A stretch of 56,358 bases of DNA from positions 1-56,358 of the forward strand of contig JAIRKU010000009.1 of the NCBI GenBank assembly GCA_031259945.1, in the 5' to 3' direction. This document shows, one piece after another, positions 1 through 56,358 of the stretch; positions within the stretch are counted from its first letter, which is position 1, and every line of letters begins with the position of its first letter. The notes under the pieces were generated by a model. That model had not been told where the DNA came from and did no database searches. It saw only the letters and a list, made by a program, of their open reading frames with translations. Position numbers and translations under genes: made by a program. The DNA comes from Mycoplasmataceae bacterium. Lineage in GTDB: Bacteria > Bacillota_I > Bacilli_A > Mycoplasmatales > Mycoplasmoidaceae.

Positions 1-134
1 TCGGTTAATGCCGTGTCAAACATTTATTTTTAACCCAATTTATTTTCATTCTATTTAATGTTTAGCAACACTTAACCAATACATAAATAGTTTTTATGTT
101 ATAAACAAATGTATAATGGCAGGGTTTGATGATT

Positions 135-761
135 ATGAAAAAGATAAAGCTTTTAATTAATTTAGCGTCGGTGATATTGATTGGCGGGGGGGGGATTAGT
201 ACTCTAACTTTTTCTTTAACTTCTTGTGCTAAAAAAACTCATTGGGAGTTTGCTTCAAAGGATCAAGTTATAGATTATTTGTCAACTCACATACAAGAAG
301 CTAGTAAGCCCCATAACTTTTCAACATCTAAGAGTGAAGAAGTTTATCTTTTTGTCGAGCAAGAATGAAATATTCAACTCATGGTGAATTCAACTTTATT
401 TAGTTATGAATATTCTTGAGATGAATATAAGGTCATATCCATAGATGTGGACCTTATCAAAAAAGATAGATATAGTCTTACGATCTTTTCTCAAGAGGGA
501 ACGTATCCATATTCATTAAGTTACGAAAATAAATTGCTATTAGTTTATATGGGAGATCGAAATATTATAAATTTTAATTTAAATTCTTCTTACGATTCTG
601 AGACTCATTATGTAAATGCCTATTCGAATACGCAAGGTTCAGAACGTTTTAAAGAAATATCATTTAATGATGATACTAAATTTGATAATTATTGAAAATT
701 TATAGATTGACCAAATGTTACCTTTCCTGAAAAATTAAATTATCTTACTGATTTGAAATAA
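135..761 (+). CDS. Surface lipoprotein, unknown function
   Basis: A 208-residue protein with a typical mollicute lipoprotein signal: basic start (MKK), a hydrophobic stretch with four consecutive glycines (17-20), and a lipobox ending in T-S-C at Cys31, where the lipid would be attached. The reading frame crosses four TGA codons read as Trp and ends at TAA. Start 135 fits the MKK pattern; an in-frame ATG at 129 is possible, with AGGG at 121-124 upstream and TATAAT at 112-117. No enzyme domain is recognised. The mature part is polar and should face outside. A G9 homopolymer sits inside the signal peptide and could switch the gene on and off. Confidence 0.8.
186..194 (+). repeat. G9 homopolymer in lipoprotein signal peptide
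   Basis: Nine consecutive G residues encode Gly18-Gly20 of the lipoprotein signal sequence. Poly-G of this length is very unlikely by chance in DNA this AT-rich. Gain or loss of one G would frameshift the protein before its lipidation cysteine. Slipped-strand mispairing at such tracts is a known mode of surface-lipoprotein phase variation in mycoplasmas; here this is inference. Confidence 0.75.
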
Positions 762-891
762 TAGCTGTATGTATCTCTTTTAGGTGAACAAGTGCCATAG
801 CAAAAAGTTAAATAAATTTAACGGATTTATATTTTCCCAGAATGTTTACAATTTATTTATATACATTTTTATTATTTTTTTGGATTAGGTG

Positions 892-1161
892 TTATTTTCT
901 AATTTCTAGCTTTTTTACCAATGCACGGTATTTTTCAATATCAGTTCGCTCAAGATAATTTAACAAAGATCGTCTTTGCGATACTTTCTTGAATAAACCA
1001 CGTTTAGTCGAAAAATCTTTTTTGTTAGTTGACACGTGTGCAGTGATTGCATTAATTTCTGCAGTAAGAATTGCGATTTGTACCTCTACTGATCCAGTGT
1101 TTTTTTCAGATTCACCAAATTCTTTTATTAGACTTTGTTTGAATGCTTTACTAATTGCCAT
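892..1161 (-). CDS. rpsO: 30S ribosomal protein S15
   Basis: Full-length S15 (89 aa), which binds the central domain of 16S rRNA early in 30S assembly. The conserved features are present: the GSVEVQIA segment near residue 23, the basic RRSLLNYL region and the YRALVKKL C-terminus. The start ATG at 1159-1161 is preceded on the minus strand by AAGGAAGT, a good ribosome binding site. It is a single gene, separated from the lipoprotein by about 130 nt with no recognisable feature. Confidence 0.97.
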
Positions 1162-1185
1162 ATTATTTTACTTCCTTTATTTTAG

Positions 1186-1247
1186 CGGTGCTATTACCGA
1201 GTAACAAATGGAAGAATTTTGTTACCAAGAAATAGTACATAATTATA
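1186..1247 (-). promoter_or_regulatory. rpsO promoter and structured leader
   Basis: On the minus strand a TATAAT -10 box (1242-1247) lies about 80 nt upstream of the rpsO start. The transcribed leader can form a hairpin with perfect 8-bp arms (1218-1225 with 1201-1208), followed by a short CGGT/ACCG stem (about 1186-1199). S15 represses its own translation through leader RNA structure in several bacteria, so an autoregulatory role is plausible; the structure is seen, the function is inferred. Confidence 0.45.
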
Positions 1248-1309
1248 CATAAATGACTAAAATATAGGTATAGTTCAAATTATTTTATTGAATATTAGGC
1301 GGAGCAATT

Positions 1310-2695
1310 ATGCAATCAAAGAAAAGTAATGCTATGAGAGTAGAAAAAGATTCTCTAGGAACAATGGAAATCCCAAGTAATAAATATTGGGGCTCACAAA
1401 CGCAAAGAAGTACAATTAATTTTCACATTGGCGAAGAAAGAGTTTCTTTAGATTTAATCTATGCTGTTGCTGCGGTTAAATGAGCGGCTGCCAGCGCAAA
1501 TGAAAAATGCCAAAAAATGGATAAGCAAAGGGCTAAACTGATACGTACTGTTTGTGAAGAGATATTGAATGGTAAGTTAGATACTAATTTTCCTACTTAT
1601 GCTTACCAGGCTGGTAGTGGCACACAAACTAACATGAATGTTAATGAAGTAATTGCTCATCGTGCCAATGAAATTGCTAAGAAGAATTTAATTCACCCTA
1701 ATGATCATTGTAATATGTCACAAAGCACTAATGACGTTTATCCAACAGCGATGAATATCACGGCTGTTAAATTGGTGACAGAAAAATTATTACCAGCAGT
1801 TGATGGGTTAATTAATTCTTGCCAGCAATTAGAAAAGCGCAATGCCAACGTTATTAAGATGGGGAGAACACACATTCAAGATGCTCTACCAATTACATTT
1901 GGTGAAGAAGTAAGCGGTTGGTCTTTTGCTTTACAAAATGCGAAGAAAATGATTATGCAATCACTTCAATTTATGTATCCTATTAACATGGGTGGTACGG
2001 CTGTAGGCACTGGATATAATGCACCTAAGGGATATGATAAGTATTGTGTTGATTTTTTAAATAAAATATTAAAAACTAACAAATACATCATGACACCAAA
2101 TAAATACCATGGAACATGAAGCAAAGATAATTTTGTCTATTTACATGGTGCAATTAAGGCATTAGCTACTAATATTTATAAAATTGCACAGGATGTGCGT
2201 TTTTTAGCTAGTGGACCACGTAGTGGTTTTGGTGAAATCACTATTCCAGCCAATGAACCCGGTAGTTCTATCATGCCAGGAAAAACTAATCCTACCCAAT
2301 GCGAAGGTATGGCGATGATTTGTGGACAGGTAATGGGACACGATACAACTATTGCTTTTCTTGCTAGTCAAGGTAATTTTGAACTAAACACCTTTGGAAC
2401 GGTATTAATGCAGAATTTTATTCAGTCAGTTACTTTATTCTCACAAATGATTAATTCTTTTAATAAAAATTGTGTGAGCGGTATTAGTGTCAATAGTGGG
2501 CGAATGACTGATTATGTTAATAATTCGTTAATGCTAGTTACGGCATTAGCTGATCGCATCGGCTATGAAAAGGCTGCTGAAATCGCTAAACATGCTTTAA
2601 AACGTAAAACCACACTTAAGGAAGCGGCATTAACTTTAAAGTATGTTACTATTACTGAATTTGATAAATATGTTAATCCTAAAAAAATGGTTTAA
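1310..2695 (+). CDS. fumC: Class II fumarate hydratase
   Basis: A 461-residue, full-length member of the fumarase/aspartase superfamily that interconverts fumarate and L-malate. Seen: WGSQTQRS near residue 28, the substrate loop [11 protein letters not shown] at about 103-113, [10 protein letters not shown] at about 185-194 with the active-site His, and the signature [11 protein letters not shown] at 318-328. The WGSQTQRS and THIQDALP forms match FumC better than aspartase. Start 1310 has GGCGGAG 6 nt upstream. No other TCA-cycle gene lies nearby, so it may handle fumarate released by adenylosuccinate lyase or feed malate metabolism (inference). Its stop overlaps the convergent ftsK-like stop by 4 nt. 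Confidence 0.92.
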
Positions 2696-4647
2696 TTAGA
2701 AATATTTGTTTTAGTAGTATAAAAAGTTTTAATAATTTTAATTATCTCTAGTAATTCATTAGCATTTAAATAACAAGTTTGAAAGCGCGTTTTTTTATTA
2801 GCAACGGTATCAAAATAATAACCATCACCATTACCGTTGAGTTGTACCCCTTGATATGTATCAAAGATTTTAAGTGATTCGCGTTCAGATTCTAAACGAA
2901 GGATAAAACGAGCGTTAGTTTCATCATAAATTTTTGGCTCAATGGTTTCATTATTAACATTAATTGATAATAAAATTACTTTTACTCCAACTTTACTACC
3001 TTTAGTTAAAATTGAATTCAATAATTGTAAATTTTGTAAACTATTTCGAATTAAATAATCAAACGATGAAATAACTAAAACGAATGTTTTTAATTTGTTG
3101 CTTTCATTGTTTTGATATTTATTAAATTCAATTAAAGTTTTGGCGCCAGCATCTTTAAATTTAGTTTCACGTTCCTCAATATGCTTTAGTAAATCGTGTA
3201 ACTTTATTAAGCAATCTTCTAATTCTATTGCTAATGGATAATGCATATATGGTAAATTATCAAAATACTTTAATGAACGATCGCCCATTGGGCTCAATAT
3301 CATTATTTCCATATCGCTTGGTTTGTTTATGTAAGCTAATGAAATAAGCATGGTTGTTAATAGCATTGCTGCCCCACTACCACGACGGCCGATAATCAGA
3401 ACATTAGGGTGTTTATCAATATTTAGTAATATCGGTTCATTCTCCAAGCCTACACCAACTACCGCTTCATTGGTTTGTATATTACTTACAGAATTAAGTA
3501 TTTGACGAATGGAAATTTTAGAAATTTCTTTGTGCGGAATTTCAAATTTAACGACGTTACCCTTGAAAACAATATTGAAAGTATCAACTTGTAACATATG
3601 CAATAATTCGTTTTGCATTTTTAAAATGTCATCAATTTGACTTTTAGATGCGACTTCAAAACTAATTTCGGCATATTGTGGCATGATAAGCGTTTTACGA
3701 TATGCAGCATCGATACTAATTTTACGAATGAATTTATTAATAATGTGTTGTAATTTTTCAGCTCGGTTTTTATTATTAAAATAATTATCTTGGCTTGTAT
3801 CTGTTAGAAAACTAATTGGTGGAGTTAATTGTTCAAATTTATTGGCTTCCTGTTTAATTTCTACACTATTGTGAATAACAGGGTCAATGTCATGTTTATT
3901 AGGAGATAACTCATCATAAACATTGTTATAAACATTACCGCCTAATAAATGTATTAATCATTTTTTAATCCAATTAACGATTTTGCCATTTTTACGATTG
4001 ATAAAGACAAGAAAGCTACATCCAATGAAAATTAAAGCCACTATTGCTAATAATATTGCTGCAATATATTCTCAAGAAATTGCTAATAATGTAGCAATAA
4101 TTCCTGCATCCAAATATGGTTGACTAGGTCAAATTGTCGGCATAAACGAATGATAAATTTGTGCATCTTTACTTGTAGATCAACTTGTAAAACCAGAAAT
4201 ATAAGTATTTAATGTTACAGATTCATTCACCAATAAATATTTTTGTAAGATTGCTAAAACTAAAATGAATCCAACAATACACAATACAAAACCCAAGATA
4301 AAACGTTTGGTTTTGAATATTTTAATAATTCGTAATCTAAATAGTTTAAAAATAATTCAAACAATTATAAAAGCGTAAATTAAATATTTTAGATTACCAA
4401 AAACAAATTCAAATAAATATGAATCTGGAAAACTACCAATATATGGTACACGTGTAGCAAACAAACAAACCATCACTAACAATAATAGATAGAAACAAAA
4501 CCAAAAACGTCTACGCGTTTTAGTAACTTCTGATGGTAGCACGTTGTCATCGATTATTCCTTGGGGGTTACTTTCTTCTTCAACTCTTACTGATTTACCA
4601 TCATCTTCAACTCTTACTGATTTACCATCATTTAATTTTTCAATCAT
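2692..4647 (-). CDS. FtsK/SpoIIIE-like protein with degenerate ATPase motifs
   Basis: A 651-residue protein (several TGA Trp codons) with about four N-terminal membrane segments (residues 50-230), a linker, and a C-terminal FtsK-type RecA-like motor fold. Family landmarks align, including the helix ending in [13 protein letters not shown] and the [14 protein letters not shown] region. The Walker A position reads GRRGSGAA (420-427), without the catalytic Lys-Ser, and the Walker B position reads [11 protein letters not shown], without Asp-Glu. ATP-driven DNA translocation therefore looks lost. It starts 3 nt after the RNase J-like gene. rnjB and spoIIIE are also near neighbours in Bacillus subtilis, which supports the ancestry. 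A structural or membrane-tethering role is inference. Confidence 0.82.
4577..4630. repeat. Perfect 27-bp tandem duplication in the ftsK-like N-terminus
   Basis: Two identical 27-bp units (4577-4603 and 4604-4630) lie head to tail and encode two near-identical nonapeptides around DGKSVRVE at residues 7-25 of the FtsK-like protein. The length keeps the frame. Perfect identity suggests a recent slippage duplication. Confidence 0.9.
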
Positions 4648-4650
4648 TAT

Positions 4651-6348
4651 TTATTTTTTTGGAACCTTTGCGAAAATTATAGTAGTAAGAACTAACGGTT
4701 TTTTATTAAATTTCTTTTCGAATTGCTTACTTACGAATTTTCGAATCGAAATTTTAATCTCTTTCATATCTAAATCTTTTTTCTCAATTGCAGTTGTTAA
4801 AAGAGATGCGATTGTACGATTACAATCTTCGATAATCGCATTTAAAATGATACGATTATCGTCAGTAACGTTAATCACTCCAACGGTATCGTAATTGAAC
4901 TTCTTAATGACCTTGTCTTCTTTGCTATATAAAATGCTTAATAAAACAACGCCGTTATCTTTCATTTGTTCACGTTCAAACATACTAGAGGCACCAACGT
5001 CTAAAACACCTTGTGTGCCAATGTATTGTTGTTCTAGATTAACAAATTTAGTTTTAGGTTCTAATGTACCATTATTAAAAGAAATTGTTTGCCCATTTTC
5101 TAAAATCAGAATAGATTGTTTACTAATACCAGTTTGCATTATGGCTCTTTGGTATTCTACAAAATTCATGTAAAGGCCACCTACTGGTACAACATATTTC
5201 GGTTTTAAAGTTTCAATTAAAAACTTATGATCCTCATTGGATGCAGAAATGGGTAAAATTTCTTTTGGTAATTTATAAATACGTTCAATATTAGTTCTAG
5301 CAATATTATCAAATAAATCTGCTTCAAATGTTTCAAAGCCGGGAATAGTATTTTCAGCAAAAATAAAAGTATCATTATTTTTAATATGTAACTTTTGGTC
5401 GTCATCTGTAATGATCTTGGTTAATTTAGGAAATAAACGCTCAATCGTTCCTGTAATAATTACAACAGCATTATTAGATTCATCTAGTTTATCATCACCA
5501 ATTATGGAAACTTTTTTATTACCAAGATAATTGTTGTTATTTAAATAGTTAAATAATTCTACAAATGTATTGGAATAAATACTAATTGGTTTATTTTTAT
5601 TAGTCGCAGTTTGTATTAAGCCTAATACTTTATAAACATCATGATCATAAATAGCTACTAGAATTCGTCCTGGAGAATCAATCATGATGTTTTCAAAATA
5701 AGCTGCAATTCGGTGGTTGGGGTTAGTGAATCCTTTAGATTGTCCAGCTAGCCCCACACCAGTAATTAATAAAAGATTTTTATTGTTTGTAAAACGATTA
5801 ATTTCCATAATCTCATCTTCAAATAATAAATTACGGTTAGAAGAAACGATAAAATCGTCAATGTATATAATGGCACCTTCAGATGTACTAAAGATAAATC
5901 CCATTGATCGTGGCATACTATTAGAGATTCTAAACGGGGTGATAATGGCATTACCAATTCGCTCTGTTTTTAAAGGGGACATGATACGAATATTTAACTT
6001 TAGTGGGGATTGACTATGACGGTGTACTCGCTTTTGGAAATAGGTATTTAAAATATTCGCACCAATATTTGATACATAGATTGGAATATTAGGGATAAAC
6101 TCACATAGGAAATTTAAACTAGCGAAACGGTCATAACTTGGTGTACCAATAAAAATACCCTTAATGGCGCGACGATTTTGATTAAGCCAATTAAAATCTG
6201 GAATAATTTTTTTAACACCAAGTGAAACGTTTGGTGGGGTAACGATGCCACAATTGATGATATAAATATCACCATTAATGGTTAGGATGTAGCAATCTTT
6301 ACCGCGTTCGTCTAGTCCGCCTAACGCAAAAAATTCAATTTTAGACAT
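4651..6348 (-). CDS. RNase J-like protein (RnjB type), metal site lost
   Basis: A 565-residue protein with the RNase J architecture: metallo-beta-lactamase/beta-CASP core and C-terminal domain. The start (FFALGGLDERGKDCY) and the VPVGG region align with RNase J. The metal-binding motif HxHxDH is replaced by TPSYDR (69-74), the HVSGH motif by PISASN (366-371), and the PVHGE motif by PVGGL (388-392). Most zinc ligands are therefore gone and nuclease activity is unlikely. It probably descends from RNase J2, the weaker subunit of the J1/J2 complex, and may now be a scaffold. The start ATG has AAGAGGAA upstream and a TATAAT -10 box at 6423-6428. It is coupled to the downstream ftsK-like gene. Confidence 0.85.
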   Translation of the reverse strand: MSKIEFFALGGLDERGKDCYILTINGDIYIINCGIVTPPNVSLGVKKIIPDFNWLNQNRRAIKGIFIGTPSYDRFASLNFLCEFIPNIPIYVSNIGANILNTYFQKRVHRHSQSPLKLNIRIMSPLKTERIGNAIITPFRISNSMPRSMGFIFSTSEGAIIYIDDFIVSSNRNLLFEDEIMEINRFTNNKNLLLITGVGLAGQSKGFTNPNHRIAAYFENIMIDSPGRILVAIYDHDVYKVLGLIQTATNKNKPISIYSNTFVELFNYLNNNNYLGNKKVSIIGDDKLDESNNAVVIITGTIERLFPKLTKIITDDDQKLHIKNNDTFIFAENTIPGFETFEADLFDNIARTNIERIYKLPKEILPISASNEDHKFLIETLKPKYVVPVGGLYMNFVEYQRAIMQTGISKQSILILENGQTISFNNGTLEPKTKFVNLEQQYIGTQGVLDVGASSMFEREQMKDNGVVLLSILYSKEDKVIKKFNYDTVGVINVTDDNRIILNAIIEDCNRTIASLLTTAIEKKDLDMKEIKISIRKFVSKQFEKKFNKKPLVLTTIIFAKVPKK

Positions 6349-6422
6349 ATTAATTTAATTCCTCTTACTTTAAAACATTTTCATTTAACATAGAATGAAA
6401 GATTCAGATTTTGTTACAAGGT

Positions 6423-6428
6423 ATTATA
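6423..6428 (-). promoter_or_regulatory. -10 box for the rnjB-ftsK pair
   Basis: TATAAT on the minus strand within GTATATAATACC, about 75 nt upstream of the rnjB-like start. No clear -35 box is seen. The stretch 6349-6645 otherwise contains no convincing gene; an AAGGAG at about 6471-6476 is followed by an ATG that reaches a stop after five codons. Confidence 0.5.
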
Positions 6429-6645
6429 TACGAGACATAAAAATATGGCATATATTTATTTGGGAAAAATTTAAGGAGAATGTCAGTTTTTGATTAGTTA
6501 ATTTATTTTTATTGATTATTCACCGCATGTAGTGGCTATTCAATTAGGAATACCGAAATTTAAAAAAACATTTACGGCTACAGTTTGAGGATAAGTCGTC
6601 ATTTTGAATACATACTTATAATAAAAAAGTAATTTATGAATAAAA

Positions 6646-6783
6646 TTAATTAGACGAAAGTCTTTCGCAAATTCGTTTTAAATCATCATCAATTTCAGCT
6701 TTAATAGCTTCATCAACTCTACGAGCATATTCGTTATGATCTATTTTTTCATCTGATCAATTAATAATTTTATCGGTTTTCAT
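6646..6783 (-). CDS. Small orphan protein, 45 aa
   Basis: A short minus-strand frame, MKTDKIINW...ERLSSN, with an AGG-containing site 8 nt upstream of the ATG and one TGA Trp codon. It is strongly charged and likely helical (YARRVDEAIKAEIDDDLKR). No family is recognised. Size, charge and isolation would fit an antitoxin-like or regulatory peptide or a gene remnant, but nothing in the sequence decides this. The flanking 6784-6989 holds the ruvA upstream region. Confidence 0.45.
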
Positions 6784-6989
6784 AACTTTTACCTATCCTA
6801 TAGCATATTATTATATTTCACATGCCTTCCGTACATTTATTCGAATAAATTAACTTAATTTTTCGCATACCTTTTCTTTAATATTAACAACATTTATTAA
6901 GTGTTTTTACTTTTAATCTTCGAAAAATATTAGCAAAACGTTTTTTTGCCTTGTATTAAATATGTGAAGGGTATAAGAGGGGTAAAAAT

Positions 6990-7598
6990 ATGTTTTCGTA
7001 TATGATCGGTAAAGTTGTTTCTATTAATAAAAAAACAATTACATTTGAAAATAATTATGTGGGGTATGTAATTAATGTTTGCAATCCAGAAAGTTTCGAG
7101 GTTAACAAACTTAAGAAACTTTATTTGTATAAACACATGGCAACAAATAATAAAAATAATTTAACAGAAGAACTATATGGTTTTGAAGTTTATGAATTTA
7201 AAGAATTATTTTTATTATTAATAGGGATAAGTGGGATTGGGCCTAAAACAGCATTAAATATTTGCAGCAATGATCTTAATGCAATCAAACAATTGATTTC
7301 CAAACGCGACATTCAAGGATTAAGTATACTAAATGGCATTACGCCTAAATATGCACGTTTGATTATTGACAATCTTTATGATATGTTCACTGTTAATAGC
7401 TCTGATCAAACTTGCATAGAAATCAATAAATTGATTCAAGCACTTAAATCTTTGGGATATGCAAGCAAGGATGTAGAGTTGGCTTTAAAAAATATTGATA
7501 TGTCTAATAAAAATGTCGATTTAAGTGATTTAATTTCTCAGTCAATCAAATTTATTGCTCAATCTCAAGACAATGGTAGTCTCATTAAGACCAACTAG
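6990..7598 (+). CDS. ruvA: Holliday junction DNA helicase subunit RuvA
   Basis: A 202-residue RuvA: N-terminal OB-fold (1-65), a helix-hairpin-helix carrying GISGIGPKTALN at about 79-90, a second degenerate HhH, and a C-terminal helical domain that contacts RuvB. It forms tetramers on four-way junctions and targets the RuvB motor. Start 6990 follows GAGGGG with suitable spacing; an ATG 12 nt later is an alternative. Its 3' end overlaps ruvB by 26 nt, so translation is probably coupled. Confidence 0.93.
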   Translation: MFSYMIGKVVSINKKTITFENNYVGYVINVCNPESFEVNKLKKLYLYKHMATNNKNNLTEELYGFEVYEFKELFLLLIGISGIGPKTALNICSNDLNAIKQLISKRDIQGLSILNGITPKYARLIIDNLYDMFTVNSSDQTCIEINKLIQALKSLGYASKDVELALKNIDMSNKNVDLSDLISQSIKFIAQSQDNGSLIKTN

Positions 7599-8496
7599 TC
7601 TAGATGAGTTTAAAGGTAAACCAGATTTAAAAGAAAATTTACGGATTTATTTAAAATCTTGTTTGGTACAAAATAAACCATTAGATCATTGCTTACTATA
7701 TGGACTACCAGGCACTGGTAAAACTTCGTTAGCCCATATTATTGCTAACGAATTAAATAGACGTATTCGCATTGTTCAAGGCAATAGCATCCAAAAAAAC
7801 ATTGACATTATTAATTTAGCAATGACGCTTAATGAATTTGATATTTTATTCATTGATGAGATTCATGCTATTAATCCACAATGTATTGAGCTGCTATATA
7901 GTATTATGGAAGACTTTGTTATTGATATTGCACTTGGAAAAGACTTTAATGCTAAAATCACAAGAATAAAGATTCCTCATTTTACCTTAATTGGCGCTAC
8001 CACATTATTAGGCAAAATTCCGCAGCCTCTAGAAGAACGTTTTGGTATTGTATTAAACATTAAGACCTACGATTTGGAGGATATTAAAGAAATTGTTAGG
8101 GCATCTATGAGCAAATTAGAATTAGATCTTACAAATGAGGAAATAAAAATTTTGGCAGAAAACGCTAAAGGTATTCCGCGAAATGCAAACCGATTAATTA
8201 AACGTGTCAAAGATTTTAGAATCTATGATGGCAAACTATCAATTAAAACAATTTTAAAAAAACTACAGATTATTAGCGAAGGATTAGATGTAGACGATCT
8301 GACTTATTTGCATTCTATTAAGAATGCCAATCGTCCTTTAGGTTTAAAAACTATTAGTCAAATGTTAAACATTGATTCATATACAATCGAAACGAAGATC
8401 GAACCATTTCTTTTACAAAAACAATATGTACATCGCACCATTAATGGGCGAGAACTAAGCCCAAAGGGAATGAAATTTATTGAAAAACATAGCTAA
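7573..8496 (+). CDS. ruvB: Holliday junction branch migration ATPase RuvB
   Basis: A 307-residue AAA+ motor. It begins LRPTSLDEFKG as RuvB proteins do, and shows Walker A GLPGTGKTS (44-52), Walker B LFIDEIH (92-98), sensor-1 GATT, the EERFG box, and a C-terminal winged helix near LSPKGMKFIE. Start ATG 7573 lies inside the ruvA coding end; an upstream TTG is less likely. No ruvC is visible, and the resolvase role is probably filled by RecU encoded 3 kb downstream. The stop codon abuts that of convergent dinB with no spacer. Confidence 0.95.
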   Translation: MVVSLRPTSLDEFKGKPDLKENLRIYLKSCLVQNKPLDHCLLYGLPGTGKTSLAHIIANELNRRIRIVQGNSIQKNIDIINLAMTLNEFDILFIDEIHAINPQCIELLYSIMEDFVIDIALGKDFNAKITRIKIPHFTLIGATTLLGKIPQPLEERFGIVLNIKTYDLEDIKEIVRASMSKLELDLTNEEIKILAENAKGIPRNANRLIKRVKDFRIYDGKLSIKTILKKLQIISEGLDVDDLTYLHSIKNANRPLGLKTISQMLNIDSYTIETKIEPFLLQKQYVHRTINGRELSPKGMKFIEKHS

Positions 8497-9678
8497 TTAT
8501 TTTAATTTGTCTTCAGCTATTGTAATAATATCTTTAGCAAATTTTTTATTAATTTTTTCGGCTATTTCTCGTTCGGAAACTTTATTAAAATTTTCATCGT
8601 TATTTCGATAATCATCAAATAGTTCGCTTGAAATTTTTAACTCTTTATTTTGTACTAAGCTAGATAAAGTAACACCAATCAAGCGTAAAGTTGTTTGTGA
8701 AAAATTTTCTTGAAATAGACGCATTACAATTCCAATAATTAAATTGTAATTATCAATATAGTGCTCGATTGTGAGTGATTTATTGTATTGTTTAAAGTCT
8801 GGTGTTTTAACTTTTAATGAAATTGTTTTAGTTTGAAGACGATGGTATTTGAGTTGTCTAACTACACTATGTGTTAATTCTACAATTTTGTCTTTAATTT
8901 CATCAAAATCGCAGGTATCATTTAAAAATGTTTCACTATTACCTATGGATTTTGGGAAACTTTTGGAATAGTCTAATGTGTCGCTTCCTCCGCCATTAGC
9001 GTGTTGATAATGAACGAGTCAATTTTTATCTAGTAATTTTTCTAGAACTTTTTTATTTTTTTCGTTAGCTATATCACCTATTCTATATATTCCGTGCTTT
9101 TTTAATAAATCAGCACTAGCTTTACCTATTCACAACATGTTATCAATTGATTGTGGTCATAGTTTATTTGGTATTTCATTTTTTCAAATGGTTGTTATAC
9201 CCAATGGTTTTTTATAGTCACTTCCCATTTTTGCTAAAAATTTATTATTAGCTATACCAATCGAACAATTTAAGCCAAGCTTTGCTTTGATCATTTTTTG
9301 AATTTGATAAGCAATATTAATTGGTTGATTTTTCTTATTCACAATGTTAGTAATATCAACATAGCATTCATCAATTGATCCAATTTCAATATTGTTAGTA
9401 AACTTTTCACTAATCAACCGAATAAATTTTTCACTATATTCTTCATACAAATTAAAATGAGGTGTGACAACGACTAATGAACGACAGAGATTTTTCGCCA
9501 TAAATATAGGCATAGCTGCATTGATTCCATAATTTCTTGCTATATAGTTAGCACTCGCTACAACAGAACGTTTTGTATATCCGGAAACAACGATTGGTTT
9601 ATTTTTATAATTTGGATTTTGTAATTCTTCTACTGAAGCAAAAAATGAATTAATATCCACATGAATAATGTATTTCAT
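8497..9678 (-). CDS. dinB: DNA polymerase IV (Y family)
   Basis: A 393-residue translesion polymerase. The palm opens with HVDINSFFASVEE (metal-binding Asp8), and the second catalytic motif is SIDECYVD at about 100-107 with paired acidic residues. The thumb (SIGIANNKFLAKMGSDYKKP), an HhH segment near MLWIGKASADLLKKHGI and the little-finger domain follow. Five TGA codons are read as Trp. It starts immediately after the tlyA stop, so the two form an operon. It bypasses lesions at replication forks and lacks proofreading, as is known for the family. Confidence 0.94.
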
Positions 9679-10401
9679 TTATTGCTTCTCCATATAAATG
9701 AGAAATTCTTTATTTTCCGATTTACTTCCTAAAATTGGCGAAGGAATAACACCATTAACTTTAAAACTATTCAAAATAGCATAGCTTTTAATTTTATTGA
9801 TGGCTTTGTCTAATAATTTTTTAGACTTGACCTTTCCACTATTAACTTCTTGAGGAGACAATTCAAATTGTGGTTTTATTAAAAAAACACATAAATATTT
9901 ATAGTTTAATAGAGTCGTTAATTTATCGAAAAGTTTAGTTAAAGATATGAAAGATATATCGGCAACGACGATGTCGATTGGTTGTTTAAACATATCGATG
10001 CTCAAATTTTTAAAATGAGTATTTTCAATGGATATTATTTTTTTATTGTTCAATAATTTTTCATGGAGTTGATTAGTGCCAACATCTACTGCATAAACTA
10101 ATTTTGCTCCACTTTTAATTGATACTTCGCTAAACCCTCCCGTTGATGATCCAATATCCAAAACAACTTTATTAGTAAAATTAATATTTCAATGTTTGAT
10201 AGCCTCTAAAAGTTTATATGCACCTCTTGAGACATATTCGTCTGTTTCTATTTTTGTTATCAAATCAGTGTTTTTAGCAAAGTAATTGTATTTGTTTATA
10301 ACTTTCCCATTTACTAAAATAAGGTTATTTTTAATTGCATTTTGTGCTTTATTTCTAGTTTCATAGAACTTATGTTCTACAAGAAATATATCTAATCGCA
10401 T
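9679..10401 (-). CDS. tlyA: TlyA-family rRNA 2'-O-methyltransferase
   Basis: A 240-residue protein with an N-terminal S4 RNA-binding domain (MRLDIFLVEHKFYETRNKA, 1-60) joined to an FtsJ-like SAM methyltransferase. The SAM motif is DIGSSTGGFSE at about 81-91, with the acidic motif VVADISFISL later. TlyA enzymes 2'-O-methylate 16S and 23S rRNA; older annotations call them hemolysin A. The start is only about 9 nt after a TATAAT box that is palindromic and shared with the divergent gene at 10452. Confidence 0.9.
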
Positions 10402-10410
10402 AATTTATTT

Positions 10411-10420
10411 ATTATATAAT
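10411..10420. promoter_or_regulatory. Palindromic bidirectional -10 box (ATTATATAAT)
   Basis: The 10-bp palindrome ATTATATAAT reads TATAAT on both strands and lies between the divergent tlyA (minus) and Bax-inhibitor-like (plus) genes. Plus-strand spacing gives a leader of about 25 nt with AAGGAG. Minus-strand spacing leaves almost no leader before tlyA. The same palindrome separates two other divergent genes at 29248-29257. Confidence 0.6.
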
Positions 10421-10451
10421 CTCGACATATTTATTTATAAGGAGTGCTTAG

Positions 10452-11300
10452 ATGAATAACAATATAGGTATTAACGGTCAAGACAATATCAATCCAAGTG
10501 TAAAAACTACTCAAGGTAAAATATTCAATCATTCTCAAATTTCACTTTTAAACCGTTCCATGTTAAACGCAGGGATTGGATTTATTTTAATTGCGTTAAT
10601 TGGATTCGGCATCGGCTATGGTTTATACAGCAATGTAAGTTACACTACATTGAGTAATTCAATTATTATCCTATGAGTTCTTAGCATTGTATTTATTTTG
10701 GTAGCGATGATCTTATCAATGGTAATGAATACAAAACTTTATACCAAAATGGGCAATGTATCAAGAGGGTTAATTTGAACAACCTGGAGTATTTACATTA
10801 TTGCTGAAGGCTTGGGGTTCGGCATCCTATTCTTAGCATTTATAATAAATTTTGCTACACCAACCAATGACAATAAAGGTATTTTTTATTTACTATTTGT
10901 ATTTGGTGCTGGTGGAGTAGCCTTTATTATCGCTTCTTTTATTGGAAGAGCAATTTCTGATAAAGCGGCTATTAGCCTTGCTAAATTTACTGGTATTTTA
11001 TCTGTCGCTTTTCTAATTGTAATGTTTGTCTTTTTAATCACAGCACTCATTGTTGCTTTTACTGGAACAGGATTTAGTAATAACGTATTATTTTTAATAA
11101 TTATTGGATTATCGACTCTTTTATTTCTATTGTACATGGTTTTGGATTTTAAAGCCATCAGTAAGACACAACAATTTATGGATGTCAGCGATGCTAAAAT
11201 CTCTTGAACATTGGGGATGGTTTTTGGTTTTAGACTATTAGTTGATTTAGTTGGCTTAGTTTGAAATATTGCTTATTTAGTTCTTCGTTTTGCTAGATAA
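10452..11300 (+). CDS. Bax inhibitor-1/YccA-like multispanning membrane protein
   Basis: A 282-residue protein with a 40-residue polar N-terminus and about seven transmembrane segments. The overall pattern and the late LYMVLDFKAISKTQQF element resemble the C-terminal region of Bax inhibitor-1/YccA proteins, a family linked to calcium leak and membrane-protein quality control. Four TGA Trp codons occur. AAGGAG sits 9-11 nt upstream of ATG 10452. The assignment rests on topology and one motif; an unrelated mollicute membrane family remains possible. Confidence 0.6.
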
Positions 11301-11394
11301 AAAAATTAAAAAATTTTAAAAAAATATTAGGAGTAATATTCGTTTTATATGTTGTATATCTAACATTACTATATGTTGCGAAGGTAAGTTTATT

Positions 11395-11874
11395 ATGTAT
11401 GCCAACCGAGGAATGTACGCAGAAGAAATAGTCAATCGGACAATTGATTATTTGATTAATAGTAATTGTTTAATAGAAAAAAGAAACATTCCCATCAAGA
11501 TTGTTAAAGATTTAAACAATAACTTAGTAATGGGCAAATTGTTAAGTAAATCTACCGTAGATTATTGTGGGTATATAAATCATAAACACATTGAGTTTGA
11601 AGTTAAACAAACTAATCAACCTAATTTTAGTACCGATATGATAAAACCTCATCAATATGAGTATTTATTAAAATCCGAACGAGCGGGGAGCATAGCTTTT
11701 GTGATAGTTTATTTTTCATTATTCGATGAATTTTATTTATTACAAATTAGATGAATTGATAATTACGTCAAAACTAATGAAAAGAAAACTATCAAATATG
11801 AGGCTATTAAACAAGAATGCCAATTGCTTCCTATTGTTTACCCAGGCATCATTAATCTTGCTGAAAAGATTTAA
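11395..11874 (+). CDS. recU: Holliday junction resolvase RecU
   Basis: A 159-residue nuclease of the RecU family, the Gram-positive resolvase acting with RuvAB. Seen: ANRGMYAEEIVN at the start, KSTVDYCGY and HIEFEVKQT carrying the acidic/lysine catalytic set, and MIKPHQYEYL with the conserved HPHQ-like element. It is shorter than Bacillus RecU (about 200 aa) because the N-terminal extension is missing. Start 11395 follows GAAGGTAAG. A TGA Trp codon at 11752 joins the two halves. The stop overlaps that of the convergent permease by 4 nt (TTAA). Confidence 0.85.
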
Positions 11875-13412
11875 TTTTTATGTGCCAAACGTTTTTGGGA
11901 AATTCAAGAAGGAATAAAAATAACTGAAGCATAAACTAACAACATGCTAGCAGATAATGTCGTTTGTAACAATTTTATTTCTTTTTCATTTGGATTAACA
12001 GGATCGTTATAATCGCCTTTAATAGCGTAATTAATTGATAACCCAACATCTGCAAATACGCTGACAAAAAGATAAAGAACACTGATACCAAGTAAAACTA
12101 ATGCAATTCATGCAGCAGGTTTAAATATTCTGGTTTTCTCCACTTTAACTTTATTTGTTCTACGATTAATTAAACAGCCTAAAATTGCCACACCGATAAA
12201 CATAAAAATAAATAATACATCTCAGTTAGAGATAATGTCGCTAAAAGAAAATATGCCAGCAATATTCTTATCGAATCCCTTGCCTACATATCCACCTGTA
12301 TCTGCAAAAAATAAACCTATTACAGTACAAAGTACAAAGAAAATAAATGTAACCGTAAATCCATACAATACACCACTCATCGGTTTTCCGTTATATTTTT
12401 TGCTAAAATCAAACTTACTGCTAAAAGCAATTTCTTTATTTTTAATTAAATCTTCATAAATATTTACACCAGTAACGACCGTACCGTTAACGACACTCAA
12501 AATTCCAATAGCAATTAATATATACATAACGGTGTACAACCATGGAGGCAATCAATGACTTAAACCATCAACTCCTCCTGTACCGGAAGAAATTAACATA
12601 GATACACTAATGCCAACATAAATTATAGTGACGATAATTAATCCGATTGTCATAGTAAGTGGTAATTTTTTTGGTTGTTTCATACTACTAGTTAAATTTG
12701 CTGGATATGTAAAACCATTAAATGCAAAGAAAATTGCGGGGATAGATGCGATAACGCCACAAATGGGCGATAAATCAGCAAACAACGGAGTATTGCCAGT
12801 AGGCCCTACCGTTGTTGGAGACCATGGATTAGGAATGTGATTTCCCATACCAACATATATGAAACCAATTATGAAGACAAAAACAATCGGGATAAATTTG
12901 ACTGACATAATAATTCAATTTTGTACATTAAAAAACTTAACGGATAAACCTGATGTGAAAAAGAACCAAATCAAAACGGCTAGTGCTATTAAGATTATGT
13001 ATCAATAATTTAAATATATACCCATGCCCAAGCAGATTGCTTGTACAAAATAATATGATAAAGCAACCAGGATGATGGGGGTATACATGTATGCAATAAA
13101 ATTTTTACAAGAGTTGTATAAATATTTTGTATTGAATGTTTTAACTCAAGCAGCAATACCAAGATTAGATTGTTGCTTTTGGCTAGAAACAATTTCAGTT
13201 AAGCAAAGCGCCATTGCGATTACACCAACTGCAGCAATTAACCAACAAATCACAGCAAGAATAATGCTATGAGTGTTTGCAAGAATACTGCCGTTTTTAA
13301 AGAATATACCAGCACCAACGCATGCACCAACAACGACGATGATGCAAGACATGAAACCTAATTGTTTTTTCTTAGGTAAATCACTTACACTAATGTTTTT
13401 CTTGATATTCAT
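11871..13412 (-). CDS. APC-superfamily amino acid permease 1
   Basis: A 513-residue permease with about 12 transmembrane helices. The first helix carries the APC-type GACVGAGIFFKNG motif (about 29-41), which forms the substrate-binding unwound region, and the FFAFNGFTYPAN stretch matches helix 6. Ten or so TGA Trp codons are used. It starts 2 nt after ridA, so the two are co-transcribed. The partner suggests a substrate whose catabolism makes enamines or imines, such as serine or threonine, but specificity is not readable from sequence. Confidence 0.88.
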
Positions 13413-13413
13413 A

Positions 13414-13794
13414 CTATTTTTTTAAATTAATAATTGCTTCAATTTCTACTAAAACATCTTTTGGCAATCTAGCAACTTCTACGGCGCTACGGGCTGGTTT
13501 TCATTCATTAAAATATTCACCGTAAATTTCATTCATTGCTGCAAAGTCGTCCATACTTTTAAGAAAAACACCACAACGAATTACATCTTTCATGGTAGCA
13601 CCGACATTTTCAGCGATAGCTTTAATATTTTCTAACGATCGGCGAGTTTGGTCCTTAATTCCATCTCCCACTTTTTGCATAGTTATAGGGTCTAAAGGGA
13701 TTTGACCAGAGACAAACAGTAAATCATTAGCAATTACCCCTTGAACATAAGGACCAATTGCTTTAGGCGCTTTTTCAGTGTTAACAACTTTCAT
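13414..13794 (-). CDS. ridA: RidA/YjgF-family enamine/imine deaminase
   Basis: A 126-residue Rid protein, matching the usual family length. Seen: APKAIGPYVQGV near the start, FVSGQIPLDP, RSLENIKAIAENVGA and IRCGVFLKSMDDF. The C-terminus has AVEVARLPKDVLVEIEA with the conserved Arg and Glu that hold the carboxylate of 2-aminoacrylate. Start 13794 is chosen because AAGGAAAAG precedes it; an upstream ATG (13824) lies 9 nt after a TATAAT box at 13833-13838. It would protect PLP enzymes during amino acid breakdown. First gene of the operon with permease 1. Confidence 0.93.
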
Positions 13795-13948
13795 ACTCTT
13801 TTCCTTTTGATGATGATTAAACATATTCAATAATTATACACTTCAATAAATTAATTCGTATTCTAAATGAAAATAATATAGAATACTTAGCGTATAAAGA
13901 AAGTAGTTACACGACTCACCTGATAGCTAATGGTTATGGGTTTAAAGC

Positions 13949-14005
13949 TTTAAATACTTTGTATTTAAATCTAAACATTGTGTTCTACCAAAAACACAAT
14001 GTTTT
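13949..14005 (+). promoter_or_regulatory. infC leader with two consecutive hairpins (L20-leader-like)
   Basis: Just upstream of infC are two strong hairpins: TTTAAATAC/GTATTTAAA (13949-13957 with 13961-13969, loop TTT), then a 12-bp perfect stem (13973-13984 with 13993-14004) followed by a short U-rich run, which resembles an intrinsic terminator. In Bacillus the infC-rpmI-rplT operon is controlled by an L20-binding leader that attenuates transcription, so the position is telling. Regulation by L20 is inference. Confidence 0.65.
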
Positions 14006-14034
14006 CTTTATATAAATTTTACAAGAGGAAATGA

Positions 14035-14553
14035 ATGGAATATAGACAAATAAATGAAAAAATAACTGATGACAAATTATTAGTAATTGACGAGAATGGT
14101 ATCAAACTCGGCATTATGAATAAAATGGCTGCTGTAAATTTGGCGAAAGAACGAGGTTATGATTTAGTTTTATTTGTACCAGCTGAAAAAACTGGTAATG
14201 TTGCAATTGCTAAAATTGTCGATTATGGCAAATTTACATATGAACAAAAGATGAAAGAAAAACTTTCACGTAAGAACCAAAGCGTTATTAAAATTAAAGA
14301 AGTAAAAGTAAGACCACAAATTAGTGATCATGATCTTAAATGAAGAGCTAATCAAGCAATCGCATGATTAAATGATAATGCGCAAATCAAATTTAAGATT
14401 CAAGCTTATGGTCGAATTGGCTTCAAACCAGAGTTGATTCAAGAGACATATGATAAATTCGTTAATTTATTAGGTAACACGGCTAAAATCTTAACGCCAA
14501 TTAAAAAGTTAACACCAGTTTTATATGAATCAACTATCGTAAAGAATAAATAA
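14035..14553 (+). CDS. infC: Translation initiation factor IF-3
   Basis: A 172-residue IF-3: N-terminal domain (YRQINEKITDDKLLVID, 3-70), a lysine-rich linker, and a C-terminal domain with KIKEVKVRPQISDHDL. It binds the 30S subunit, prevents premature 50S joining and checks start codons. The ATG at 14035 follows AGAGGA; an ATG 4 nt earlier hits a stop after four codons. It heads the conserved infC-rpmI-rplT operon. Three TGA Trp codons occur after residue 102. Confidence 0.96.
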
Positions 14554-14573
14554 TAATTAATGGAGTATTTAAT

Positions 14574-14774
14574 ATGGGAAAAATTAAACAAAAAACTAAA
14601 AAATCTGCTAAAAAACGCTTTAAAGTAAGCAGTTCTGGCAAAATCATGATGAAACATTCTCATCGTAGTCATCAAGCACACAGTAAAACAACTAAACAAA
14701 AAAGACATTTAAAACACGATGTACAATTAACTAAATCTATGGCTAAAAGACATCGTTATACATTAGGCAAGTAG
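14574..14774 (+). CDS. rpmI: 50S ribosomal protein L35
   Basis: A 66-residue, strongly basic protein of the normal L35 length. It begins [18 protein letters not shown] and has the conserved [10 protein letters not shown] segment. GGAG precedes the start by 7 nt. Second gene of the infC operon. Confidence 0.96.
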
Positions 14775-14784
14775 GAGGCATATT

Positions 14785-15132
14785 ATGAGGGTAAAAGGTG
14801 GATCAACCACAAGACAACGCCGTAAGGTAACTAAAAAAAGAGTTGAGGGTGCCTGGGGCACAAAACACACATCTTATAAAATTGCAAGGCAAACATTATT
14901 AAGATCGTCTGAATATGCTTATCGTGATCGTAAGGCTCGCAAACGTGATTTTCGTAAATTATGAAATACACGCATTAATGCTGCAGTACGAGCATTAGGT
15001 TATAATTACTCAACTTTTATTAACGCGCTGTCTAAAGCAAAAATTGCTATTAATCGTAAAATGCTTAGTGAATTAGCGATTCATCATCAAGAAGAATTTA
15101 AAATGTTAGTTGAAAAGGTAATGAAAAAATAA
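14785..15132 (+). CDS. rplT: 50S ribosomal protein L20
   Basis: A 115-residue L20 with the usual N-terminus ([15 protein letters not shown]), the [16 protein letters not shown] helix and the [12 protein letters not shown] region. It nucleates 23S rRNA folding and is the likely regulator of its own operon through the infC leader. AGGAGG lies 6 nt upstream of ATG 14785, one of the strongest Shine-Dalgarno sites in the window. One TGA Trp codon splits the frame under the standard code. Confidence 0.96.
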
Positions 15133-15142
15133 CGCCCATTTT

Positions 15143-15664
15143 ATGATTAAAACAATAATCGATAGAACTAGCTGTCGTAGTTATTTAAGTAAACCAATTG
15201 AATTAGAAAAAATTAATCAGTTGAAGTCCGTTATTAATTCATCACCAACCGCTCGTAACATTCAAGATTTTTCTTGTGTGTTCGTCACAGACAAAACAGC
15301 TTTAGAAAAATTAGCTATTTATGCTGACAACCAAAAACATGTTGCTGAAGCTCCATTATTTATCGCTTTTTACGCTGATAATAACCGTCCAAATGCTAAA
15401 AACAATTGAATGTATGCTGATGCTATTATCGCTTGCACTTTAGCAATGGTTACGGCAGAACAGATGGGGTTACAAAGTTGTTTAATTGGACGCGTTGTTC
15501 ATCATAAAACTGAAGTAAACGCTTTATTAAATGTTAAAGGGGATGCTGAATTAATAATAGGGTTATCTATCGGTTATGCACAAAAAAAGACGCCACCACA
15601 TCCAAAATTAAATCGTTGTTATGATAATGCTTACGATATTGAAAAAGTAAAATTGGGTAAATAA
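15143..15664 (+). CDS. Nitroreductase-family FMN oxidoreductase
   Basis: A 173-residue protein with the nitroreductase pattern: DRTSCRSYLSKPIE near the start (phosphate-binding RxSxR), SSPTARNIQDFSCVFV, and the central helix AIIACTLAMVTAEQMGLQSCLIGRV. Members use FMN and NAD(P)H to reduce quinones, flavins or nitro compounds; the physiological substrate is unknown. No clear Shine-Dalgarno site is seen upstream. Its stop overlaps the next start by 1 nt (TAATG), so it is coupled to the dUTPase gene. Confidence 0.88.
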
Positions 15665-16158
15665 TGAAAATTGATTTAATTGATATTTTGGAAGCACAAA
15701 AAATTTTGGATGCAGAAATTCAAAAAAAACACAATGTTAATTATAAAAGTGAATTTGAAGAATTAAAGTTGGCATTATTTGTTGAATTAGGAGAATTAGC
15801 AAACGAAGTAAGGTGCTTTAAATTTTGATCATTAAAGCAGCCTTCTGATCGTAAAGTAATTTTAGAAGAGTATGTGGACGGATTACACTTTATTTCATCT
15901 CTTAGCATTGCTTTTAATGTTGATATGGATTTTTTTATTCCTGATAATATTTCTATTTTAAATAAAAAAAGCCTCACAATTGTTTTTAATAAATTATTTA
16001 GCAGCATGGAAACATTAAATGACGCTAATGGAGTTAAAGAGTGGTTTAAAAATTACTTAATATTAGGTTATCAATTAAATTTTACTTTTAATGATATTCA
16101 TAAGGCCTATTTCGAAAAGAATCAAATTAATTTTCAACGTCAACAGGAAAATTATTAG
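15664..16158 (+). CDS. Dimeric dUTPase (MazG-related)
   Basis: A 164-residue all-alpha NTP pyrophosphatase. The metal-binding helices carry ALFVELGELANEVRCFKFW (about 38-56) and EEYVDGLHF (about 68-76), the ExxE and ExxD pattern of dimeric dUTPases. It hydrolyses dUTP to dUMP, keeping uracil out of DNA, and complements the Ung encoded at 34458. Its start overlaps the nitroreductase stop, and its own stop abuts the metallopeptidase start. Confidence 0.85.
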
Positions 16159-16845
16159 ATGAATAGAACTAATGATTATCAGATCAAGCATATTTACATT
16201 GATGGATACGCTATTATGTACAAGCTGTTTATCAAACCAACAAAAAATAGTTATATACGTATTAGTAAAAATGATGAAATTCATGTAACTGTTGGTAAAT
16301 GAATGAACCAACAGTTGCTTGACTCATTCCTCCAAAAACATATTCTGAACATGCATAAGCGCATTTTAATCAAAAAGACTACAAAATTAATTGATCCAGA
16401 TTTCACTTATTTACATTTGCTAAATGAGCGCTATTCTATTAGTAGTATGTTTACAAATAAAAGACGCACTTATGAAATTTTAGACAAAAAAATTTATTTA
16501 TATTGTAATAAAAATTCAGATAAAGAATTTTTGGTTCATAAAGTGTTGCTAGATCACTGAAAAAAAATAATCCCTCCTATGTTTCGTTTTTGAGAAAATG
16601 AAACGAAACTTTTTGCTTCGTTATCAGTTAGATGAATGACAACAAGGTTCGGTGTTTGCAAGATAGGAGCTAAAAAAATAACGTTAGCCTTACAATTAAT
16701 TTGTTATTCAAAAGATGTAATCAATTATTTGATTGTCCATGAATTAGCTCATTTGGTTCATGGGCATCATCAAAAATCATTTTGAATATATGTAGAAAAG
16801 TATTTGCCTAATCGAAAGGCTATACAAAAAGAATTAAACAAATAG
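16159..16845 (+). CDS. YgjP/DUF45-like zinc metallopeptidase
   Basis: A 228-residue protein whose C-terminus has the zinc site LIVHELAHLVHGHHQKSFW (about 190-208): HExxH with a third His downstream, as in the YgjP/WLM/DUF45 group. The preceding RWMTTRFGVCK segment (canonical KxRWGSC-like) also fits that family. Seven TGA Trp codons are used. It abuts the dUTPase gene (TAG then ATG). Biological substrates of the family are poorly known. Likely cytoplasmic, as no signal peptide is seen. Confidence 0.83.
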
Positions 16846-16902
16846 GTATGTTAATTACTATTTTTGGTGTAGAATTATTCCCTAAATAATCAATCAATAA
16901 TT

Positions 16903-18213
16903 ATGAAAATCGTCAAAAAAGAAATCGTCAATCACGAAGTAAAATATATAGTTGAAGCGAACCAAGAAAGTTGGAAAAAGTCACAAGATAATTCTTACAA
17001 AATTTTATCAAAGCAACTAAAAATTCCTGGTTTTAGAGCTGGTCGAGTTCCGCTAGATGTTGCTAAAAAACAAATTAGTTCATCCGAAGTTATGAATCAT
17101 GCATTAAAAAAAGTAATTGATGAAAACTATCGTCTATTACTTGATAGCAAAGATTTTATTAGAGATGAACTAATTGAAGAAGGGGTTTCGGTTGATATAG
17201 CTAAAATTGACGAAGCAACCCTGCAAATTGTTTATATTTTCGAAAAAGTCCCTGAAGTAACCATTGATCAAGATTATCGAAAAATTAAAATTGAATGTGT
17301 GGAACCAGCTATACAGCAATCTGATATAGAGAACGAAATTAATAGATATACTAAAAAAGATACAATGTTAATTCCTAAAGAAAACGGCATAATCGCTCAC
17401 GGCGATATGGTAAATTTTGATTTTAAAGGATTTTTAGATGACAAACCGTTTCCGGGTGGAGAAGCCAAAGGATATGAACTGGAAATAGGGTCGAATACAT
17501 TTATTCCTGGTTTCGAAGAACAAATGATTAATTTAAAAAAAGATGATAAGAAAACAATAGACATTACCTTTCCTAAAGATTATCAGGCTAAGGATTTAGC
17601 TGGTAAAAAAACTAAATTTGAGCTTGTAATAAATGATGTTAAAACGATTCAACGACCAAAGATGGATGAAACATATATTGCAAAATTTGGTATCCCTAAC
17701 ATAAAAACTGTTGCTGAATTTAAAAAATATGTTGGTGATCAGTTACTAGATCACAAAAAATATATTGCTAAACAAGAAGCTGTTAAAGAAATATCTAAAT
17801 GATTAGTTGATCATACAAAATTATCTTACGTACCTAAATCATTGTTAGATAGTGAGTTAAAACGTATACAAGAAGATATAACAAAGAAAGCACAAGAAGC
17901 AAAAGTAGATAAGGAAAAATACATAATTTCACATTTAGGTTATAAAAACCATAAAGAATTCGACAAGGCCTTAAATGAAACAGCAATAAATAATATTTCA
18001 TTAGTTCTTGCTATTGAAAAAATTATCTCAGATTTAAAACTAGATATATCAGATGCAGAAATAGATGAACATTTAATCAAAATAGCTAAAGTTTATGGAA
18101 TAAAACTAGAAGATGTTAAAGAAAGATTTAAAGGTAACTATGACAACATTTGAACAATGTTGCTTCAAGAAAAAATGTTTGATAAGTTAATAGAAATTAA
18201 TAAAAATAACTAA
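16903..18213 (+). CDS. tig: Trigger factor
   Basis: A 436-residue ribosome-associated chaperone. The N-terminal domain carries the ribosome-docking loop as IPGFRAGRVPLD (canonical GFRxGxxP, about 41-52). The PPIase domain (about 155-245) shows HGDMVNFDFKGFLDD and IPGFEEQMI, and a long helical C-terminal domain follows. A TAGAAT-like -10 lies about 30 nt upstream. Two TGA Trp codons occur. The stop overlaps the convergent pgmB stop by 4 nt. Confidence 0.95.
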
Positions 18214-18899
18214 TCATTTGATGTATCTTTTTTATAGTAATTAAAAATAATTTCTTCCAGTACTATTTGTTCTGGCAATTCAACTCAATAATCAGCTTCT
18301 GTTTTAATGCTTTCATGATAATTAGCTATAGCTACAGCAAACACGTTGGCTGATTTATATTCTATGATACCTTCAACATCATCTTCTAAACCAATGCATT
18401 CTGAAGGATTAATATTAAGTTTTTTCAACGATTGCAATAATGGAGATTGTTGTCCTTTATCAAAATTTGATGTTCTTTTAGTAGAATAGCTGGAAACATA
18501 AGTAAATTTATCAAATAATCCTAAACATTTCATTTCTAAAACAGCATTAGCTGAAGAACTAATGGCTATCAATTGTAAACCTCTGGTAATTGCATCATCA
18601 ATTAATTGTTTGATTCCATTCATTACATCTTTAGGAGTCAGGCCATATTTGATTAAATGAACAAATAAATCGTTTTTTTTATTAGCAATGGATAGAATTT
18701 TATCGTCGCTCATAGATTTATGGTGATGTTCTACTATCTTTTTGGCGGTTGCGAGTCTAGGTAATCCTCTATAGTTTTCTCATTCATCGTTATTTAGAAC
18801 AATGTCATGAAAGCTAAAAACACTCTTCCAAGCAATAAAATGAAAAAAAGATAAATTAGTTATAACCCCATCAATGTCGAATATTATTGCCTTTAACAT
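18210..18899 (-). CDS. pgmB: HAD-family phosphatase, beta-phosphoglucomutase-like
   Basis: A 229-residue HAD protein. Motif I is IFDIDGVITN (nucleophile Asp8 and acid/base Asp10); HFIAWK follows, as in beta-phosphoglucomutases; motif II is AISSSANA and motif IV GLEDDVEGI. Beta-PGM converts beta-glucose-1-phosphate to glucose-6-phosphate during maltose or trehalose use. The NYRGLPRLATAKKIV cap segment supports the call, but other HAD phosphatases are not excluded. It is the last gene of the yloU-to-pgmB operon, starting 2 nt after ylxM. Confidence 0.78.
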
Positions 18900-18901
18900 A
18901 A

Positions 18902-19210
18902 CTAAATTTTATCAATTTCAACTAATTTATTTTTGATGCTTTTATCATCAATTTGATTATAGAGCTTAGAGCGTTTTATAGCTTTAGCAAATAAATGCAA
19001 ATTATTCTCATAAAAATCTAGCGTTTCTTTACTTCTTTTTATACTATCGGCAATGGTTGCTGTAGTAAGATTATATTTTTTTGCAATTTCATGCAAAGAT
19101 AAATCATTTAAAAAATAATCTATTAAATAATCTATCTGCTTTTTAGTGAAAAGATTTTTATAGTGTAAAAATAATTCGCTATATTTAATGATATTTTTTT
19201 TAGCGTTCAT
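18902..19210 (-). CDS. ylxM: YlxM-family helix-turn-helix protein (SRP-associated)
   Basis: A 102-residue protein with a sigma-like helix-turn-helix: LSLHEIAKKYNLTTATIADSIKRSKE (about 36-61). YlxM/P13 proteins sit beside ftsY or ffh in Firmicutes and modulate the signal recognition particle pathway. Here the start overlaps ftsY by 11 nt, which strengthens the identification by context. No DNA target can be inferred. Confidence 0.88.
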   Translation of the reverse strand: MNAKKNIIKYSELFLHYKNLFTKKQIDYLIDYFLNDLSLHEIAKKYNLTTATIADSIKRSKETLDFYENNLHLFAKAIKRSKLYNQIDDKSIKNKLVEIDKI

Positions 19211-20231
19211 TTATCTCTAATCCTTTTGTAAGACCGCTAATAAACATTTCTAGATCAAACGAGCTTAAATCTTCTAATCCTTCACCTAAACCAATAAATT
19301 TTACTGGTAAATTAAAAGCATCTTTAATTGAAAGAACAATTCCGCCCTTGGCTGTGCTATCCATTTTAGTTAAAACGATACCAGTTATTTTTGTAACTTC
19401 ATTAAAAGCACGAGCTTGGATAATACCTGATTGGCCTGTAGTTGCATCAATCACTAGTAATGATTCAACTGGTTGATTTGAGTCGAATCGTTTAATTACA
19501 CCATCAATTTTTTTAAGCTCGTTCATTAAATTAATTTTGTTTTGTAACCTTCCAGAAGTATCGCAAATGACAATATCAAAATTATTTTTTTTAGCAAAAT
19601 CTAATCCTCCATACACAACGCTTGCGGGGTCTTGAGCACTCTTTTGTGGTTTAAATATAGGTACCCCTATTTTATTGGCTCATATTTCAAGTTGTGCTAC
19701 AGCCCCCGCTCTAAACGTATCAGCAGCAATTACGCATACTTTGTAATTATTACTTTTATATAAATGTGCTAGTTTAGCGATACTAGTAGTTTTACCAACA
19801 CCATTCACCCCAGTAACTAATATGACATTCATTGTATTTGGCAATAAGTTAATATTGGTGTCTATGTCTGTATCTTGGATGTAATAAACAAACAACTTAT
19901 CAACAATAATTTGTTTGATTAAATTGGGATCAGTAACATTTTGATATTTAATTTCATCAACAATTGCTTGCAAAATTTTTTGAGTTGCGCTAGTGCCGAT
20001 ATCAAATAAAAGCAATGTTTCTTCAATGCTTTCAATTAATTCATCATCTAAACGACGATATTTAGCAGCAATCTGATTGATAGATTCATTTAGAATATTT
20101 GATGATTTTTTTAGGCCTTGGTCAAATTTTTTTTGTTTAATTTCAATTTTACTTTTATTTAAATCTGTAATTTGCTCAGAAACTTTAGGTTTGTGTTTAA
20201 ATAAACCTTTAAATTTACTAAAAATTCCCAT
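19200..20231 (-). CDS. ftsY: Signal recognition particle receptor FtsY
   Basis: A 343-residue SRP GTPase without the long acidic A domain, having only a short basic N-terminus (MGIFSKFKGLFKHKPK) that can bind membrane. NG domain motifs: G1 GVNGVGKTTS, the DTFRAGAVAQLE element (IBD region), G3 DTSGRLQ, G4 TKMDSTAKGG and the closing GLGEGLEDL. It docks ribosome-SRP complexes at the membrane. It lies 5 nt after smc and overlaps ylxM, in the order known from Bacillus (rnc-smc-ftsY-ylxM). Confidence 0.96.
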
Positions 20232-20236
20232 AATAG

Positions 20237-23200
20237 TTATTCCCCTTTTTCATCATCTGAAGCAAATTCTTTTTTAGCTTGTGATAATGATACTTTGAAT
20301 AGACTAGTAACGCCTTTGGTTTGCATAGTAGCGCCAAACAACACGTCACATCTTTCCATTGTTCCAGGACGGTGCGTAATTACGACAAATTGTGTTTTAT
20401 CAGAATTTTCATGAATGATATTACCGAAACGTTCAACATTAGCTGGGTCTAGCGCTGATTCTGCTTCATCTAGGATTACTAATGGGAATTGTTTGTTTTT
20501 TAAAATAGCGAATAGAATCGATAAAGCTACGAGTGTTTTTTCACCGCCTGATAATAAATTTAAGTGAACAACATTTTTTCCTGGTGGGTTTGCTGTCACA
20601 TCTATACCACTTGTTAATACATTTTCAGGATCAACATATTCTATACGGCAAGTGCCACCACCAAATAAATATTTAAAAACGAACGGTAATGTGTCATTTA
20701 CTGCATCAATTGTTTTTGTAAAATCTTCTCGCGCCTTATTATCAAGTTCTCGAATAGCTTCAACAATATCGTTTTTTGCTTTTTCTAATTCCTTTTGTTG
20801 GTCTAGTAATTCGCTATAACGTTTTTGTTTTTCTTCAAGTTCCTCTACCGCTTCCATGTTAATGGAACCTAAGCGATCAATTTCAGATTGTAATTTATTA
20901 ATAATTTCACGAGCTTGATTATCCGACATCGGTAATTCGTTATTATAATGTTCGGTAGCATATTCAATAGTCATATGATAATTTTGATTAATTTTATTAC
21001 GAGCATTTTCAATGACGGTTTCACAACGTACTTTTTCGGTTTCATGAATAGCAATCGTATCACGGTGTTTGTCCACTAGAAAACGAAGTTCAGTTAATTT
21101 AGCTTCAGAATCATCTACTTTAGCTTTATGAATGGCTTTATTTTGACGAGATACATTTAAAGACTGTGAGACTTTGTTTTTATTAAGATTTAATTTAGCT
21201 AATTCCTCTTCTAGAGAAGTTTCACTCCATTGTTCGCGCTTGTCGGTTAAATCATTTTTGTTGATTAATTGACTATAGTCCATTTGATATTTGTAATATT
21301 GACTATCGTTTGTCTTAACCGACTCTTCATAACGTGATGCCAAAATCTTTTTTTCATTAAGTTTAAATATGTTTTCATTAAGTTCAGCCGTTACTTTATC
21401 TAAATTAATTCTATAGTCTACTAATTCGCCATCTAATGTAGTAAACTCTTTTTCCAATTGGGCTAATTTTGTTTTTAGATTAATGCCCATTACTGGATTA
21501 ATTTTGTTATATCCGCCTGTGATGGAACCACCAGGAGCAACGATGTCGCCCTCTAGAGTGATAACGCGATAAATTTGATATGTATATTTTGATAAAATAG
21601 TTGCTGCTTCTAAATTACTAGCAATGATTGTATTACCCAATAAGAAATTAAAAACATTAGCATAAGAAACATCAAATTCAATGAGGTTATTGGCGGTATT
21701 AATAAATCCGTCTTGCATTTTTAGGACATCTAAATGCTCTTCTTTAATTTGTCGTGATTTAATAGTGTCTATAGGTAAAAAAGTTGCCTTACCACTTTTA
21801 TTACGTTTTAAAAAATCCACAGCCGTTTTAGCATCATCGTTTGTTTGGACAATAATATTTTGAATATTTCTGCCTAAAGCAATTAATATTGCTTTTTCAT
21901 ATTCTCCACTAACATTAAAAAAATCTCGAACAGTCCCCTTCACTCCTGAGAGTGCTTGTTTATTTTCAACGATAGTCTTCACACCTATATCAAGATGGCT
22001 GTGGGTTTCTAAAACTTCACGAATATTTTTAACTTCCATACGCGTTTCAGCCAATTTAACAGAGTGGGTGTTGGATAAGTTCATTAATTCGTTACGTTGT
22101 TCTGTTAACTTTTCTACTATCTCACTATAGGCTGTAATCTCCAACAGTAGCTTTTGCAATTTCGCTTTAGCATCATCTAGTTCAAATTTAGTTGATGATA
22201 ATAATTGGCGGTAAGCATTTACTCTTTTTTCAAGGTTTTCACTTAAAGTGTCAGCGGCTAATTTATTTTGGATATTAGTTTTTTTAAGTTCAACTTTATT
22301 AATATTCTCAATTAAATCCGTCAATTGTTGAGTTAATATTTCAATATTTCTATCAGCGATTTCCACTTTTTCTTTAGAAAGCTTTAAGGTTTCACTAATT
22401 GTTTTAATATCTGGTTGAAAAACTTCTAATTCATTTTTTGCATTTTTTAATTCAGCATTAATTTTTATTAATTTATTTTGGAAAAAATGTAAATCTTTAA
22501 CGGTTATTGTTAAATCAAGATGAATTAATTCTTTGCGTTTTTCGGCAAAAATTTTAGCTTTTTCAGCTTGTCTAGTTAATTTTTTAACGTCGTTACCTAA
22601 TTCGTTAGTGAGATCTAGAATGCGATTTAAATTTTCTTCGGTTCTAGCTAACTGGGTATTAGATTCATCTTTCTTTTTTGTATATAAACCAATTCCTGCA
22701 GCTTCCTCAAAAATGGTGCGACGATCTTCTGGTTTGGCTTCAACGAACCATTGTACGGTACCTTGCGAAATAATGCCCAATGATCCTTTTGATAAACCTG
22801 TATCCAAAAATATATCTTGTATGTCTTTCAACCTACATGGTTCGCTATTTATGAAGTATTCGTTTAAACCTTCACCTCTTGTTAAACGGCGAGTGATTGC
22901 GACTTCTTTGCCATCATAATGTAAAACTTTGGAAGTATTGTCAAAGATTAATGTAACTTCAGCATGTTTAGATTTTTCATGACCCATTGACCCATGAAAA
23001 ATAACGTCTTCATTTGTTTTTCCCCGAAGCGTCTTACTACTTCGCTCTCCTAAAACTCATTTAACAGCATCAACAATATTAGACTTACCACTTCCGTTTG
23101 GTCCAACAATACCAGACATTTGTTGGTCAAAGTTTATTTCAATGTTGTTAGCAAAAGATTTGAAACCGGTAGCTTTAAATTTTTTTAAAAATATTTTCAT
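20237..23200 (-). CDS. smc: Chromosome segregation ATPase SMC
   Basis: A 987-residue SMC, somewhat shorter than typical bacterial SMCs (about 1180 aa). Walker A GPNGSGKSN at 33-41 is followed by the VKWVLGERSSKTLRG Q-loop region. Two long coiled coils flank a hinge near residues 420-530 (GVKGTVRDFF... and GSITGGY). The C-terminal head has the LSGGEKTLVAL signature and Walker B VILDEAESALD. It compacts and resolves sister chromosomes with ScpA/ScpB, which are not in this window. Start 23200 gives the canonical MKIFLKKFKATGFKSF opening; a TGA Trp codon near residue 49 separates it from the rest under the standard code. Confidence 0.96.
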
Positions 23201-23202
23201 TT

Positions 23203-23874
23203 TTATCTACCTTTAATAATTTTATTGTAAGCATCTTTGGCCGCTAACATTTGTGCTTCTTTAATTTTGTTAGCATGACCGACACCTTTTTTAATTCCAT
23301 TGATCCAAACTTCAACTCAATAATTGTTGAGCTGAGCATTAATCGTTTTGTAATAAATATCATGCTTATTAAATTTTTGCATGTATTCTTGTAGCAAGGA
23401 TTTAAAATCATTCATTTCATTTAAAGAATGAATTTCATACAAATGGATAACAGTACGTTTTAAAACATTACGGCACATTTGTAAACCTTGGTCTAAATAA
23501 AGTGCACCAATAAATGCTTCAAAAACATCTTCTTTGATGTTTTCAGAAAAGTTTTTTTTATCTTTAATTGATGCACCTAATCTAATTAATTCTGGCAACT
23601 TTAATGCATTAGAAGCTTTGATTAACGTTTTGGATTGCACCATAATGATTCTTTGTTTTGATAAGGTGCCTTCGTCCATGTATGGATATTTTTTCATTAG
23701 GTGTTCGCTAACGATTAATTCAATTACAGCATCACCTAAAAATTCTAATTTTTCATAATGATTAGCAGATTTATTGTTTTGAACATATGAAGAGTGAGTA
23801 AAAGCTTGCTCATATAATTCATAAGACTTAGGTCTAATTTTGAAAAAATCTAGTAATTGTTTTAACTGATACAT
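23203..23874 (-). CDS. rnc: Ribonuclease III
   Basis: A 223-residue dsRNA-specific endonuclease. The RNase III signature EKLEFLGDAVIEL is at about 41-53 with acidic catalytic residues, the second acidic cluster is EDVFEAFIGALYLD (about 115-128), and the C-terminal dsRNA-binding domain ends GHANKIKEAQMLAAKDAYNKI. It processes rRNA precursors. The start overlaps the plsX stop (TAATG) and the end is 2 nt from smc. Confidence 0.95.
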
Positions 23875-24854
23875 TATTTTTGTCCTAGCGAATCTTTAAT
23901 AGTATCGATTATTTTTTTGTCAACAGCATTGTAGAGCATGTTAATTGCAGAATAAAATTGCTGTTCATCAGCATTGCCATGAGTTTTAACGGCAATTTTT
24001 TGTAGTCCCATAACAAAAGCACCAGCATTATTTTTGTAGTCAAAAGTTTTAGATAATCCTTTAATTACATTTAATGATACAAGTGCTCCAAATCAATTTC
24101 AAGGTTTTTTAAATTCTTTCTTTAAAACCACTTTCAACGATTTTAAACTACCCTCTAATGCTTTTAAAGTAATATTCCCTGTATAACCATCAGCTACAGC
24201 GACGTCTATTACTCCTTCCAATAATTCACGCGGTTCAACGAATCCAACAAAATTAATATCTTTATCTTTCGATATTAATTGATAAGCTTCTTTATGATAG
24301 GCAAACCCTTTTTCAATTTCAGCACCAATATTAACAATACCAACTCTTGGCATCGGAATATTACGAATAGTCTGAGAATAAATTGTGGCTATTTTAGCAA
24401 ATTGATATAGATCTTCTCCAGTACATTCTTTATTAGCGCCTACATCTAACATGATCATGCCTCTTTTGTTAGTTGTCGGTAAATATGGCATGAATGCAGG
24501 CTTGCTAATACCTTTAATTAATTGTAGTAGCACGAATGTCATAGGAACATAGCATGTACTTGAACCGGCAGATAAAACTCCATCTGCTTGATTATTTTTC
24601 ACTAATTCAATCGCCTTATACATAGATGAATTTATTTTACGAATAGCAGTAATAGGGTTATCGTTCATTGTAATAACATCATTAGCATGAACGATTGTAA
24701 ATTTATCATTCTCAGAAAGACGACTTTTAATTTTTTCTTCTTTGCCAACCAAAATAAATTCAACATTTGGGAATTGTTTATTAAATTTACGACAAGCCTT
24801 AACGGCTTCAGAGATATCGTTTTCAAAACCCATTACATCTATTGCTAATTTCAT
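23874..24854 (-). CDS. plsX: Phosphate acyltransferase PlsX
   Basis: A 326-residue PlsX: MKLAIDVMG opening, SAGSSTCYVPMTF, LDVGANKECTGEDLYQFA and VGIVNIGAE. The family interconverts acyl-ACP and acyl-phosphate. With FakA upstream and PlsY at 39425, this gives a complete acyl-phosphate route to lysophosphatidic acid from imported fatty acids. No fab genes lie between plsX and rnc, unlike Bacillus, consistent with fatty-acid auxotrophy. Three TGA Trp codons fall near the C-terminus. Confidence 0.93.
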
Positions 24855-24878
24855 AAAAGAGGTATTATATTTAATTAA

Positions 24879-26570
24879 TTATTGTATAGCGATATAGAAG
24901 GAATAGGTTGGCTGACTGCCATTTAATACAGTTACTTTAAGTGAATGAGTTTCCATTAAATGTTTCTTCAAAAATTTAATATCACGTAACTGAGCATCTT
25001 TACCATATACAATATATGCTAATTTAGGTTTACGTATTTCATCAACGAGTTTATTAGATAATTCTTGTAAAACATTTGTTAAGCTCTTATCACTAACAAC
25101 AATTTTTTTATCCATTATTCCAATAAAGTCATTTTTCTGTATTTCAATGTGTGAATATTTCACGAATTTTGTTGAAATAGAAGTTTTGCCGACTACAGTA
25201 GAATCAATTATTTTTTCAATTATTTTATAATTATTATGTAAATCCTTAATAGGGTCAAAGCTTAAACACGCTAAATATGAAGCGACGATATTTCTAGCAT
25301 TAATTATTTTGATATTAACTTCGTTAGTAACCAACGATGCAGCTTCGTTAGCTGCCAAAACTACATTAGAGTCATCGACAACAATGATGACATTAGATGA
25401 ATGAGCTTTACGAATTTTGTCAAGAAATTCTTGAATAGAAGGGTTCCCAAGAACTTCTGTATTAATTGTATGTGCAATATTTAATTGATTTTTATAGATA
25501 CTTGCAATATTAGCCGAAGGTACTGTGGCGATAATTTTTACGTCGCTCGGTAATTTTCGTTTGGTATTGATTTTTTCTTGTAAGTTTTCTAAAGTTGTAC
25601 CTGGGTTTCTTTCAATAAATTGTAAAGTCATATTCTCAATTTTGACTTTATTGAATTCACCATATTTTGTGCCAGCCTCTAATACACGATATGGAAATAA
25701 TGTATGAACATGAACTTTAACTATATCGCTATCTCTTATTACTGCTAATGAATCGCCAATTTTACTCATTTCTTTTTTAAATTGTATGAGATCAAATTTT
25801 TTCTTATGTGGTTGCTTTAAAGATACTCGTGATTTCAACGTCATAATGAATTCACAACAGTAACCAAAACCGACATTAGGATCTTCTAGTTTATCAATAA
25901 AAGATTTTTTAGTTCGAATTTTATTTAGCGGAATCTTTTCAACAGTACCTTGTTTCACATTTTGTATAAGAGTAGATAACATGCCATCAAAAAAACAACA
26001 AAGTCCATAGCCACCAGAATCAACTACACCGGCTTCTTTTAACTCTCTTAGTAATTCTGGTGTTTGTAGTAATATCTTATGCGCTTCGCGACATGCCATT
26101 TTCATTACATCTTCGATGGTTTTAAAATTACGTTCTTTACTTAATTTTTCTGCAGTTACTCTAATTACAGTTAAAATCGTGCCTTCAGAAGGAGAGGCTA
26201 CAGCAGCATAGCCAACATTTTTAGCCGCTATAAACGCATCGACAAAGTCAACTACACCGATTTCATTTTTATTTTCTTTTAAAACGGAAGTAAACCCTTT
26301 AATGATTTGTGAGAAAATAACACCAGAGTTACCGCGGGCGTTCATTAACAACCCACGCGAGAAATGCTTGCCCAATAAAGAGATGTCAGTGTAATCTATG
26401 TTGCGTATCGCATCAACAGCTCCATTAATAGTAATCATCATATTGGTGCCAGTATCACCATCAGGTACGGGGAAAACATTTAATTCATTAATATATTCAT
26501 ACTCTTTAGCAACAGCATCTGCTCCCGACATGAACATTTGTTTTAATTTCGAAGCTTTGATAGTTAACAT
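24879..26570 (-). CDS. fakA: Fatty acid kinase catalytic subunit FakA (DAK2 domain)
   Basis: A 563-residue protein with an N-terminal DAK2 nucleotide-binding domain (NVFPVPDGDTGTNM at about 31-44, RGNSGVIFSQI near 79), a middle domain, and a C-terminal FakB-docking domain. FakA phosphorylates fatty acids presented by FakB; no fakB is seen in the window. It follows yloU by 6 nt, the same yloU-yloV arrangement as in Bacillus. There are no in-frame TGA codons in this gene. Confidence 0.93.
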   Translation of the reverse strand: MLTIKASKLKQMFMSGADAVAKEYEYINELNVFPVPDGDTGTNMMITINGAVDAIRNIDYTDISLLGKHFSRGLLMNARGNSGVIFSQIIKGFTSVLKENKNEIGVVDFVDAFIAAKNVGYAAVASPSEGTILTVIRVTAEKLSKERNFKTIEDVMKMACREAHKILLQTPELLRELKEAGVVDSGGYGLCCFFDGMLSTLIQNVKQGTVEKIPLNKIRTKKSFIDKLEDPNVGFGYCCEFIMTLKSRVSLKQPHKKKFDLIQFKKEMSKIGDSLAVIRDSDIVKVHVHTLFPYRVLEAGTKYGEFNKVKIENMTLQFIERNPGTTLENLQEKINTKRKLPSDVKIIATVPSANIASIYKNQLNIAHTINTEVLGNPSIQEFLDKIRKAHSSNVIIVVDDSNVVLAANEAASLVTNEVNIKIINARNIVASYLACLSFDPIKDLHNNYKIIEKIIDSTVVGKTSISTKFVKYSHIEIQKNDFIGIMDKKIVVSDKSLTNVLQELSNKLVDEIRKPKLAYIVYGKDAQLRDIKFLKKHLMETHSLKVTVLNGSQPTYSFYIAIQ

Positions 26571-26576
26571 AGAAAA

Positions 26577-26858
26577 TTATTGTTCCTCTCTGCCAATGGT
26601 AACATTGACGATGATATTGTATAAATCAAAATTCCTTTTAATAACAAAATAGATAGAATCTTGGACTTTACGTGCTATTTGAAATACATTGAAAATATGT
26701 GGTAAAGGCGTGAACACAACATCTAATACAGTGTGTGAATCATTTAATGTGACATTAAAATCGCCATTAACATTTACCCCAGGAGTTTTTGCTAAAACAT
26801 TTGCTACTAAAGTTATCACAAGGCTTTCGTCGTAATTGATTCGATTAATATTAAACAT
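26577..26858 (-). CDS. yloU: Asp23/Gls24-family protein YloU
   Basis: A 93-residue Asp23/DUF322 protein, with the pattern ITLVANVLAKTPGVNVNG and IARKVQDSIYFVI. Its fixed place before fakA in Firmicutes supports the identity. ATG 26856-26858 is chosen because a TATAAT box ends 8 nt upstream, leaving no room for a leader. An in-frame extension to 26951 reaches through a tandem repeat and is unlikely to be translated. Confidence 0.82.
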   Translation of the reverse strand: MFNINRINYDESLVITLVANVLAKTPGVNVNGDFNVTLNDSHTVLDVVFTPLPHIFNVFQIARKVQDSIYFVIKRNFDLYNIIVNVTIGREEQ

Positions 26859-26866
26859 GAAGTATA

Positions 26867-26872
26867 TTATAT
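26867..26872 (-). promoter_or_regulatory. Promoter for a leaderless yloU-fakA-plsX... transcript
   Basis: TATAAT on the minus strand, with 8 nt between it and the yloU ATG, so the +1 would fall at or next to the start codon. No Shine-Dalgarno fits in between. It would drive the eight-gene operon down to pgmB. Confidence 0.6.
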
Positions 26873-26883
26873 AGGAATGTACG

Positions 26884-26937
26884 ATTACCTTCATTATTCC
26901 ATCGGCGAACATTACCTTCATTATTCCATCGGCGAAC
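26884..26937. repeat. Perfect 27-bp tandem duplication upstream of yloU
   Basis: Two identical 27-bp units (26884-26910 and 26911-26937) lie directly upstream of the yloU promoter core, spanning where a -35 region would be. The second 27-bp perfect tandem duplication in this window; the two units are unrelated in sequence. Confidence 0.92.
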
Positions 26938-27028
26938 ACTTTTGAAGGCAAATGTTGGTTTAGTAAAGGTTAGAATAAGCAAATTAATGATTTTTTCTAT
27001 ATTACTTAATTAGAAAGGAGAAAAAATA

Positions 27029-27277
27029 ATGAGATTGATGAGCGAAAGTGAGAAAAAACAAATTAATGGTGGAATTGGGCCAATGATGTTATGAGTGATT
27101 ATCATGGGCGTTACGATGGGAATTAATACATTAGTTAATACAATCAAGACTTTTTCTGAAAGCGATGAACAAAGTAGTGGTCAAAAAAAGAACCAATATT
27201 CTGCTTCTAAGAGTAAAAGCGGTTATATACGAATGTCGGCGTTTCCTTCGCGTTCCAATATAATGATGCCATTATAA
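27029..27277 (+). CDS. Secreted peptide precursor with double-glycine leader
   Basis: An 82-residue precursor. Residues 1-15 match a class II bacteriocin/peptide-pheromone leader: hydrophobic and acidic positions, then ...EKKQING-G, with Gly14-Gly15 as the cleavage site for a C39-type peptidase/ABC exporter. The core (16-82) has a hydrophobic, glycine-containing helix (MMLWVIIMGVTMG), then a Ser/Lys-rich tail. Trp22 is TGA. AGAAAGGAG lies 8 nt upstream of the ATG, TATATT is at 26998-27003, and a strong terminator follows, so it is a monocistronic, well-translated unit. No exporter or immunity gene is adjacent. Antimicrobial or signalling function is inference. Confidence 0.72.
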
Positions 27278-27294
27278 AATAAAGCACATTTCTC

Positions 27295-27335
27295 AAAACG
27301 TCATTAAAATTAGTAATTTTAATGACGTTTTTCTT
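27295..27335 (+). terminator. Strong intrinsic terminator after the double-glycine peptide gene
   Basis: A 17-bp perfect inverted repeat (27295-27311 with 27315-27331, loop AGT) ends in a T-rich run. It is the clearest intrinsic terminator in the window, placed 18 nt after the peptide stop codon. Confidence 0.9.
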
Positions 27336-27380
27336 TGTTGGTTTGACAATAGATGTGTGAATTTACTATAATCAATTGCC

Positions 27381-28061
27381 GTGAAAGATAATCGAATAGA
27401 TTGCATTATCAATCTTATTAAAGATAATGGCACGGTGGTTGATGTAGGGAGCGATCATGCTCAGTTAGCAATTAAGTTGTTAATTCAAAATAAAGCTAAG
27501 CACGTTTACAACATTGAAATCAACAATAATCCTTATCAAAATACACTATGTAATTTGAAAGCTAAAAATTTGTTAAATAAAACGACGAATATTTGTGCAA
27601 ATGGATTAAAAACACTTGATATTCAAGAAACAATAAATTATTGTGTGATTGCCGGGATGGGTGGCAATAAAATAACTCAAATTTTGGCTGAAACAAATAC
27701 TAAGCTCAAAATTAAAAAATTTATTTTATTACCAAATAATAGTGCAGATTCTTTGCGATTTTTTCTAAGAAAAATGAAATATAAATTATTTTTTGAAAAA
27801 ATTATTCAAGAGAAAAAATATTATTATCAATTGATAGTAGCTTCTAAAAATAGTGGTTTATCAATTAATAATTCAAGAGAGATATATTTTGGTTCATATA
27901 ACTTAAGGCACCCATCTAAGCTTTTCAATCAAATGAATGAAACGCGTTTGCAATATATTGAGAAAAATAAACTATACATCCACAATCATAAAATTAAACA
28001 GGAATGGAAATTATTAAAAGAAGAGAGACAAAAAAATTATGAAAATTACTCAAATAGATAA
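27381..28061 (+). CDS. trmK: tRNA (adenine-22-N1)-methyltransferase
   Basis: A 226-residue SAM enzyme of the TrmK/YqfN family: motif I VVDVGSDHAQLAI at about 19-31, then IAGMGGNKITQIL (about 89-101), and a C-terminal coiled-coil extension. It makes m1A22 in tRNA. It uses GTG as start, with TATAAT at 27367-27372 only 8 nt upstream, so the mRNA is probably leaderless. The 3' end overlaps the nif3-like gene by 23 nt, the usual trmK-nif3 pairing in Firmicutes. Confidence 0.9.
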   Translation: MKDNRIDCIINLIKDNGTVVDVGSDHAQLAIKLLIQNKAKHVYNIEINNNPYQNTLCNLKAKNLLNKTTNICANGLKTLDIQETINYCVIAGMGGNKITQILAETNTKLKIKKFILLPNNSADSLRFFLRKMKYKLFFEKIIQEKKYYYQLIVASKNSGLSINNSREIYFGSYNLRHPSKLFNQMNETRLQYIEKNKLYIHNHKIKQEWKLLKEERQKNYENYSNR

Positions 28062-28800
28062 ACTTATTACAAATATTTACCCAATTAAAAATCAAGCAAC
28101 ATGAGATGAATCTGGTTTTCGCTATTTGGTAGATAAATCTACCGAAGCGACAGGCGTATTTATTTGTTTAGATTTGACTAAGGAAGTAATTAATGCCGCT
28201 CATAAAGCAGAAATTAATTTTATTATTAGCCACCATCCAATATTTTTAAAAAACAAAGAAGCTAAACCAACTAAATATGAACAAGAGATGCTAAAACTAT
28301 TGAAAGAATACAAAATAAGTTTAGCTAGTTATCATACTAATGTTGATAAATCCCCACTAGGGCTAAATATGTATGTAGCCAAACAATTAAATTTGCATCA
28401 AATTAAAAACATTTCTGGTTCTGGTATTGTAACAGGACGAATTAATTTTTCATATAAGCCTAAAGTATTTGCTTCTACTATAAAAAATACATTTGACTTA
28501 GAAAGAATTATTTACACAAGCAAAGACCAAGTACGAAATATCGCAATTTGTGCTGGCAGTGGTTTTCATGAATTAAAGGAAAATCTTGAAAAATTAAAAG
28601 GGACAGATTTATTTGTTACCGGTGATGTTAAATGACACGATTGACAATTTGCCAAACTTCACAACATGAACGTTATGGATGTAGGTCATGATTTGGAAAA
28701 TGTTTTTATTGACATCATTACTGAAATTATCAATACTAATGTAAATTTACTAAAAGTACAAAATATTCGCAATAAACAAGAAATTAAAATTGTAATTTAA
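28039..28800 (+). CDS. Nif3/YqfO-like dinuclear metal-centre protein
   Basis: A 253-residue short-form Nif3 protein. Metal ligands are visible in IISHHPIF (about 72-79), SYHTNVDKSPLGLN (about 97-110) and the C-terminal DVGHDLEN. The ACT-like insert of longer homologues is absent. The biochemical role of the family is unsettled; GTP cyclohydrolase-like folds are known. It is coupled to trmK, and its stop overlaps that of the convergent PPC-domain gene by 4 nt. Confidence 0.9.
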
Positions 28801-29219
28801 AGATTTAATAGATTAAGACCCGTCTCTTGGTCCAAAGATCGTGATATTTTTTTATTAGTCTTTACCAAGATTAATTCAGCGGTTACAGAAATAACGGCTT
28901 TATTTAAATGACCGCCCTTAACAATTAGCGATTTATCGCCAACATTAATGTGAACATGCAAGTAAGGTTTTTCATCTAATGAAGAAATATTGCCTATTAA
29001 ACTAGTAATTTCATAATCACCTTTTAGTGCATGTGAAATATATTTTTTAGTTTTATCGTTAAAAATTCCAATAGTTAAGTCATTAGTAGCACCCAAACCT
29101 AAGAAATATCCAGATTTTATTTTCTGTTGTGTACAAAACATTTGGATTGATTTAACTATCTCATCCCCTCGTTCTAATTTAATGCAATATTTATTTCTTG
29201 TAATTTTTATGAATTTCAT
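28797..29219 (-). CDS. PPC-domain (DUF296) DNA-binding-like protein
   Basis: A 140-residue protein consisting of a single PPC domain: GDEIVKSIQMFCTQQKIKSGYFLGLGA, then the metal-binding-like HVHINVGD (about 106) and GGHLNKAVIS. In plants the domain is paired with AT-hooks; bacterial versions stand alone and are trimeric. Function in mollicutes is unknown, possibly nucleoid-related or enzymatic. It is driven by the minus-strand side of a palindromic -10 box. Confidence 0.82.
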   Translation of the reverse strand: MKFIKITRNKYCIKLERGDEIVKSIQMFCTQQKIKSGYFLGLGATNDLTIGIFNDKTKKYISHALKGDYEITSLIGNISSLDEKPYLHVHINVGDKSLIVKGGHLNKAVISVTAELILVKTNKKISRSLDQETGLNLLNL

Positions 29220-29247
29220 AGTTAATTATTTTTTATTTTCCAAACCT

Positions 29248-29283
29248 ATTATATAATTAGCAAGCATTTAAATTCTTAAATGC
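29248..29283. promoter_or_regulatory. Bidirectional -10 palindrome and rpsF leader hairpin
   Basis: ATTATATAAT (29248-29257) gives TATAAT on both strands between the divergent PPC-domain gene and rpsF. On the rpsF side the leader at once folds GCATTTAA/TTAAATGC (29264-29271 with 29276-29283), followed by a CCG near 29293. S6:S18-binding leaders with a CCG element are known upstream of rpsF operons, so this may be the mollicute equivalent (inference). Confidence 0.5.
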
Positions 29284-29337
29284 ATTCTTTGTCCGAATTT
29301 AGTAAGACAATACCCATAAGGAGCATTAAATAAATAT

Positions 29338-29784
29338 ATGGCAAAATACGAAATTATGTTGCTAGCTGATGGTTCATTAGATGAAAAAGCTGCTAAAACC
29401 GCCATTAAAAATCTAACAGACATCATTGACAAAAGCGACAATGTTAAATTAACTAGTCATGGATTAAAAGACATGGCTTATCAAATCAATAATCAGAGCA
29501 AGGCGTGATATTTTCAGTACAACTTTGAAAGCACTGTACCAAAAAATATTGCTGAATTTTCTCGTCTTGCTTTAATTAATAAAGCGGTACTACGTCACTT
29601 AATTATTAATCTTGAGAAAGATTATGGTTATCGTGCAACCAATAATCCTAAAAAGATTAAAATTTCAGAAATCAAAGCGAAAAAATTTAAAGAAAGACAA
29701 GCAAGAATTAAGCTTGAGCGTGATGCAAGAGAAAAAGCTCAAGCTGAATTTCTTGAAATGAATAAGGAAGTAAACCATGAATAA
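29338..29784 (+). CDS. rpsF: 30S ribosomal protein S6
   Basis: A 148-residue S6 with the ferredoxin-like core (MAKYEIMLLADGSL, KDMAYQINNQSKAWYF, NKAVLRHLIINLEK) and a 45-residue basic/acidic helical extension absent from short S6 proteins. AAGGAG is upstream of ATG 29338. First gene of rpsF-ssb-rpsR-rplI-dnaB. Overlaps ssb by 8 nt. Confidence 0.95.
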
Positions 29785-30280
29785 AGTTTTTTTAGTTGGC
29801 AGATTAGCCGCTGACCCAGAACCATACACCACTAAATCAGGAATTAGTCAATCTAGAGTGTCTATAGCTACGCAAGATAGCACTAGTAAACAAGAAGCTT
29901 ATTTTTTTCCTTGCGTTGCATGAAGAAATCAAGCAAATTTTATTAATACATATTTAAAAAGGGGTGATTTAGTTGCGATCGATGGAAAATTAACACGCCG
30001 TAGCTACGTTAATAGAGAAGGTAAAAATGTTTATATTACTGAAATAGTGATAGATGCAGTTAATTCGCTCAGCAACAAAAGAGATGCCAATAGTGGCTTA
30101 AGCGTTGCTGAAGAGCCTACTAAAAAAGTAAAAACGCCAACAGTGGGCACAGAGTCTATTGATGCTTCATTTCCTGAACAAGTTGTAAGCCAAACTGATA
30201 AACCAGAAACTCATAAGCAAGAAAATACAGAGTTCAAAAAAACTGATGTAGATTGGTTGGATGAATTAAATAAGGAGTAA
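29777..30280 (+). CDS. ssb: Single-stranded DNA-binding protein
   Basis: A 167-residue SSB: OB-fold with MNKVFLVGRLAADPE, FFPCVAWRNQANF and RGDLVAIDGKL, then a flexible low-complexity linker. The C-terminal tip is DVDWLDELNKE rather than the classical DDDIPF. It remains acidic but has a charged end, so contacts with partner proteins may differ. It protects ssDNA during replication and repair. Confidence 0.95.
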
Positions 30281-30287
30281 ATAAAGC

Positions 30288-30542
30288 ATGACTGAATTTA
30301 ATAAAAAAACTACAAACCGTAAATTTCGTCCTTACATGCGCAAGAAGATTTGCTTTCTTTGTCAAATGGGTGTAAACCATATTGACTACAAAGATGTTGA
30401 ATTATTGACTAAATATATTTCGCACACTGGCAAAATATTACCACGACGTGTTTCTGGCGCTTGCACTAAGCACCAACGAATGGTTGCTAACGCCATTAAG
30501 CGAGCACGCATCGTCGCTTTATTACCATTTGTTAAGGATTAA
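30288..30542 (+). CDS. rpsR: 30S ribosomal protein S18
   Basis: An 84-residue S18 of zinc-ribbon type: CFLC near residue 22 plus a Cys at about 62 followed by [14 protein letters not shown], the conserved C-terminal helix. It pairs with S6 on the small subunit. AAGGAG at the ssb end serves as its ribosome binding site. Confidence 0.96.
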
Positions 30543-30564
30543 TAAGTAAATATATTAAGTATCT

Positions 30565-31011
30565 ATGAAAGTTATTCTTTTAAAGGATGTACCTAATATT
30601 GGTAAAACTCGAAATATTGTTGATGTTAAAGATGGTTATGCAAAGAACTATTTAATTAAGAATAAATTAGCAGTTTTACATACACCAAATGCACAAAATA
30701 TTTTAGAAAAAGAATTAGGCACTTTAGCCGAACAAGAAGCGACTAAAACCGAACAAGCAAGCAAAATAAAAATCAAAATTGATCAAATTACTTTAAATTT
30801 TTCTTTAAAAACTAATCAAGGTAAAACGTTTGGCGGTATTTCACATAAAATGATAATTGATAAATTATTCGATGATCATGGCATAAAAATTGATAAATTT
30901 ATGCTAGAAGTAGAAGATAACAAAGCTTTAGGGCTAGGACGACATACAATAAAAATAAAAATATATAAAAATGTTATCGCAAAATTAACTATAAATGTAA
31001 TGGAGGAATAA
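30565..31011 (+). CDS. rplI: 50S ribosomal protein L9
   Basis: A 148-residue L9: N-terminal domain MKVILLKDVPNIGKTRNIVDVKDGYAKNY... (shown here as its first segments), a long connecting helix and a C-terminal RNA-binding domain with GKTFGGISHKMI. Full normal length. Situated between rpsR and dnaB as in Bacillus. Confidence 0.95.
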   Translation: MKVILLKDVPNIGKTRNIVDVKDGYAKNYLIKNKLAVLHTPNAQNILEKELGTLAEQEATKTEQASKIKIKIDQITLNFSLKTNQGKTFGGISHKMIIDKLFDDHGIKIDKFMLEVEDNKALGLGRHTIKIKIYKNVIAKLTINVMEE

Positions 31012-31013
31012 TT

Positions 31014-32441
31014 GTGGCTAATGTAATCACTAATAATCAATTGATTGATCCAATTGAACGCGAATTAATAAGCGAAATTTTAAATGATTCTTCAATTGTT
31101 GAAGAAGCTATTTTAAAGTTAGAACCAGGTGATTTCGTTAATAAACAAATGGCCGCTATTTTTCACGCCGTAGTCCAATTACACCGCGAAGCTAAAACCA
31201 TTAGTGAACACACGGTGTTAAATTACATTAGTAATCATAAAGAAATGCATTTTGATGACTATGAATTAGTTATTAGAACTTTAGCCAATAAATTTGTTTC
31301 CATTACTGATTTTGAAGATCAAGTAGATCTTATTAAAAATGCTTCCATCAAAAGGCAATTAAATGAATTTGCTGGAGAAATTATTAATACTGATATGGAT
31401 ATTACCAAATTCAATGAATTGTTATTTGAATTTCAAAATAAAATGTCCACTATTACTAGTGCCAAACGTTCTAACAAGATTGCTTCAATCGCATCAATCG
31501 CTCAAGACTATTCTAAAGATCTTCAAAAAGTAATGTCGCACGATGAAGAAATTACTGGTACTCCTAGCGGTTTTTCTTTAATCGATGCTAAAACAAATGG
31601 ATTTCAACCAGGAGATTTAATTATCCTTGCAGCACGACCAGGAATTGGAAAAACAGCTTTAGCATTAAATTTCTTGGTCAATGCTGCTAAGGATTGCAAA
31701 GAACGTTCTGAGAAAACACCTAACAATGAAATTGTTTTGATGTTTTCAATGGAAATGAGCTCAAAAGAATTATGTAATCGAATTGTTTCAAGCGAAAGCA
31801 TGGTTGAACTTTCTCCTTCAAAACGTGGTTCATTAACTAATATTGACTACCAATCAGTTAATAATGCTATTGATACAATTTCTGAATTACCAATTTATAT
31901 TGATGATGATAGTGCTTTAACGATTATGGATATCCAAGCTAAAATTAAACAAATTGCTCTAACTCATAAAATTCGTTTAGTTATTGTCGACTATTTGGGT
32001 TTATTAAAAGGGCCAACTATCCGTGGTAATAACTATAATCGTCAGGCTGAAGTAGCAATGTTTTCCAGAACTTTAAAACAAGTAGCTCGCTTGAATAATA
32101 TTCCTATTTTAGTATTAGCCCAATTAAATCGTAATATGGAACAACGTAGTAAAAAATCTGAAAACGTTCGACCATTGTTATCTGATTTAAGAGATTCTGG
32201 AGCTATTGAACAAGATGCAGACATTGTTACCTTTATGTCAAAAATTGTTCCTGAGGAACTAGATGAAGAAGAAAATAATCAAAAAGAAAGTCCGACTATT
32301 CAAATTGAATATAACATAGCAAAAAACCGCAAAGGACCAACTGGTTCAATTAATTTAGATTTTATACGTACTATTAGTCGATTTGCGGAAAAACGTTATG
32401 TACCAAGTAAGGGGATCAATGAAGGCAAAACTTTTAATTAA
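31014..32441 (+). CDS. dnaB: Replicative DNA helicase
   Basis: A 475-residue hexameric helicase. The N-terminal helical domain (about 10-110) starts with DPIERELISEIL; the RecA-like domain shows Walker A ARPGIGKTALA (about 206-216), LMFSMEMSS (H1a), VIVDYLGLL (Walker B), the RTLKQVARL helix, VLAQLNR, and DLRDSGAIEQDAD. The start is GTG 31014 with GGAGG upstream, 2 nt after the rplI stop. The last 23 nt overlap the lipoprotein start. It unwinds the fork ahead of the polymerase. Confidence 0.96.
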   Translation: MANVITNNQLIDPIERELISEILNDSSIVEEAILKLEPGDFVNKQMAAIFHAVVQLHREAKTISEHTVLNYISNHKEMHFDDYELVIRTLANKFVSITDFEDQVDLIKNASIKRQLNEFAGEIINTDMDITKFNELLFEFQNKMSTITSAKRSNKIASIASIAQDYSKDLQKVMSHDEEITGTPSGFSLIDAKTNGFQPGDLIILAARPGIGKTALALNFLVNAAKDCKERSEKTPNNEIVLMFSMEMSSKELCNRIVSSESMVELSPSKRGSLTNIDYQSVNNAIDTISELPIYIDDDSALTIMDIQAKIKQIALTHKIRLVIVDYLGLLKGPTIRGNNYNRQAEVAMFSRTLKQVARLNNIPILVLAQLNRNMEQRSKKSENVRPLLSDLRDSGAIEQDADIVTFMSKIVPEELDEEENNQKESPTIQIEYNIAKNRKGPTGSINLDFIRTISRFAEKRYVPSKGINEGKTFN

Positions 32442-34458
32442 ATGTTTAATGGGCGGGAGCCTATCAATTGTTGTACTCGCTCCTACTTTGACAATGACTT
32501 CTTGTGCATCGATTTCACAATGAACATTACCTATTTCTATTGGTGGTGATGGCGATGCATCGCCATGATCGGAATTATGGAATGATGAGTCTACACGAGG
32601 ATTAGTTGATTCTGAGAAACATCAGTATTCAGAAAACAGCCAATATTCATCACCAAGTAATGCCTTTAGTAGCTATTTGCCTAATAAATATATCACTTAT
32701 AGTCAACGTTCTGGTACTACGGAAAATTATGCGTTTGCAACACCATATAATGACAAGAACTGAAATAAAAACGATGACCAATCTTATTATGATTCACAAT
32801 GAATTAGTAGTCAAAGCACAGATGTCTTAAAATATTCTGAATCTTTTGATATGACAGTTGGCACTGATAAAAAGAATGTATCTGTAGTAACTGCTATGAA
32901 TAATTTGAATACGTATTCTTCTTTATCTTTTAATTCAATTGCTTCCGCCATTAATACTTATAGTTCTGGTTTATTACATTTAATGACACAAAATGGTGTA
33001 ATGAATAATAAATACGGCAATGATGATTGATACAATGCTTTATTTGGGAAAATCGGTAGTGCTACAACCGGTGGATTAAACCATGGTGATAAAACAACAC
33101 CCGAAAATAAAACCTTTTATGAATTTTTATTTGATTTACTTGATAATCTAAGCCAAGGCAAAGTTGATGTTAAGTATGCTCAATCTGGCATTAATTTTAA
33201 ATTCGATAGTAAAATTTTTGGTCCAGGTCCATATGTTAGCACAGCAAATGAAAAAGATTTAGCTAAGTCGTTTGAAAGACTCGTCTCTGGTACTATTGCT
33301 CCTTTTACTGAAGACGACATTACTAGTAACATCGTTAAGGATGGCGCCATATCACCTGATTTTGTTTACAATTTACAGACATCCCGAGAAGTTTTTAAGC
33401 CATCCACAATGGCAGCTTATACTTCCTTTGCTATTCCTGCAACATCTACAATCGATAAAGATAACTTAAAAAATAATATTTTCTACCCATCAGCAATATC
33501 AAAACCAATTCCGTTTATTATCACGCCAGAAGGTTCTACATATTCTTACTACAACCCCTTAACAAATCATAGCTTTCAAACTAATGATTATTTGATTGAT
33601 AATATTTCTTCTGTGCAGAATCAAATTGCTAAAACTAATGCATGAAATAACTTTTCACAGCATGTCGACACTGAAAAGTCTTTTCCTGATAAGAAAAAAT
33701 GAGCAGAATCTTTATCATACAGTTTTGTAAACCAAGAAACAAGCGCTGAAAATGTTGAACCATTTTTCCCATCTACTGGGACTAATGACTTTTCCCAAAA
33801 TTTATTAAATAGATTAGGGGCGGATGCAACATATTTAGAACCATCAATTAGTTTTTTATTTGACGAGCAAAAACAAGAAAATTCTAATTTAGCGAACGGT
33901 TATATCAAACCGAACTCCTATATAGCATTTGCAAATTATAGCTTTGTTCCTTATCCAAGAACTGATGATAGCAGTAAAAACATCCAATATGATCTTATGC
34001 CAGTATTTAATGGTATGGCAACCGATAGTAGCACCGGTGCCCCAGCTGTATTCCCTATATCTTTATTGTTTGATTTAAGCGGGAATCCAACACAATTATC
34101 GGATCAAAATATTGACACAAGTTTGTTTCAAGCATCTTTAATGCCAGAGGCTGATGCTTTATATAACTACAAACCAAGCGATGGTTCTGCTCAACCTTAT
34201 CATAATGATGATTTCAAAAATTCAAGTAATAAAATGTGATATTTTGATTTATCTAAAATTTTTGCTAAACAGACAAAAATTTGTGATATTTTCAGCAAAA
34301 ATATTAACATTGACGAAAAACCAACAGACTATTTTAATAATAATAAAGCAATTTTTCAAGTGTTATGAAATTTATTTTCTAACTGAAACTATACCGAATC
34401 TGATGGTTGAGAACTTGTTCCAACCGAATCTAACATTGTCTTTATACCTCAAACCTAA
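32419..34458 (+). CDS. Large surface lipoprotein, unknown function
   Basis: A 679-residue lipoprotein: MKAKLLIK start, hydrophobic core, and Cys29 after T-M-T-S as the likely lipidation site. The mature chain is rich in Ser, Asn, Tyr and Thr, typical of exposed mollicute proteins; no domain is recognised. About ten TGA Trp codons hold the frame together. The gene lies inside a replication/repair operon: its start overlaps dnaB by 23 nt, AGGGG lies 4 nt upstream of the ATG, and its stop overlaps ung by 1 nt. Its expression should follow that of the operon. Confidence 0.85.
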
Positions 34459-35111
34459 TGCAAATTAATGTTATTACTGACTGGAAGCAAGTTATAGAAC
34501 AACAAAAGACCTTGCCATATTGAGTCAATTTAGAAACAATAGTAGATAAATCTTATTCAAATTCAATCGTTTACCCAAAACAAGAGAATATTTTTAAATG
34601 TTTTAACTACTTTAATATCAAAGATACAAAAGTAGTTATTTTAGGACAAGACCCTTACCCTACACCGGGGGATGCTAACGGATTAGCGTTTAGTGTGGAT
34701 CGAAATTACAATTTACCACATTCTTTACAAAATATTTTTTATGAATTACAGACTGATTTAAAAATTAATCGTTCTATGGGTAATTTGGAAGATTGAGCAA
34801 AACAAGGCGTACTACTATTAAATACAGCTTTGACTTTTAGCAAGTCTAACAGTAATTTCATGTCATTATGAAGACCGTTTACTGAAAATATTATTAAATA
34901 TATAGATCAAAATATTGATGGGGTGGTTTTCGTTTTATGAGGTAATTTTGCTAAACAGTTTGAATTTTTAATTAAAAATAATGCTCGTTATATCATCAAA
35001 AGTGGTCATCCTTCGTTTGCTAATATCCATAAACTATTCTTCAACACTAAACCATTTAGTAAAACAAATAGACTTTTAGAACAATTAAAAAGAAAACCTA
35101 TTAATTGATAG
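34458..35111 (+). CDS. ung: Uracil-DNA glycosylase (family 1)
   Basis: A 217-residue UDG. The catalytic motif is VVILGQDPYPTPGDANGLAF (about 58-77). The catalytic Asp is kept, but the usual GQDPYHGPGQAHGL is changed, with PYHGP replaced by PYPTP. The LLLNTALTF strand is present, and the C-terminal motif is SGHPSFANIHK instead of HPSPLSAH. It removes uracil from DNA, useful beside the dUTPase at 15664. The start overlaps the lipoprotein stop (TAATG). A 7-bp hairpin at the 3' end could be a weak terminator. Confidence 0.92.
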
Positions 35112-35135
35112 GTTAAACTCTCATATAATATTGCG

Positions 35136-36290
35136 ATGATGTCGACAAAATTAAATTCTTTGGATGCTATATTAGTATTTTTAGGTTTTTTAATTGCAGT
35201 TAGCGCTGCGATAGTAATTAAAAAGATTTTTTATTATTTCCGATATAAGCAACGTGTTTATATATTCCCTAGAATTAGTGTTAAGGGAATTGCGAATATC
35301 GCCATGGTAATTTCGATTGCAATTGCTACTTTATTATTATTGACAGTGGTTTCAGCTGGATTATTAGGTGTTCTATTTCGTGCGTATCCTGGTTTTAGAG
35401 TAACGATTGAAAGTGTTTTAATTAAAGTTGGTGGATTACTGTTTGGTCCAATCATTGGAATATTTATTGGTGCTGTCACAGATTTATTAAGCGTGGGATT
35501 AACAGCTGGAATGTTTCATTACGGATATTTTGTAGCTGCAATGGTATATGGGTTGCTAGCGGGAATTATTAAAACAATCATTAATATATCTAAAGGTAAA
35601 CAAGTAAGATTTGCTTTTATTTCAACGATATTGGTTTCCTTAGTCGGTATTGCTAGTTTTTTATATATTCTTTTACAACCGCAGCCTTATGAAATTCATT
35701 TTATTGCTACATTTTATATTAAACAATGAGAATTAGCTTTAATCATTGCTAGCATTTATGTTGCTGGCTTAGCAACTCTATGATCTTGTATGTTTGCTTA
35801 TTATCGTTCAACCATTTTATGCAACTTCGGCAAAGTTTTTTATTGGTTTAAATATAAATTAAAAATTTTACACTTCCGTAATTCTTTCAAAAAAAAGCAT
35901 AATTTACAAGAAACTGCTAATGCCCAATTAGACTGAAGTGCGCGTTTTGGGGTATCAGCCAATAAGGCATTGTTAAATCTAACAAATAAACGCGCTACTA
36001 TTGAAAAAGATAACCGTCATAATTGATTGTTTTATTTCGCCCCAGTTTTGATGATCATTTTATTAGGTGAAGGTATTGTTAATATTTTTATGTTACCCCA
36101 ATTCGATGAAATGTTTTCATTGTTAAAATATGATGCATGACTAGGTATTAGAACATTAATGTTAGTAATAACTATTCCATTAAATATTGCCATTGTCTAT
36201 CCAGTTTATCGAATTGTTTGCCCGGCAATGAAATATGATTATATGGTAGATACAGTAGAAAGCCGCTCTGTGCCGCTGATGGTGGATTAA
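35136..36290 (+). CDS. ECF transporter S component-like membrane protein
   Basis: A 384-residue membrane protein. Residues about 85-150 carry the S-component pattern: VGGLLFGPIIGIFIGAVTD, then GMFHYGYFVAAMVYGLLAGII, as in folate- or riboflavin-type substrate-binding subunits. The protein is about twice the usual length, with an extra N-terminal helix and a charged loop followed by further helices (about 290-360), as in some mycoplasma S components. Substrate unknown. TATAAT at 35124-35129 lies 6 nt before the ATG, so a leaderless mRNA is likely; the next codon is also ATG. Its stop overlaps gatC by 1 nt. Confidence 0.75.
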
Positions 36291-36568
36291 TGAAAATAGA
36301 TATAAAAGAACTCAAAGCATTAGGATTGTCCTTACATTTTGAAATGGATAATCAACAATTAGAAAAGCTCCATAAGGAATCAGAAGACTTATTGACTGCT
36401 TTAGATAGTTTGAGTAATTTAGATGTTGGAGCGTTTGCTCCGATGCATTATCCATTTAAAAATTCTTCCAATTCATTAAGAGAAGATGTTGCGTCGCAAA
36501 ATAATGATCCAAAAAAATTTTTAAAAAATGCCAAAGATGTTAATGGCAAATATGTTGTAGTGAAATAA
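36290..36568 (+). CDS. gatC: Glutamyl/aspartyl-tRNA amidotransferase subunit C
   Basis: A 92-residue GatC with the LHKESEDLLTALDSLSNLD helix and the PFKNSSNSLREDV belt that wraps GatA. Its start overlaps the ECF gene stop, and its stop overlaps the gatA start by 1 nt. Small structural subunit of the GatCAB complex. Confidence 0.9.
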   Translation: MKIDIKELKALGLSLHFEMDNQQLEKLHKESEDLLTALDSLSNLDVGAFAPMHYPFKNSSNSLREDVASQNNDPKKFLKNAKDVNGKYVVVK

Positions 36569-38001
36569 TGGAACCTCGCATCTTACAATTACATAATAAA
36601 ATTTTTAAAGACAATCAAAGCATTGTAAGTATTGTTAATGAAGCCATTTTAAAATGCAAAGAAATCGATGACACTAATTCAATTATCACTGATACATATG
36701 AAAGTGCTATTGAACAAGCTAATCAATTAGAATTGAAAAAAAACATTAATTCTAATAATTTGCTATATGGTGTTCCGTACTCTTTAAAAGATCTTGTATG
36801 TACCGAAAATATTAAAACAACGGGCGGTTCTGCTTTCTTAAAAGATTTTACCCCCCCATATAACGCTACTATCTACAACCAATTTAATCAAGTTGGCGCA
36901 ATTTTAATATGCAAAAGTAATGTAGATGAGTTTGGCATGGGCGGGTTGGGTATTGATTCAGCTTTTGGTATAGTAAAAAATATTCACGATAAAACTAGAA
37001 TTACTGGTGGTTCTTCGTCTGGTTCGGTTAATTTAGTTGCGGCTGGTATATTACCTTTTACAATAGGCACAGATACAGGCGATTCTTCTAGATGGCCAGC
37101 ATCTCTTGTAGGAGTAGTAGGATATAAACCAACCTATGGTTTAATTTCAAGATATGGAGTTATGCCATATGCTCCTTCTCTTGATCATGTGGGTATTATT
37201 GCTTCAACGGTGAGCGACATAGTAATCGTTGCAGACTGTATTCTAAAATATGACGAAAAGGATTTTACTAGTCAAATTCTGCCCCATAAGGATTTGTATA
37301 AGAATTTAAAAATTATTAATAAATTAAATATTGGCATCATTGATGGAATTGAGAAACATTTAGAACCAGATATTGCCGACAGATATTCAAAATGTATCAC
37401 AATGTTGCAACAATCTGGTCATGTTATTAAACATATCGACTTTAGTGATAAATTAATGAATTCAATTAAAACAGTTTATTCTGCAATTAGTTATGGTGAA
37501 GCTAACAGTTGTTGGGCAAATTTAACAGGCATTCCATTTGGGGCTAAATTTAACGGCGATAGTTTCGATGACATCATCACTATTACTAGAAGTAAAACAT
37601 TAGGGCGACAAGTGAAACGTCGATTTACAATAGGTGCTTATATAACCAAAAAAGAAAACTACGAAAAGTTTTTTATTTATGCTCAAAAAATTCGTCATAT
37701 GTTAGTTAATAAATGAAATAAAATTTTGGATGAAGTTGATACCATTTTATGTCCTAGTGCGTCTTCGATAGCTCCTAAAATTGAAACTGTTTTGAATGGT
37801 GGTTTTAGTTCTACTTATGCCGATAACTTGCTATGCCTAGCTAATTTTGCAGGCACTCCATCAATTACGATTCCTTTTCCAAATATAGGCAAAATGCCTT
37901 GAGGTATAAATTTGAATTGTAAGGCTTTTGAGGATAAGAAATTACTAGATATTTCTTTTTCATTAGAAAATATTTTTGAAAAAAAAGGTAATAATGAATA
38001 A
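36568..38001 (+). CDS. gatA: Glutamyl/aspartyl-tRNA amidotransferase subunit A
   Basis: A 477-residue amidase-signature protein. The triad is visible: Lys in PYSLKDLVCTEN (about 74-81), cis-Ser in TGGSSSGS (about 148-155), and the nucleophilic Ser in GTDTGDSSRWPAS (about 168-180). The last reads DTGDSSR where DTGGSIR is usual, so the oxyanion loop is altered, but the Ser is retained. It liberates ammonia from glutamine for Gln-tRNA formation. TGA Trp codons occur near the C-terminus. Overlaps gatB by 8 nt. Confidence 0.94.
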
Positions 38002-39403
38002 TTTTAAAATATTAATTGGTATAGAAGTTCATACCGAACTGAACACTAATTCTAAAATGTTTTCAAGCTCACTAGTTTCATCTTGCGGAGAGCCAAACAC
38101 CAACATAAATGAAATAGATATAGGGTTACCAGGAACATTACCTTCTCCAAATAAAGGCGCAGTTATCAAAGGCATTCAATTAGCTACTGCTCTCAATATG
38201 GAAATTAATAATAATTTACGTTTTGATCGAAAAAATTATTTTTATCAGGATTTACCAAAAGGTTTTCAAATCACACAACAATATCACCCAATAGGGAAAA
38301 ATGGGCAAATTGAAATTTCTAATAAAGTTATTAGAATTGAACGAATACATTTAGAGGAAGATACAGCTAAACAACAAATAATTGATGGTAAATTATGTTT
38401 AGATTACAACCGTTGCGGTGTTCCGCTAATCGAAATAGTGTCACGTCCCGACATTACTAGTCCTGATGAAGCTGTTGAATATTTGAGAGAATTAAAAAGG
38501 GTTTTAATTTTCCTAAATATTTCAGATGGTAAAATGGAAGATGGTTCATTTCGTGCTGACGTAAATATTTCAGTGGCACCATTCGGTTCATTAAAGATGG
38601 GCACAAAAGTGGAAATTAAAAATCTTAATTCATTTGCTAATATAGCTAGTGCAATTGATTATGAATACAAACGGCAAATAAGAAGTTTAATTAAAGGTGA
38701 ATATATTGATCAAGAAACACGACGATGAGATGAAACGAAGAGCCAAACAGTATTCATGCGCTTAAAATCGGATGCTATTGATTATCGCTATTTTAGAGAA
38801 CCAAATATTGTAGAACTAAATATTGATAATTTAATTAAAGAAGCACAAGCTTCTATTTTAACTTTACCAAAGACCATTGGAACAGAATTAACGAAGCATA
38901 ATGTTTCACCTAACATTATTGAACAAATTTTAGATAATTATGATGCTTATAAAATTTTTGAAAAAATTAATTCTGTTATTAAAAACCATGCGCTAGTAGC
39001 GACTTGAGTTATTGTAGAATTAGGCGGTTTATTTAAGACTGATTGACGAACATATAGCCATATCGATAATAACGTTATAGAAAAAATTATTGAACTTTTA
39101 CGATTATTAAAAAATGGTGAGATTAATAGTAAACAAGCAAAAATTATTTTAGAAAAAATATACGCAACTAACGATACAGTTGCAAACATTATCAATCGTT
39201 TTGGTTTTATCCAAATTAAAGACCCATTAGTAATTGAAACTTATTTTAAAAAATATATTTCAGAAAATAAAGAAATGTTAAACCAATATATTCAAAGGCC
39301 AGAACGAGTTGAAAAATTTTTTATAGGGTTGCTAATGCGTGATACAAAAGGCCAAGCTAATCCGAATGTAGCAATAGATATTCTCAAGAAGCTATTAGTT
39401 TAA
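37994..39403 (+). CDS. gatB: Glutamyl/aspartyl-tRNA amidotransferase subunit B
   Basis: A 469-residue GatB: IGIEVHTELNTNSKMFS near the start, the cradle domain with LPGTLPSPNKGAV, DLPKGFQITQQYHP, the SFRADVNISV element, and a C-terminal YqeY-like tail domain. It activates misacylated Glu-tRNA(Gln) and accepts ammonia from GatA. With gatC and gatA it gives the indirect Gln-tRNA route, implying no GlnRS. Four TGA Trp codons, including one at 38726. Confidence 0.95.
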
Positions 39404-39424
39404 TAAACATTTATAATTCTAAAA

Positions 39425-40171
39425 ATGATTTGAGAAATTGTTTTAATATCTTTATCGTTTGCCGTTATTGGGTATCTTTTTGGCAGTATTATTTTTGGTG
39501 CCATTATTTCTAAAATAGCAAAAAAAGATGTTCGTAAGACTGGTTCTAGAAACATTGGTGGAACTAATGTTTCTAGGGTTATGGGTAAACCAATGGGCTT
39601 ATTAGTTTCATTTTTAGATGCCATCAAAGGTTATTTAGCCATTATTGTTTGTTGAATTATCTTCCGCTACACAATTTATAACTGACAAAGCGCAGATGCT
39701 TTTCATTTATATCCTATTGTTTTTATTAGCGGTATTTTTGCAGTTATGGGTCATTGTTGACCTGTGCAATATCTTCGGATGTTGTTTAAAACAAAATTCA
39801 ATTTTGATAAATCAAGAATTAAAAGTGGTGGTAAGGGTGTATCAACAGCCGGTGGTGTCGTTTTTGCTATATCTCCGTGATTAGGATTAATTGCTTTTGG
39901 ATTGTTTGTGTTAATTCTACTAATTACACGTTACGTTTCACTTGGGTCAATAATTTGTGTATTTCTTGTATCATTTATGATATTTATTCCACATATTGAT
40001 TATATTTATTTATTTAATAATAGTCTGCTTTATCCAGAAAAATATTGACCAGACGTTGTATCAAAATTAATAATGATGATTATTATGTTGTGTAATTCAT
40101 TGATTGTTACTATTAGACATAGAAAAAATATAGGATGTTTAATAATGCATAAGGAAAGGAAATTTTTTTAA
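39425..40171 (+). CDS. plsY: Acyl-phosphate glycerol-3-phosphate acyltransferase PlsY
   Basis: A 248-residue membrane enzyme. Motif 1 is GSRNIGGTNVSRVMG (about 39-53; canonical GSGNxGATN), the central SGGKGVSTAGG at about 137-147 is motif 2, and RHRKNIGCLI near the end is motif 3. About five to six transmembrane helices. It transfers acyl from acyl-phosphate made by PlsX to glycerol-3-phosphate, the first step of phospholipid synthesis. Six TGA Trp codons hide it under the standard code. Stop overlaps the next gene start (TAATG). Confidence 0.93.
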
Positions 40172-41232
40172 TGATAAAATTTAAATTTGATCCTAAACTT
40201 AAACAAGGTTATTATTCAGCAAATTACTTTAACAAAGTAACTAAACTCGTTAAAAAATATAAACCTAATGAGATTGTATGCATGCAATTTGTACACTTTG
40301 GCAATGAACCAGTAATGGTGTGCGGTATTACAGAAACGATTCAACTGTTAAAATTTTGTTTAACAAAAAAAGAACTTGACCAGATTGAAGTATATGGATT
40401 GAAAGATGGCGATATCACTCCAAGCAAAAGTCCGGTGATTTTGATATTTGGTCATTATCAAATTTTTGCTAAATACGAAAATGTAATCGATGGTATTCTT
40501 GCTAGGCGTTCGTCTGTGTGCAATAATTGTTATCAAATATTAAAGATGATTGATACTAATCAATTAATTTTTATGGCAGATAGAACGGATGATTATTCAC
40601 TTCAGCCATACGATGGATATAGCGCTTATGTTGCAGGCGTACGTCATTTTGTTACTGAAGCATCGGTTAAATATATTAAAAATGACTCAAGAGTAACGGT
40701 TGGTGGCACTATGCCTCATTCATTGATTCAGGAATTTGACGGTGATTTAAACCAAACAATGGTTGTTTATTCAAAAGAATATGGATCAGCAAAAGCAGTA
40801 GCGCTAATTGATTATCACAATGATATAGGCTCAGAAATTAAAAAACTTGCTAAAAAATTACATCGTCTCTATGCTGTACGAATTGATACTTCAAGCAATA
40901 TGTTAGATGTCGGTTTGAAAAAATATGGCAAAAATAAATCGATGTATGGTGTAAACCCAACACTTATCAAATATGCAAGAAGAATTTTAGATAAAGTTGG
41001 TTTCAAAGATACTAAGATTATTACTTCAAGTGGCATCAATTATGAAAAAATTCAAGAATTTCAAAAGGAACATGTTCCAGTAGATTTTTATGGCATTGGT
41101 AGTAGCTTGATAACTAGAAATGTTCACTTCACAGCTGACCTCGTACTCAAAAATAATCACCACCAAGCTAAAGTCGGTAGAAAGCTATTCATAGATATGA
41201 ATAGAATAAAAACATTAAAAAAATACATTTAA
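40171..41232 (+). CDS. Nicotinate phosphoribosyltransferase (mollicute type)
   Basis: A 353-residue type II phosphoribosyltransferase. Seen: the catalytic-histidine-like IFGHYQIFAKYENVIDGILARRSSV region (around 90-115), FVHFGNEPVMVCG, TVGGTMPHSLIQEFDG (about 169-184), and the phosphate-binding SSGINYEKI and GIGSSL loops near the C-terminus. It makes nicotinate mononucleotide for NAD salvage. No TGA codon is used. It overlaps plsY by 1 nt, has AAGGAAAGG upstream, and is followed by a membrane-protein gene. Confidence 0.87.
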   Translation: MIKFKFDPKLKQGYYSANYFNKVTKLVKKYKPNEIVCMQFVHFGNEPVMVCGITETIQLLKFCLTKKELDQIEVYGLKDGDITPSKSPVILIFGHYQIFAKYENVIDGILARRSSVCNNCYQILKMIDTNQLIFMADRTDDYSLQPYDGYSAYVAGVRHFVTEASVKYIKNDSRVTVGGTMPHSLIQEFDGDLNQTMVVYSKEYGSAKAVALIDYHNDIGSEIKKLAKKLHRLYAVRIDTSSNMLDVGLKKYGKNKSMYGVNPTLIKYARRILDKVGFKDTKIITSSGINYEKIQEFQKEHVPVDFYGIGSSLITRNVHFTADLVLKNNHHQAKVGRKLFIDMNRIKTLKKYI

Positions 41233-41256
41233 TTATTGTATACATAAGGCATCAAT

Positions 41257-42210
41257 ATGAGCGAATTGAAAACAGAAACAATAGTAGTAAACGGTAAACC
41301 AAAAGTACAATTTTCTAATGTGCAAAATTCTCTTAGGTTAACCAAACACCAAACTACATTAGTTGCTCTTGAACCGCAAATTCAACAACCAACAATTAAA
41401 CAACAATGAGAACAAATTAAAGAAGGTGCTAGAGATACTCGTAAAGTTAAACAAATTAATCCGTACGCTACATATTTCCCTGAATTTTATAAAAAGGAAC
41501 TACATAACGCTTTTGTATCGTTCATAGTATGATGCATCACTTGACTTCTATGCCTTAGCGCTAGCGCTGTCGCAATTTACTTCATAGTTAAAGATTCATC
41601 GTGCAGCAATTATGTTTCATTTTTATTAGTTCCATTTATTATTCTTACAACAGCGTTATGAATAGTCAATCTTAATAAATTTTTTTGTTTCCGCAGCGAA
41701 TCAAAGACAATAAATTTTAAAGACGAAAAAACGCTTTCAATAAACATTACAAAGGTTTACAAACGTGTTAAGACTGGGCATGTGAATATAAACTGAATGT
41801 CTTTAACGTCTTATGCCATTAGCTTGTTAGCTATTTTAATTAATTTCATTGTTGCTTTCGCTTCAACCCATGTAACTTTTGGAACTTGAGACATAAATAA
41901 TGTAAACCCTAATTTACGAGACGAATATATTATTTACGAAATTATTTTTTGAGCTTCTGTTTCAGCTATTCTAATAACTTTAATTTTACAAACCACATTT
42001 TTGTTAACTAACTATATTCGTGCTTCTAGGATTGAAAATTTTTATAATTTTCAAATTGTTCCCCAAGAAGAATTAGATATTATTAAAAAACAAAAAAATC
42101 GTCGAGACCTAATAATATTTTTGTGCGGAATTGCTTTTGTCGGTATTATTGGTTTCTTTATATACAGACTAGTTAAACGCAATAAAGCAACCAGAGTTGT
42201 AGTAAGCTAA
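41257..42210 (+). CDS. Membrane protein with five predicted helices, unknown function
   Basis: A 317-residue protein: a cytoplasmic N-terminus of about 85 residues (Gln/Thr-rich), then hydrophobic segments near 93-120, 126-150, 188-208, 228-250 and 285-308, ending with a basic tail. Eight TGA Trp codons. ATAAGG lies 7 nt upstream of the ATG. It resembles the loosely defined conserved mollicute membrane families, but no function can be read. The stop overlaps that of convergent permease 2 by 4 nt (CTAA). Confidence 0.75.
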
Positions 42211-43829
42211 TTATTCACTGGATAAATTCTTTTAAAAGCTTTATCTAATCGTTTTTGTTCAATTGTGGTTCGTGTTTTTAATGCTTTACCATAGTAGTAT
42301 TTGTATCAACAAACAAAGAAAGCACAAATCATTAAAGTAGTGCCAAACTCTATTGCTAACCCAGTAGTAGCTTTTAACTTATCTTGATCTGAGGCAGAAG
42401 CCGTATATACTTGAACCATTTTTTCAATTAAGCCGTAATAGTGATATGTGAATATTAATAATAAAATTCCCAAAGTGAATATATAAAAAGCCAACTCAAA
42501 ATATTTGAATTTTATTTGTGATTTGAAGCATAGCTTGATAGTTGCTATTAACACCATAATGTAAACAAAAATAGCAATTAAAGAAGCGAAAGAGCTAAAA
42601 GCTTGCATATTGAATAAGACTCCAAAATTAACATAAGCGTTTTTATCTCATCAACCATAATTTGAAGTTAGCGAAATACCTTTAACAATGTCAGGAATAA
42701 TTAATCAAACTATTGCAACACAACACACAATACATAAGTTTAACTTAGAAGCCGAAATCGGAACTTTTTCCTTATTTAATTTAGCAAATTTATCTGGAAA
42801 AAAACCTTCATAGGCTAATGGTTGTAGTGTCGTGCCACCAAATAACGATTTTTGCATAAAAGAATACATCCGCATGCCAATGATACTAATAATAGTAATA
42901 ATAATGCCGACCCACATAATTCATGGTATACCCTTTGCCGAATCCCAAATAGAAATATTAAGACTCTCTGTGAATTGAGTGGTTGCACAAAAAAACAAGA
43001 AAGTAAAAGCAACATAAAATAATGTAGCAATTAGCATAATGACAACGATACCTTTACCAATTGTCTTTTGTGGGTTTTGCACATTTTTACCGGCGGTTGC
43101 AAATAGTTCAAACCCAATAAAAGCGAAGAAGCACGAATTAAAACATTTCACAAAATTACCAAATGATAGTTGCGAATGACTGGCTCAATAACTTAAGTTA
43201 TTTGCTCCATTAGTGCTAGTTGAATTAGTATCTTTACTAGAGGCAATAAACATCGCTAAGATTATCATTAATAAAAATGCAAATCATTTTATTAGAGCCG
43301 TGGCGTTAGATAATTTTCTATATCATCGCATACCTAACATTACCACTAATGCACAGCCAAAAAATATGCCAACAGCAATTAAATCCATTCATAAATCTGT
43401 GAATGAACCGCAATATAGAAACATTGCAGAGTCTTGGCTAATAAACGGAGCAGTAAATAATCCGCGCATCACATTCATAATTTGGTATGACAATGAAAAA
43501 GGAATGTATACATATTGCAAAAAGCCAACGAACAATCCGGTTAATTTTCCGAATGTACTTCTTGTATATACATATGCTGCACCGTTCTGACTAGCGTCAT
43601 GATAGCGCGACATCTTCGCGAAGGAAAAGGCACAAACAGTAGCAAATAAACCTTCCATCATTCAAACTAAAACAACTCAAAATCCTAAACCAGCATTGCC
43701 ACCACTGTCAGCATTAGCTAAAACGGCAAAAGAGCCGAAGAAAGAAGTACCAACTACAAAATTAAATCCAAATCAAATAAACTCCCTCAATGATAATTTG
43801 TGTGCTTCTACGAGTTTATTATGTTTCAT
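42207..43829 (-). CDS. APC-superfamily amino acid permease 2
   Basis: A 540-residue permease with about 12 helices. The first helix carries FNFVVGTSFFGSF (about 21-33), the unwound substrate region of APC proteins; LSYQIMNVMRGLF and FFAFIGFELFATAGKNVQNPQ correspond to helices 3 and 6. The basic C-terminus is cytoplasmic. It is only distantly similar to permease 1. Many TGA Trp codons. The upstream region has a TATAAT -10 bracketed by two TTTATCGA sites, suggesting regulation. Substrate not inferable. Confidence 0.87.
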
Positions 43830-43851
43830 AAGCTTTGTCTATATTCTTAAA

Positions 43852-43885
43852 TTTATCGAAATGTATTATATAGTTTATCGATAAA
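43852..43885. promoter_or_regulatory. Permease 2 promoter with two TTTATCGA operator-like sites
   Basis: TTTATCGA occurs at 43852-43859 and 43874-43881, 22 bp apart or about two helical turns. The second copy is half of the perfect 12-bp palindrome TTTATCGATAAA (43874-43885). The minus-strand TATAAT (43865-43870) lies between them. A dimeric repressor binding here could close the promoter; the regulator is unknown. Confidence 0.5.
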
Positions 43886-43990
43886 TTGAATAAAACTTCC
43901 GCATTAACCTTTGACTATAGTCGGCATGATTAATAACGCTAGTAGATGTTTTCTAAAATGTTTATATCACCAACGGAGAAGTAATTAAAC

Positions 43991-43996
43991 TATAAT
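43991..43996 (+). promoter_or_regulatory. -10 box of the xylAB operon
   Basis: TATAAT, 29 nt upstream of the xylA ATG; the leader contains GAGAGGT as ribosome binding site. No convincing -35 or catabolite-responsive element is visible in 43886-44025. Confidence 0.5.
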
Positions 43997-44025
43997 CGTA
44001 CTAATGTGAGAGAGGTAAACCAACA

Positions 44026-45345
44026 ATGAGTTATATAAATAAAATCCCTGTAATCAAATATGAAGGGAGAAATAGTAAAAACCCACTAGCTTTTCATCAT
44101 TACAATCCTGACGAAAAGTTAATGGGCAAAACGATGAAAGAACATTTAAAATTTGCAATGAGTTATTGACATACGATTAATGCTAGTGGAACCGATATGT
44201 TTGGTGGCAACACCATGGATAAAACATTTAATTCCAGCGGATTTGAAATGTATAAAGCTAAAGCTGACTTTGCGTTTGAATTAATGCATAAATTAGGTAT
44301 TGAATACTATTGTTTCCACGATATCGATGTTGCACCAGAAGGTAATACACTAGCTGAAAGTGAAAAGTATCTCAAGCAAATGACAGACTATTTATTAAAT
44401 CTACAAAAAAAATACAAGATTAAATTATTGTGAGGCACAGCAAATATGTTTAGTCATAAAATATTCATGACCGGAGCAGCAACTGGTTGTTGTGCTGATG
44501 TATATGCAATCGCAGCTGGCAAAGTAAAGGCAGCGCTTGATGCCACTATTAAATTAGGTGGCAAAGGATATGTTTTCTGAGGTGGACGAGAAGGTTACGA
44601 CACTTTATTAAACACCGATATGGGTTTAGAACTAAAACATTTGGGTAAGTTCTTACAAATGGCTCGCGATTATGGGCGTAAACATGGATTTAAAGGTGAT
44701 TTTTACATTGAACCTAAACCAAAAGAGCCAACAAAACATCAATACGATTTTGATGTTGCTACATGTGCCAACTTTTTAAGAGAATACGATCTCATAAAAG
44801 ACTTCAAAATTAATGTGGAAGCCAACCACGCAACATTAGCAGGCCACACTTTCCAGCACGAGCTACGAACAGCTAGTGTAAATGGAATATTTGGTTCAAT
44901 TGATGCTAATCAAGGTGATATGTTATTAGGTTGAGATACTGATCAATTTCCTACCAATGTTTACGATACTACCTTATGTATGTATGAAGTATTAAAAGCA
45001 GGAGGATTCAGTAATGGTGGGTTAAATTTTGATGCTAAAGCCCGCCGTGCTTCTAATACCGTGGAAGATATTATTTATTCCTATATCGCTGGAATGGATG
45101 CTTTTGCTTTAGGTTTGCGTAAAGCAGCAGCTATTATTCAAGATGGTCGAATTGATAAATTTATCAAAGAAAAATATAAATCTTACAAGATTACTTCAAT
45201 TGGCAAAAAGATTGAGAGCAATAAAACATCATTATTAGATTTATACAACTACAGTAAAAATATACCAATCGATACTATTAATATACCGAGTGGTCGCCAA
45301 GAATATCTTGAGGAAATTTTGAACGATATATTATTCAAACAATAA
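44026..45345 (+). CDS. xylA: Xylose isomerase
   Basis: A 439-residue class II xylose isomerase, full length. Active-site segments are visible: [13 protein letters not shown] (about 96-108) with the catalytic His-Asp, [15 protein letters not shown] (about 183-197), [18 protein letters not shown] (about 226-243) with the metal-binding Glu and the conserved Lys, [12 protein letters not shown], and [17 protein letters not shown]. It converts xylose to xylulose using two divalent metals. xylB follows 9 nt downstream. Four TGA Trp codons split it under the standard code. Unusual in mycoplasmas. Confidence 0.96.
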
Positions 45346-45354
45346 AGATATTTT

Positions 45355-46821
45355 ATGTTTCTAGGAATTGATGTTGGGACTAGTTCTCTAAAAGCAGTTT
45401 TAAGTGATGCTCATGGTAAGATAATAGCTACGGAGTCGGTTACCTATGGTATTAGTTTACCAAAAGAAGGATGAGTTGAACAAAATCCTAATGATTGATA
45501 TCAAGCAGAAGTCATTGCCATTAAACAATTAGGGAAAAAATTTGATTTGTCCAAAATTATCGGCGTTTCTTTTTGCGGACAAATGCATGGTTTAGTTCTA
45601 TTGGATAAAAATGATCGGATTATCCGTCCAGCCATTTTATGAAATGATAATCGTACTATTGATGAATGTAAATGACTTAACGAAAAAATTGGTAAAACTA
45701 AATTAGTAAAATACACTGGCAATATTGCTTTTACTGGTTTTACTGCCCCTAAAATATTATGAGTTAGAAATCATGAATATCAATTATTTAAAAAGATTCA
45801 CAAAATTATGTTGCCCAAAGATTACACAGCTTATAAAATGAGCGGAATATTTGCAAGTGATTATAGCGATAGTAGTGGTACTTTATATCTTGATGTTCAA
45901 CATAAAAAATGATCCAACCCAATGTTGAACATCCTAAATATTAAAGAGACACAATTGCCGAAATTATTTGATAGTTATCAAGTGATAGGCAACGTGTCAT
46001 CAACCTTTGCTAAATTAACCGGAATGTCAACTAAAACTAAAGTGATTATCGGTGGTGGCGACCAAGCGGTTGGTGCGGTGGGTACGGGCACAGTTGACAA
46101 CAATCAATTAAGCATTTCCTTGGGCACTAGTGGGGTTGTGTTCGCGGCTAGTCAAAATTTTAAACTAATACCATCAGGTGTGATGCATAGTTTTTGTCAC
46201 GCTAATGGGCGTTACCATATTATGGGTGTGATGTTATCAGCGGCCGGAGCTTTTGATTGATGAGTAAAAAACATTTTAAAAACTAACGATTACGACACCA
46301 TCAATAAGGAAATTAAAAATCATACGGCTGATAATTTATATTTTTTGCCATATTTAACAGGAGAACGTAGTCCAATCAATAATCCGTATGCGCGTGGTGA
46401 ATTCCATAAATTATCTCTAAATCATGTTCGCGGTGATATGTCTAGAGCTGTACTAGAAGGAATTAATTTCGGCCTATTAGATTGCTTAAATTCTATTTCT
46501 GCTTTAAAAATCAAACCAAAAATAGCTTGTGTTATTGGCGGAGGCGCTAAATCAGATATTTGGTTACAAATGTTGGCTGATATTTTAAATATTAAAGTAA
46601 GTAAGATTAACACAGCAGAAGGCGGAGCATTGGGCGCGATTATCTTGGCTATGGTGGGAACTAATCAATATGATAATGTGAGTACAGCTTGCAAGCATAT
46701 CATTCACGATACAAAAACGTTTATACCTAATGTAAAAAAACATAAGCACTATTTAAATAAATTTAAAAATTGAAAAGAAATGAGAAATAAATTATATCCT
46801 CCGAGCAAATCAACAGATTAA
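45355..46821 (+). CDS. xylB: Xylulokinase
   Basis: A 488-residue FGGY-family sugar kinase. N-terminal phosphate loop FLGIDVGTSSLKAV (2-15), the substrate motif GQMHGLVLLD (about 73-82), ILWNDNRT, the hinge motif GGGDQAVGAVGTG (about 233-245) with the catalytic Asp, and the late FGGY signature region including IGGGAKSDIWLQMLADIL. It phosphorylates xylulose to xylulose-5-phosphate. It pairs with xylA; no xylose transporter is in the window. Ten or so TGA Trp codons. Confidence 0.93.
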
Positions 46822-46854
46822 TCTAAACTATATAGAATTTTATTTTTATTTTTC

Positions 46855-46860
46855 TATAAT
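46855..46860 (+). promoter_or_regulatory. Leaderless promoter of efp-yqhY-nusB
   Basis: TATAAT followed by CACCATC and then the efp ATG, leaving 7 nt; the transcript would start at or next to the ATG. No ribosome binding site is seen. The upstream 46822-46854 is T-rich. Confidence 0.6.
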
Positions 46861-46867
46861 CACCATC

Positions 46868-47434
46868 ATGGCTGACATTATTTGAGCAAAGGATTTGCGA
46901 CCCGGAAACACCTTTTTGTTTAAAGGCAATTTATATCAAGTTATTGAAAATTCATTTAACAAGACCGCAATGCGTGAGGGGATTGTTAAATGTAAAGTAA
47001 AAAATTTACGTACTGGTGCAATTACAATTGAAGTATTAACTGGTGAGAAACTAGAAAAAGCCCCTGTTGCGACAGTTAAAATGTTGTTTTCTTATGATGA
47101 TGGTAATAATTTTGTGTTTATGGACAACACCACATACGAAACAACCGAAATTCCTCGTAGCCGTTTAGACTGAGAAAAAAATTTCATTGTCGAAGGAACA
47201 GAAGTTGCTATCCAAAAATATGATGACGAAATTTTAGGTGTTTCTTTACCAGATCAAATTGTGGCTACTGTTACAGATGCTGAAGAAGCGGTACAAGGTA
47301 ATACAGTAACTTCTGTACAAAAAAAAGCATGAATTGCCACAGGGTTTGAAATTAAAGTGCCTCAATTTATTAAAGTTGGTGATAAAGTTTTAATAAATAC
47401 CATAAATGGAGAATATGTAGGCAGGACACATTAA
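46868..47434 (+). CDS. efp: Elongation factor P
   Basis: A 188-residue EF-P with three beta-barrel domains: [20 protein letters not shown] at the start, [19 protein letters not shown] in domain 2, and [20 protein letters not shown] at the end. It relieves stalling at polyproline. The tip loop reads [11 protein letters not shown] with one Lys (Lys32), the position modified in other bacteria; whether it is modified here is unknown. Three TGA Trp codons, one immediately after the ATG-near IIW. Its stop abuts the yqhY start. Confidence 0.95.
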
Positions 47435-47719
47435 ATGAGCGCAATTACTCAAAATAGAAAAGGTACGATCACACTAACTGATGGGTTCATCAAACAATCA
47501 GTCATTGGATATGTTAAATCTTTTACTTCCACTAAACTAATAGATGTTGAAATAAAACAAAACGAAATCAATCGTTTTGTTTTTACGCTTTTTCTAAAAG
47601 ATTCACATAAAGAAAACTTTACTAGTGAATTAGATGCCTTATGTACTTATGTATCAAAAATGGTACGAACAAATTTACAAATTTATGGTTCTATCATCAT
47701 TGCTCAAATAACCAATTAG
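47435..47719 (+). CDS. yqhY: Asp23/Gls24-family protein YqhY-like
   Basis: A 94-residue DUF322 protein, the second Asp23 paralogue in the window. It lies between efp and nusB, as yqhY does in Bacillus, where it has been linked to acetyl-CoA carboxylase control. No fatty acid synthesis genes are seen here, so that role may not apply. The sequence is divergent; the identification rests on length, the C-terminal VSKMVRTNLQIYG pattern and synteny. Confidence 0.72.
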   Translation: MSAITQNRKGTITLTDGFIKQSVIGYVKSFTSTKLIDVEIKQNEINRFVFTLFLKDSHKENFTSELDALCTYVSKMVRTNLQIYGSIIIAQITN

Positions 47720-47721
47720 TT

Positions 47722-48117
47722 ATGATTAATGATAAGCAACAATGAAAAAAAAGAGTAGAAATATTTCGTTTTATTTTTTCCACGCTAATGATAAATAATA
47801 AAGATGCTAACGATATTAAACAAAAAGCCTTTGAAAGTTTAAAGTTTGATGGCGTCCAAATGAAAGTGGTGGAATATTTTGCCGATCATCAACAAGAAAT
47901 TATTGATTTAATTTCTAAGCAATTAGTTTCTGGCTGAACGTGAGATAGAATACCAGAAGTTGATAAAGCATTATTTATTTCAGCATATGCAGAATTTAAA
48001 GCAACTAATATTGATCGTAAAATCATTATTGATCAATCCATAATCACTATTAAACATTTTGGTGATCACGGCTCAATTAAATACATAAACGCCATTTTAG
48101 ATAAGATAATTAGGTAA
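47722..48117 (+). CDS. nusB: Transcription antitermination protein NusB
   Basis: A 131-residue all-helical protein with the NusB pattern: RVEIFRFIFSTLM at the start, LVSGWTWDRIPEVDKALFISAYAEF (about 73-97), and the C-terminal DHGSIKYINAILDKII helix. It works with NusE/S10 at boxA of rrn operons. It has an ATG 2 nt after the yqhY stop. Five TGA Trp codons make it nearly invisible under the standard code. Confidence 0.88.
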
Positions 48118-48122
48118 TCATT

Positions 48123-48716
48123 ATGAAAGACGAATCAAAACAATCTGTATCATCAGATATTAAAGATAGAGCGGTTAATTTAACGTGAACGTGATATTTG
48201 TTTTTGTTAGCAAATATTATTCTAATTATTGGAATTGCGCTTGGATGAGGTATATATGTTAATTCATTTATAGCTGGTAGTGTATACATTCCAATAATTA
48301 TTTGCAATGTTATTGGTGTTTTTTCAATGGGTTTATTTTATTTCATAGATGCAAGAGAAATATATTTGGTAAGACAGCATATTCCACAAAAATATTTTCG
48401 TTTATATTTTGCCGCTGGTTTCATTTTTATTATTAATTTAATTGTTATTTCAACTTATGTCGCATTAATTGATAAAATTCAAAGCAGTTTTGATATTAGT
48501 GATTTAAAGACTAGAATTAGTGTCACTTTTGCTATCTTATTTGCGGTTTCAGCTTTTATTTCGCTTGTAGTAATTGGCGTATATCGTTATGCTAAATATC
48601 GCATAGATTTAATTCTTTACCTTAGACGTCGTGGGGAAGTAACTATCGATAAAATCCCTGATACAACCGATGATGGAAAACAAGCTACTAGTGATTTAAC
48701 AAATCATGCAGATTAA
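48123..48716 (+). CDS. Four-helix membrane protein, unknown function
   Basis: A 197-residue protein: a charged 22-residue N-terminus, four hydrophobic segments (about 24-48, 56-78, 98-120 and 136-162), then a basic YRIDLILYLRRRGEV stretch and an acidic tail. No family is recognised. It starts 5 nt after nusB and overlaps mtaB by 11 nt, so it is part of the same operon. Confidence 0.75.
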
Positions 48717-50007
48717 AAATAAGACTTTTTCTTTCGTTACTCTAGGTTGTCGAACGAACATTGCTGAATCTAATGATATTAACAATCAATTAATTACTGC
48801 TGGTTTAAAAAAAGTTAAAGATATTGCAACTGGAACATTTTGTATTATTAATTCTTGTTGTGTGACATCTAAAGTTGAGGCAAAAACTCGTTATTTTATT
48901 AATAAAGGCATTCGCTCACAAAAATGTAAATTAATAATATTGATGGGTTGTTTTTCACAGATATATCCCAATCAAATTACAGATAAAAAAGTTGGTATTA
49001 TTTTAGGTAATAAACAAAAAACATCAATTGTAGATTTGCTTAAAAATTACAAACCATCGCATAGAAATGTTCTAGTAGAATTATTTTCCAAAAGTGATAA
49101 ATTTGAAGAATGAGAAACTTATAGTAAGTCAAATCACACTAGAGCCTTTTTAAAAATCCAAGACGGTTGTGATTTTATGTGTTCGTATTGTATCATTCCT
49201 TTTGCAAGAGGAAGACAACGATCCTTGCCTCACAAAAAAGTAATTAGTCGAATCAAAGAGTTAGTAAATAATGGTTATAAAGAAATTATTTTAACTGGTG
49301 TCAATACAGCTGGATATTTTGAAAACAAAAATTACGGTTTTTATGAATTAATCAAAGATATCAATGAATTACCAGGTAATTTTCGCATAAGGATTTCTTC
49401 GTTAGAACCATTTCAAATCAGTTATCAGCTTATTAATATCATCACTTCTAATAAAGAAAGATGATGTCAACATTTACACATTTGTATCCAATCAGCTTGC
49501 GATTCTATTATTTCAACGATGAAACGTAAATATACAGTTAAATCATTCATAGATTTGTGCAACTATATTCGCTCAAGATCACCATTAATGTCAATTACCA
49601 CTGATTGCATTGTAGGGTTTCCGACTGAAACCGAACAAAATTTTCAAGAGTCAAAGGGTAACCTTAAATTAATTCATTTTAGTGATATACATATTTTTCC
49701 ATTTTCTTCTAGGCCTTTTACCGCTGCTGGTAAATCGAAAAATATCGTTTCTGTTTTTCAAAGAAAACAACGCTTTAATGAAATCAATAATTTAAATAAG
49801 ATTGAGAAACATAAATATTTAGTATCTTTTATTGATAAAACCGTTACTGTCTTATTCGAAAAATCTCCATCAAGTACATATCAAGTTGGACATAGCGAAT
49901 ATTTTTTTAACGTTAAAGTATTAACGAAAATAGTACTCACTAATCAATTGCGTAAAATTAAAATTACTAAAGTTATTGATGGTGATGTTTATGGTGTTTT
50001 GATCTAA
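48706..50007 (+). CDS. mtaB: tRNA t6A37 methylthiotransferase (MtaB/YqeV)
   Basis: A 433-residue radical SAM methylthiotransferase. The N-terminal domain has [12 protein letters not shown] (about 12-23), INSCCVT and LMGCFSQ, carrying the three Cys of the auxiliary Fe-S cluster. The radical SAM domain has [16 protein letters not shown] (about 157-172), CxxxCxxC. A TRAM-like C-terminal domain follows. GCRTN and the domain spacing fit MtaB better than MiaB or RimO. It adds a methylthio group to t6A37 in tRNA. The stop overlaps the convergent surface gene by 4 nt. Confidence 0.9.
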
Positions 50008-52385
50008 ATATTTCGCTTAAATCGTCTTCTTGCCAAAAATAGAATACCGATAATTAGAATTATGCCTAAAACACCAAGGCATATCCATAAAATTAGATTA
50101 TTCTTAGCTTTTACATCAAAATTAAATTCATAATCTAAAGAAACTCATGATTGTGAATTAGTGTCTTTATATTTAATTTGTGCACATAATTTATTCTTGC
50201 TTGGTATTAAATTAATGTTCAATGTTTCGCCAGTTCTACGCATAAATTCATCACTTGTTTCAATAAAATAACGTTTAAATTGTTCTAGGCTTATATCATT
50301 TGGGGATCGTTCTAAAATATCAGAATTAATTTTTGCAATAGGTCTAATGTAATACGGCTTAAGATTAAATATTTTGAATGATTTATGAAGATATTCATCA
50401 TTTAAATCTAAATCGTTACATTTAACAATTGAAACATTAGCGGTACCGTTAATATCATCTCTATTATTTATTTCAAATTCCAATTGATCTATTGCATAAG
50501 AATCCAAATTATTTAATTTCATTAAATTTTTAATATTTTGATCCGTTAAATCATCAGCAATCAAATTATTATTAACTAAAACATTTGCATCAATGTCTTG
50601 AATATTTATTTCTTGTTTTTTAAACCCATGATATGTTTGTGTATATTCATGACCGTTAAAATTTATGATAATTTTTATCTGGCCAATTTTATTATTTCTA
50701 ATAATTTTATAATCGTTTTTATTTAGTATATTTTCTTCACTAATTTCTCCATATGATGTAACAAGTTGTACATATTGTTTTAATAGTAAGTTATCATTAA
50801 TTTCATTGGTAAAATAATTACTATTAAATTTAATATCGTTTGTTGCTAAATTTATATCTGTTATTTTTGGCTTATCTAAAGTGTAAATACCATCAGATGA
50901 GCTTTTGATAATAGTGCTATCATTAGTTATTTTTGTGACATTTTGTTCGCCTATATACATGTCTGGAGTATTAATTTCATTTAAAGTTATGCTATCGAAT
51001 TTAAATTTGAAGTCTCCATCTTGGTTGCTATTTAATAATAAACTTACACCATTAACTAAATCAGATAAATTAACTGTTTTACTTTCACCCATCCATTTAT
51101 TAGGTTCTTTAGGATTAGCTATTTCATAGTTTAACGTCAACTTGCCTTCTTTACATAAATCATGAAAAACGGGCAAAGGATTATCAAATTTATTAAACCC
51201 TAATGAAGTGGCTACTTTCGTTTCATCAGTATAAATGTTACAATCTTTAGAATGTATTAAAGTATTGAAATAACACGATGGTCCAAGAAAAACCATCGGC
51301 AATCATGGGTCTATTTTTCCTTCAAACCTTTTAATTCAAGAATCATCTATTACATTCATATCAATTAGATTGTTAAATATTTCATTGGTAAATGAATGAT
51401 GTTTACTATTAAGTTCTTTTCAGTCGTTGTATCATATTTTGTGTTTTTCGAGATGAAACTCATTTAACTTCTGAGCATTTTCGATAAACTTTCTATTAAT
51501 ACCTAAACGAATAGCTTTATTATTGTAGCTGCCTCCAGTAATACTTATTACATTATTTAAATCATAAGTCGCCGCCATTGGCATTTCGTAGTTAACATAT
51601 TTTAAATCGATGATATTATCGTGAGGGCTTAGCCCTTCTCCTCTAAGCTGAAAGATATCAAAATCTTTATTTTTAGCTGTTGGTGAAAAATTTTCTTTTA
51701 AAAAAATTGCAGGCATTGCGTCAGCATAAATGCGTGAATTTATGGATGCATTAACACCTAAATTTATATCTTTTATGCTTGGGAAAATAATAGGACTACC
51801 GTTCTCATCAGAGAATGTACATTCGGAATGAAAATCAGCAAATTTATTATTTATGGGTAAGCAATTAACATCATTTAATGAAAAAATCAGAGGAGCTAGC
51901 CCAAAATGTCCCCTAACTAAACTTAAATTACATTTCAAGTTATTTAAATATGGACTAGTCCAATCTTGAATACGATCGTCAAGATCCTTATTGGTTTCAT
52001 CATAACAGTAATTTGCCACTTTTTGAATACCAAAATTCTGCCCACTTGTTGTAGGCGTTATTTGGTGACAATTTTGCATCATCTTCATTGTATCAATGTT
52101 TTGACTATCGCTACTTAAATATACTTTTTTAATTGTGTTAGAAATTTTAATGGTGTGTAAATGCGGACTTCAATCAATACCTCAGTGATAATAGTCTGAT
52201 TGACAAGTTGTAATCTGTTCACACTCTGTAACAACATTAGCAGTCTTTAAATATTCATTTTCATCACATAAACCTTTCATATTAGGTTTAGTGTTTACAT
52301 CTGGTTTTATTGATGTTGTTGCTATTGGTAAACAAATTGTAATGCTAGATATACACCAACCCATTATTTTTAATATTTTTTGCAT
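50004..52385 (-). CDS. Large surface protein with C-terminal membrane anchor
   Basis: A 793-residue protein recovered by reading TGA as Trp. The N-terminus (MQKILKIMGWCISS...) is a signal sequence; no lipobox is evident. The long polar exterior is Asn/Asp-rich, and near the C-terminus a single helix (NLILWICLGVLGIILI...) is followed by RRRFKRN, a stop-transfer anchor leaving a basic cytoplasmic tail. AAGGAG sits about 5 nt upstream of ATG 52385. Pairs of Cys in the N-terminal third (such as CEQITTC) might form disulfides. No domain recognised; likely an adhesin-type or other exposed protein (inference). Confidence 0.8.
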
Positions 52386-52547
52386 CTTTACTCCTTGGTT
52401 ATTTTGTTGCCTATATTCTATAAACTAAAAAAAAGAAAATTTCTTTCGGAATTTTTTTTGTTTTTATTTTCATTAAATTTTAATATTAACTATTCTCTTC
52501 ACATTTCAAAGATGCGTTTATAATCAACAAAGAATTTAAAAATAATT

Positions 52548-53499
52548 ATGTCGCTTACTAAAAAAAACTAAAATAGGAATTAATCCATTATGAGTAGGCA
52601 TCGGTTTTCTTTTTTTTGCAGTCGTTTGTTTACTAATAGGATCATTTTGAGACTTTCAAATTAGTAAGAGTATAGCTGGACTAGACTCTACTAAATGAAG
52701 TCAATCTTTTGGCAATCGCTTTAGTTTTATACCGGGTACAATCGGTTCTGTCTTAGCAGCGTTTGTTGGTTCGTGTCTTATATTGTCACAACCACATCGA
52801 TTTGTAAAAATATCTTATAAACGAATCTATTTAGTGTTGGCTTATTTGCTAATTGGCGCTTTAGTTTGATTTCAATGTTATGATGGTATGATTCGTGAAT
52901 TTTTTTATTCTTTTAATCTAAACACTAACATGCCTTCTAATAAACCTACTGGTGATTTTGGTGTTTTGTATGCATTTGCTGCAGCAATATCATTGATGGT
53001 GCTTAGCTCTCTTCTTATTCATTTTAAATTAGCGCGATATAGAGGGCTATTATTTAAATGAGCTCTTTATGCTCTTTTAACTATTGGAATTCAATGGTTA
53101 ATTATTGTTACATGTAAAAATAATTTACCACGAGAAAGATTTTTACATATCAATGGTGATGAAAGCAAATTTAAACCATGATATTCATTGATATGAAATA
53201 AATCTGATGGTAGCGGCTTTAGTTATTCTTCTTTTCCAAGCGGACACACCAATTGAGCTATTACTTTGATATTGTTGTATCCATTGGTTTATTCAACGGC
53301 ACCTAAAAAACAATGATTACAAATCGTAACAATTGGTTTTATCGCTGTAATTGTAGTGTTAACAATGTTCGCTAGAATTCAATCAGCTTATCATTACTTA
53401 AGCGATACCGCTATGTCTGTCTTTGTTGGCGCTATTTGCAGCAGTTCTATTTATCTTTGCTTTCACAAGTGGGTAAAATTTAATAATTCTAATAGTTAA
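52548..53499 (+). CDS. PAP2-family phosphatase, out of frame at an A8 tract
   Basis: A membrane protein of about 315 residues with the three PAP2/phosphatidate phosphatase motifs: KNNLPRERF, SSFPSGHTNW (catalytic His), and RIQSAYHYLSDT (catalytic His and Asp). No ATG, GTG or TTG opens this frame near the N-terminus. The ATG at 52548 (MSLTKK...) lies in another frame and hits a stop after seven codons. Removing one A from the A8 run at 52560-52567 would join them into MSLTKKTKIGINPLWVG. TATAAT at about 52520 lies upstream. Phase variation, transcriptional slippage and sequencing error are all possible. Likely substrates are phosphatidate or related lipids. Confidence 0.75.
52560..52567 (+). 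repeat. A8 homopolymer causing the PAP2 frameshift
   Basis: Eight A residues just after the sixth base of codon 4 of the PAP2 gene. A7 or A10 would give an intact frame from the ATG; A8 does not. Placement five codons from the start is the classic position of an on/off contingency tract. Confidence 0.75.
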
Positions 53500-53581
53500 A
53501 TAACATTGTTTCATACATTAATGTTCGTTTAATTTCTGCCCAGACTTTTCAACAATTATTAAGAAAAATAGAAAAATTATT

Positions 53582-53607
53582 TTTTCATCAATATTTGCTT
53601 GACAAAT
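53582..53607 (+). repeat. Left copy of 26-bp direct repeat shared with the rrn promoter
   Basis: A 26-bp stretch, including TTGACA at 53599-53604, is identical to 56176-56201 in the 16S rRNA promoter. The flanking bases differ on both sides. This copy lies 42 nt upstream of the HNH gene and may supply part of its promoter. Confidence 0.9.
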
Positions 53608-53649
53608 CCTCGGTCGGCCAAATTGAATAATTTATAGTATACTTTTATC

Positions 53650-54099
53650 ATGAAAGCAATTTACGAATATAAGCTAAAAAATGGTGAATTGTATCCACAA
53701 ATGCTACCTTTTTGTTTACATGGAAAAGCACCTAGAACTTGAATGGGCGATAAAAAATGAAAAGAACTGTCGTTAAAAACTAGAGAAAAAAGAAAATGTA
53801 TATGTTGTGGTTATTCAGGTGAACTTAAAGAATTTGATTGTCATGAGGCTTATAGATTTATATACGATGACGTAACGAATATTGTTGATGTTGAATTGAT
53901 TGATTTATACTGCATCTGTAAAAAATGTCACAATGCTATCCATATAGGGCGTGCAAGAGTAATAGGAACAGAACACGAAGCGATAGAACAAATGCAAAAA
54001 GTTAATGAAACAAATTTTGTGATTAGACAAAATGATATATTTAACATTATAGAAACGGCTAAATTAGGTACAATCAAAATCAATTTGACTGAATGTTAA
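53650..54099 (+). CDS. HNH-type zinc-finger nuclease-like protein
   Basis: A 149-residue protein with two CxxC-type knuckles: CICCGYS (about 56-62) and CICKKCH (about 92-98). Between them is a DCHEAYRF segment, and a IHIGRA motif follows. The order C-x2-C ... CHE ... C-x2-C-H ... H is that of small HNH endonucleases common in phages and mobile elements. TATACT lies 6 nt before the ATG, so the message may be leaderless. Position between a duplicated rrn promoter fragment and a broken 16S fragment suggests an acquired gene. Nuclease activity is inferred. Confidence 0.75.
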
Positions 54100-54122
54100 C
54101 ATTATCAATTGGGTAATGTTAA
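54096..54122 (+). terminator. Possible 3' hairpin of the HNH gene
   Basis: TTAACATTA (54096-54104) pairs perfectly with TAATGTTAA (54114-54122) around a 9-nt loop, overlapping the HNH stop codon. No clear T-run follows, so termination is uncertain. Confidence 0.4.
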
Positions 54123-54180
54123 TCATTGGGATTTCTTTGATGTACACGATTTCTGTGTAGTTAAATTACTTTAATTCCGA

Positions 54181-54353
54181 AGAAATGAGGTGACCCCCCC
54201 ACGTTCTCGTAGGGGTACCTTGTTACGACTTAACCCCAATCACCGTTTCCTACCCTAGACGTCCGCCACCTTACGGTTAACAAAACGGTTTTAGGTATTA
54301 ACGGCTCTTATAGTTTAAAGGGCGGTATGTACAAGACCCAAGAACTATTCAGC
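54181..54353 (-). pseudogene. Truncated, diverged 3' end of 16S rRNA, inverted
   Basis: Read on the minus strand, this is the last 170 or so bases of 16S rRNA: CTTGTACATACCGCCC (decoding-centre region), GTCGTAACAAGGTACCCC, a helix 45 region and a terminal CACCTCATTTCT. It differs from a working 16S at normally invariant places: TACATACC for TACACACC, loss of bases in GGGGTCACC, and CCTCA for the anti-Shine-Dalgarno CCTCC. Upstream of the fragment the homology stops and another gene's promoter begins. It is a remnant, not a functional gene. The true 16S gene starts at about 56286 on the opposite strand. Confidence 0.9.
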
Positions 54354-54368
54354 ACAATTCAATGCATA

Positions 54369-54406
54369 ATATCCGATTTTTTGCATTTTTGCATTTTTTC
54401 GGATAT
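54369..54406 (+). promoter_or_regulatory. Inverted repeat upstream of the AAA ATPase gene
   Basis: ATATCCGA (54369-54376) and TCGGATAT (54399-54406) form an 8-bp inverted repeat enclosing two TTTGCATTT direct repeats, 11 nt before the ATPase ATG. It could be an operator or an RNA hairpin masking the start. No Shine-Dalgarno is seen. Confidence 0.45.
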
Positions 54407-54416
54407 ATTATTAATT

Positions 54417-55634
54417 ATGAACGAAATAATTAGATATGAATATCTTAGCGAATTAGAATTACTAAAAAACAAACATTTTATAAAAGTTTTGACAGGAATT
54501 CGTAGATCTGGTAAATCTACTATCTTGAATCAATTTAAAAAAATTTTAATTAAAAAATACAATGTCCCAATAAATAATATTCAAATTTATGATTTTAATG
54601 ATAAACGATTACTCACACATAATTGAAAATCGTTATTGAACATAATGATGGACAAAAGTTCACATAGCGAAATTAATTATGTATTTCTTGATGAAATTCA
54701 AGAAATAAAAGATTTTGAAAAATGCATAATCACATTATTTGAAAATAAACAATTTAAATATGATATTTACATAACGGGTTCTAATTCAAAAATGTTTTCG
54801 GAAAAACTTGCAACGCTATTTACTGGGCGAAGTGCACCCATTAATGTATTTCCGATATCGTTCAAACTATTTCATGAACAATTGAATAATGAATATTCAA
54901 ATAATAGCCTTTTTAATAAATATTTAAAATATGGAGGATTAGGAATAATCGTCCCAAATTATGATGAAGAAAATTTAATTCAAAAAACTTTGAAGTGAGT
55001 TTTTGACGATACCATTAATAAAGATGTTAAAACAAGACATAGATTTCAAAACATAGATATTTTGGACAAAGTTATTAATTTTGTATATGAGCATATCGGT
55101 AAGAAGATTAATGCCACAAAAATTGAAAATTACCTAAAATCACAAAAAGAACCAAAATTAACGGATAAGACAATTTCAAAATATTTAACATGAATATGTG
55201 AGTCGTTGGTCTTGCATAAAATTAAATATTATGATGTAAAAGGTAAAAGGATTTTTAAAACAAAAGTTAAATATTATGCTGGTGACCTGGGACTTCTAAG
55301 CAGAATATTATCTTTCGATACCACCAAATTATTAAGTTATCGTCTAGAGAATTTAGTTTATTTGGAGCTTAGACAAAGAGGTTATGAAATCTATACGTTT
55401 GAAGATCGTTACGAACGCGAGATAGATTTCATTGCTAAAAAAGACAATGAAATTGTTTACTATCAAGTGACTAAATCGCTTAATGAAAATAATTATGAGC
55501 GCGAATCAAGAGTGTTATTAGATAGAAAAGATGGCTTTGAAAAAATCATTTTGACTTTAGAAAATGAGTCTAGAAACAATGATGGTATTAAAATAATTAA
55601 CATTGTAGATTGGCTATTGGGCACAAAAAAATAA
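54417..55634 (+). CDS. AAA ATPase with DUF4143 (restriction-nuclease-like) C-terminus
   Basis: A 405-residue protein: AAA_14 domain with Walker A GIRRSGKST (about 23-31) and Walker B YVFLDEIQE (about 82-90), sensor-like YITGSNS, then a C-terminal DUF4143 domain with YRLENLVYLELRQRGYEIYTF and EREIDFIAK ... YYQVTKS (about 325-365). The latter E...D...QxxK set looks like a PD-(D/E)XK core. Such ATPases are widespread accessory genes in bacteria and archaea with unclear, possibly nucleic-acid-related or toxin-antitoxin-like roles. ATG 54417 is chosen; upstream codons run into the 16S remnant. Four TGA Trp codons. Confidence 0.85.
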
Positions 55635-55635
55635 G

Positions 55636-55953
55636 TTAGAGTGTGCTTTCGCCGTATAAACAATTTACAGCAATGTATAAATATTTTTCAAATTCAATGA
55701 ATGAATTTATTTCGCTAGAATTACAACTTGGAAACTTATGCCTTAGAAGACTTCTCCTTAACTTATCTTTCCTTTCATGAAAAATAACAAAGTCACGCCC
55801 ATCTAATCAATTTTTGAGTCGAGCTTTATGAGAATTTATAATTCCATCTTTGCTAATTACTTTGATTGGAAAATTACTTTCTAAATTTGCTAAATAGATT
55901 GTTGTTTTTAAATCTTCTCAATATTCGTATTTTAAATTTTGTGTTATTCTCAT
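55636..55953 (-). CDS. Orphan protein, 105 aa
   Basis: A minus-strand frame starting MRITQNLKYEYWEDL and ending at TAA 1 nt from the ATPase stop. It uses two TGA Trp codons, contains a dense basic patch (HERKDKLRRSLLRHK) and is mostly alpha/beta-like. No family recognised and no Shine-Dalgarno seen. The exact tail-to-tail fit with the ATPase gene supports that it is real. Basic character would suit nucleic-acid binding, but this is speculation. Confidence 0.6.
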
Positions 55954-56150
55954 AAATTAGCATTTAGACTGGCGAATAATTGTTATTAATCATCATAAGT
56001 TATCTATTTGGTAGACACAAACAGAACATATTTAGTTTGAGAGGACCAAACCTGAGATTTTAAGATAATTTAGTCATACGTTTTTCATAGTTAGAAGAAA
56101 TAATTGTATTGAAAATTCGTTCATAGTTGTTTCTGGTAAGTAAAACTCGG

Positions 56151-56166
56151 TATTGTTATAACAATA
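56151..56166. promoter_or_regulatory. 16-bp perfect palindrome upstream of the rrn promoter
   Basis: TATTGTTATAACAATA is self-complementary over all 16 bases and ends 26 nt before the rrn -35 box. Position fits an activator or repressor site, or an end mark of the adjacent element. Confidence 0.5.
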
Positions 56167-56175
56167 TTTTGACAA

Positions 56176-56201
56176 TTTTCATCAATATTTGCTTGACAAA
56201 T
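56176..56201 (+). repeat. Right copy of the 26-bp direct repeat (rrn promoter)
   Basis: Identical to 53582-53607, same orientation. It contains the rrn -35 box (TTGACA 56193-56198). The two copies bracket the HNH / 16S remnant / ATPase / orphan block. Confidence 0.9.
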
Positions 56202-56222
56202 ATATATAGTTAACTATATAAT
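56193..56222 (+). promoter_or_regulatory. 16S rRNA operon promoter
   Basis: TTGACA (56193-56198) and TATAAT (56217-56222) with an 18-nt AT-rich spacer: the only near-consensus -35/-10 pair noticed in the window, fitting strong rRNA expression. The start would be near 56229, giving a leader of about 55 nt. Confidence 0.85.
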
Positions 56223-56285
56223 TTGATTCGCTACTCACTAAAAGTGGGTAGTGCAAGTTCTTTGAAAACTAAATAGAATCCGTCA

Positions 56286-56358
56286 ATTTTTAAGAGTTTG
56301 ATCCTGGCTCAGGATTAACGCTAGCGGTATGCCTAATACATGCAAGTCGAGCGGCCAG
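56286..56358 (+). rRNA. rrs: 16S ribosomal RNA, 5' end (cut by the window edge)
   Basis: The sequence AAGAGTTTGATCCTGGCTCA and the later CATGCAAGTCGAGCG are the universal start of bacterial 16S rRNA. CTAGCGGTATGCCTAATA follows the pattern seen in mollicutes. The exact mature 5' end is uncertain by a few bases. Confidence 0.97.

Follow-up and report, generated by a model that had tools for sequence, protein, structure and literature searches.

The locus raises the question of whether a mycoplasma encodes a double-glycine leader peptide and, if so, which protein matures it and what the product does. In the 2019 eLife metabolic reconstruction of JCVI-syn3A, one passage notes that syn3A yielded no candidate for a double-glycine peptide and, citing Dirix 2004, that none was apparent in other mycoplasmas either; the same passage tentatively reassigns the C39 protein of syn3A (0401) to lipoyl-lysine import (PMC6609329). 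One table of another report attributes <1% of the retrieved bacteriocin-like proteins to Mollicutes (PMC7494827). A search of the open-licence literature yielded no report of a mycoplasma double-glycine peptide, and a passing mention could have been missed.

The peptide gene and its local signals

The window is the whole stretch of DNA analysed, 56,358 nucleotides of contig JAIRKU010000009.1 (assembly GCA_031259945.1). Its forward strand carries the following features.

27014–27020, + strand: Shine-Dalgarno sequence AAAGGAG, read directly from the sequence; spacing to the start codon, 8 nt.
27029–27277, + strand: precursor gene, 82 amino acids under genetic code 4, double-glycine type, relative of the MPN313 family.
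27029–27073, + strand: 15-residue leader MRLMSESEKKQINGG, with C39 cleavage predicted after Gly15 (alignment A1, see below).
27074–27274, + strand: predicted mature 67-residue peptide, with a hydrophobic helix, a Ser/Lys-rich linker and a conserved tail YIRMSAFPSRSNIMMPL.
27295–27331, + strand: intrinsic terminator, with a perfect 18-bp stem (27295–27312 and 27314–27331) and a 1-nt loop.

The original prediction described a stand-alone precursor gene with a double-glycine leader, a hydrophobic core, a Shine-Dalgarno sequence and its own -10. The open reading frame (ORF) is real under code 4. Its full length requires the TGA at codon 22 (27092–27094) to be read as Trp, and under code 11 the region yields only a 60-residue fragment with a GTG start. 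The leader is present at the N-terminus as described and recurs in homologues from many genomes; these homologues also share a conserved tail, which argues that the ORF is more than a chance reading. The segment following the leader is hydrophobic, with a maximum 19-residue Kyte-Doolittle mean of 1.74, from residue 18. The Shine-Dalgarno sequence was confirmed, and similar stretches lie upstream of most homologues. The promoter claim fared less well, because a sigma-70 scan of the + strand gave no match to both hexamers in the region immediately preceding 27029. The terminator hairpin is the sole terminator-like site within the 1.7 kb scanned.

The gene does stand alone. It is present in a single copy in the genome, and no recognisable immunity or partner gene adjoins it. 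On one side it is followed by trmK and then NIF3, and on the other lie an opposite-strand ORF without a Pfam match and a 563-residue ORF. At 26884–26937 of the window, upstream of the peptide gene, a 27-nt unit, ATTACCTTCATTATTCCATCGGCGAAC, is present in two perfect tandem copies where the opposite-strand ORF has its 5' end. Just past the terminator, at 27343–27372, a consensus TTGACA-N18-TATAAT (12/12) is located 9 nt before the GTG start codon of trmK.

Related peptides across the Mycoplasmatales

The best NCBIfam match of the 82-residue protein is NF045747 (MPN313), with a score of 25.8 bits (E 1e-5) against an equivalog cut-off of 100 bits. Judged by its sequence, the protein is related to the MPN313 family but diverged from it, and by the cut-off it is a non-member. 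When 320 Mycoplasmatales genomes were searched with NF045747, 49 of them had a match at E ≤ 0.01. The leader ends in xG in all 30 ORFs read behind these loci and in GG in 28 of them. An alignment of 29 peptide sequences (A1) shows Gly15 to be invariant (29/29), while Lys9, Gly14 and Pro73 are each conserved in at least 90%. Used as a profile, A1 matches 137 of the 320 genomes. Another 46 remote ORFs were read, and in every one there is a leader ending in xG and a core that is hydrophobic; 21 of them, from families f7 and f8, were used to build a second profile (A2), many members of which share a GExKTKD...KWDN tail. Profile A2 matches 262 genomes, mostly once per genome, and an A1 or A2 match is found in 272 of the 320. 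A further 20 ORFs were also read. The same leader pattern is present across three families of the order. Pfam provided nothing useful for the peptides.

The 105 leader ends comprise 82 GG, 15 AG, 3 VG, 3 SG, 1 CG and 1 PG, in a tally that was read by eye, is biased because the profiles include the leader, is ambiguous by one residue for G065, G025 and G033, and leaves out leaderless and broken-site cases, one copy cut by a contig end (G211) and non-members. As a control, A2 was run against 296 genomes of the class. At E ≤ 0.05 it matched 39 of the 256 genomes outside the order (best 3e-6), mostly through the leader only and to other short ORFs. None of the 256 had a match at E ≤ 1e-6 by hand count, so strong A2 matches are order-specific. 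The weak matches within the order may include other double-glycine peptides and so not all belong to one family; inspection of three of them (G003, G009 and G236) placed these outside the family.

The genera g36 and g45 were considered as the M. mycoides group. This was rejected because the IIAglc proteins of G153 (g36) and G205 (g45) have clearly diverged from 2gpr (M. capricolum); M. mycoides itself lies outside the peptide survey. The genomes G208, of Williamsoniiplasma type, and G209 carry GTG-start peptide genes (L175 and L176) between rsmI-like and rplU-like genes, where annotation easily misses them. The homologue L028 of G224 (1426–1650, minus strand) is preceded by a good Shine-Dalgarno sequence, has no ATG, GTG or TTG at the leader start, where ATT or ATA may serve instead. 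In several genomes two different double-glycine peptides are encoded in tandem (L088, L089, L090, L091, L092, L107 and L344), which recalls two-peptide systems.

At the level of these profiles, the peptides form an order-wide, mostly single-copy family whose members were previously unconnected. They were presumably overlooked owing to the code-4 reading, some GTG starts, their small size and their high divergence.

The C39 protein

The genome contains one C39 match, with a score of 73 bits (E 1e-20):

Contig C20, 1498–3360: C39-peptidase ABC protein L001, the single C39 gene of the genome.

The Gln, Cys, His and Asp positions of its peptidase motif are intact. The original prediction had named two findings that would count against it, the lack of a C39-type exporter in the genome and the lack of homologues with a conserved leader in related species; L001 and the family described above were found instead. 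The genome combines two of the elements by which a double-glycine substrate is recognised, namely a short precursor whose leader, in the range of about 14–20 residues, ends in GG before a core, and a C39 protein with its catalytic residues. The two genes are unlinked.

Across the order, the C39 domain (PF03412) was found in 283 of 320 genomes. The four catalytic positions match in nearly all readable C39 genes, with L042, L050, L051 and L055 missed by the motif pattern and the His not located in L321 and L331. The nearest NCBIfam model to L001, and the best of all models, is NF045998 (Mbov_0121), at 192.8 bits, under its cut-off of 500 bits. L001 gave no match to ABC_tran, and neither Walker A nor a signature motif is present in it. 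The protein therefore lacks the features of an ATP-hydrolysing exporter domain, and ATP-driven export by L001 alone is doubtful.

Loss of the Walker A and signature motifs also occurs in all four other genomes of genus g1 whose gene could be read over a sufficient length (L320–L323; the L319 gene is incomplete), in G227 (g5) and in the f8 genera g36, g40, g45 and g46, where the Pfam check among these non-g1 proteins covered G209 only. Motif-lacking proteins with the peptidase residues kept are L001, L320–L323, L324, L336, L337 and L137. Walker A is retained in G289, G285, g7, g8, g11 and Spiroplasma-type genomes. The P-loop of G286, G290 and G292 is a variant, xNASGKST, which is uncounted by the pattern and reads as intact. 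The motif loss appears to have arisen separately in this genus and in the f8 genera. Peptides and their cleavage sites persist in the ATPase-dead group. Cleavage, perhaps together with insertion of the hydrophobic peptide, may have been retained there, or another ABC protein may supply the ATPase.

Co-occurrence of peptide and C39 protein

A peptide match is present in 264 of the 283 C39-bearing genomes versus 8 of the 37 C39-less genomes at E ≤ 0.05, and in 222 of 283 versus 6 of 37 at E ≤ 1e-6. The Fisher tests on this co-occurrence ignore phylogeny and use match sets compiled by hand, in which G211–G213 (C-terminal-only matches) and G003 were scored as lacking an intact peptide and G165 and G169 (broken sites) within the 8 of 37. 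No peptide match was obtained for 19 of the 283 C39-bearing genomes. Six of the eight C39-less exceptions have an intact site and all six are drafts, 74–84% complete. In the other two, the Spiroplasma-type genomes G165 and G169 (99% complete), the site is broken.

Several close relatives serve as natural experiments. The peptide of C39-less G165 is identical to that of its C39-bearing sister G168 at 86 of 88 positions and has Gly15 replaced by Val (GG to GV). C39-less G169 differs from C39-bearing G166 at 7 of 78 positions, including Gly14 to Arg (GG to RG). Within their genus, g41, an intact xG site is found in 7/7 C39-bearing genomes and in 0/7 C39-less genomes. The C39 gene is absent from all three genomes of genus g2; in two of them (G212 and G213) the peptide core begins at an ATG preceded by a Shine-Dalgarno sequence, with no leader, and the G211 copy is interrupted by the contig end. 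These independent losses of the leader or its GG site constitute the strongest evidence in the sequences that the leader probably exists for the C39 protein.

Predicted processing and possible function of the mature peptide

The 82-residue peptide is, with high probability, a C39 substrate in its own species, with cleavage predicted, and its family is a candidate for the cargo so far missing for the C39 protein that almost all mycoplasmas keep. The precursor would be matured by L001: the leader would dock on the cytosolic C39 domain and be cut after Gly15, and the mature 67-residue peptide would be passed into or across the membrane. The hydrophobic helix would most likely keep the product at the membrane, its conserved polar tail facing outwards. 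Against substrate status speak the unlinked genes, the 19 C39-bearing genomes that gave no peptide match, the six C39-less genomes with an intact site and the Lys residues at -7 and -6 of the leader; well-studied double-glycine leaders have a hydrophobic residue at -7.

Alternatively, the gene could encode a small membrane protein with a single span, its GG serving only as a helix cap and having nothing to do with C39. The hydrophobic segment does start right after the GG, and the g2 homologues are leaderless. However, Gly occupies P1 in 105/105 read sites, the departures are confined to genomes that have lost the exporter, the peptide co-occurs with C39, and one leader pattern runs through three families of the order, all of which make this reading highly improbable. 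The peptide could also be a bacteriocin of class II (two-peptide, cerein/lactobin-like), exported to permeabilise the membranes of related mycoplasmas and kill them. The GG leader and the hydrophobic, Gly-containing helix are consistent with this, as are a weak match to TIGR03949 (class IIb, lactobin A/cerein 7B), one homologue with a TIGR01847 signal match of 16.4 against a cut-off of 15.7, and tandem peptide pairs in G230, G295, G282, G280, G302, G173 and G166. The TIGR03949 score, however, is 14.6 bits, below the cut-off of 21.5, and the window gene is a lone copy lacking an adjoining second peptide or immunity gene. The family is near-universal and mostly single-copy, its tails are conserved rather than diversified, and in g2 the core was kept after leader loss. 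On scores, context and distribution the bacteriocin was rejected as the main reading and is unlikely. The double-glycine leader peptide of the original prediction stands, with a C39 protein present and relatives sharing the leader; its possible bacteriocin is unsupported, and its other suggestion, a signal, gains some support from M. genitalium.

By analogy with streptococcal ComC-ComA-ComX, the peptide could instead be an exported pheromone feeding a recombination or DNA-transfer switch, which we regard as rather doubtful. The support comes from M. genitalium (G289), whose genome is a single contig of 580,076 bases; the peptide gene and an mraZ-mraW-MG223-ftsZ-like cluster (names from translations) point away from each other there. 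It was scanned with a presumed sigma-20 consensus of the TTGTCA/ATTAAT type. An exact TTGTCA-N19-ATTAAT lies 17 nt before the ATG of the C39 gene, as one of four exact sites in the genome, and TTGGCA-N18-ATTAAT (11/12; 3/500 shuffles) lies 16 nt before the ATG of the peptide gene. Against this, one-mismatch sites occur at chance level in the genome (32 vs 37 in the control; 37 vs 47 in the control). A general sigma-20 association was rejected, since, of the regions upstream of 10 peptide genes and 3 exporter genes, the two of M. genitalium alone reach at least 11/12: the nine other peptide regions reach at most 10/12 (G291; 47/500 shuffles), with the window gene at 8/12, and the two other exporter regions 8–9/12. 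The resemblance of the M. genitalium peptide and C39 promoters to the sigma-20 recombination type is suggestive only. The C39 match of this genome, at 493,130–493,516, agrees with MG_390, which one passage places near 493,411 (PMC5745988). In a review table, mg220 is named RrlA, a sigma accessory protein needed for sigma-20 activity (PMC9262362). However, that identification comes from this single table, RrlB is assigned to MPN534 in a passage elsewhere (PMC7737663), and no receptor is known for a pheromone.

Maturation by the C39 protein remains the preferred reading, and the membrane-held product most likely serves a housekeeping purpose, at the surface or in signalling, and not as an antibiotic; a housekeeping role at the surface is tentatively put forward as a serious possibility. 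A wider scenario, improbable in its entirety, would have the Mycoplasmatales inherit one core C39-matured peptide, which in Mycoplasmoides would have become an extracellular, ComC/ComX-like signal switching on sigma-20 recombination and DNA transfer, while in this genus and, separately, in Entomoplasma/Mesoplasma-type genera the exporter, its ATPase lost, would act as a membrane leader peptidase or insertase.

Implications and comparison with known systems

Mycoplasmas are the minimal-cell reference, and most of the 320 genomes keep a C39 protein whose cargo was hitherto missing. With a conserved candidate cargo at hand, what syn3A gene 0401 does becomes directly testable, and a hypothetical gene of M. 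genitalium gains a candidate role. The order also offers an evolutionary series, from a full exporter through an ATPase-dead peptidase to a leaderless peptide.

The closest known relatives, MPN313 and MG220 (NF045747), have the same layout as the window peptide, with leader, GG, hydrophobic segment, linker and tail. The tail is of the GLTPG type in the MPN313 family and of the SPxPsRS type in the window peptide, and the window gene precedes trmK whereas the MPN313-family copy of M. genitalium lies by mraZ. The NF045747 model entry annotates neither a function nor a leader. Among exporters, the Mbov_0121 family (NF045998) is the best match of L001, but the nucleotide-binding domain of L001 is degenerate. 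The double-glycine peptides of PCAT systems, namely class II bacteriocins and ComC-type pheromones, share the leader length, the Gly residues at P2 and P1 and the C39 enzyme. The mycoplasma family differs from them in being order-wide and mostly single-copy, in its unlinked genes, in the Lys residues at -7 and -6 and in its leaderless derivatives.

Follow-up and report, generated by a model that had tools for sequence, protein, structure and literature searches.

A 2,568-bp block upstream of the 16S rRNA gene of this Mycoplasmataceae genome is probably (at roughly 0.6) a small defence-type cassette inserted in the promoter of the rRNA operon (rrn), and would be one instance of a genus-wide integration of DNA circles into rrn. 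The window, i.e. the whole stretch of 56,358 nucleotides that was analysed, is one complete contig that stops 73 nt into the 16S rRNA gene, the remaining operon lying beyond the contig end. It belongs to a genome (G000) of 848 kb in 28 contigs that uses genetic code table 4, and G000 is itself among the 36 genomes of one genus that made up the comparison set. All genomes compared are short-read metagenome assemblies; the genus relatives carry the name Mycoplasmataceae bacterium and are, as we presume from their isolate naming, termite-gut bins.

Content of the block

The features of the region are listed below with window coordinates and strand.

53582..53607 (+): copy 1 of the 26-bp repeat, exact; -35 half of the presumed original rrn promoter, on the side of the PAP2 gene
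53608..56175 (no strand): proposed insert, 2,568 bp between the copies; not present in the corresponding interval of G033 or G019, and joining its flanks gives a G033-like promoter
53650..54099 (+): HNH endonuclease, 149 aa (code 4); phrog_5200, E 1.2e-16; CxxC/CxxCH and DCHE motifs
54092..54351 (-): decayed 16S nt 1337-1507 with ~93 nt of 16S trailer; Rfam RF00177, 82 bits
54366..54408 (no strand): inverted repeat ATATCCGA...TCGGATAT directly upstream of the ATPase gene, read in the sequence; may be an operator
54417..55634 (+): AAA_14/DUF4143 ATPase, 405 aa, PDC-S01 defence candidate; AAA_14 2.1e-27, DUF4143 5.9e-17
55636..55953 (-): orphan ORF, 105 aa; no family match
56176..56201 (+): copy 2 of the 26-bp repeat, exact; contains the rrn -35 box that is in use
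56286..56358 (+): 5' end of the intact 16S rRNA gene, which the end of the contig truncates; Rfam 55 bits, 73/73 identical to G033

An earlier note, made from the letters alone, had described an HNH-like nuclease, an inverted 16S remnant, an AAA/DUF4143 ATPase and a 105-aa orphan between two identical 26-bp repeats that each hold the rrn -35 box, and the profile searches and repeat analysis bore out each of these assignments. The HNH protein combines a profile match with Cys-pair and His motifs in its translation; it was seen by phrog_5200 alone, with no match in Pfam or NCBIfam, and single-sequence structure prediction (pLDDT 32) gave no usable model. The stop codon of its gene sits in the antisense of the 16S trailer, the gene and trailer overlapping. 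The 16S piece comprises the last 171 nt of 16S and ~93 nt of trailer, and over 54092-54351 it is identical to the 16S and trailer of species G006 at 237 of 260 positions (91%). The ATPase matches the PADLOC profile PDC-S01 over its full length (E 8.9e-111; residues 3-402 on positions 10-408 of 412), which fits well with the defence function that the earlier note had raised; the protein is a computed defence candidate with a putative anti-phage role. The orphan has no relative among the 36 genus genomes. The ORFs of the block read TGA as Trp.

No transposase was found among the ORFs of 53582-56201 or by protein-family profiles, no integrase was found in the block by such profiles, and the 25 longest inverted pairs include none at the block ends that could serve as terminal inverted repeats. 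Hence, a classical transposon is unlikely.

Promoter repeats and the empty site

The 26-mer occurs at the two borders of the block and nowhere else in the 848-kb genome. Its presence at many unrelated promoters, which would have spoken against an insertion at this site, was looked for and not seen. In dinucleotide-shuffled versions of 52500-56358 the longest exact repeat was 17 bp (200 trials). The only other exact repeats of at least 20 bp in the window, at 4577-4612 and 26884-26919, are short tandem duplications with a 27-bp period. Both copies include TTGACA; a TATAAT box at promoter spacing is found with copy 2 only, where the order TTGACA, 18 nt, TATAAT, leader and 16S forms the only visible 16S promoter, and copy 1 has no good -10 box. 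Sequence of the rRNA operon is thus present both at the block borders, as copies of 26 bp of the rrn promoter, and inside the block, as the 16S 3' piece.

In the relatives G033 (locus L056) and G019 (L060), mtaB is followed by a lipoprotein gene in reverse orientation, ~225 bp and 16S, with neither the block nor a PAP2 gene. The window shares the mtaB - lipoprotein - 16S arrangement, and since only ~225 bp separates the lipoprotein gene from rrn in the two relatives, the site is empty there. The window further includes a PAP2-family phosphatase gene (52560-53499) between the lipoprotein gene and copy 1, outside the bracketed block; it is absent from the lipoprotein-rrn interval in G033 and G019 and was therefore gained or lost separately.

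The 99 nt up to and including the -35 box of copy 1 align with the rrn upstream region of G033 with a score of 38, which was matched by 2 of 2252 sliding windows of the analysed stretch (top 0.1%), whereas the 99 nt at copy 2 score 20, a value reached by 35% of windows. When the flanks are joined at one 26-mer, the score against G033 is 115, as compared with 94 for the present sequence, and the joined promoter aligns with that of G033 through the upstream element, -35, -10 and leader. The same comparison against G019 showed no difference (84 and 84). Judged by these alignments, the native rrn upstream sequence is that on the copy 1 side. As G033-like upstream sequence adjoins copy 1 and not copy 2, the block most likely entered between the -35 and -10 boxes, and the 26-bp duplication regenerated the promoter: the 26 bp that lead up to and include the -35 box would have been duplicated, copy 2 completing the 16S promoter and copy 1 being left as a stub. 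A flanking direct repeat together with an empty site in relatives is the pattern of a target-site duplication, which at 26 bp is unusually long. The suggestion in the earlier note of a mobile element that duplicated its target at the rrn promoter is thus supported by the empty sites and join scores as regards insertion with duplication, and finds no support as regards a classical transposon.

rRNA gene pieces adjoining other genes in the genus

The genus genomes were queried with 16S, 23S and 5S, and ORFs were mapped around the pieces found. In 8 of the 36 genomes, other genes are adjoined by truncated rRNA pieces or by additional copies of 5S: 16S pieces in G000, G006, G021, G023, G024 and G027, 23S pieces in G018 and G006, and 5S arrays in G000, G006, G023 and G033. 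The arrangements are as follows, where a slash separates neighbours and C denotes a contig.

G023:C10: unknown 640-aa gene / 16S piece / 16S piece / Fic / 16S piece / PDC-S01 ATPase / 16S piece
G023:C11: AbiH at one end; PIF1 helicase, then 16S nt 1249-1507 with trailer, at the other
G023:C3: cytosine and adenine DNA methyltransferases, KAP NTPase / 16S piece with trailer / bSEFIR / 16S piece
G006:C7: HsdR / 16S piece / ATPase
G006:C29: GHKL ATPase / 16S piece with trailer
G024:C91: Mrr / 16S piece
G024:C95: trailer with HsdR/HsdM
G021: Hhe-like helicase-nuclease / 16S piece / Fic remnant
G027: ATPase / 16S piece
G018:C23 and G006:C25: 23S 5' pieces adjoining ATPases
G000, G033, G023 and G006: 5S copies alternating with genes, in G000 those for PIN and ASCH proteins
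G033, one 89-kb contig: 16S - RelB/PIN - 23S with intron - 5S - ORFs - 5S - ORF - 5S

Four contigs of G023, C7 (main 16S), C10, C11 and C3, are linked by 119-mers within 16S or the 16S trailer, a pattern that fits a single long array in the operon. The pieces often retain the real 16S 3' end and the processing trailer, and in most cases their nearest match is 16S from the same genome or subclade. Their starts scatter from nt 1143 to 1533, with starts near 1200 and 1249 recurring in some pieces only; a single attachment site in 16S was rejected on account of this scatter, and with boundaries so variable and few starts recurring the mechanism cannot be read from them. As a control, 148 genomes of the order were searched, and outside the genus all 16S 3' matches listed, which extended down to about 1e-120, were essentially full length, for which reason such pieces were not regarded as an ordinary feature of the order.

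What sets the block in the window apart from the other cassettes is its place upstream of 16S, together with a very short repeat and an inverted piece. As that piece is inverted, unlike most others, it must have been rearranged at least once. In G013, a PDC-S01 ATPase, an HNH gene and a type I restriction system lie upstream of 16S too. As to co-occurrence of the block's proteins beside rrn loci, which the earlier note had proposed as a check, ATPases adjoin rRNA pieces in several genomes, most other rrn cassettes lack an HNH gene, and the orphan has no relative in the genus genomes.

Several further observations concern the same operons. The RelB/PIN toxin-antitoxin pair of G033:C4 (L056 12469-13199) is in reverse orientation between 16S and 23S. 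In G006:C28, an EngB-like GTPase frame follows soon after the 16S trailer (L059 11653-11880) and is possibly expressed from the rRNA promoter. Contigs C10, C16 and C27 of G010 have one 141-bp 5S sequence in common at their ends, giving 5S two different surroundings, which may reflect two operons, an array or a mixed population. The 23S of G000:C3 (~28,508-29,297; L007 8509-9298) has a group I intron-like insertion of ~790 nt between ACGGUCCUA and AGGUAGCGA (Rfam Intron_gpI 37.5 bits, under the cut-off of 50). Insertions at the same site are present in 23S of G033 and G023, and that of G023 encodes a LAGLIDADG protein (PF00961, 3.7e-14).

Predicted defence genes among the neighbours

PADLOC matches at 1e-30 or better were obtained for 17 of 39 genes beside pieces and for at most 2 of 46 other window genes (Fisher p 1.4e-5). 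The 39-gene set took in one G013 gene that was first found via the ATPase, and without it p is 2.9e-5; with all ten PDC-S01 ATPases counted once, p is 0.011. At the looser level of 1e-10 the contrast is weaker (19 of 39 versus at most 11 of 46, p 0.02). About half of the genes bounded by rRNA pieces belong to predicted anti-phage types, namely PDC-S01, type I, II and IV restriction, AbiH, bSEFIR, Hhe-like and KAP, and Pfam indicates AbiH, Fic and PIN/RelB as further defence-type genes. Cassette genes with no defence character include those for CutC, an aquaporin, lipoproteins and several unknowns.

Among 80 ATPase loci from named genomes, two are near rRNA, one at a 16S 5' end and the other near a full 23S; hence the association is not carried by the ATPase itself. 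G004, G008 and G016 each have at least 28-30 matches to PDC-S01-type AAA_14/DUF4143 ATPases per genome of 0.9-1.3 Mb, an amplification of this gene type. Most of these ATPases are not beside rRNA, and this abundance elsewhere led to rejection of the ATPase as an agent that targets rRNA genes.

A circle-like contig

Contig C23 of G018 (6,172 bp) has an identical 119 bp, the assembly k-mer size, at both ends, and with this overlap it closes into a 6,053-bp circle. A free circle would give such contig ends, and so would a tandem repeat or a copy integrated between repeats. It carries genes for type II methyltransferases, an HNH-type restriction gene and PDC-S01 ATPases, together with 23S nt 2-254 preceded by a promoter-like leader. 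This 23S piece is 92% identical to the 23S of G003, as compared with 81% over the full length for the 23S of G018 itself, and is therefore probably foreign by sequence similarity. Its ATPase and 23S piece share 95% identity over 1.45 kb with those of G006:C25, the 117-nt 23S part being 100% identical. One cassette with its 23S piece is shared between two species, G018 and G006, which is what would be expected of circles that bear an rRNA piece, pass from one species to another and become integrated through one homologous crossover. A circle-like contig with an rRNA piece was seen in G018, and none was seen for the block in the window.

Proposed mechanism and alternative explanations

In the proposed mechanism, DNA circles would carry a defence gene and a piece of rRNA operon sequence, and would integrate in rrn by a single homologous (Campbell-type) crossover that leaves an intact rRNA gene on one side and a truncated rRNA piece on the other. 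Repeated integration would turn the operon into a defence island with 16S 3' ends, 23S 5' ends and 5S copies as separators. Homologous recombination is the putative mechanism, and defence activity of the cassettes is predicted from gene families. The block in the window would have entered by the same circle route with only 26 bp of homology; as 26 bp is short for RecA-dependent recombination, it could have entered by another route. The full generalisation, that small circles with anti-phage genes and an rRNA stretch dock at the rRNA operon by homologous recombination, cross species and build arrays co-transcribed with rRNA, is put forward tentatively, at a little under even odds.

An alternative is a conventional mobile element, either a transposon or an island dependent on an integrase, possibly acting in trans, with the 26 bp as target or att duplication. 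The exact flanking repeats, the empty site in relatives and the HNH nuclease gene within the block agree with it, and tyrosine recombinases often have att cores of 15-50 bp. However, the block has no transposase, integrase or terminal inverted repeats, 26 bp exceeds the usual transposon duplication, and other cassettes of the genus have borders of variable position and length. This explanation is therefore considered unlikely. A phage origin of the block was rejected, since viral contigs contained neither the 26-mer nor a relative of the HNH protein; in phages the HNH protein gave weak matches only, in two phages.

The other reading in the earlier note, in which the block is the scar of a rearranged second rrn operon, is improbable. 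Inversion and deletion would have reshaped such an operon, with genes drifting into it. This reading would place a promoter fragment, an inverted 16S 3' end and a trailer within one block, as is observed. Yet the homology at copy 1 is limited to 26 identical bases with an abrupt end, in contrast to a 16S piece that is 91% intact, no 5' 16S piece or 23S piece is found in the block, and a scar leaves unexplained the many 16S, 23S and 5S pieces that flank defence genes in related genomes.

Homing driven by the HNH protein, which would cut the rrn promoter of a cassette-free genome so that repair copies the block in, has in its favour the gene inside the block and the occurrence in the genus of intron endonucleases that target rRNA genes, such as the LAGLIDADG gene in the 23S intron of G023. 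It would leave no 26-bp direct repeat, and an HNH gene is missing from most other rrn cassettes, on which ground the protein was also rejected as a general driver; homing is quite improbable here. Joining of metagenome contigs through conserved rRNA stretches, to which the end of the window contig inside 16S and the joins of G023 contigs through 119-mers inside 16S might point, is highly improbable, given that the two 26-mers lie within the contig and are much shorter than the k of 119-141 of related assemblies, that the ORFs use TGA as Trp, and that a mis-join would not yield the many contig-internal pieces truncated on both sides and 80-94% identical to the true 16S.

As rRNA genes are among the most conserved shared DNA, docking there would let defence genes cross species with no recombinase of their own, and as rRNA genes are always strongly transcribed, the docked genes would be expressed at once. 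If this is true, a fragment of an rRNA gene in a draft genome can be a sign of mobile defence genes and not noise.

Comparison with known systems

Of the cases found, the rrn-nqrF plasticity zone of Chlamydia suis comes closest; there, vectors integrate whole beside rrn and the targeted gene is undisrupted (PMC10715202). The likeness lies in integration beside rrn in a host-dependent bacterium; integration in C. suis uses inv homology arms of at least 1 kb and not rRNA sequence, and there are no defence arrays (PMC10715202).

Integron cassettes are likewise small tandem gene cassettes with a short structured separator, but here neither an integron integrase nor attC was seen, and the separators are rRNA fragments. 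Islands that tyrosine recombinases insert at tRNA and tmRNA genes also have a structural RNA gene as landing place, keep the intact gene and leave a truncated copy at the far border. The present case differs in that the gene is for rRNA, no integrase was seen, the pieces range from 26 to ~490 bp, the borders are variable and the arrays have many cassettes.

Chromosomal defence islands are similarly dense clusters of unrelated anti-phage genes (PDC-S01, RM, AbiH, bSEFIR, Mrr, KAP), whereas the clusters described here lie in and around the rRNA operon with rRNA gene pieces as separators. PDC-S01 itself, which the window ATPase matches in full, is not beside rRNA in most genomes. In the literature searched, which took in few subscription papers and no preprints, no account of defence cassettes bounded by rRNA was found. 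The rRNA-bounded defence cassettes are related to two known kinds, gene-targeted islands and defence islands; if the proposed mechanism is true, they would represent a route to defence islands unlike that of tRNA-targeting islands, in bacteria with very small genomes.
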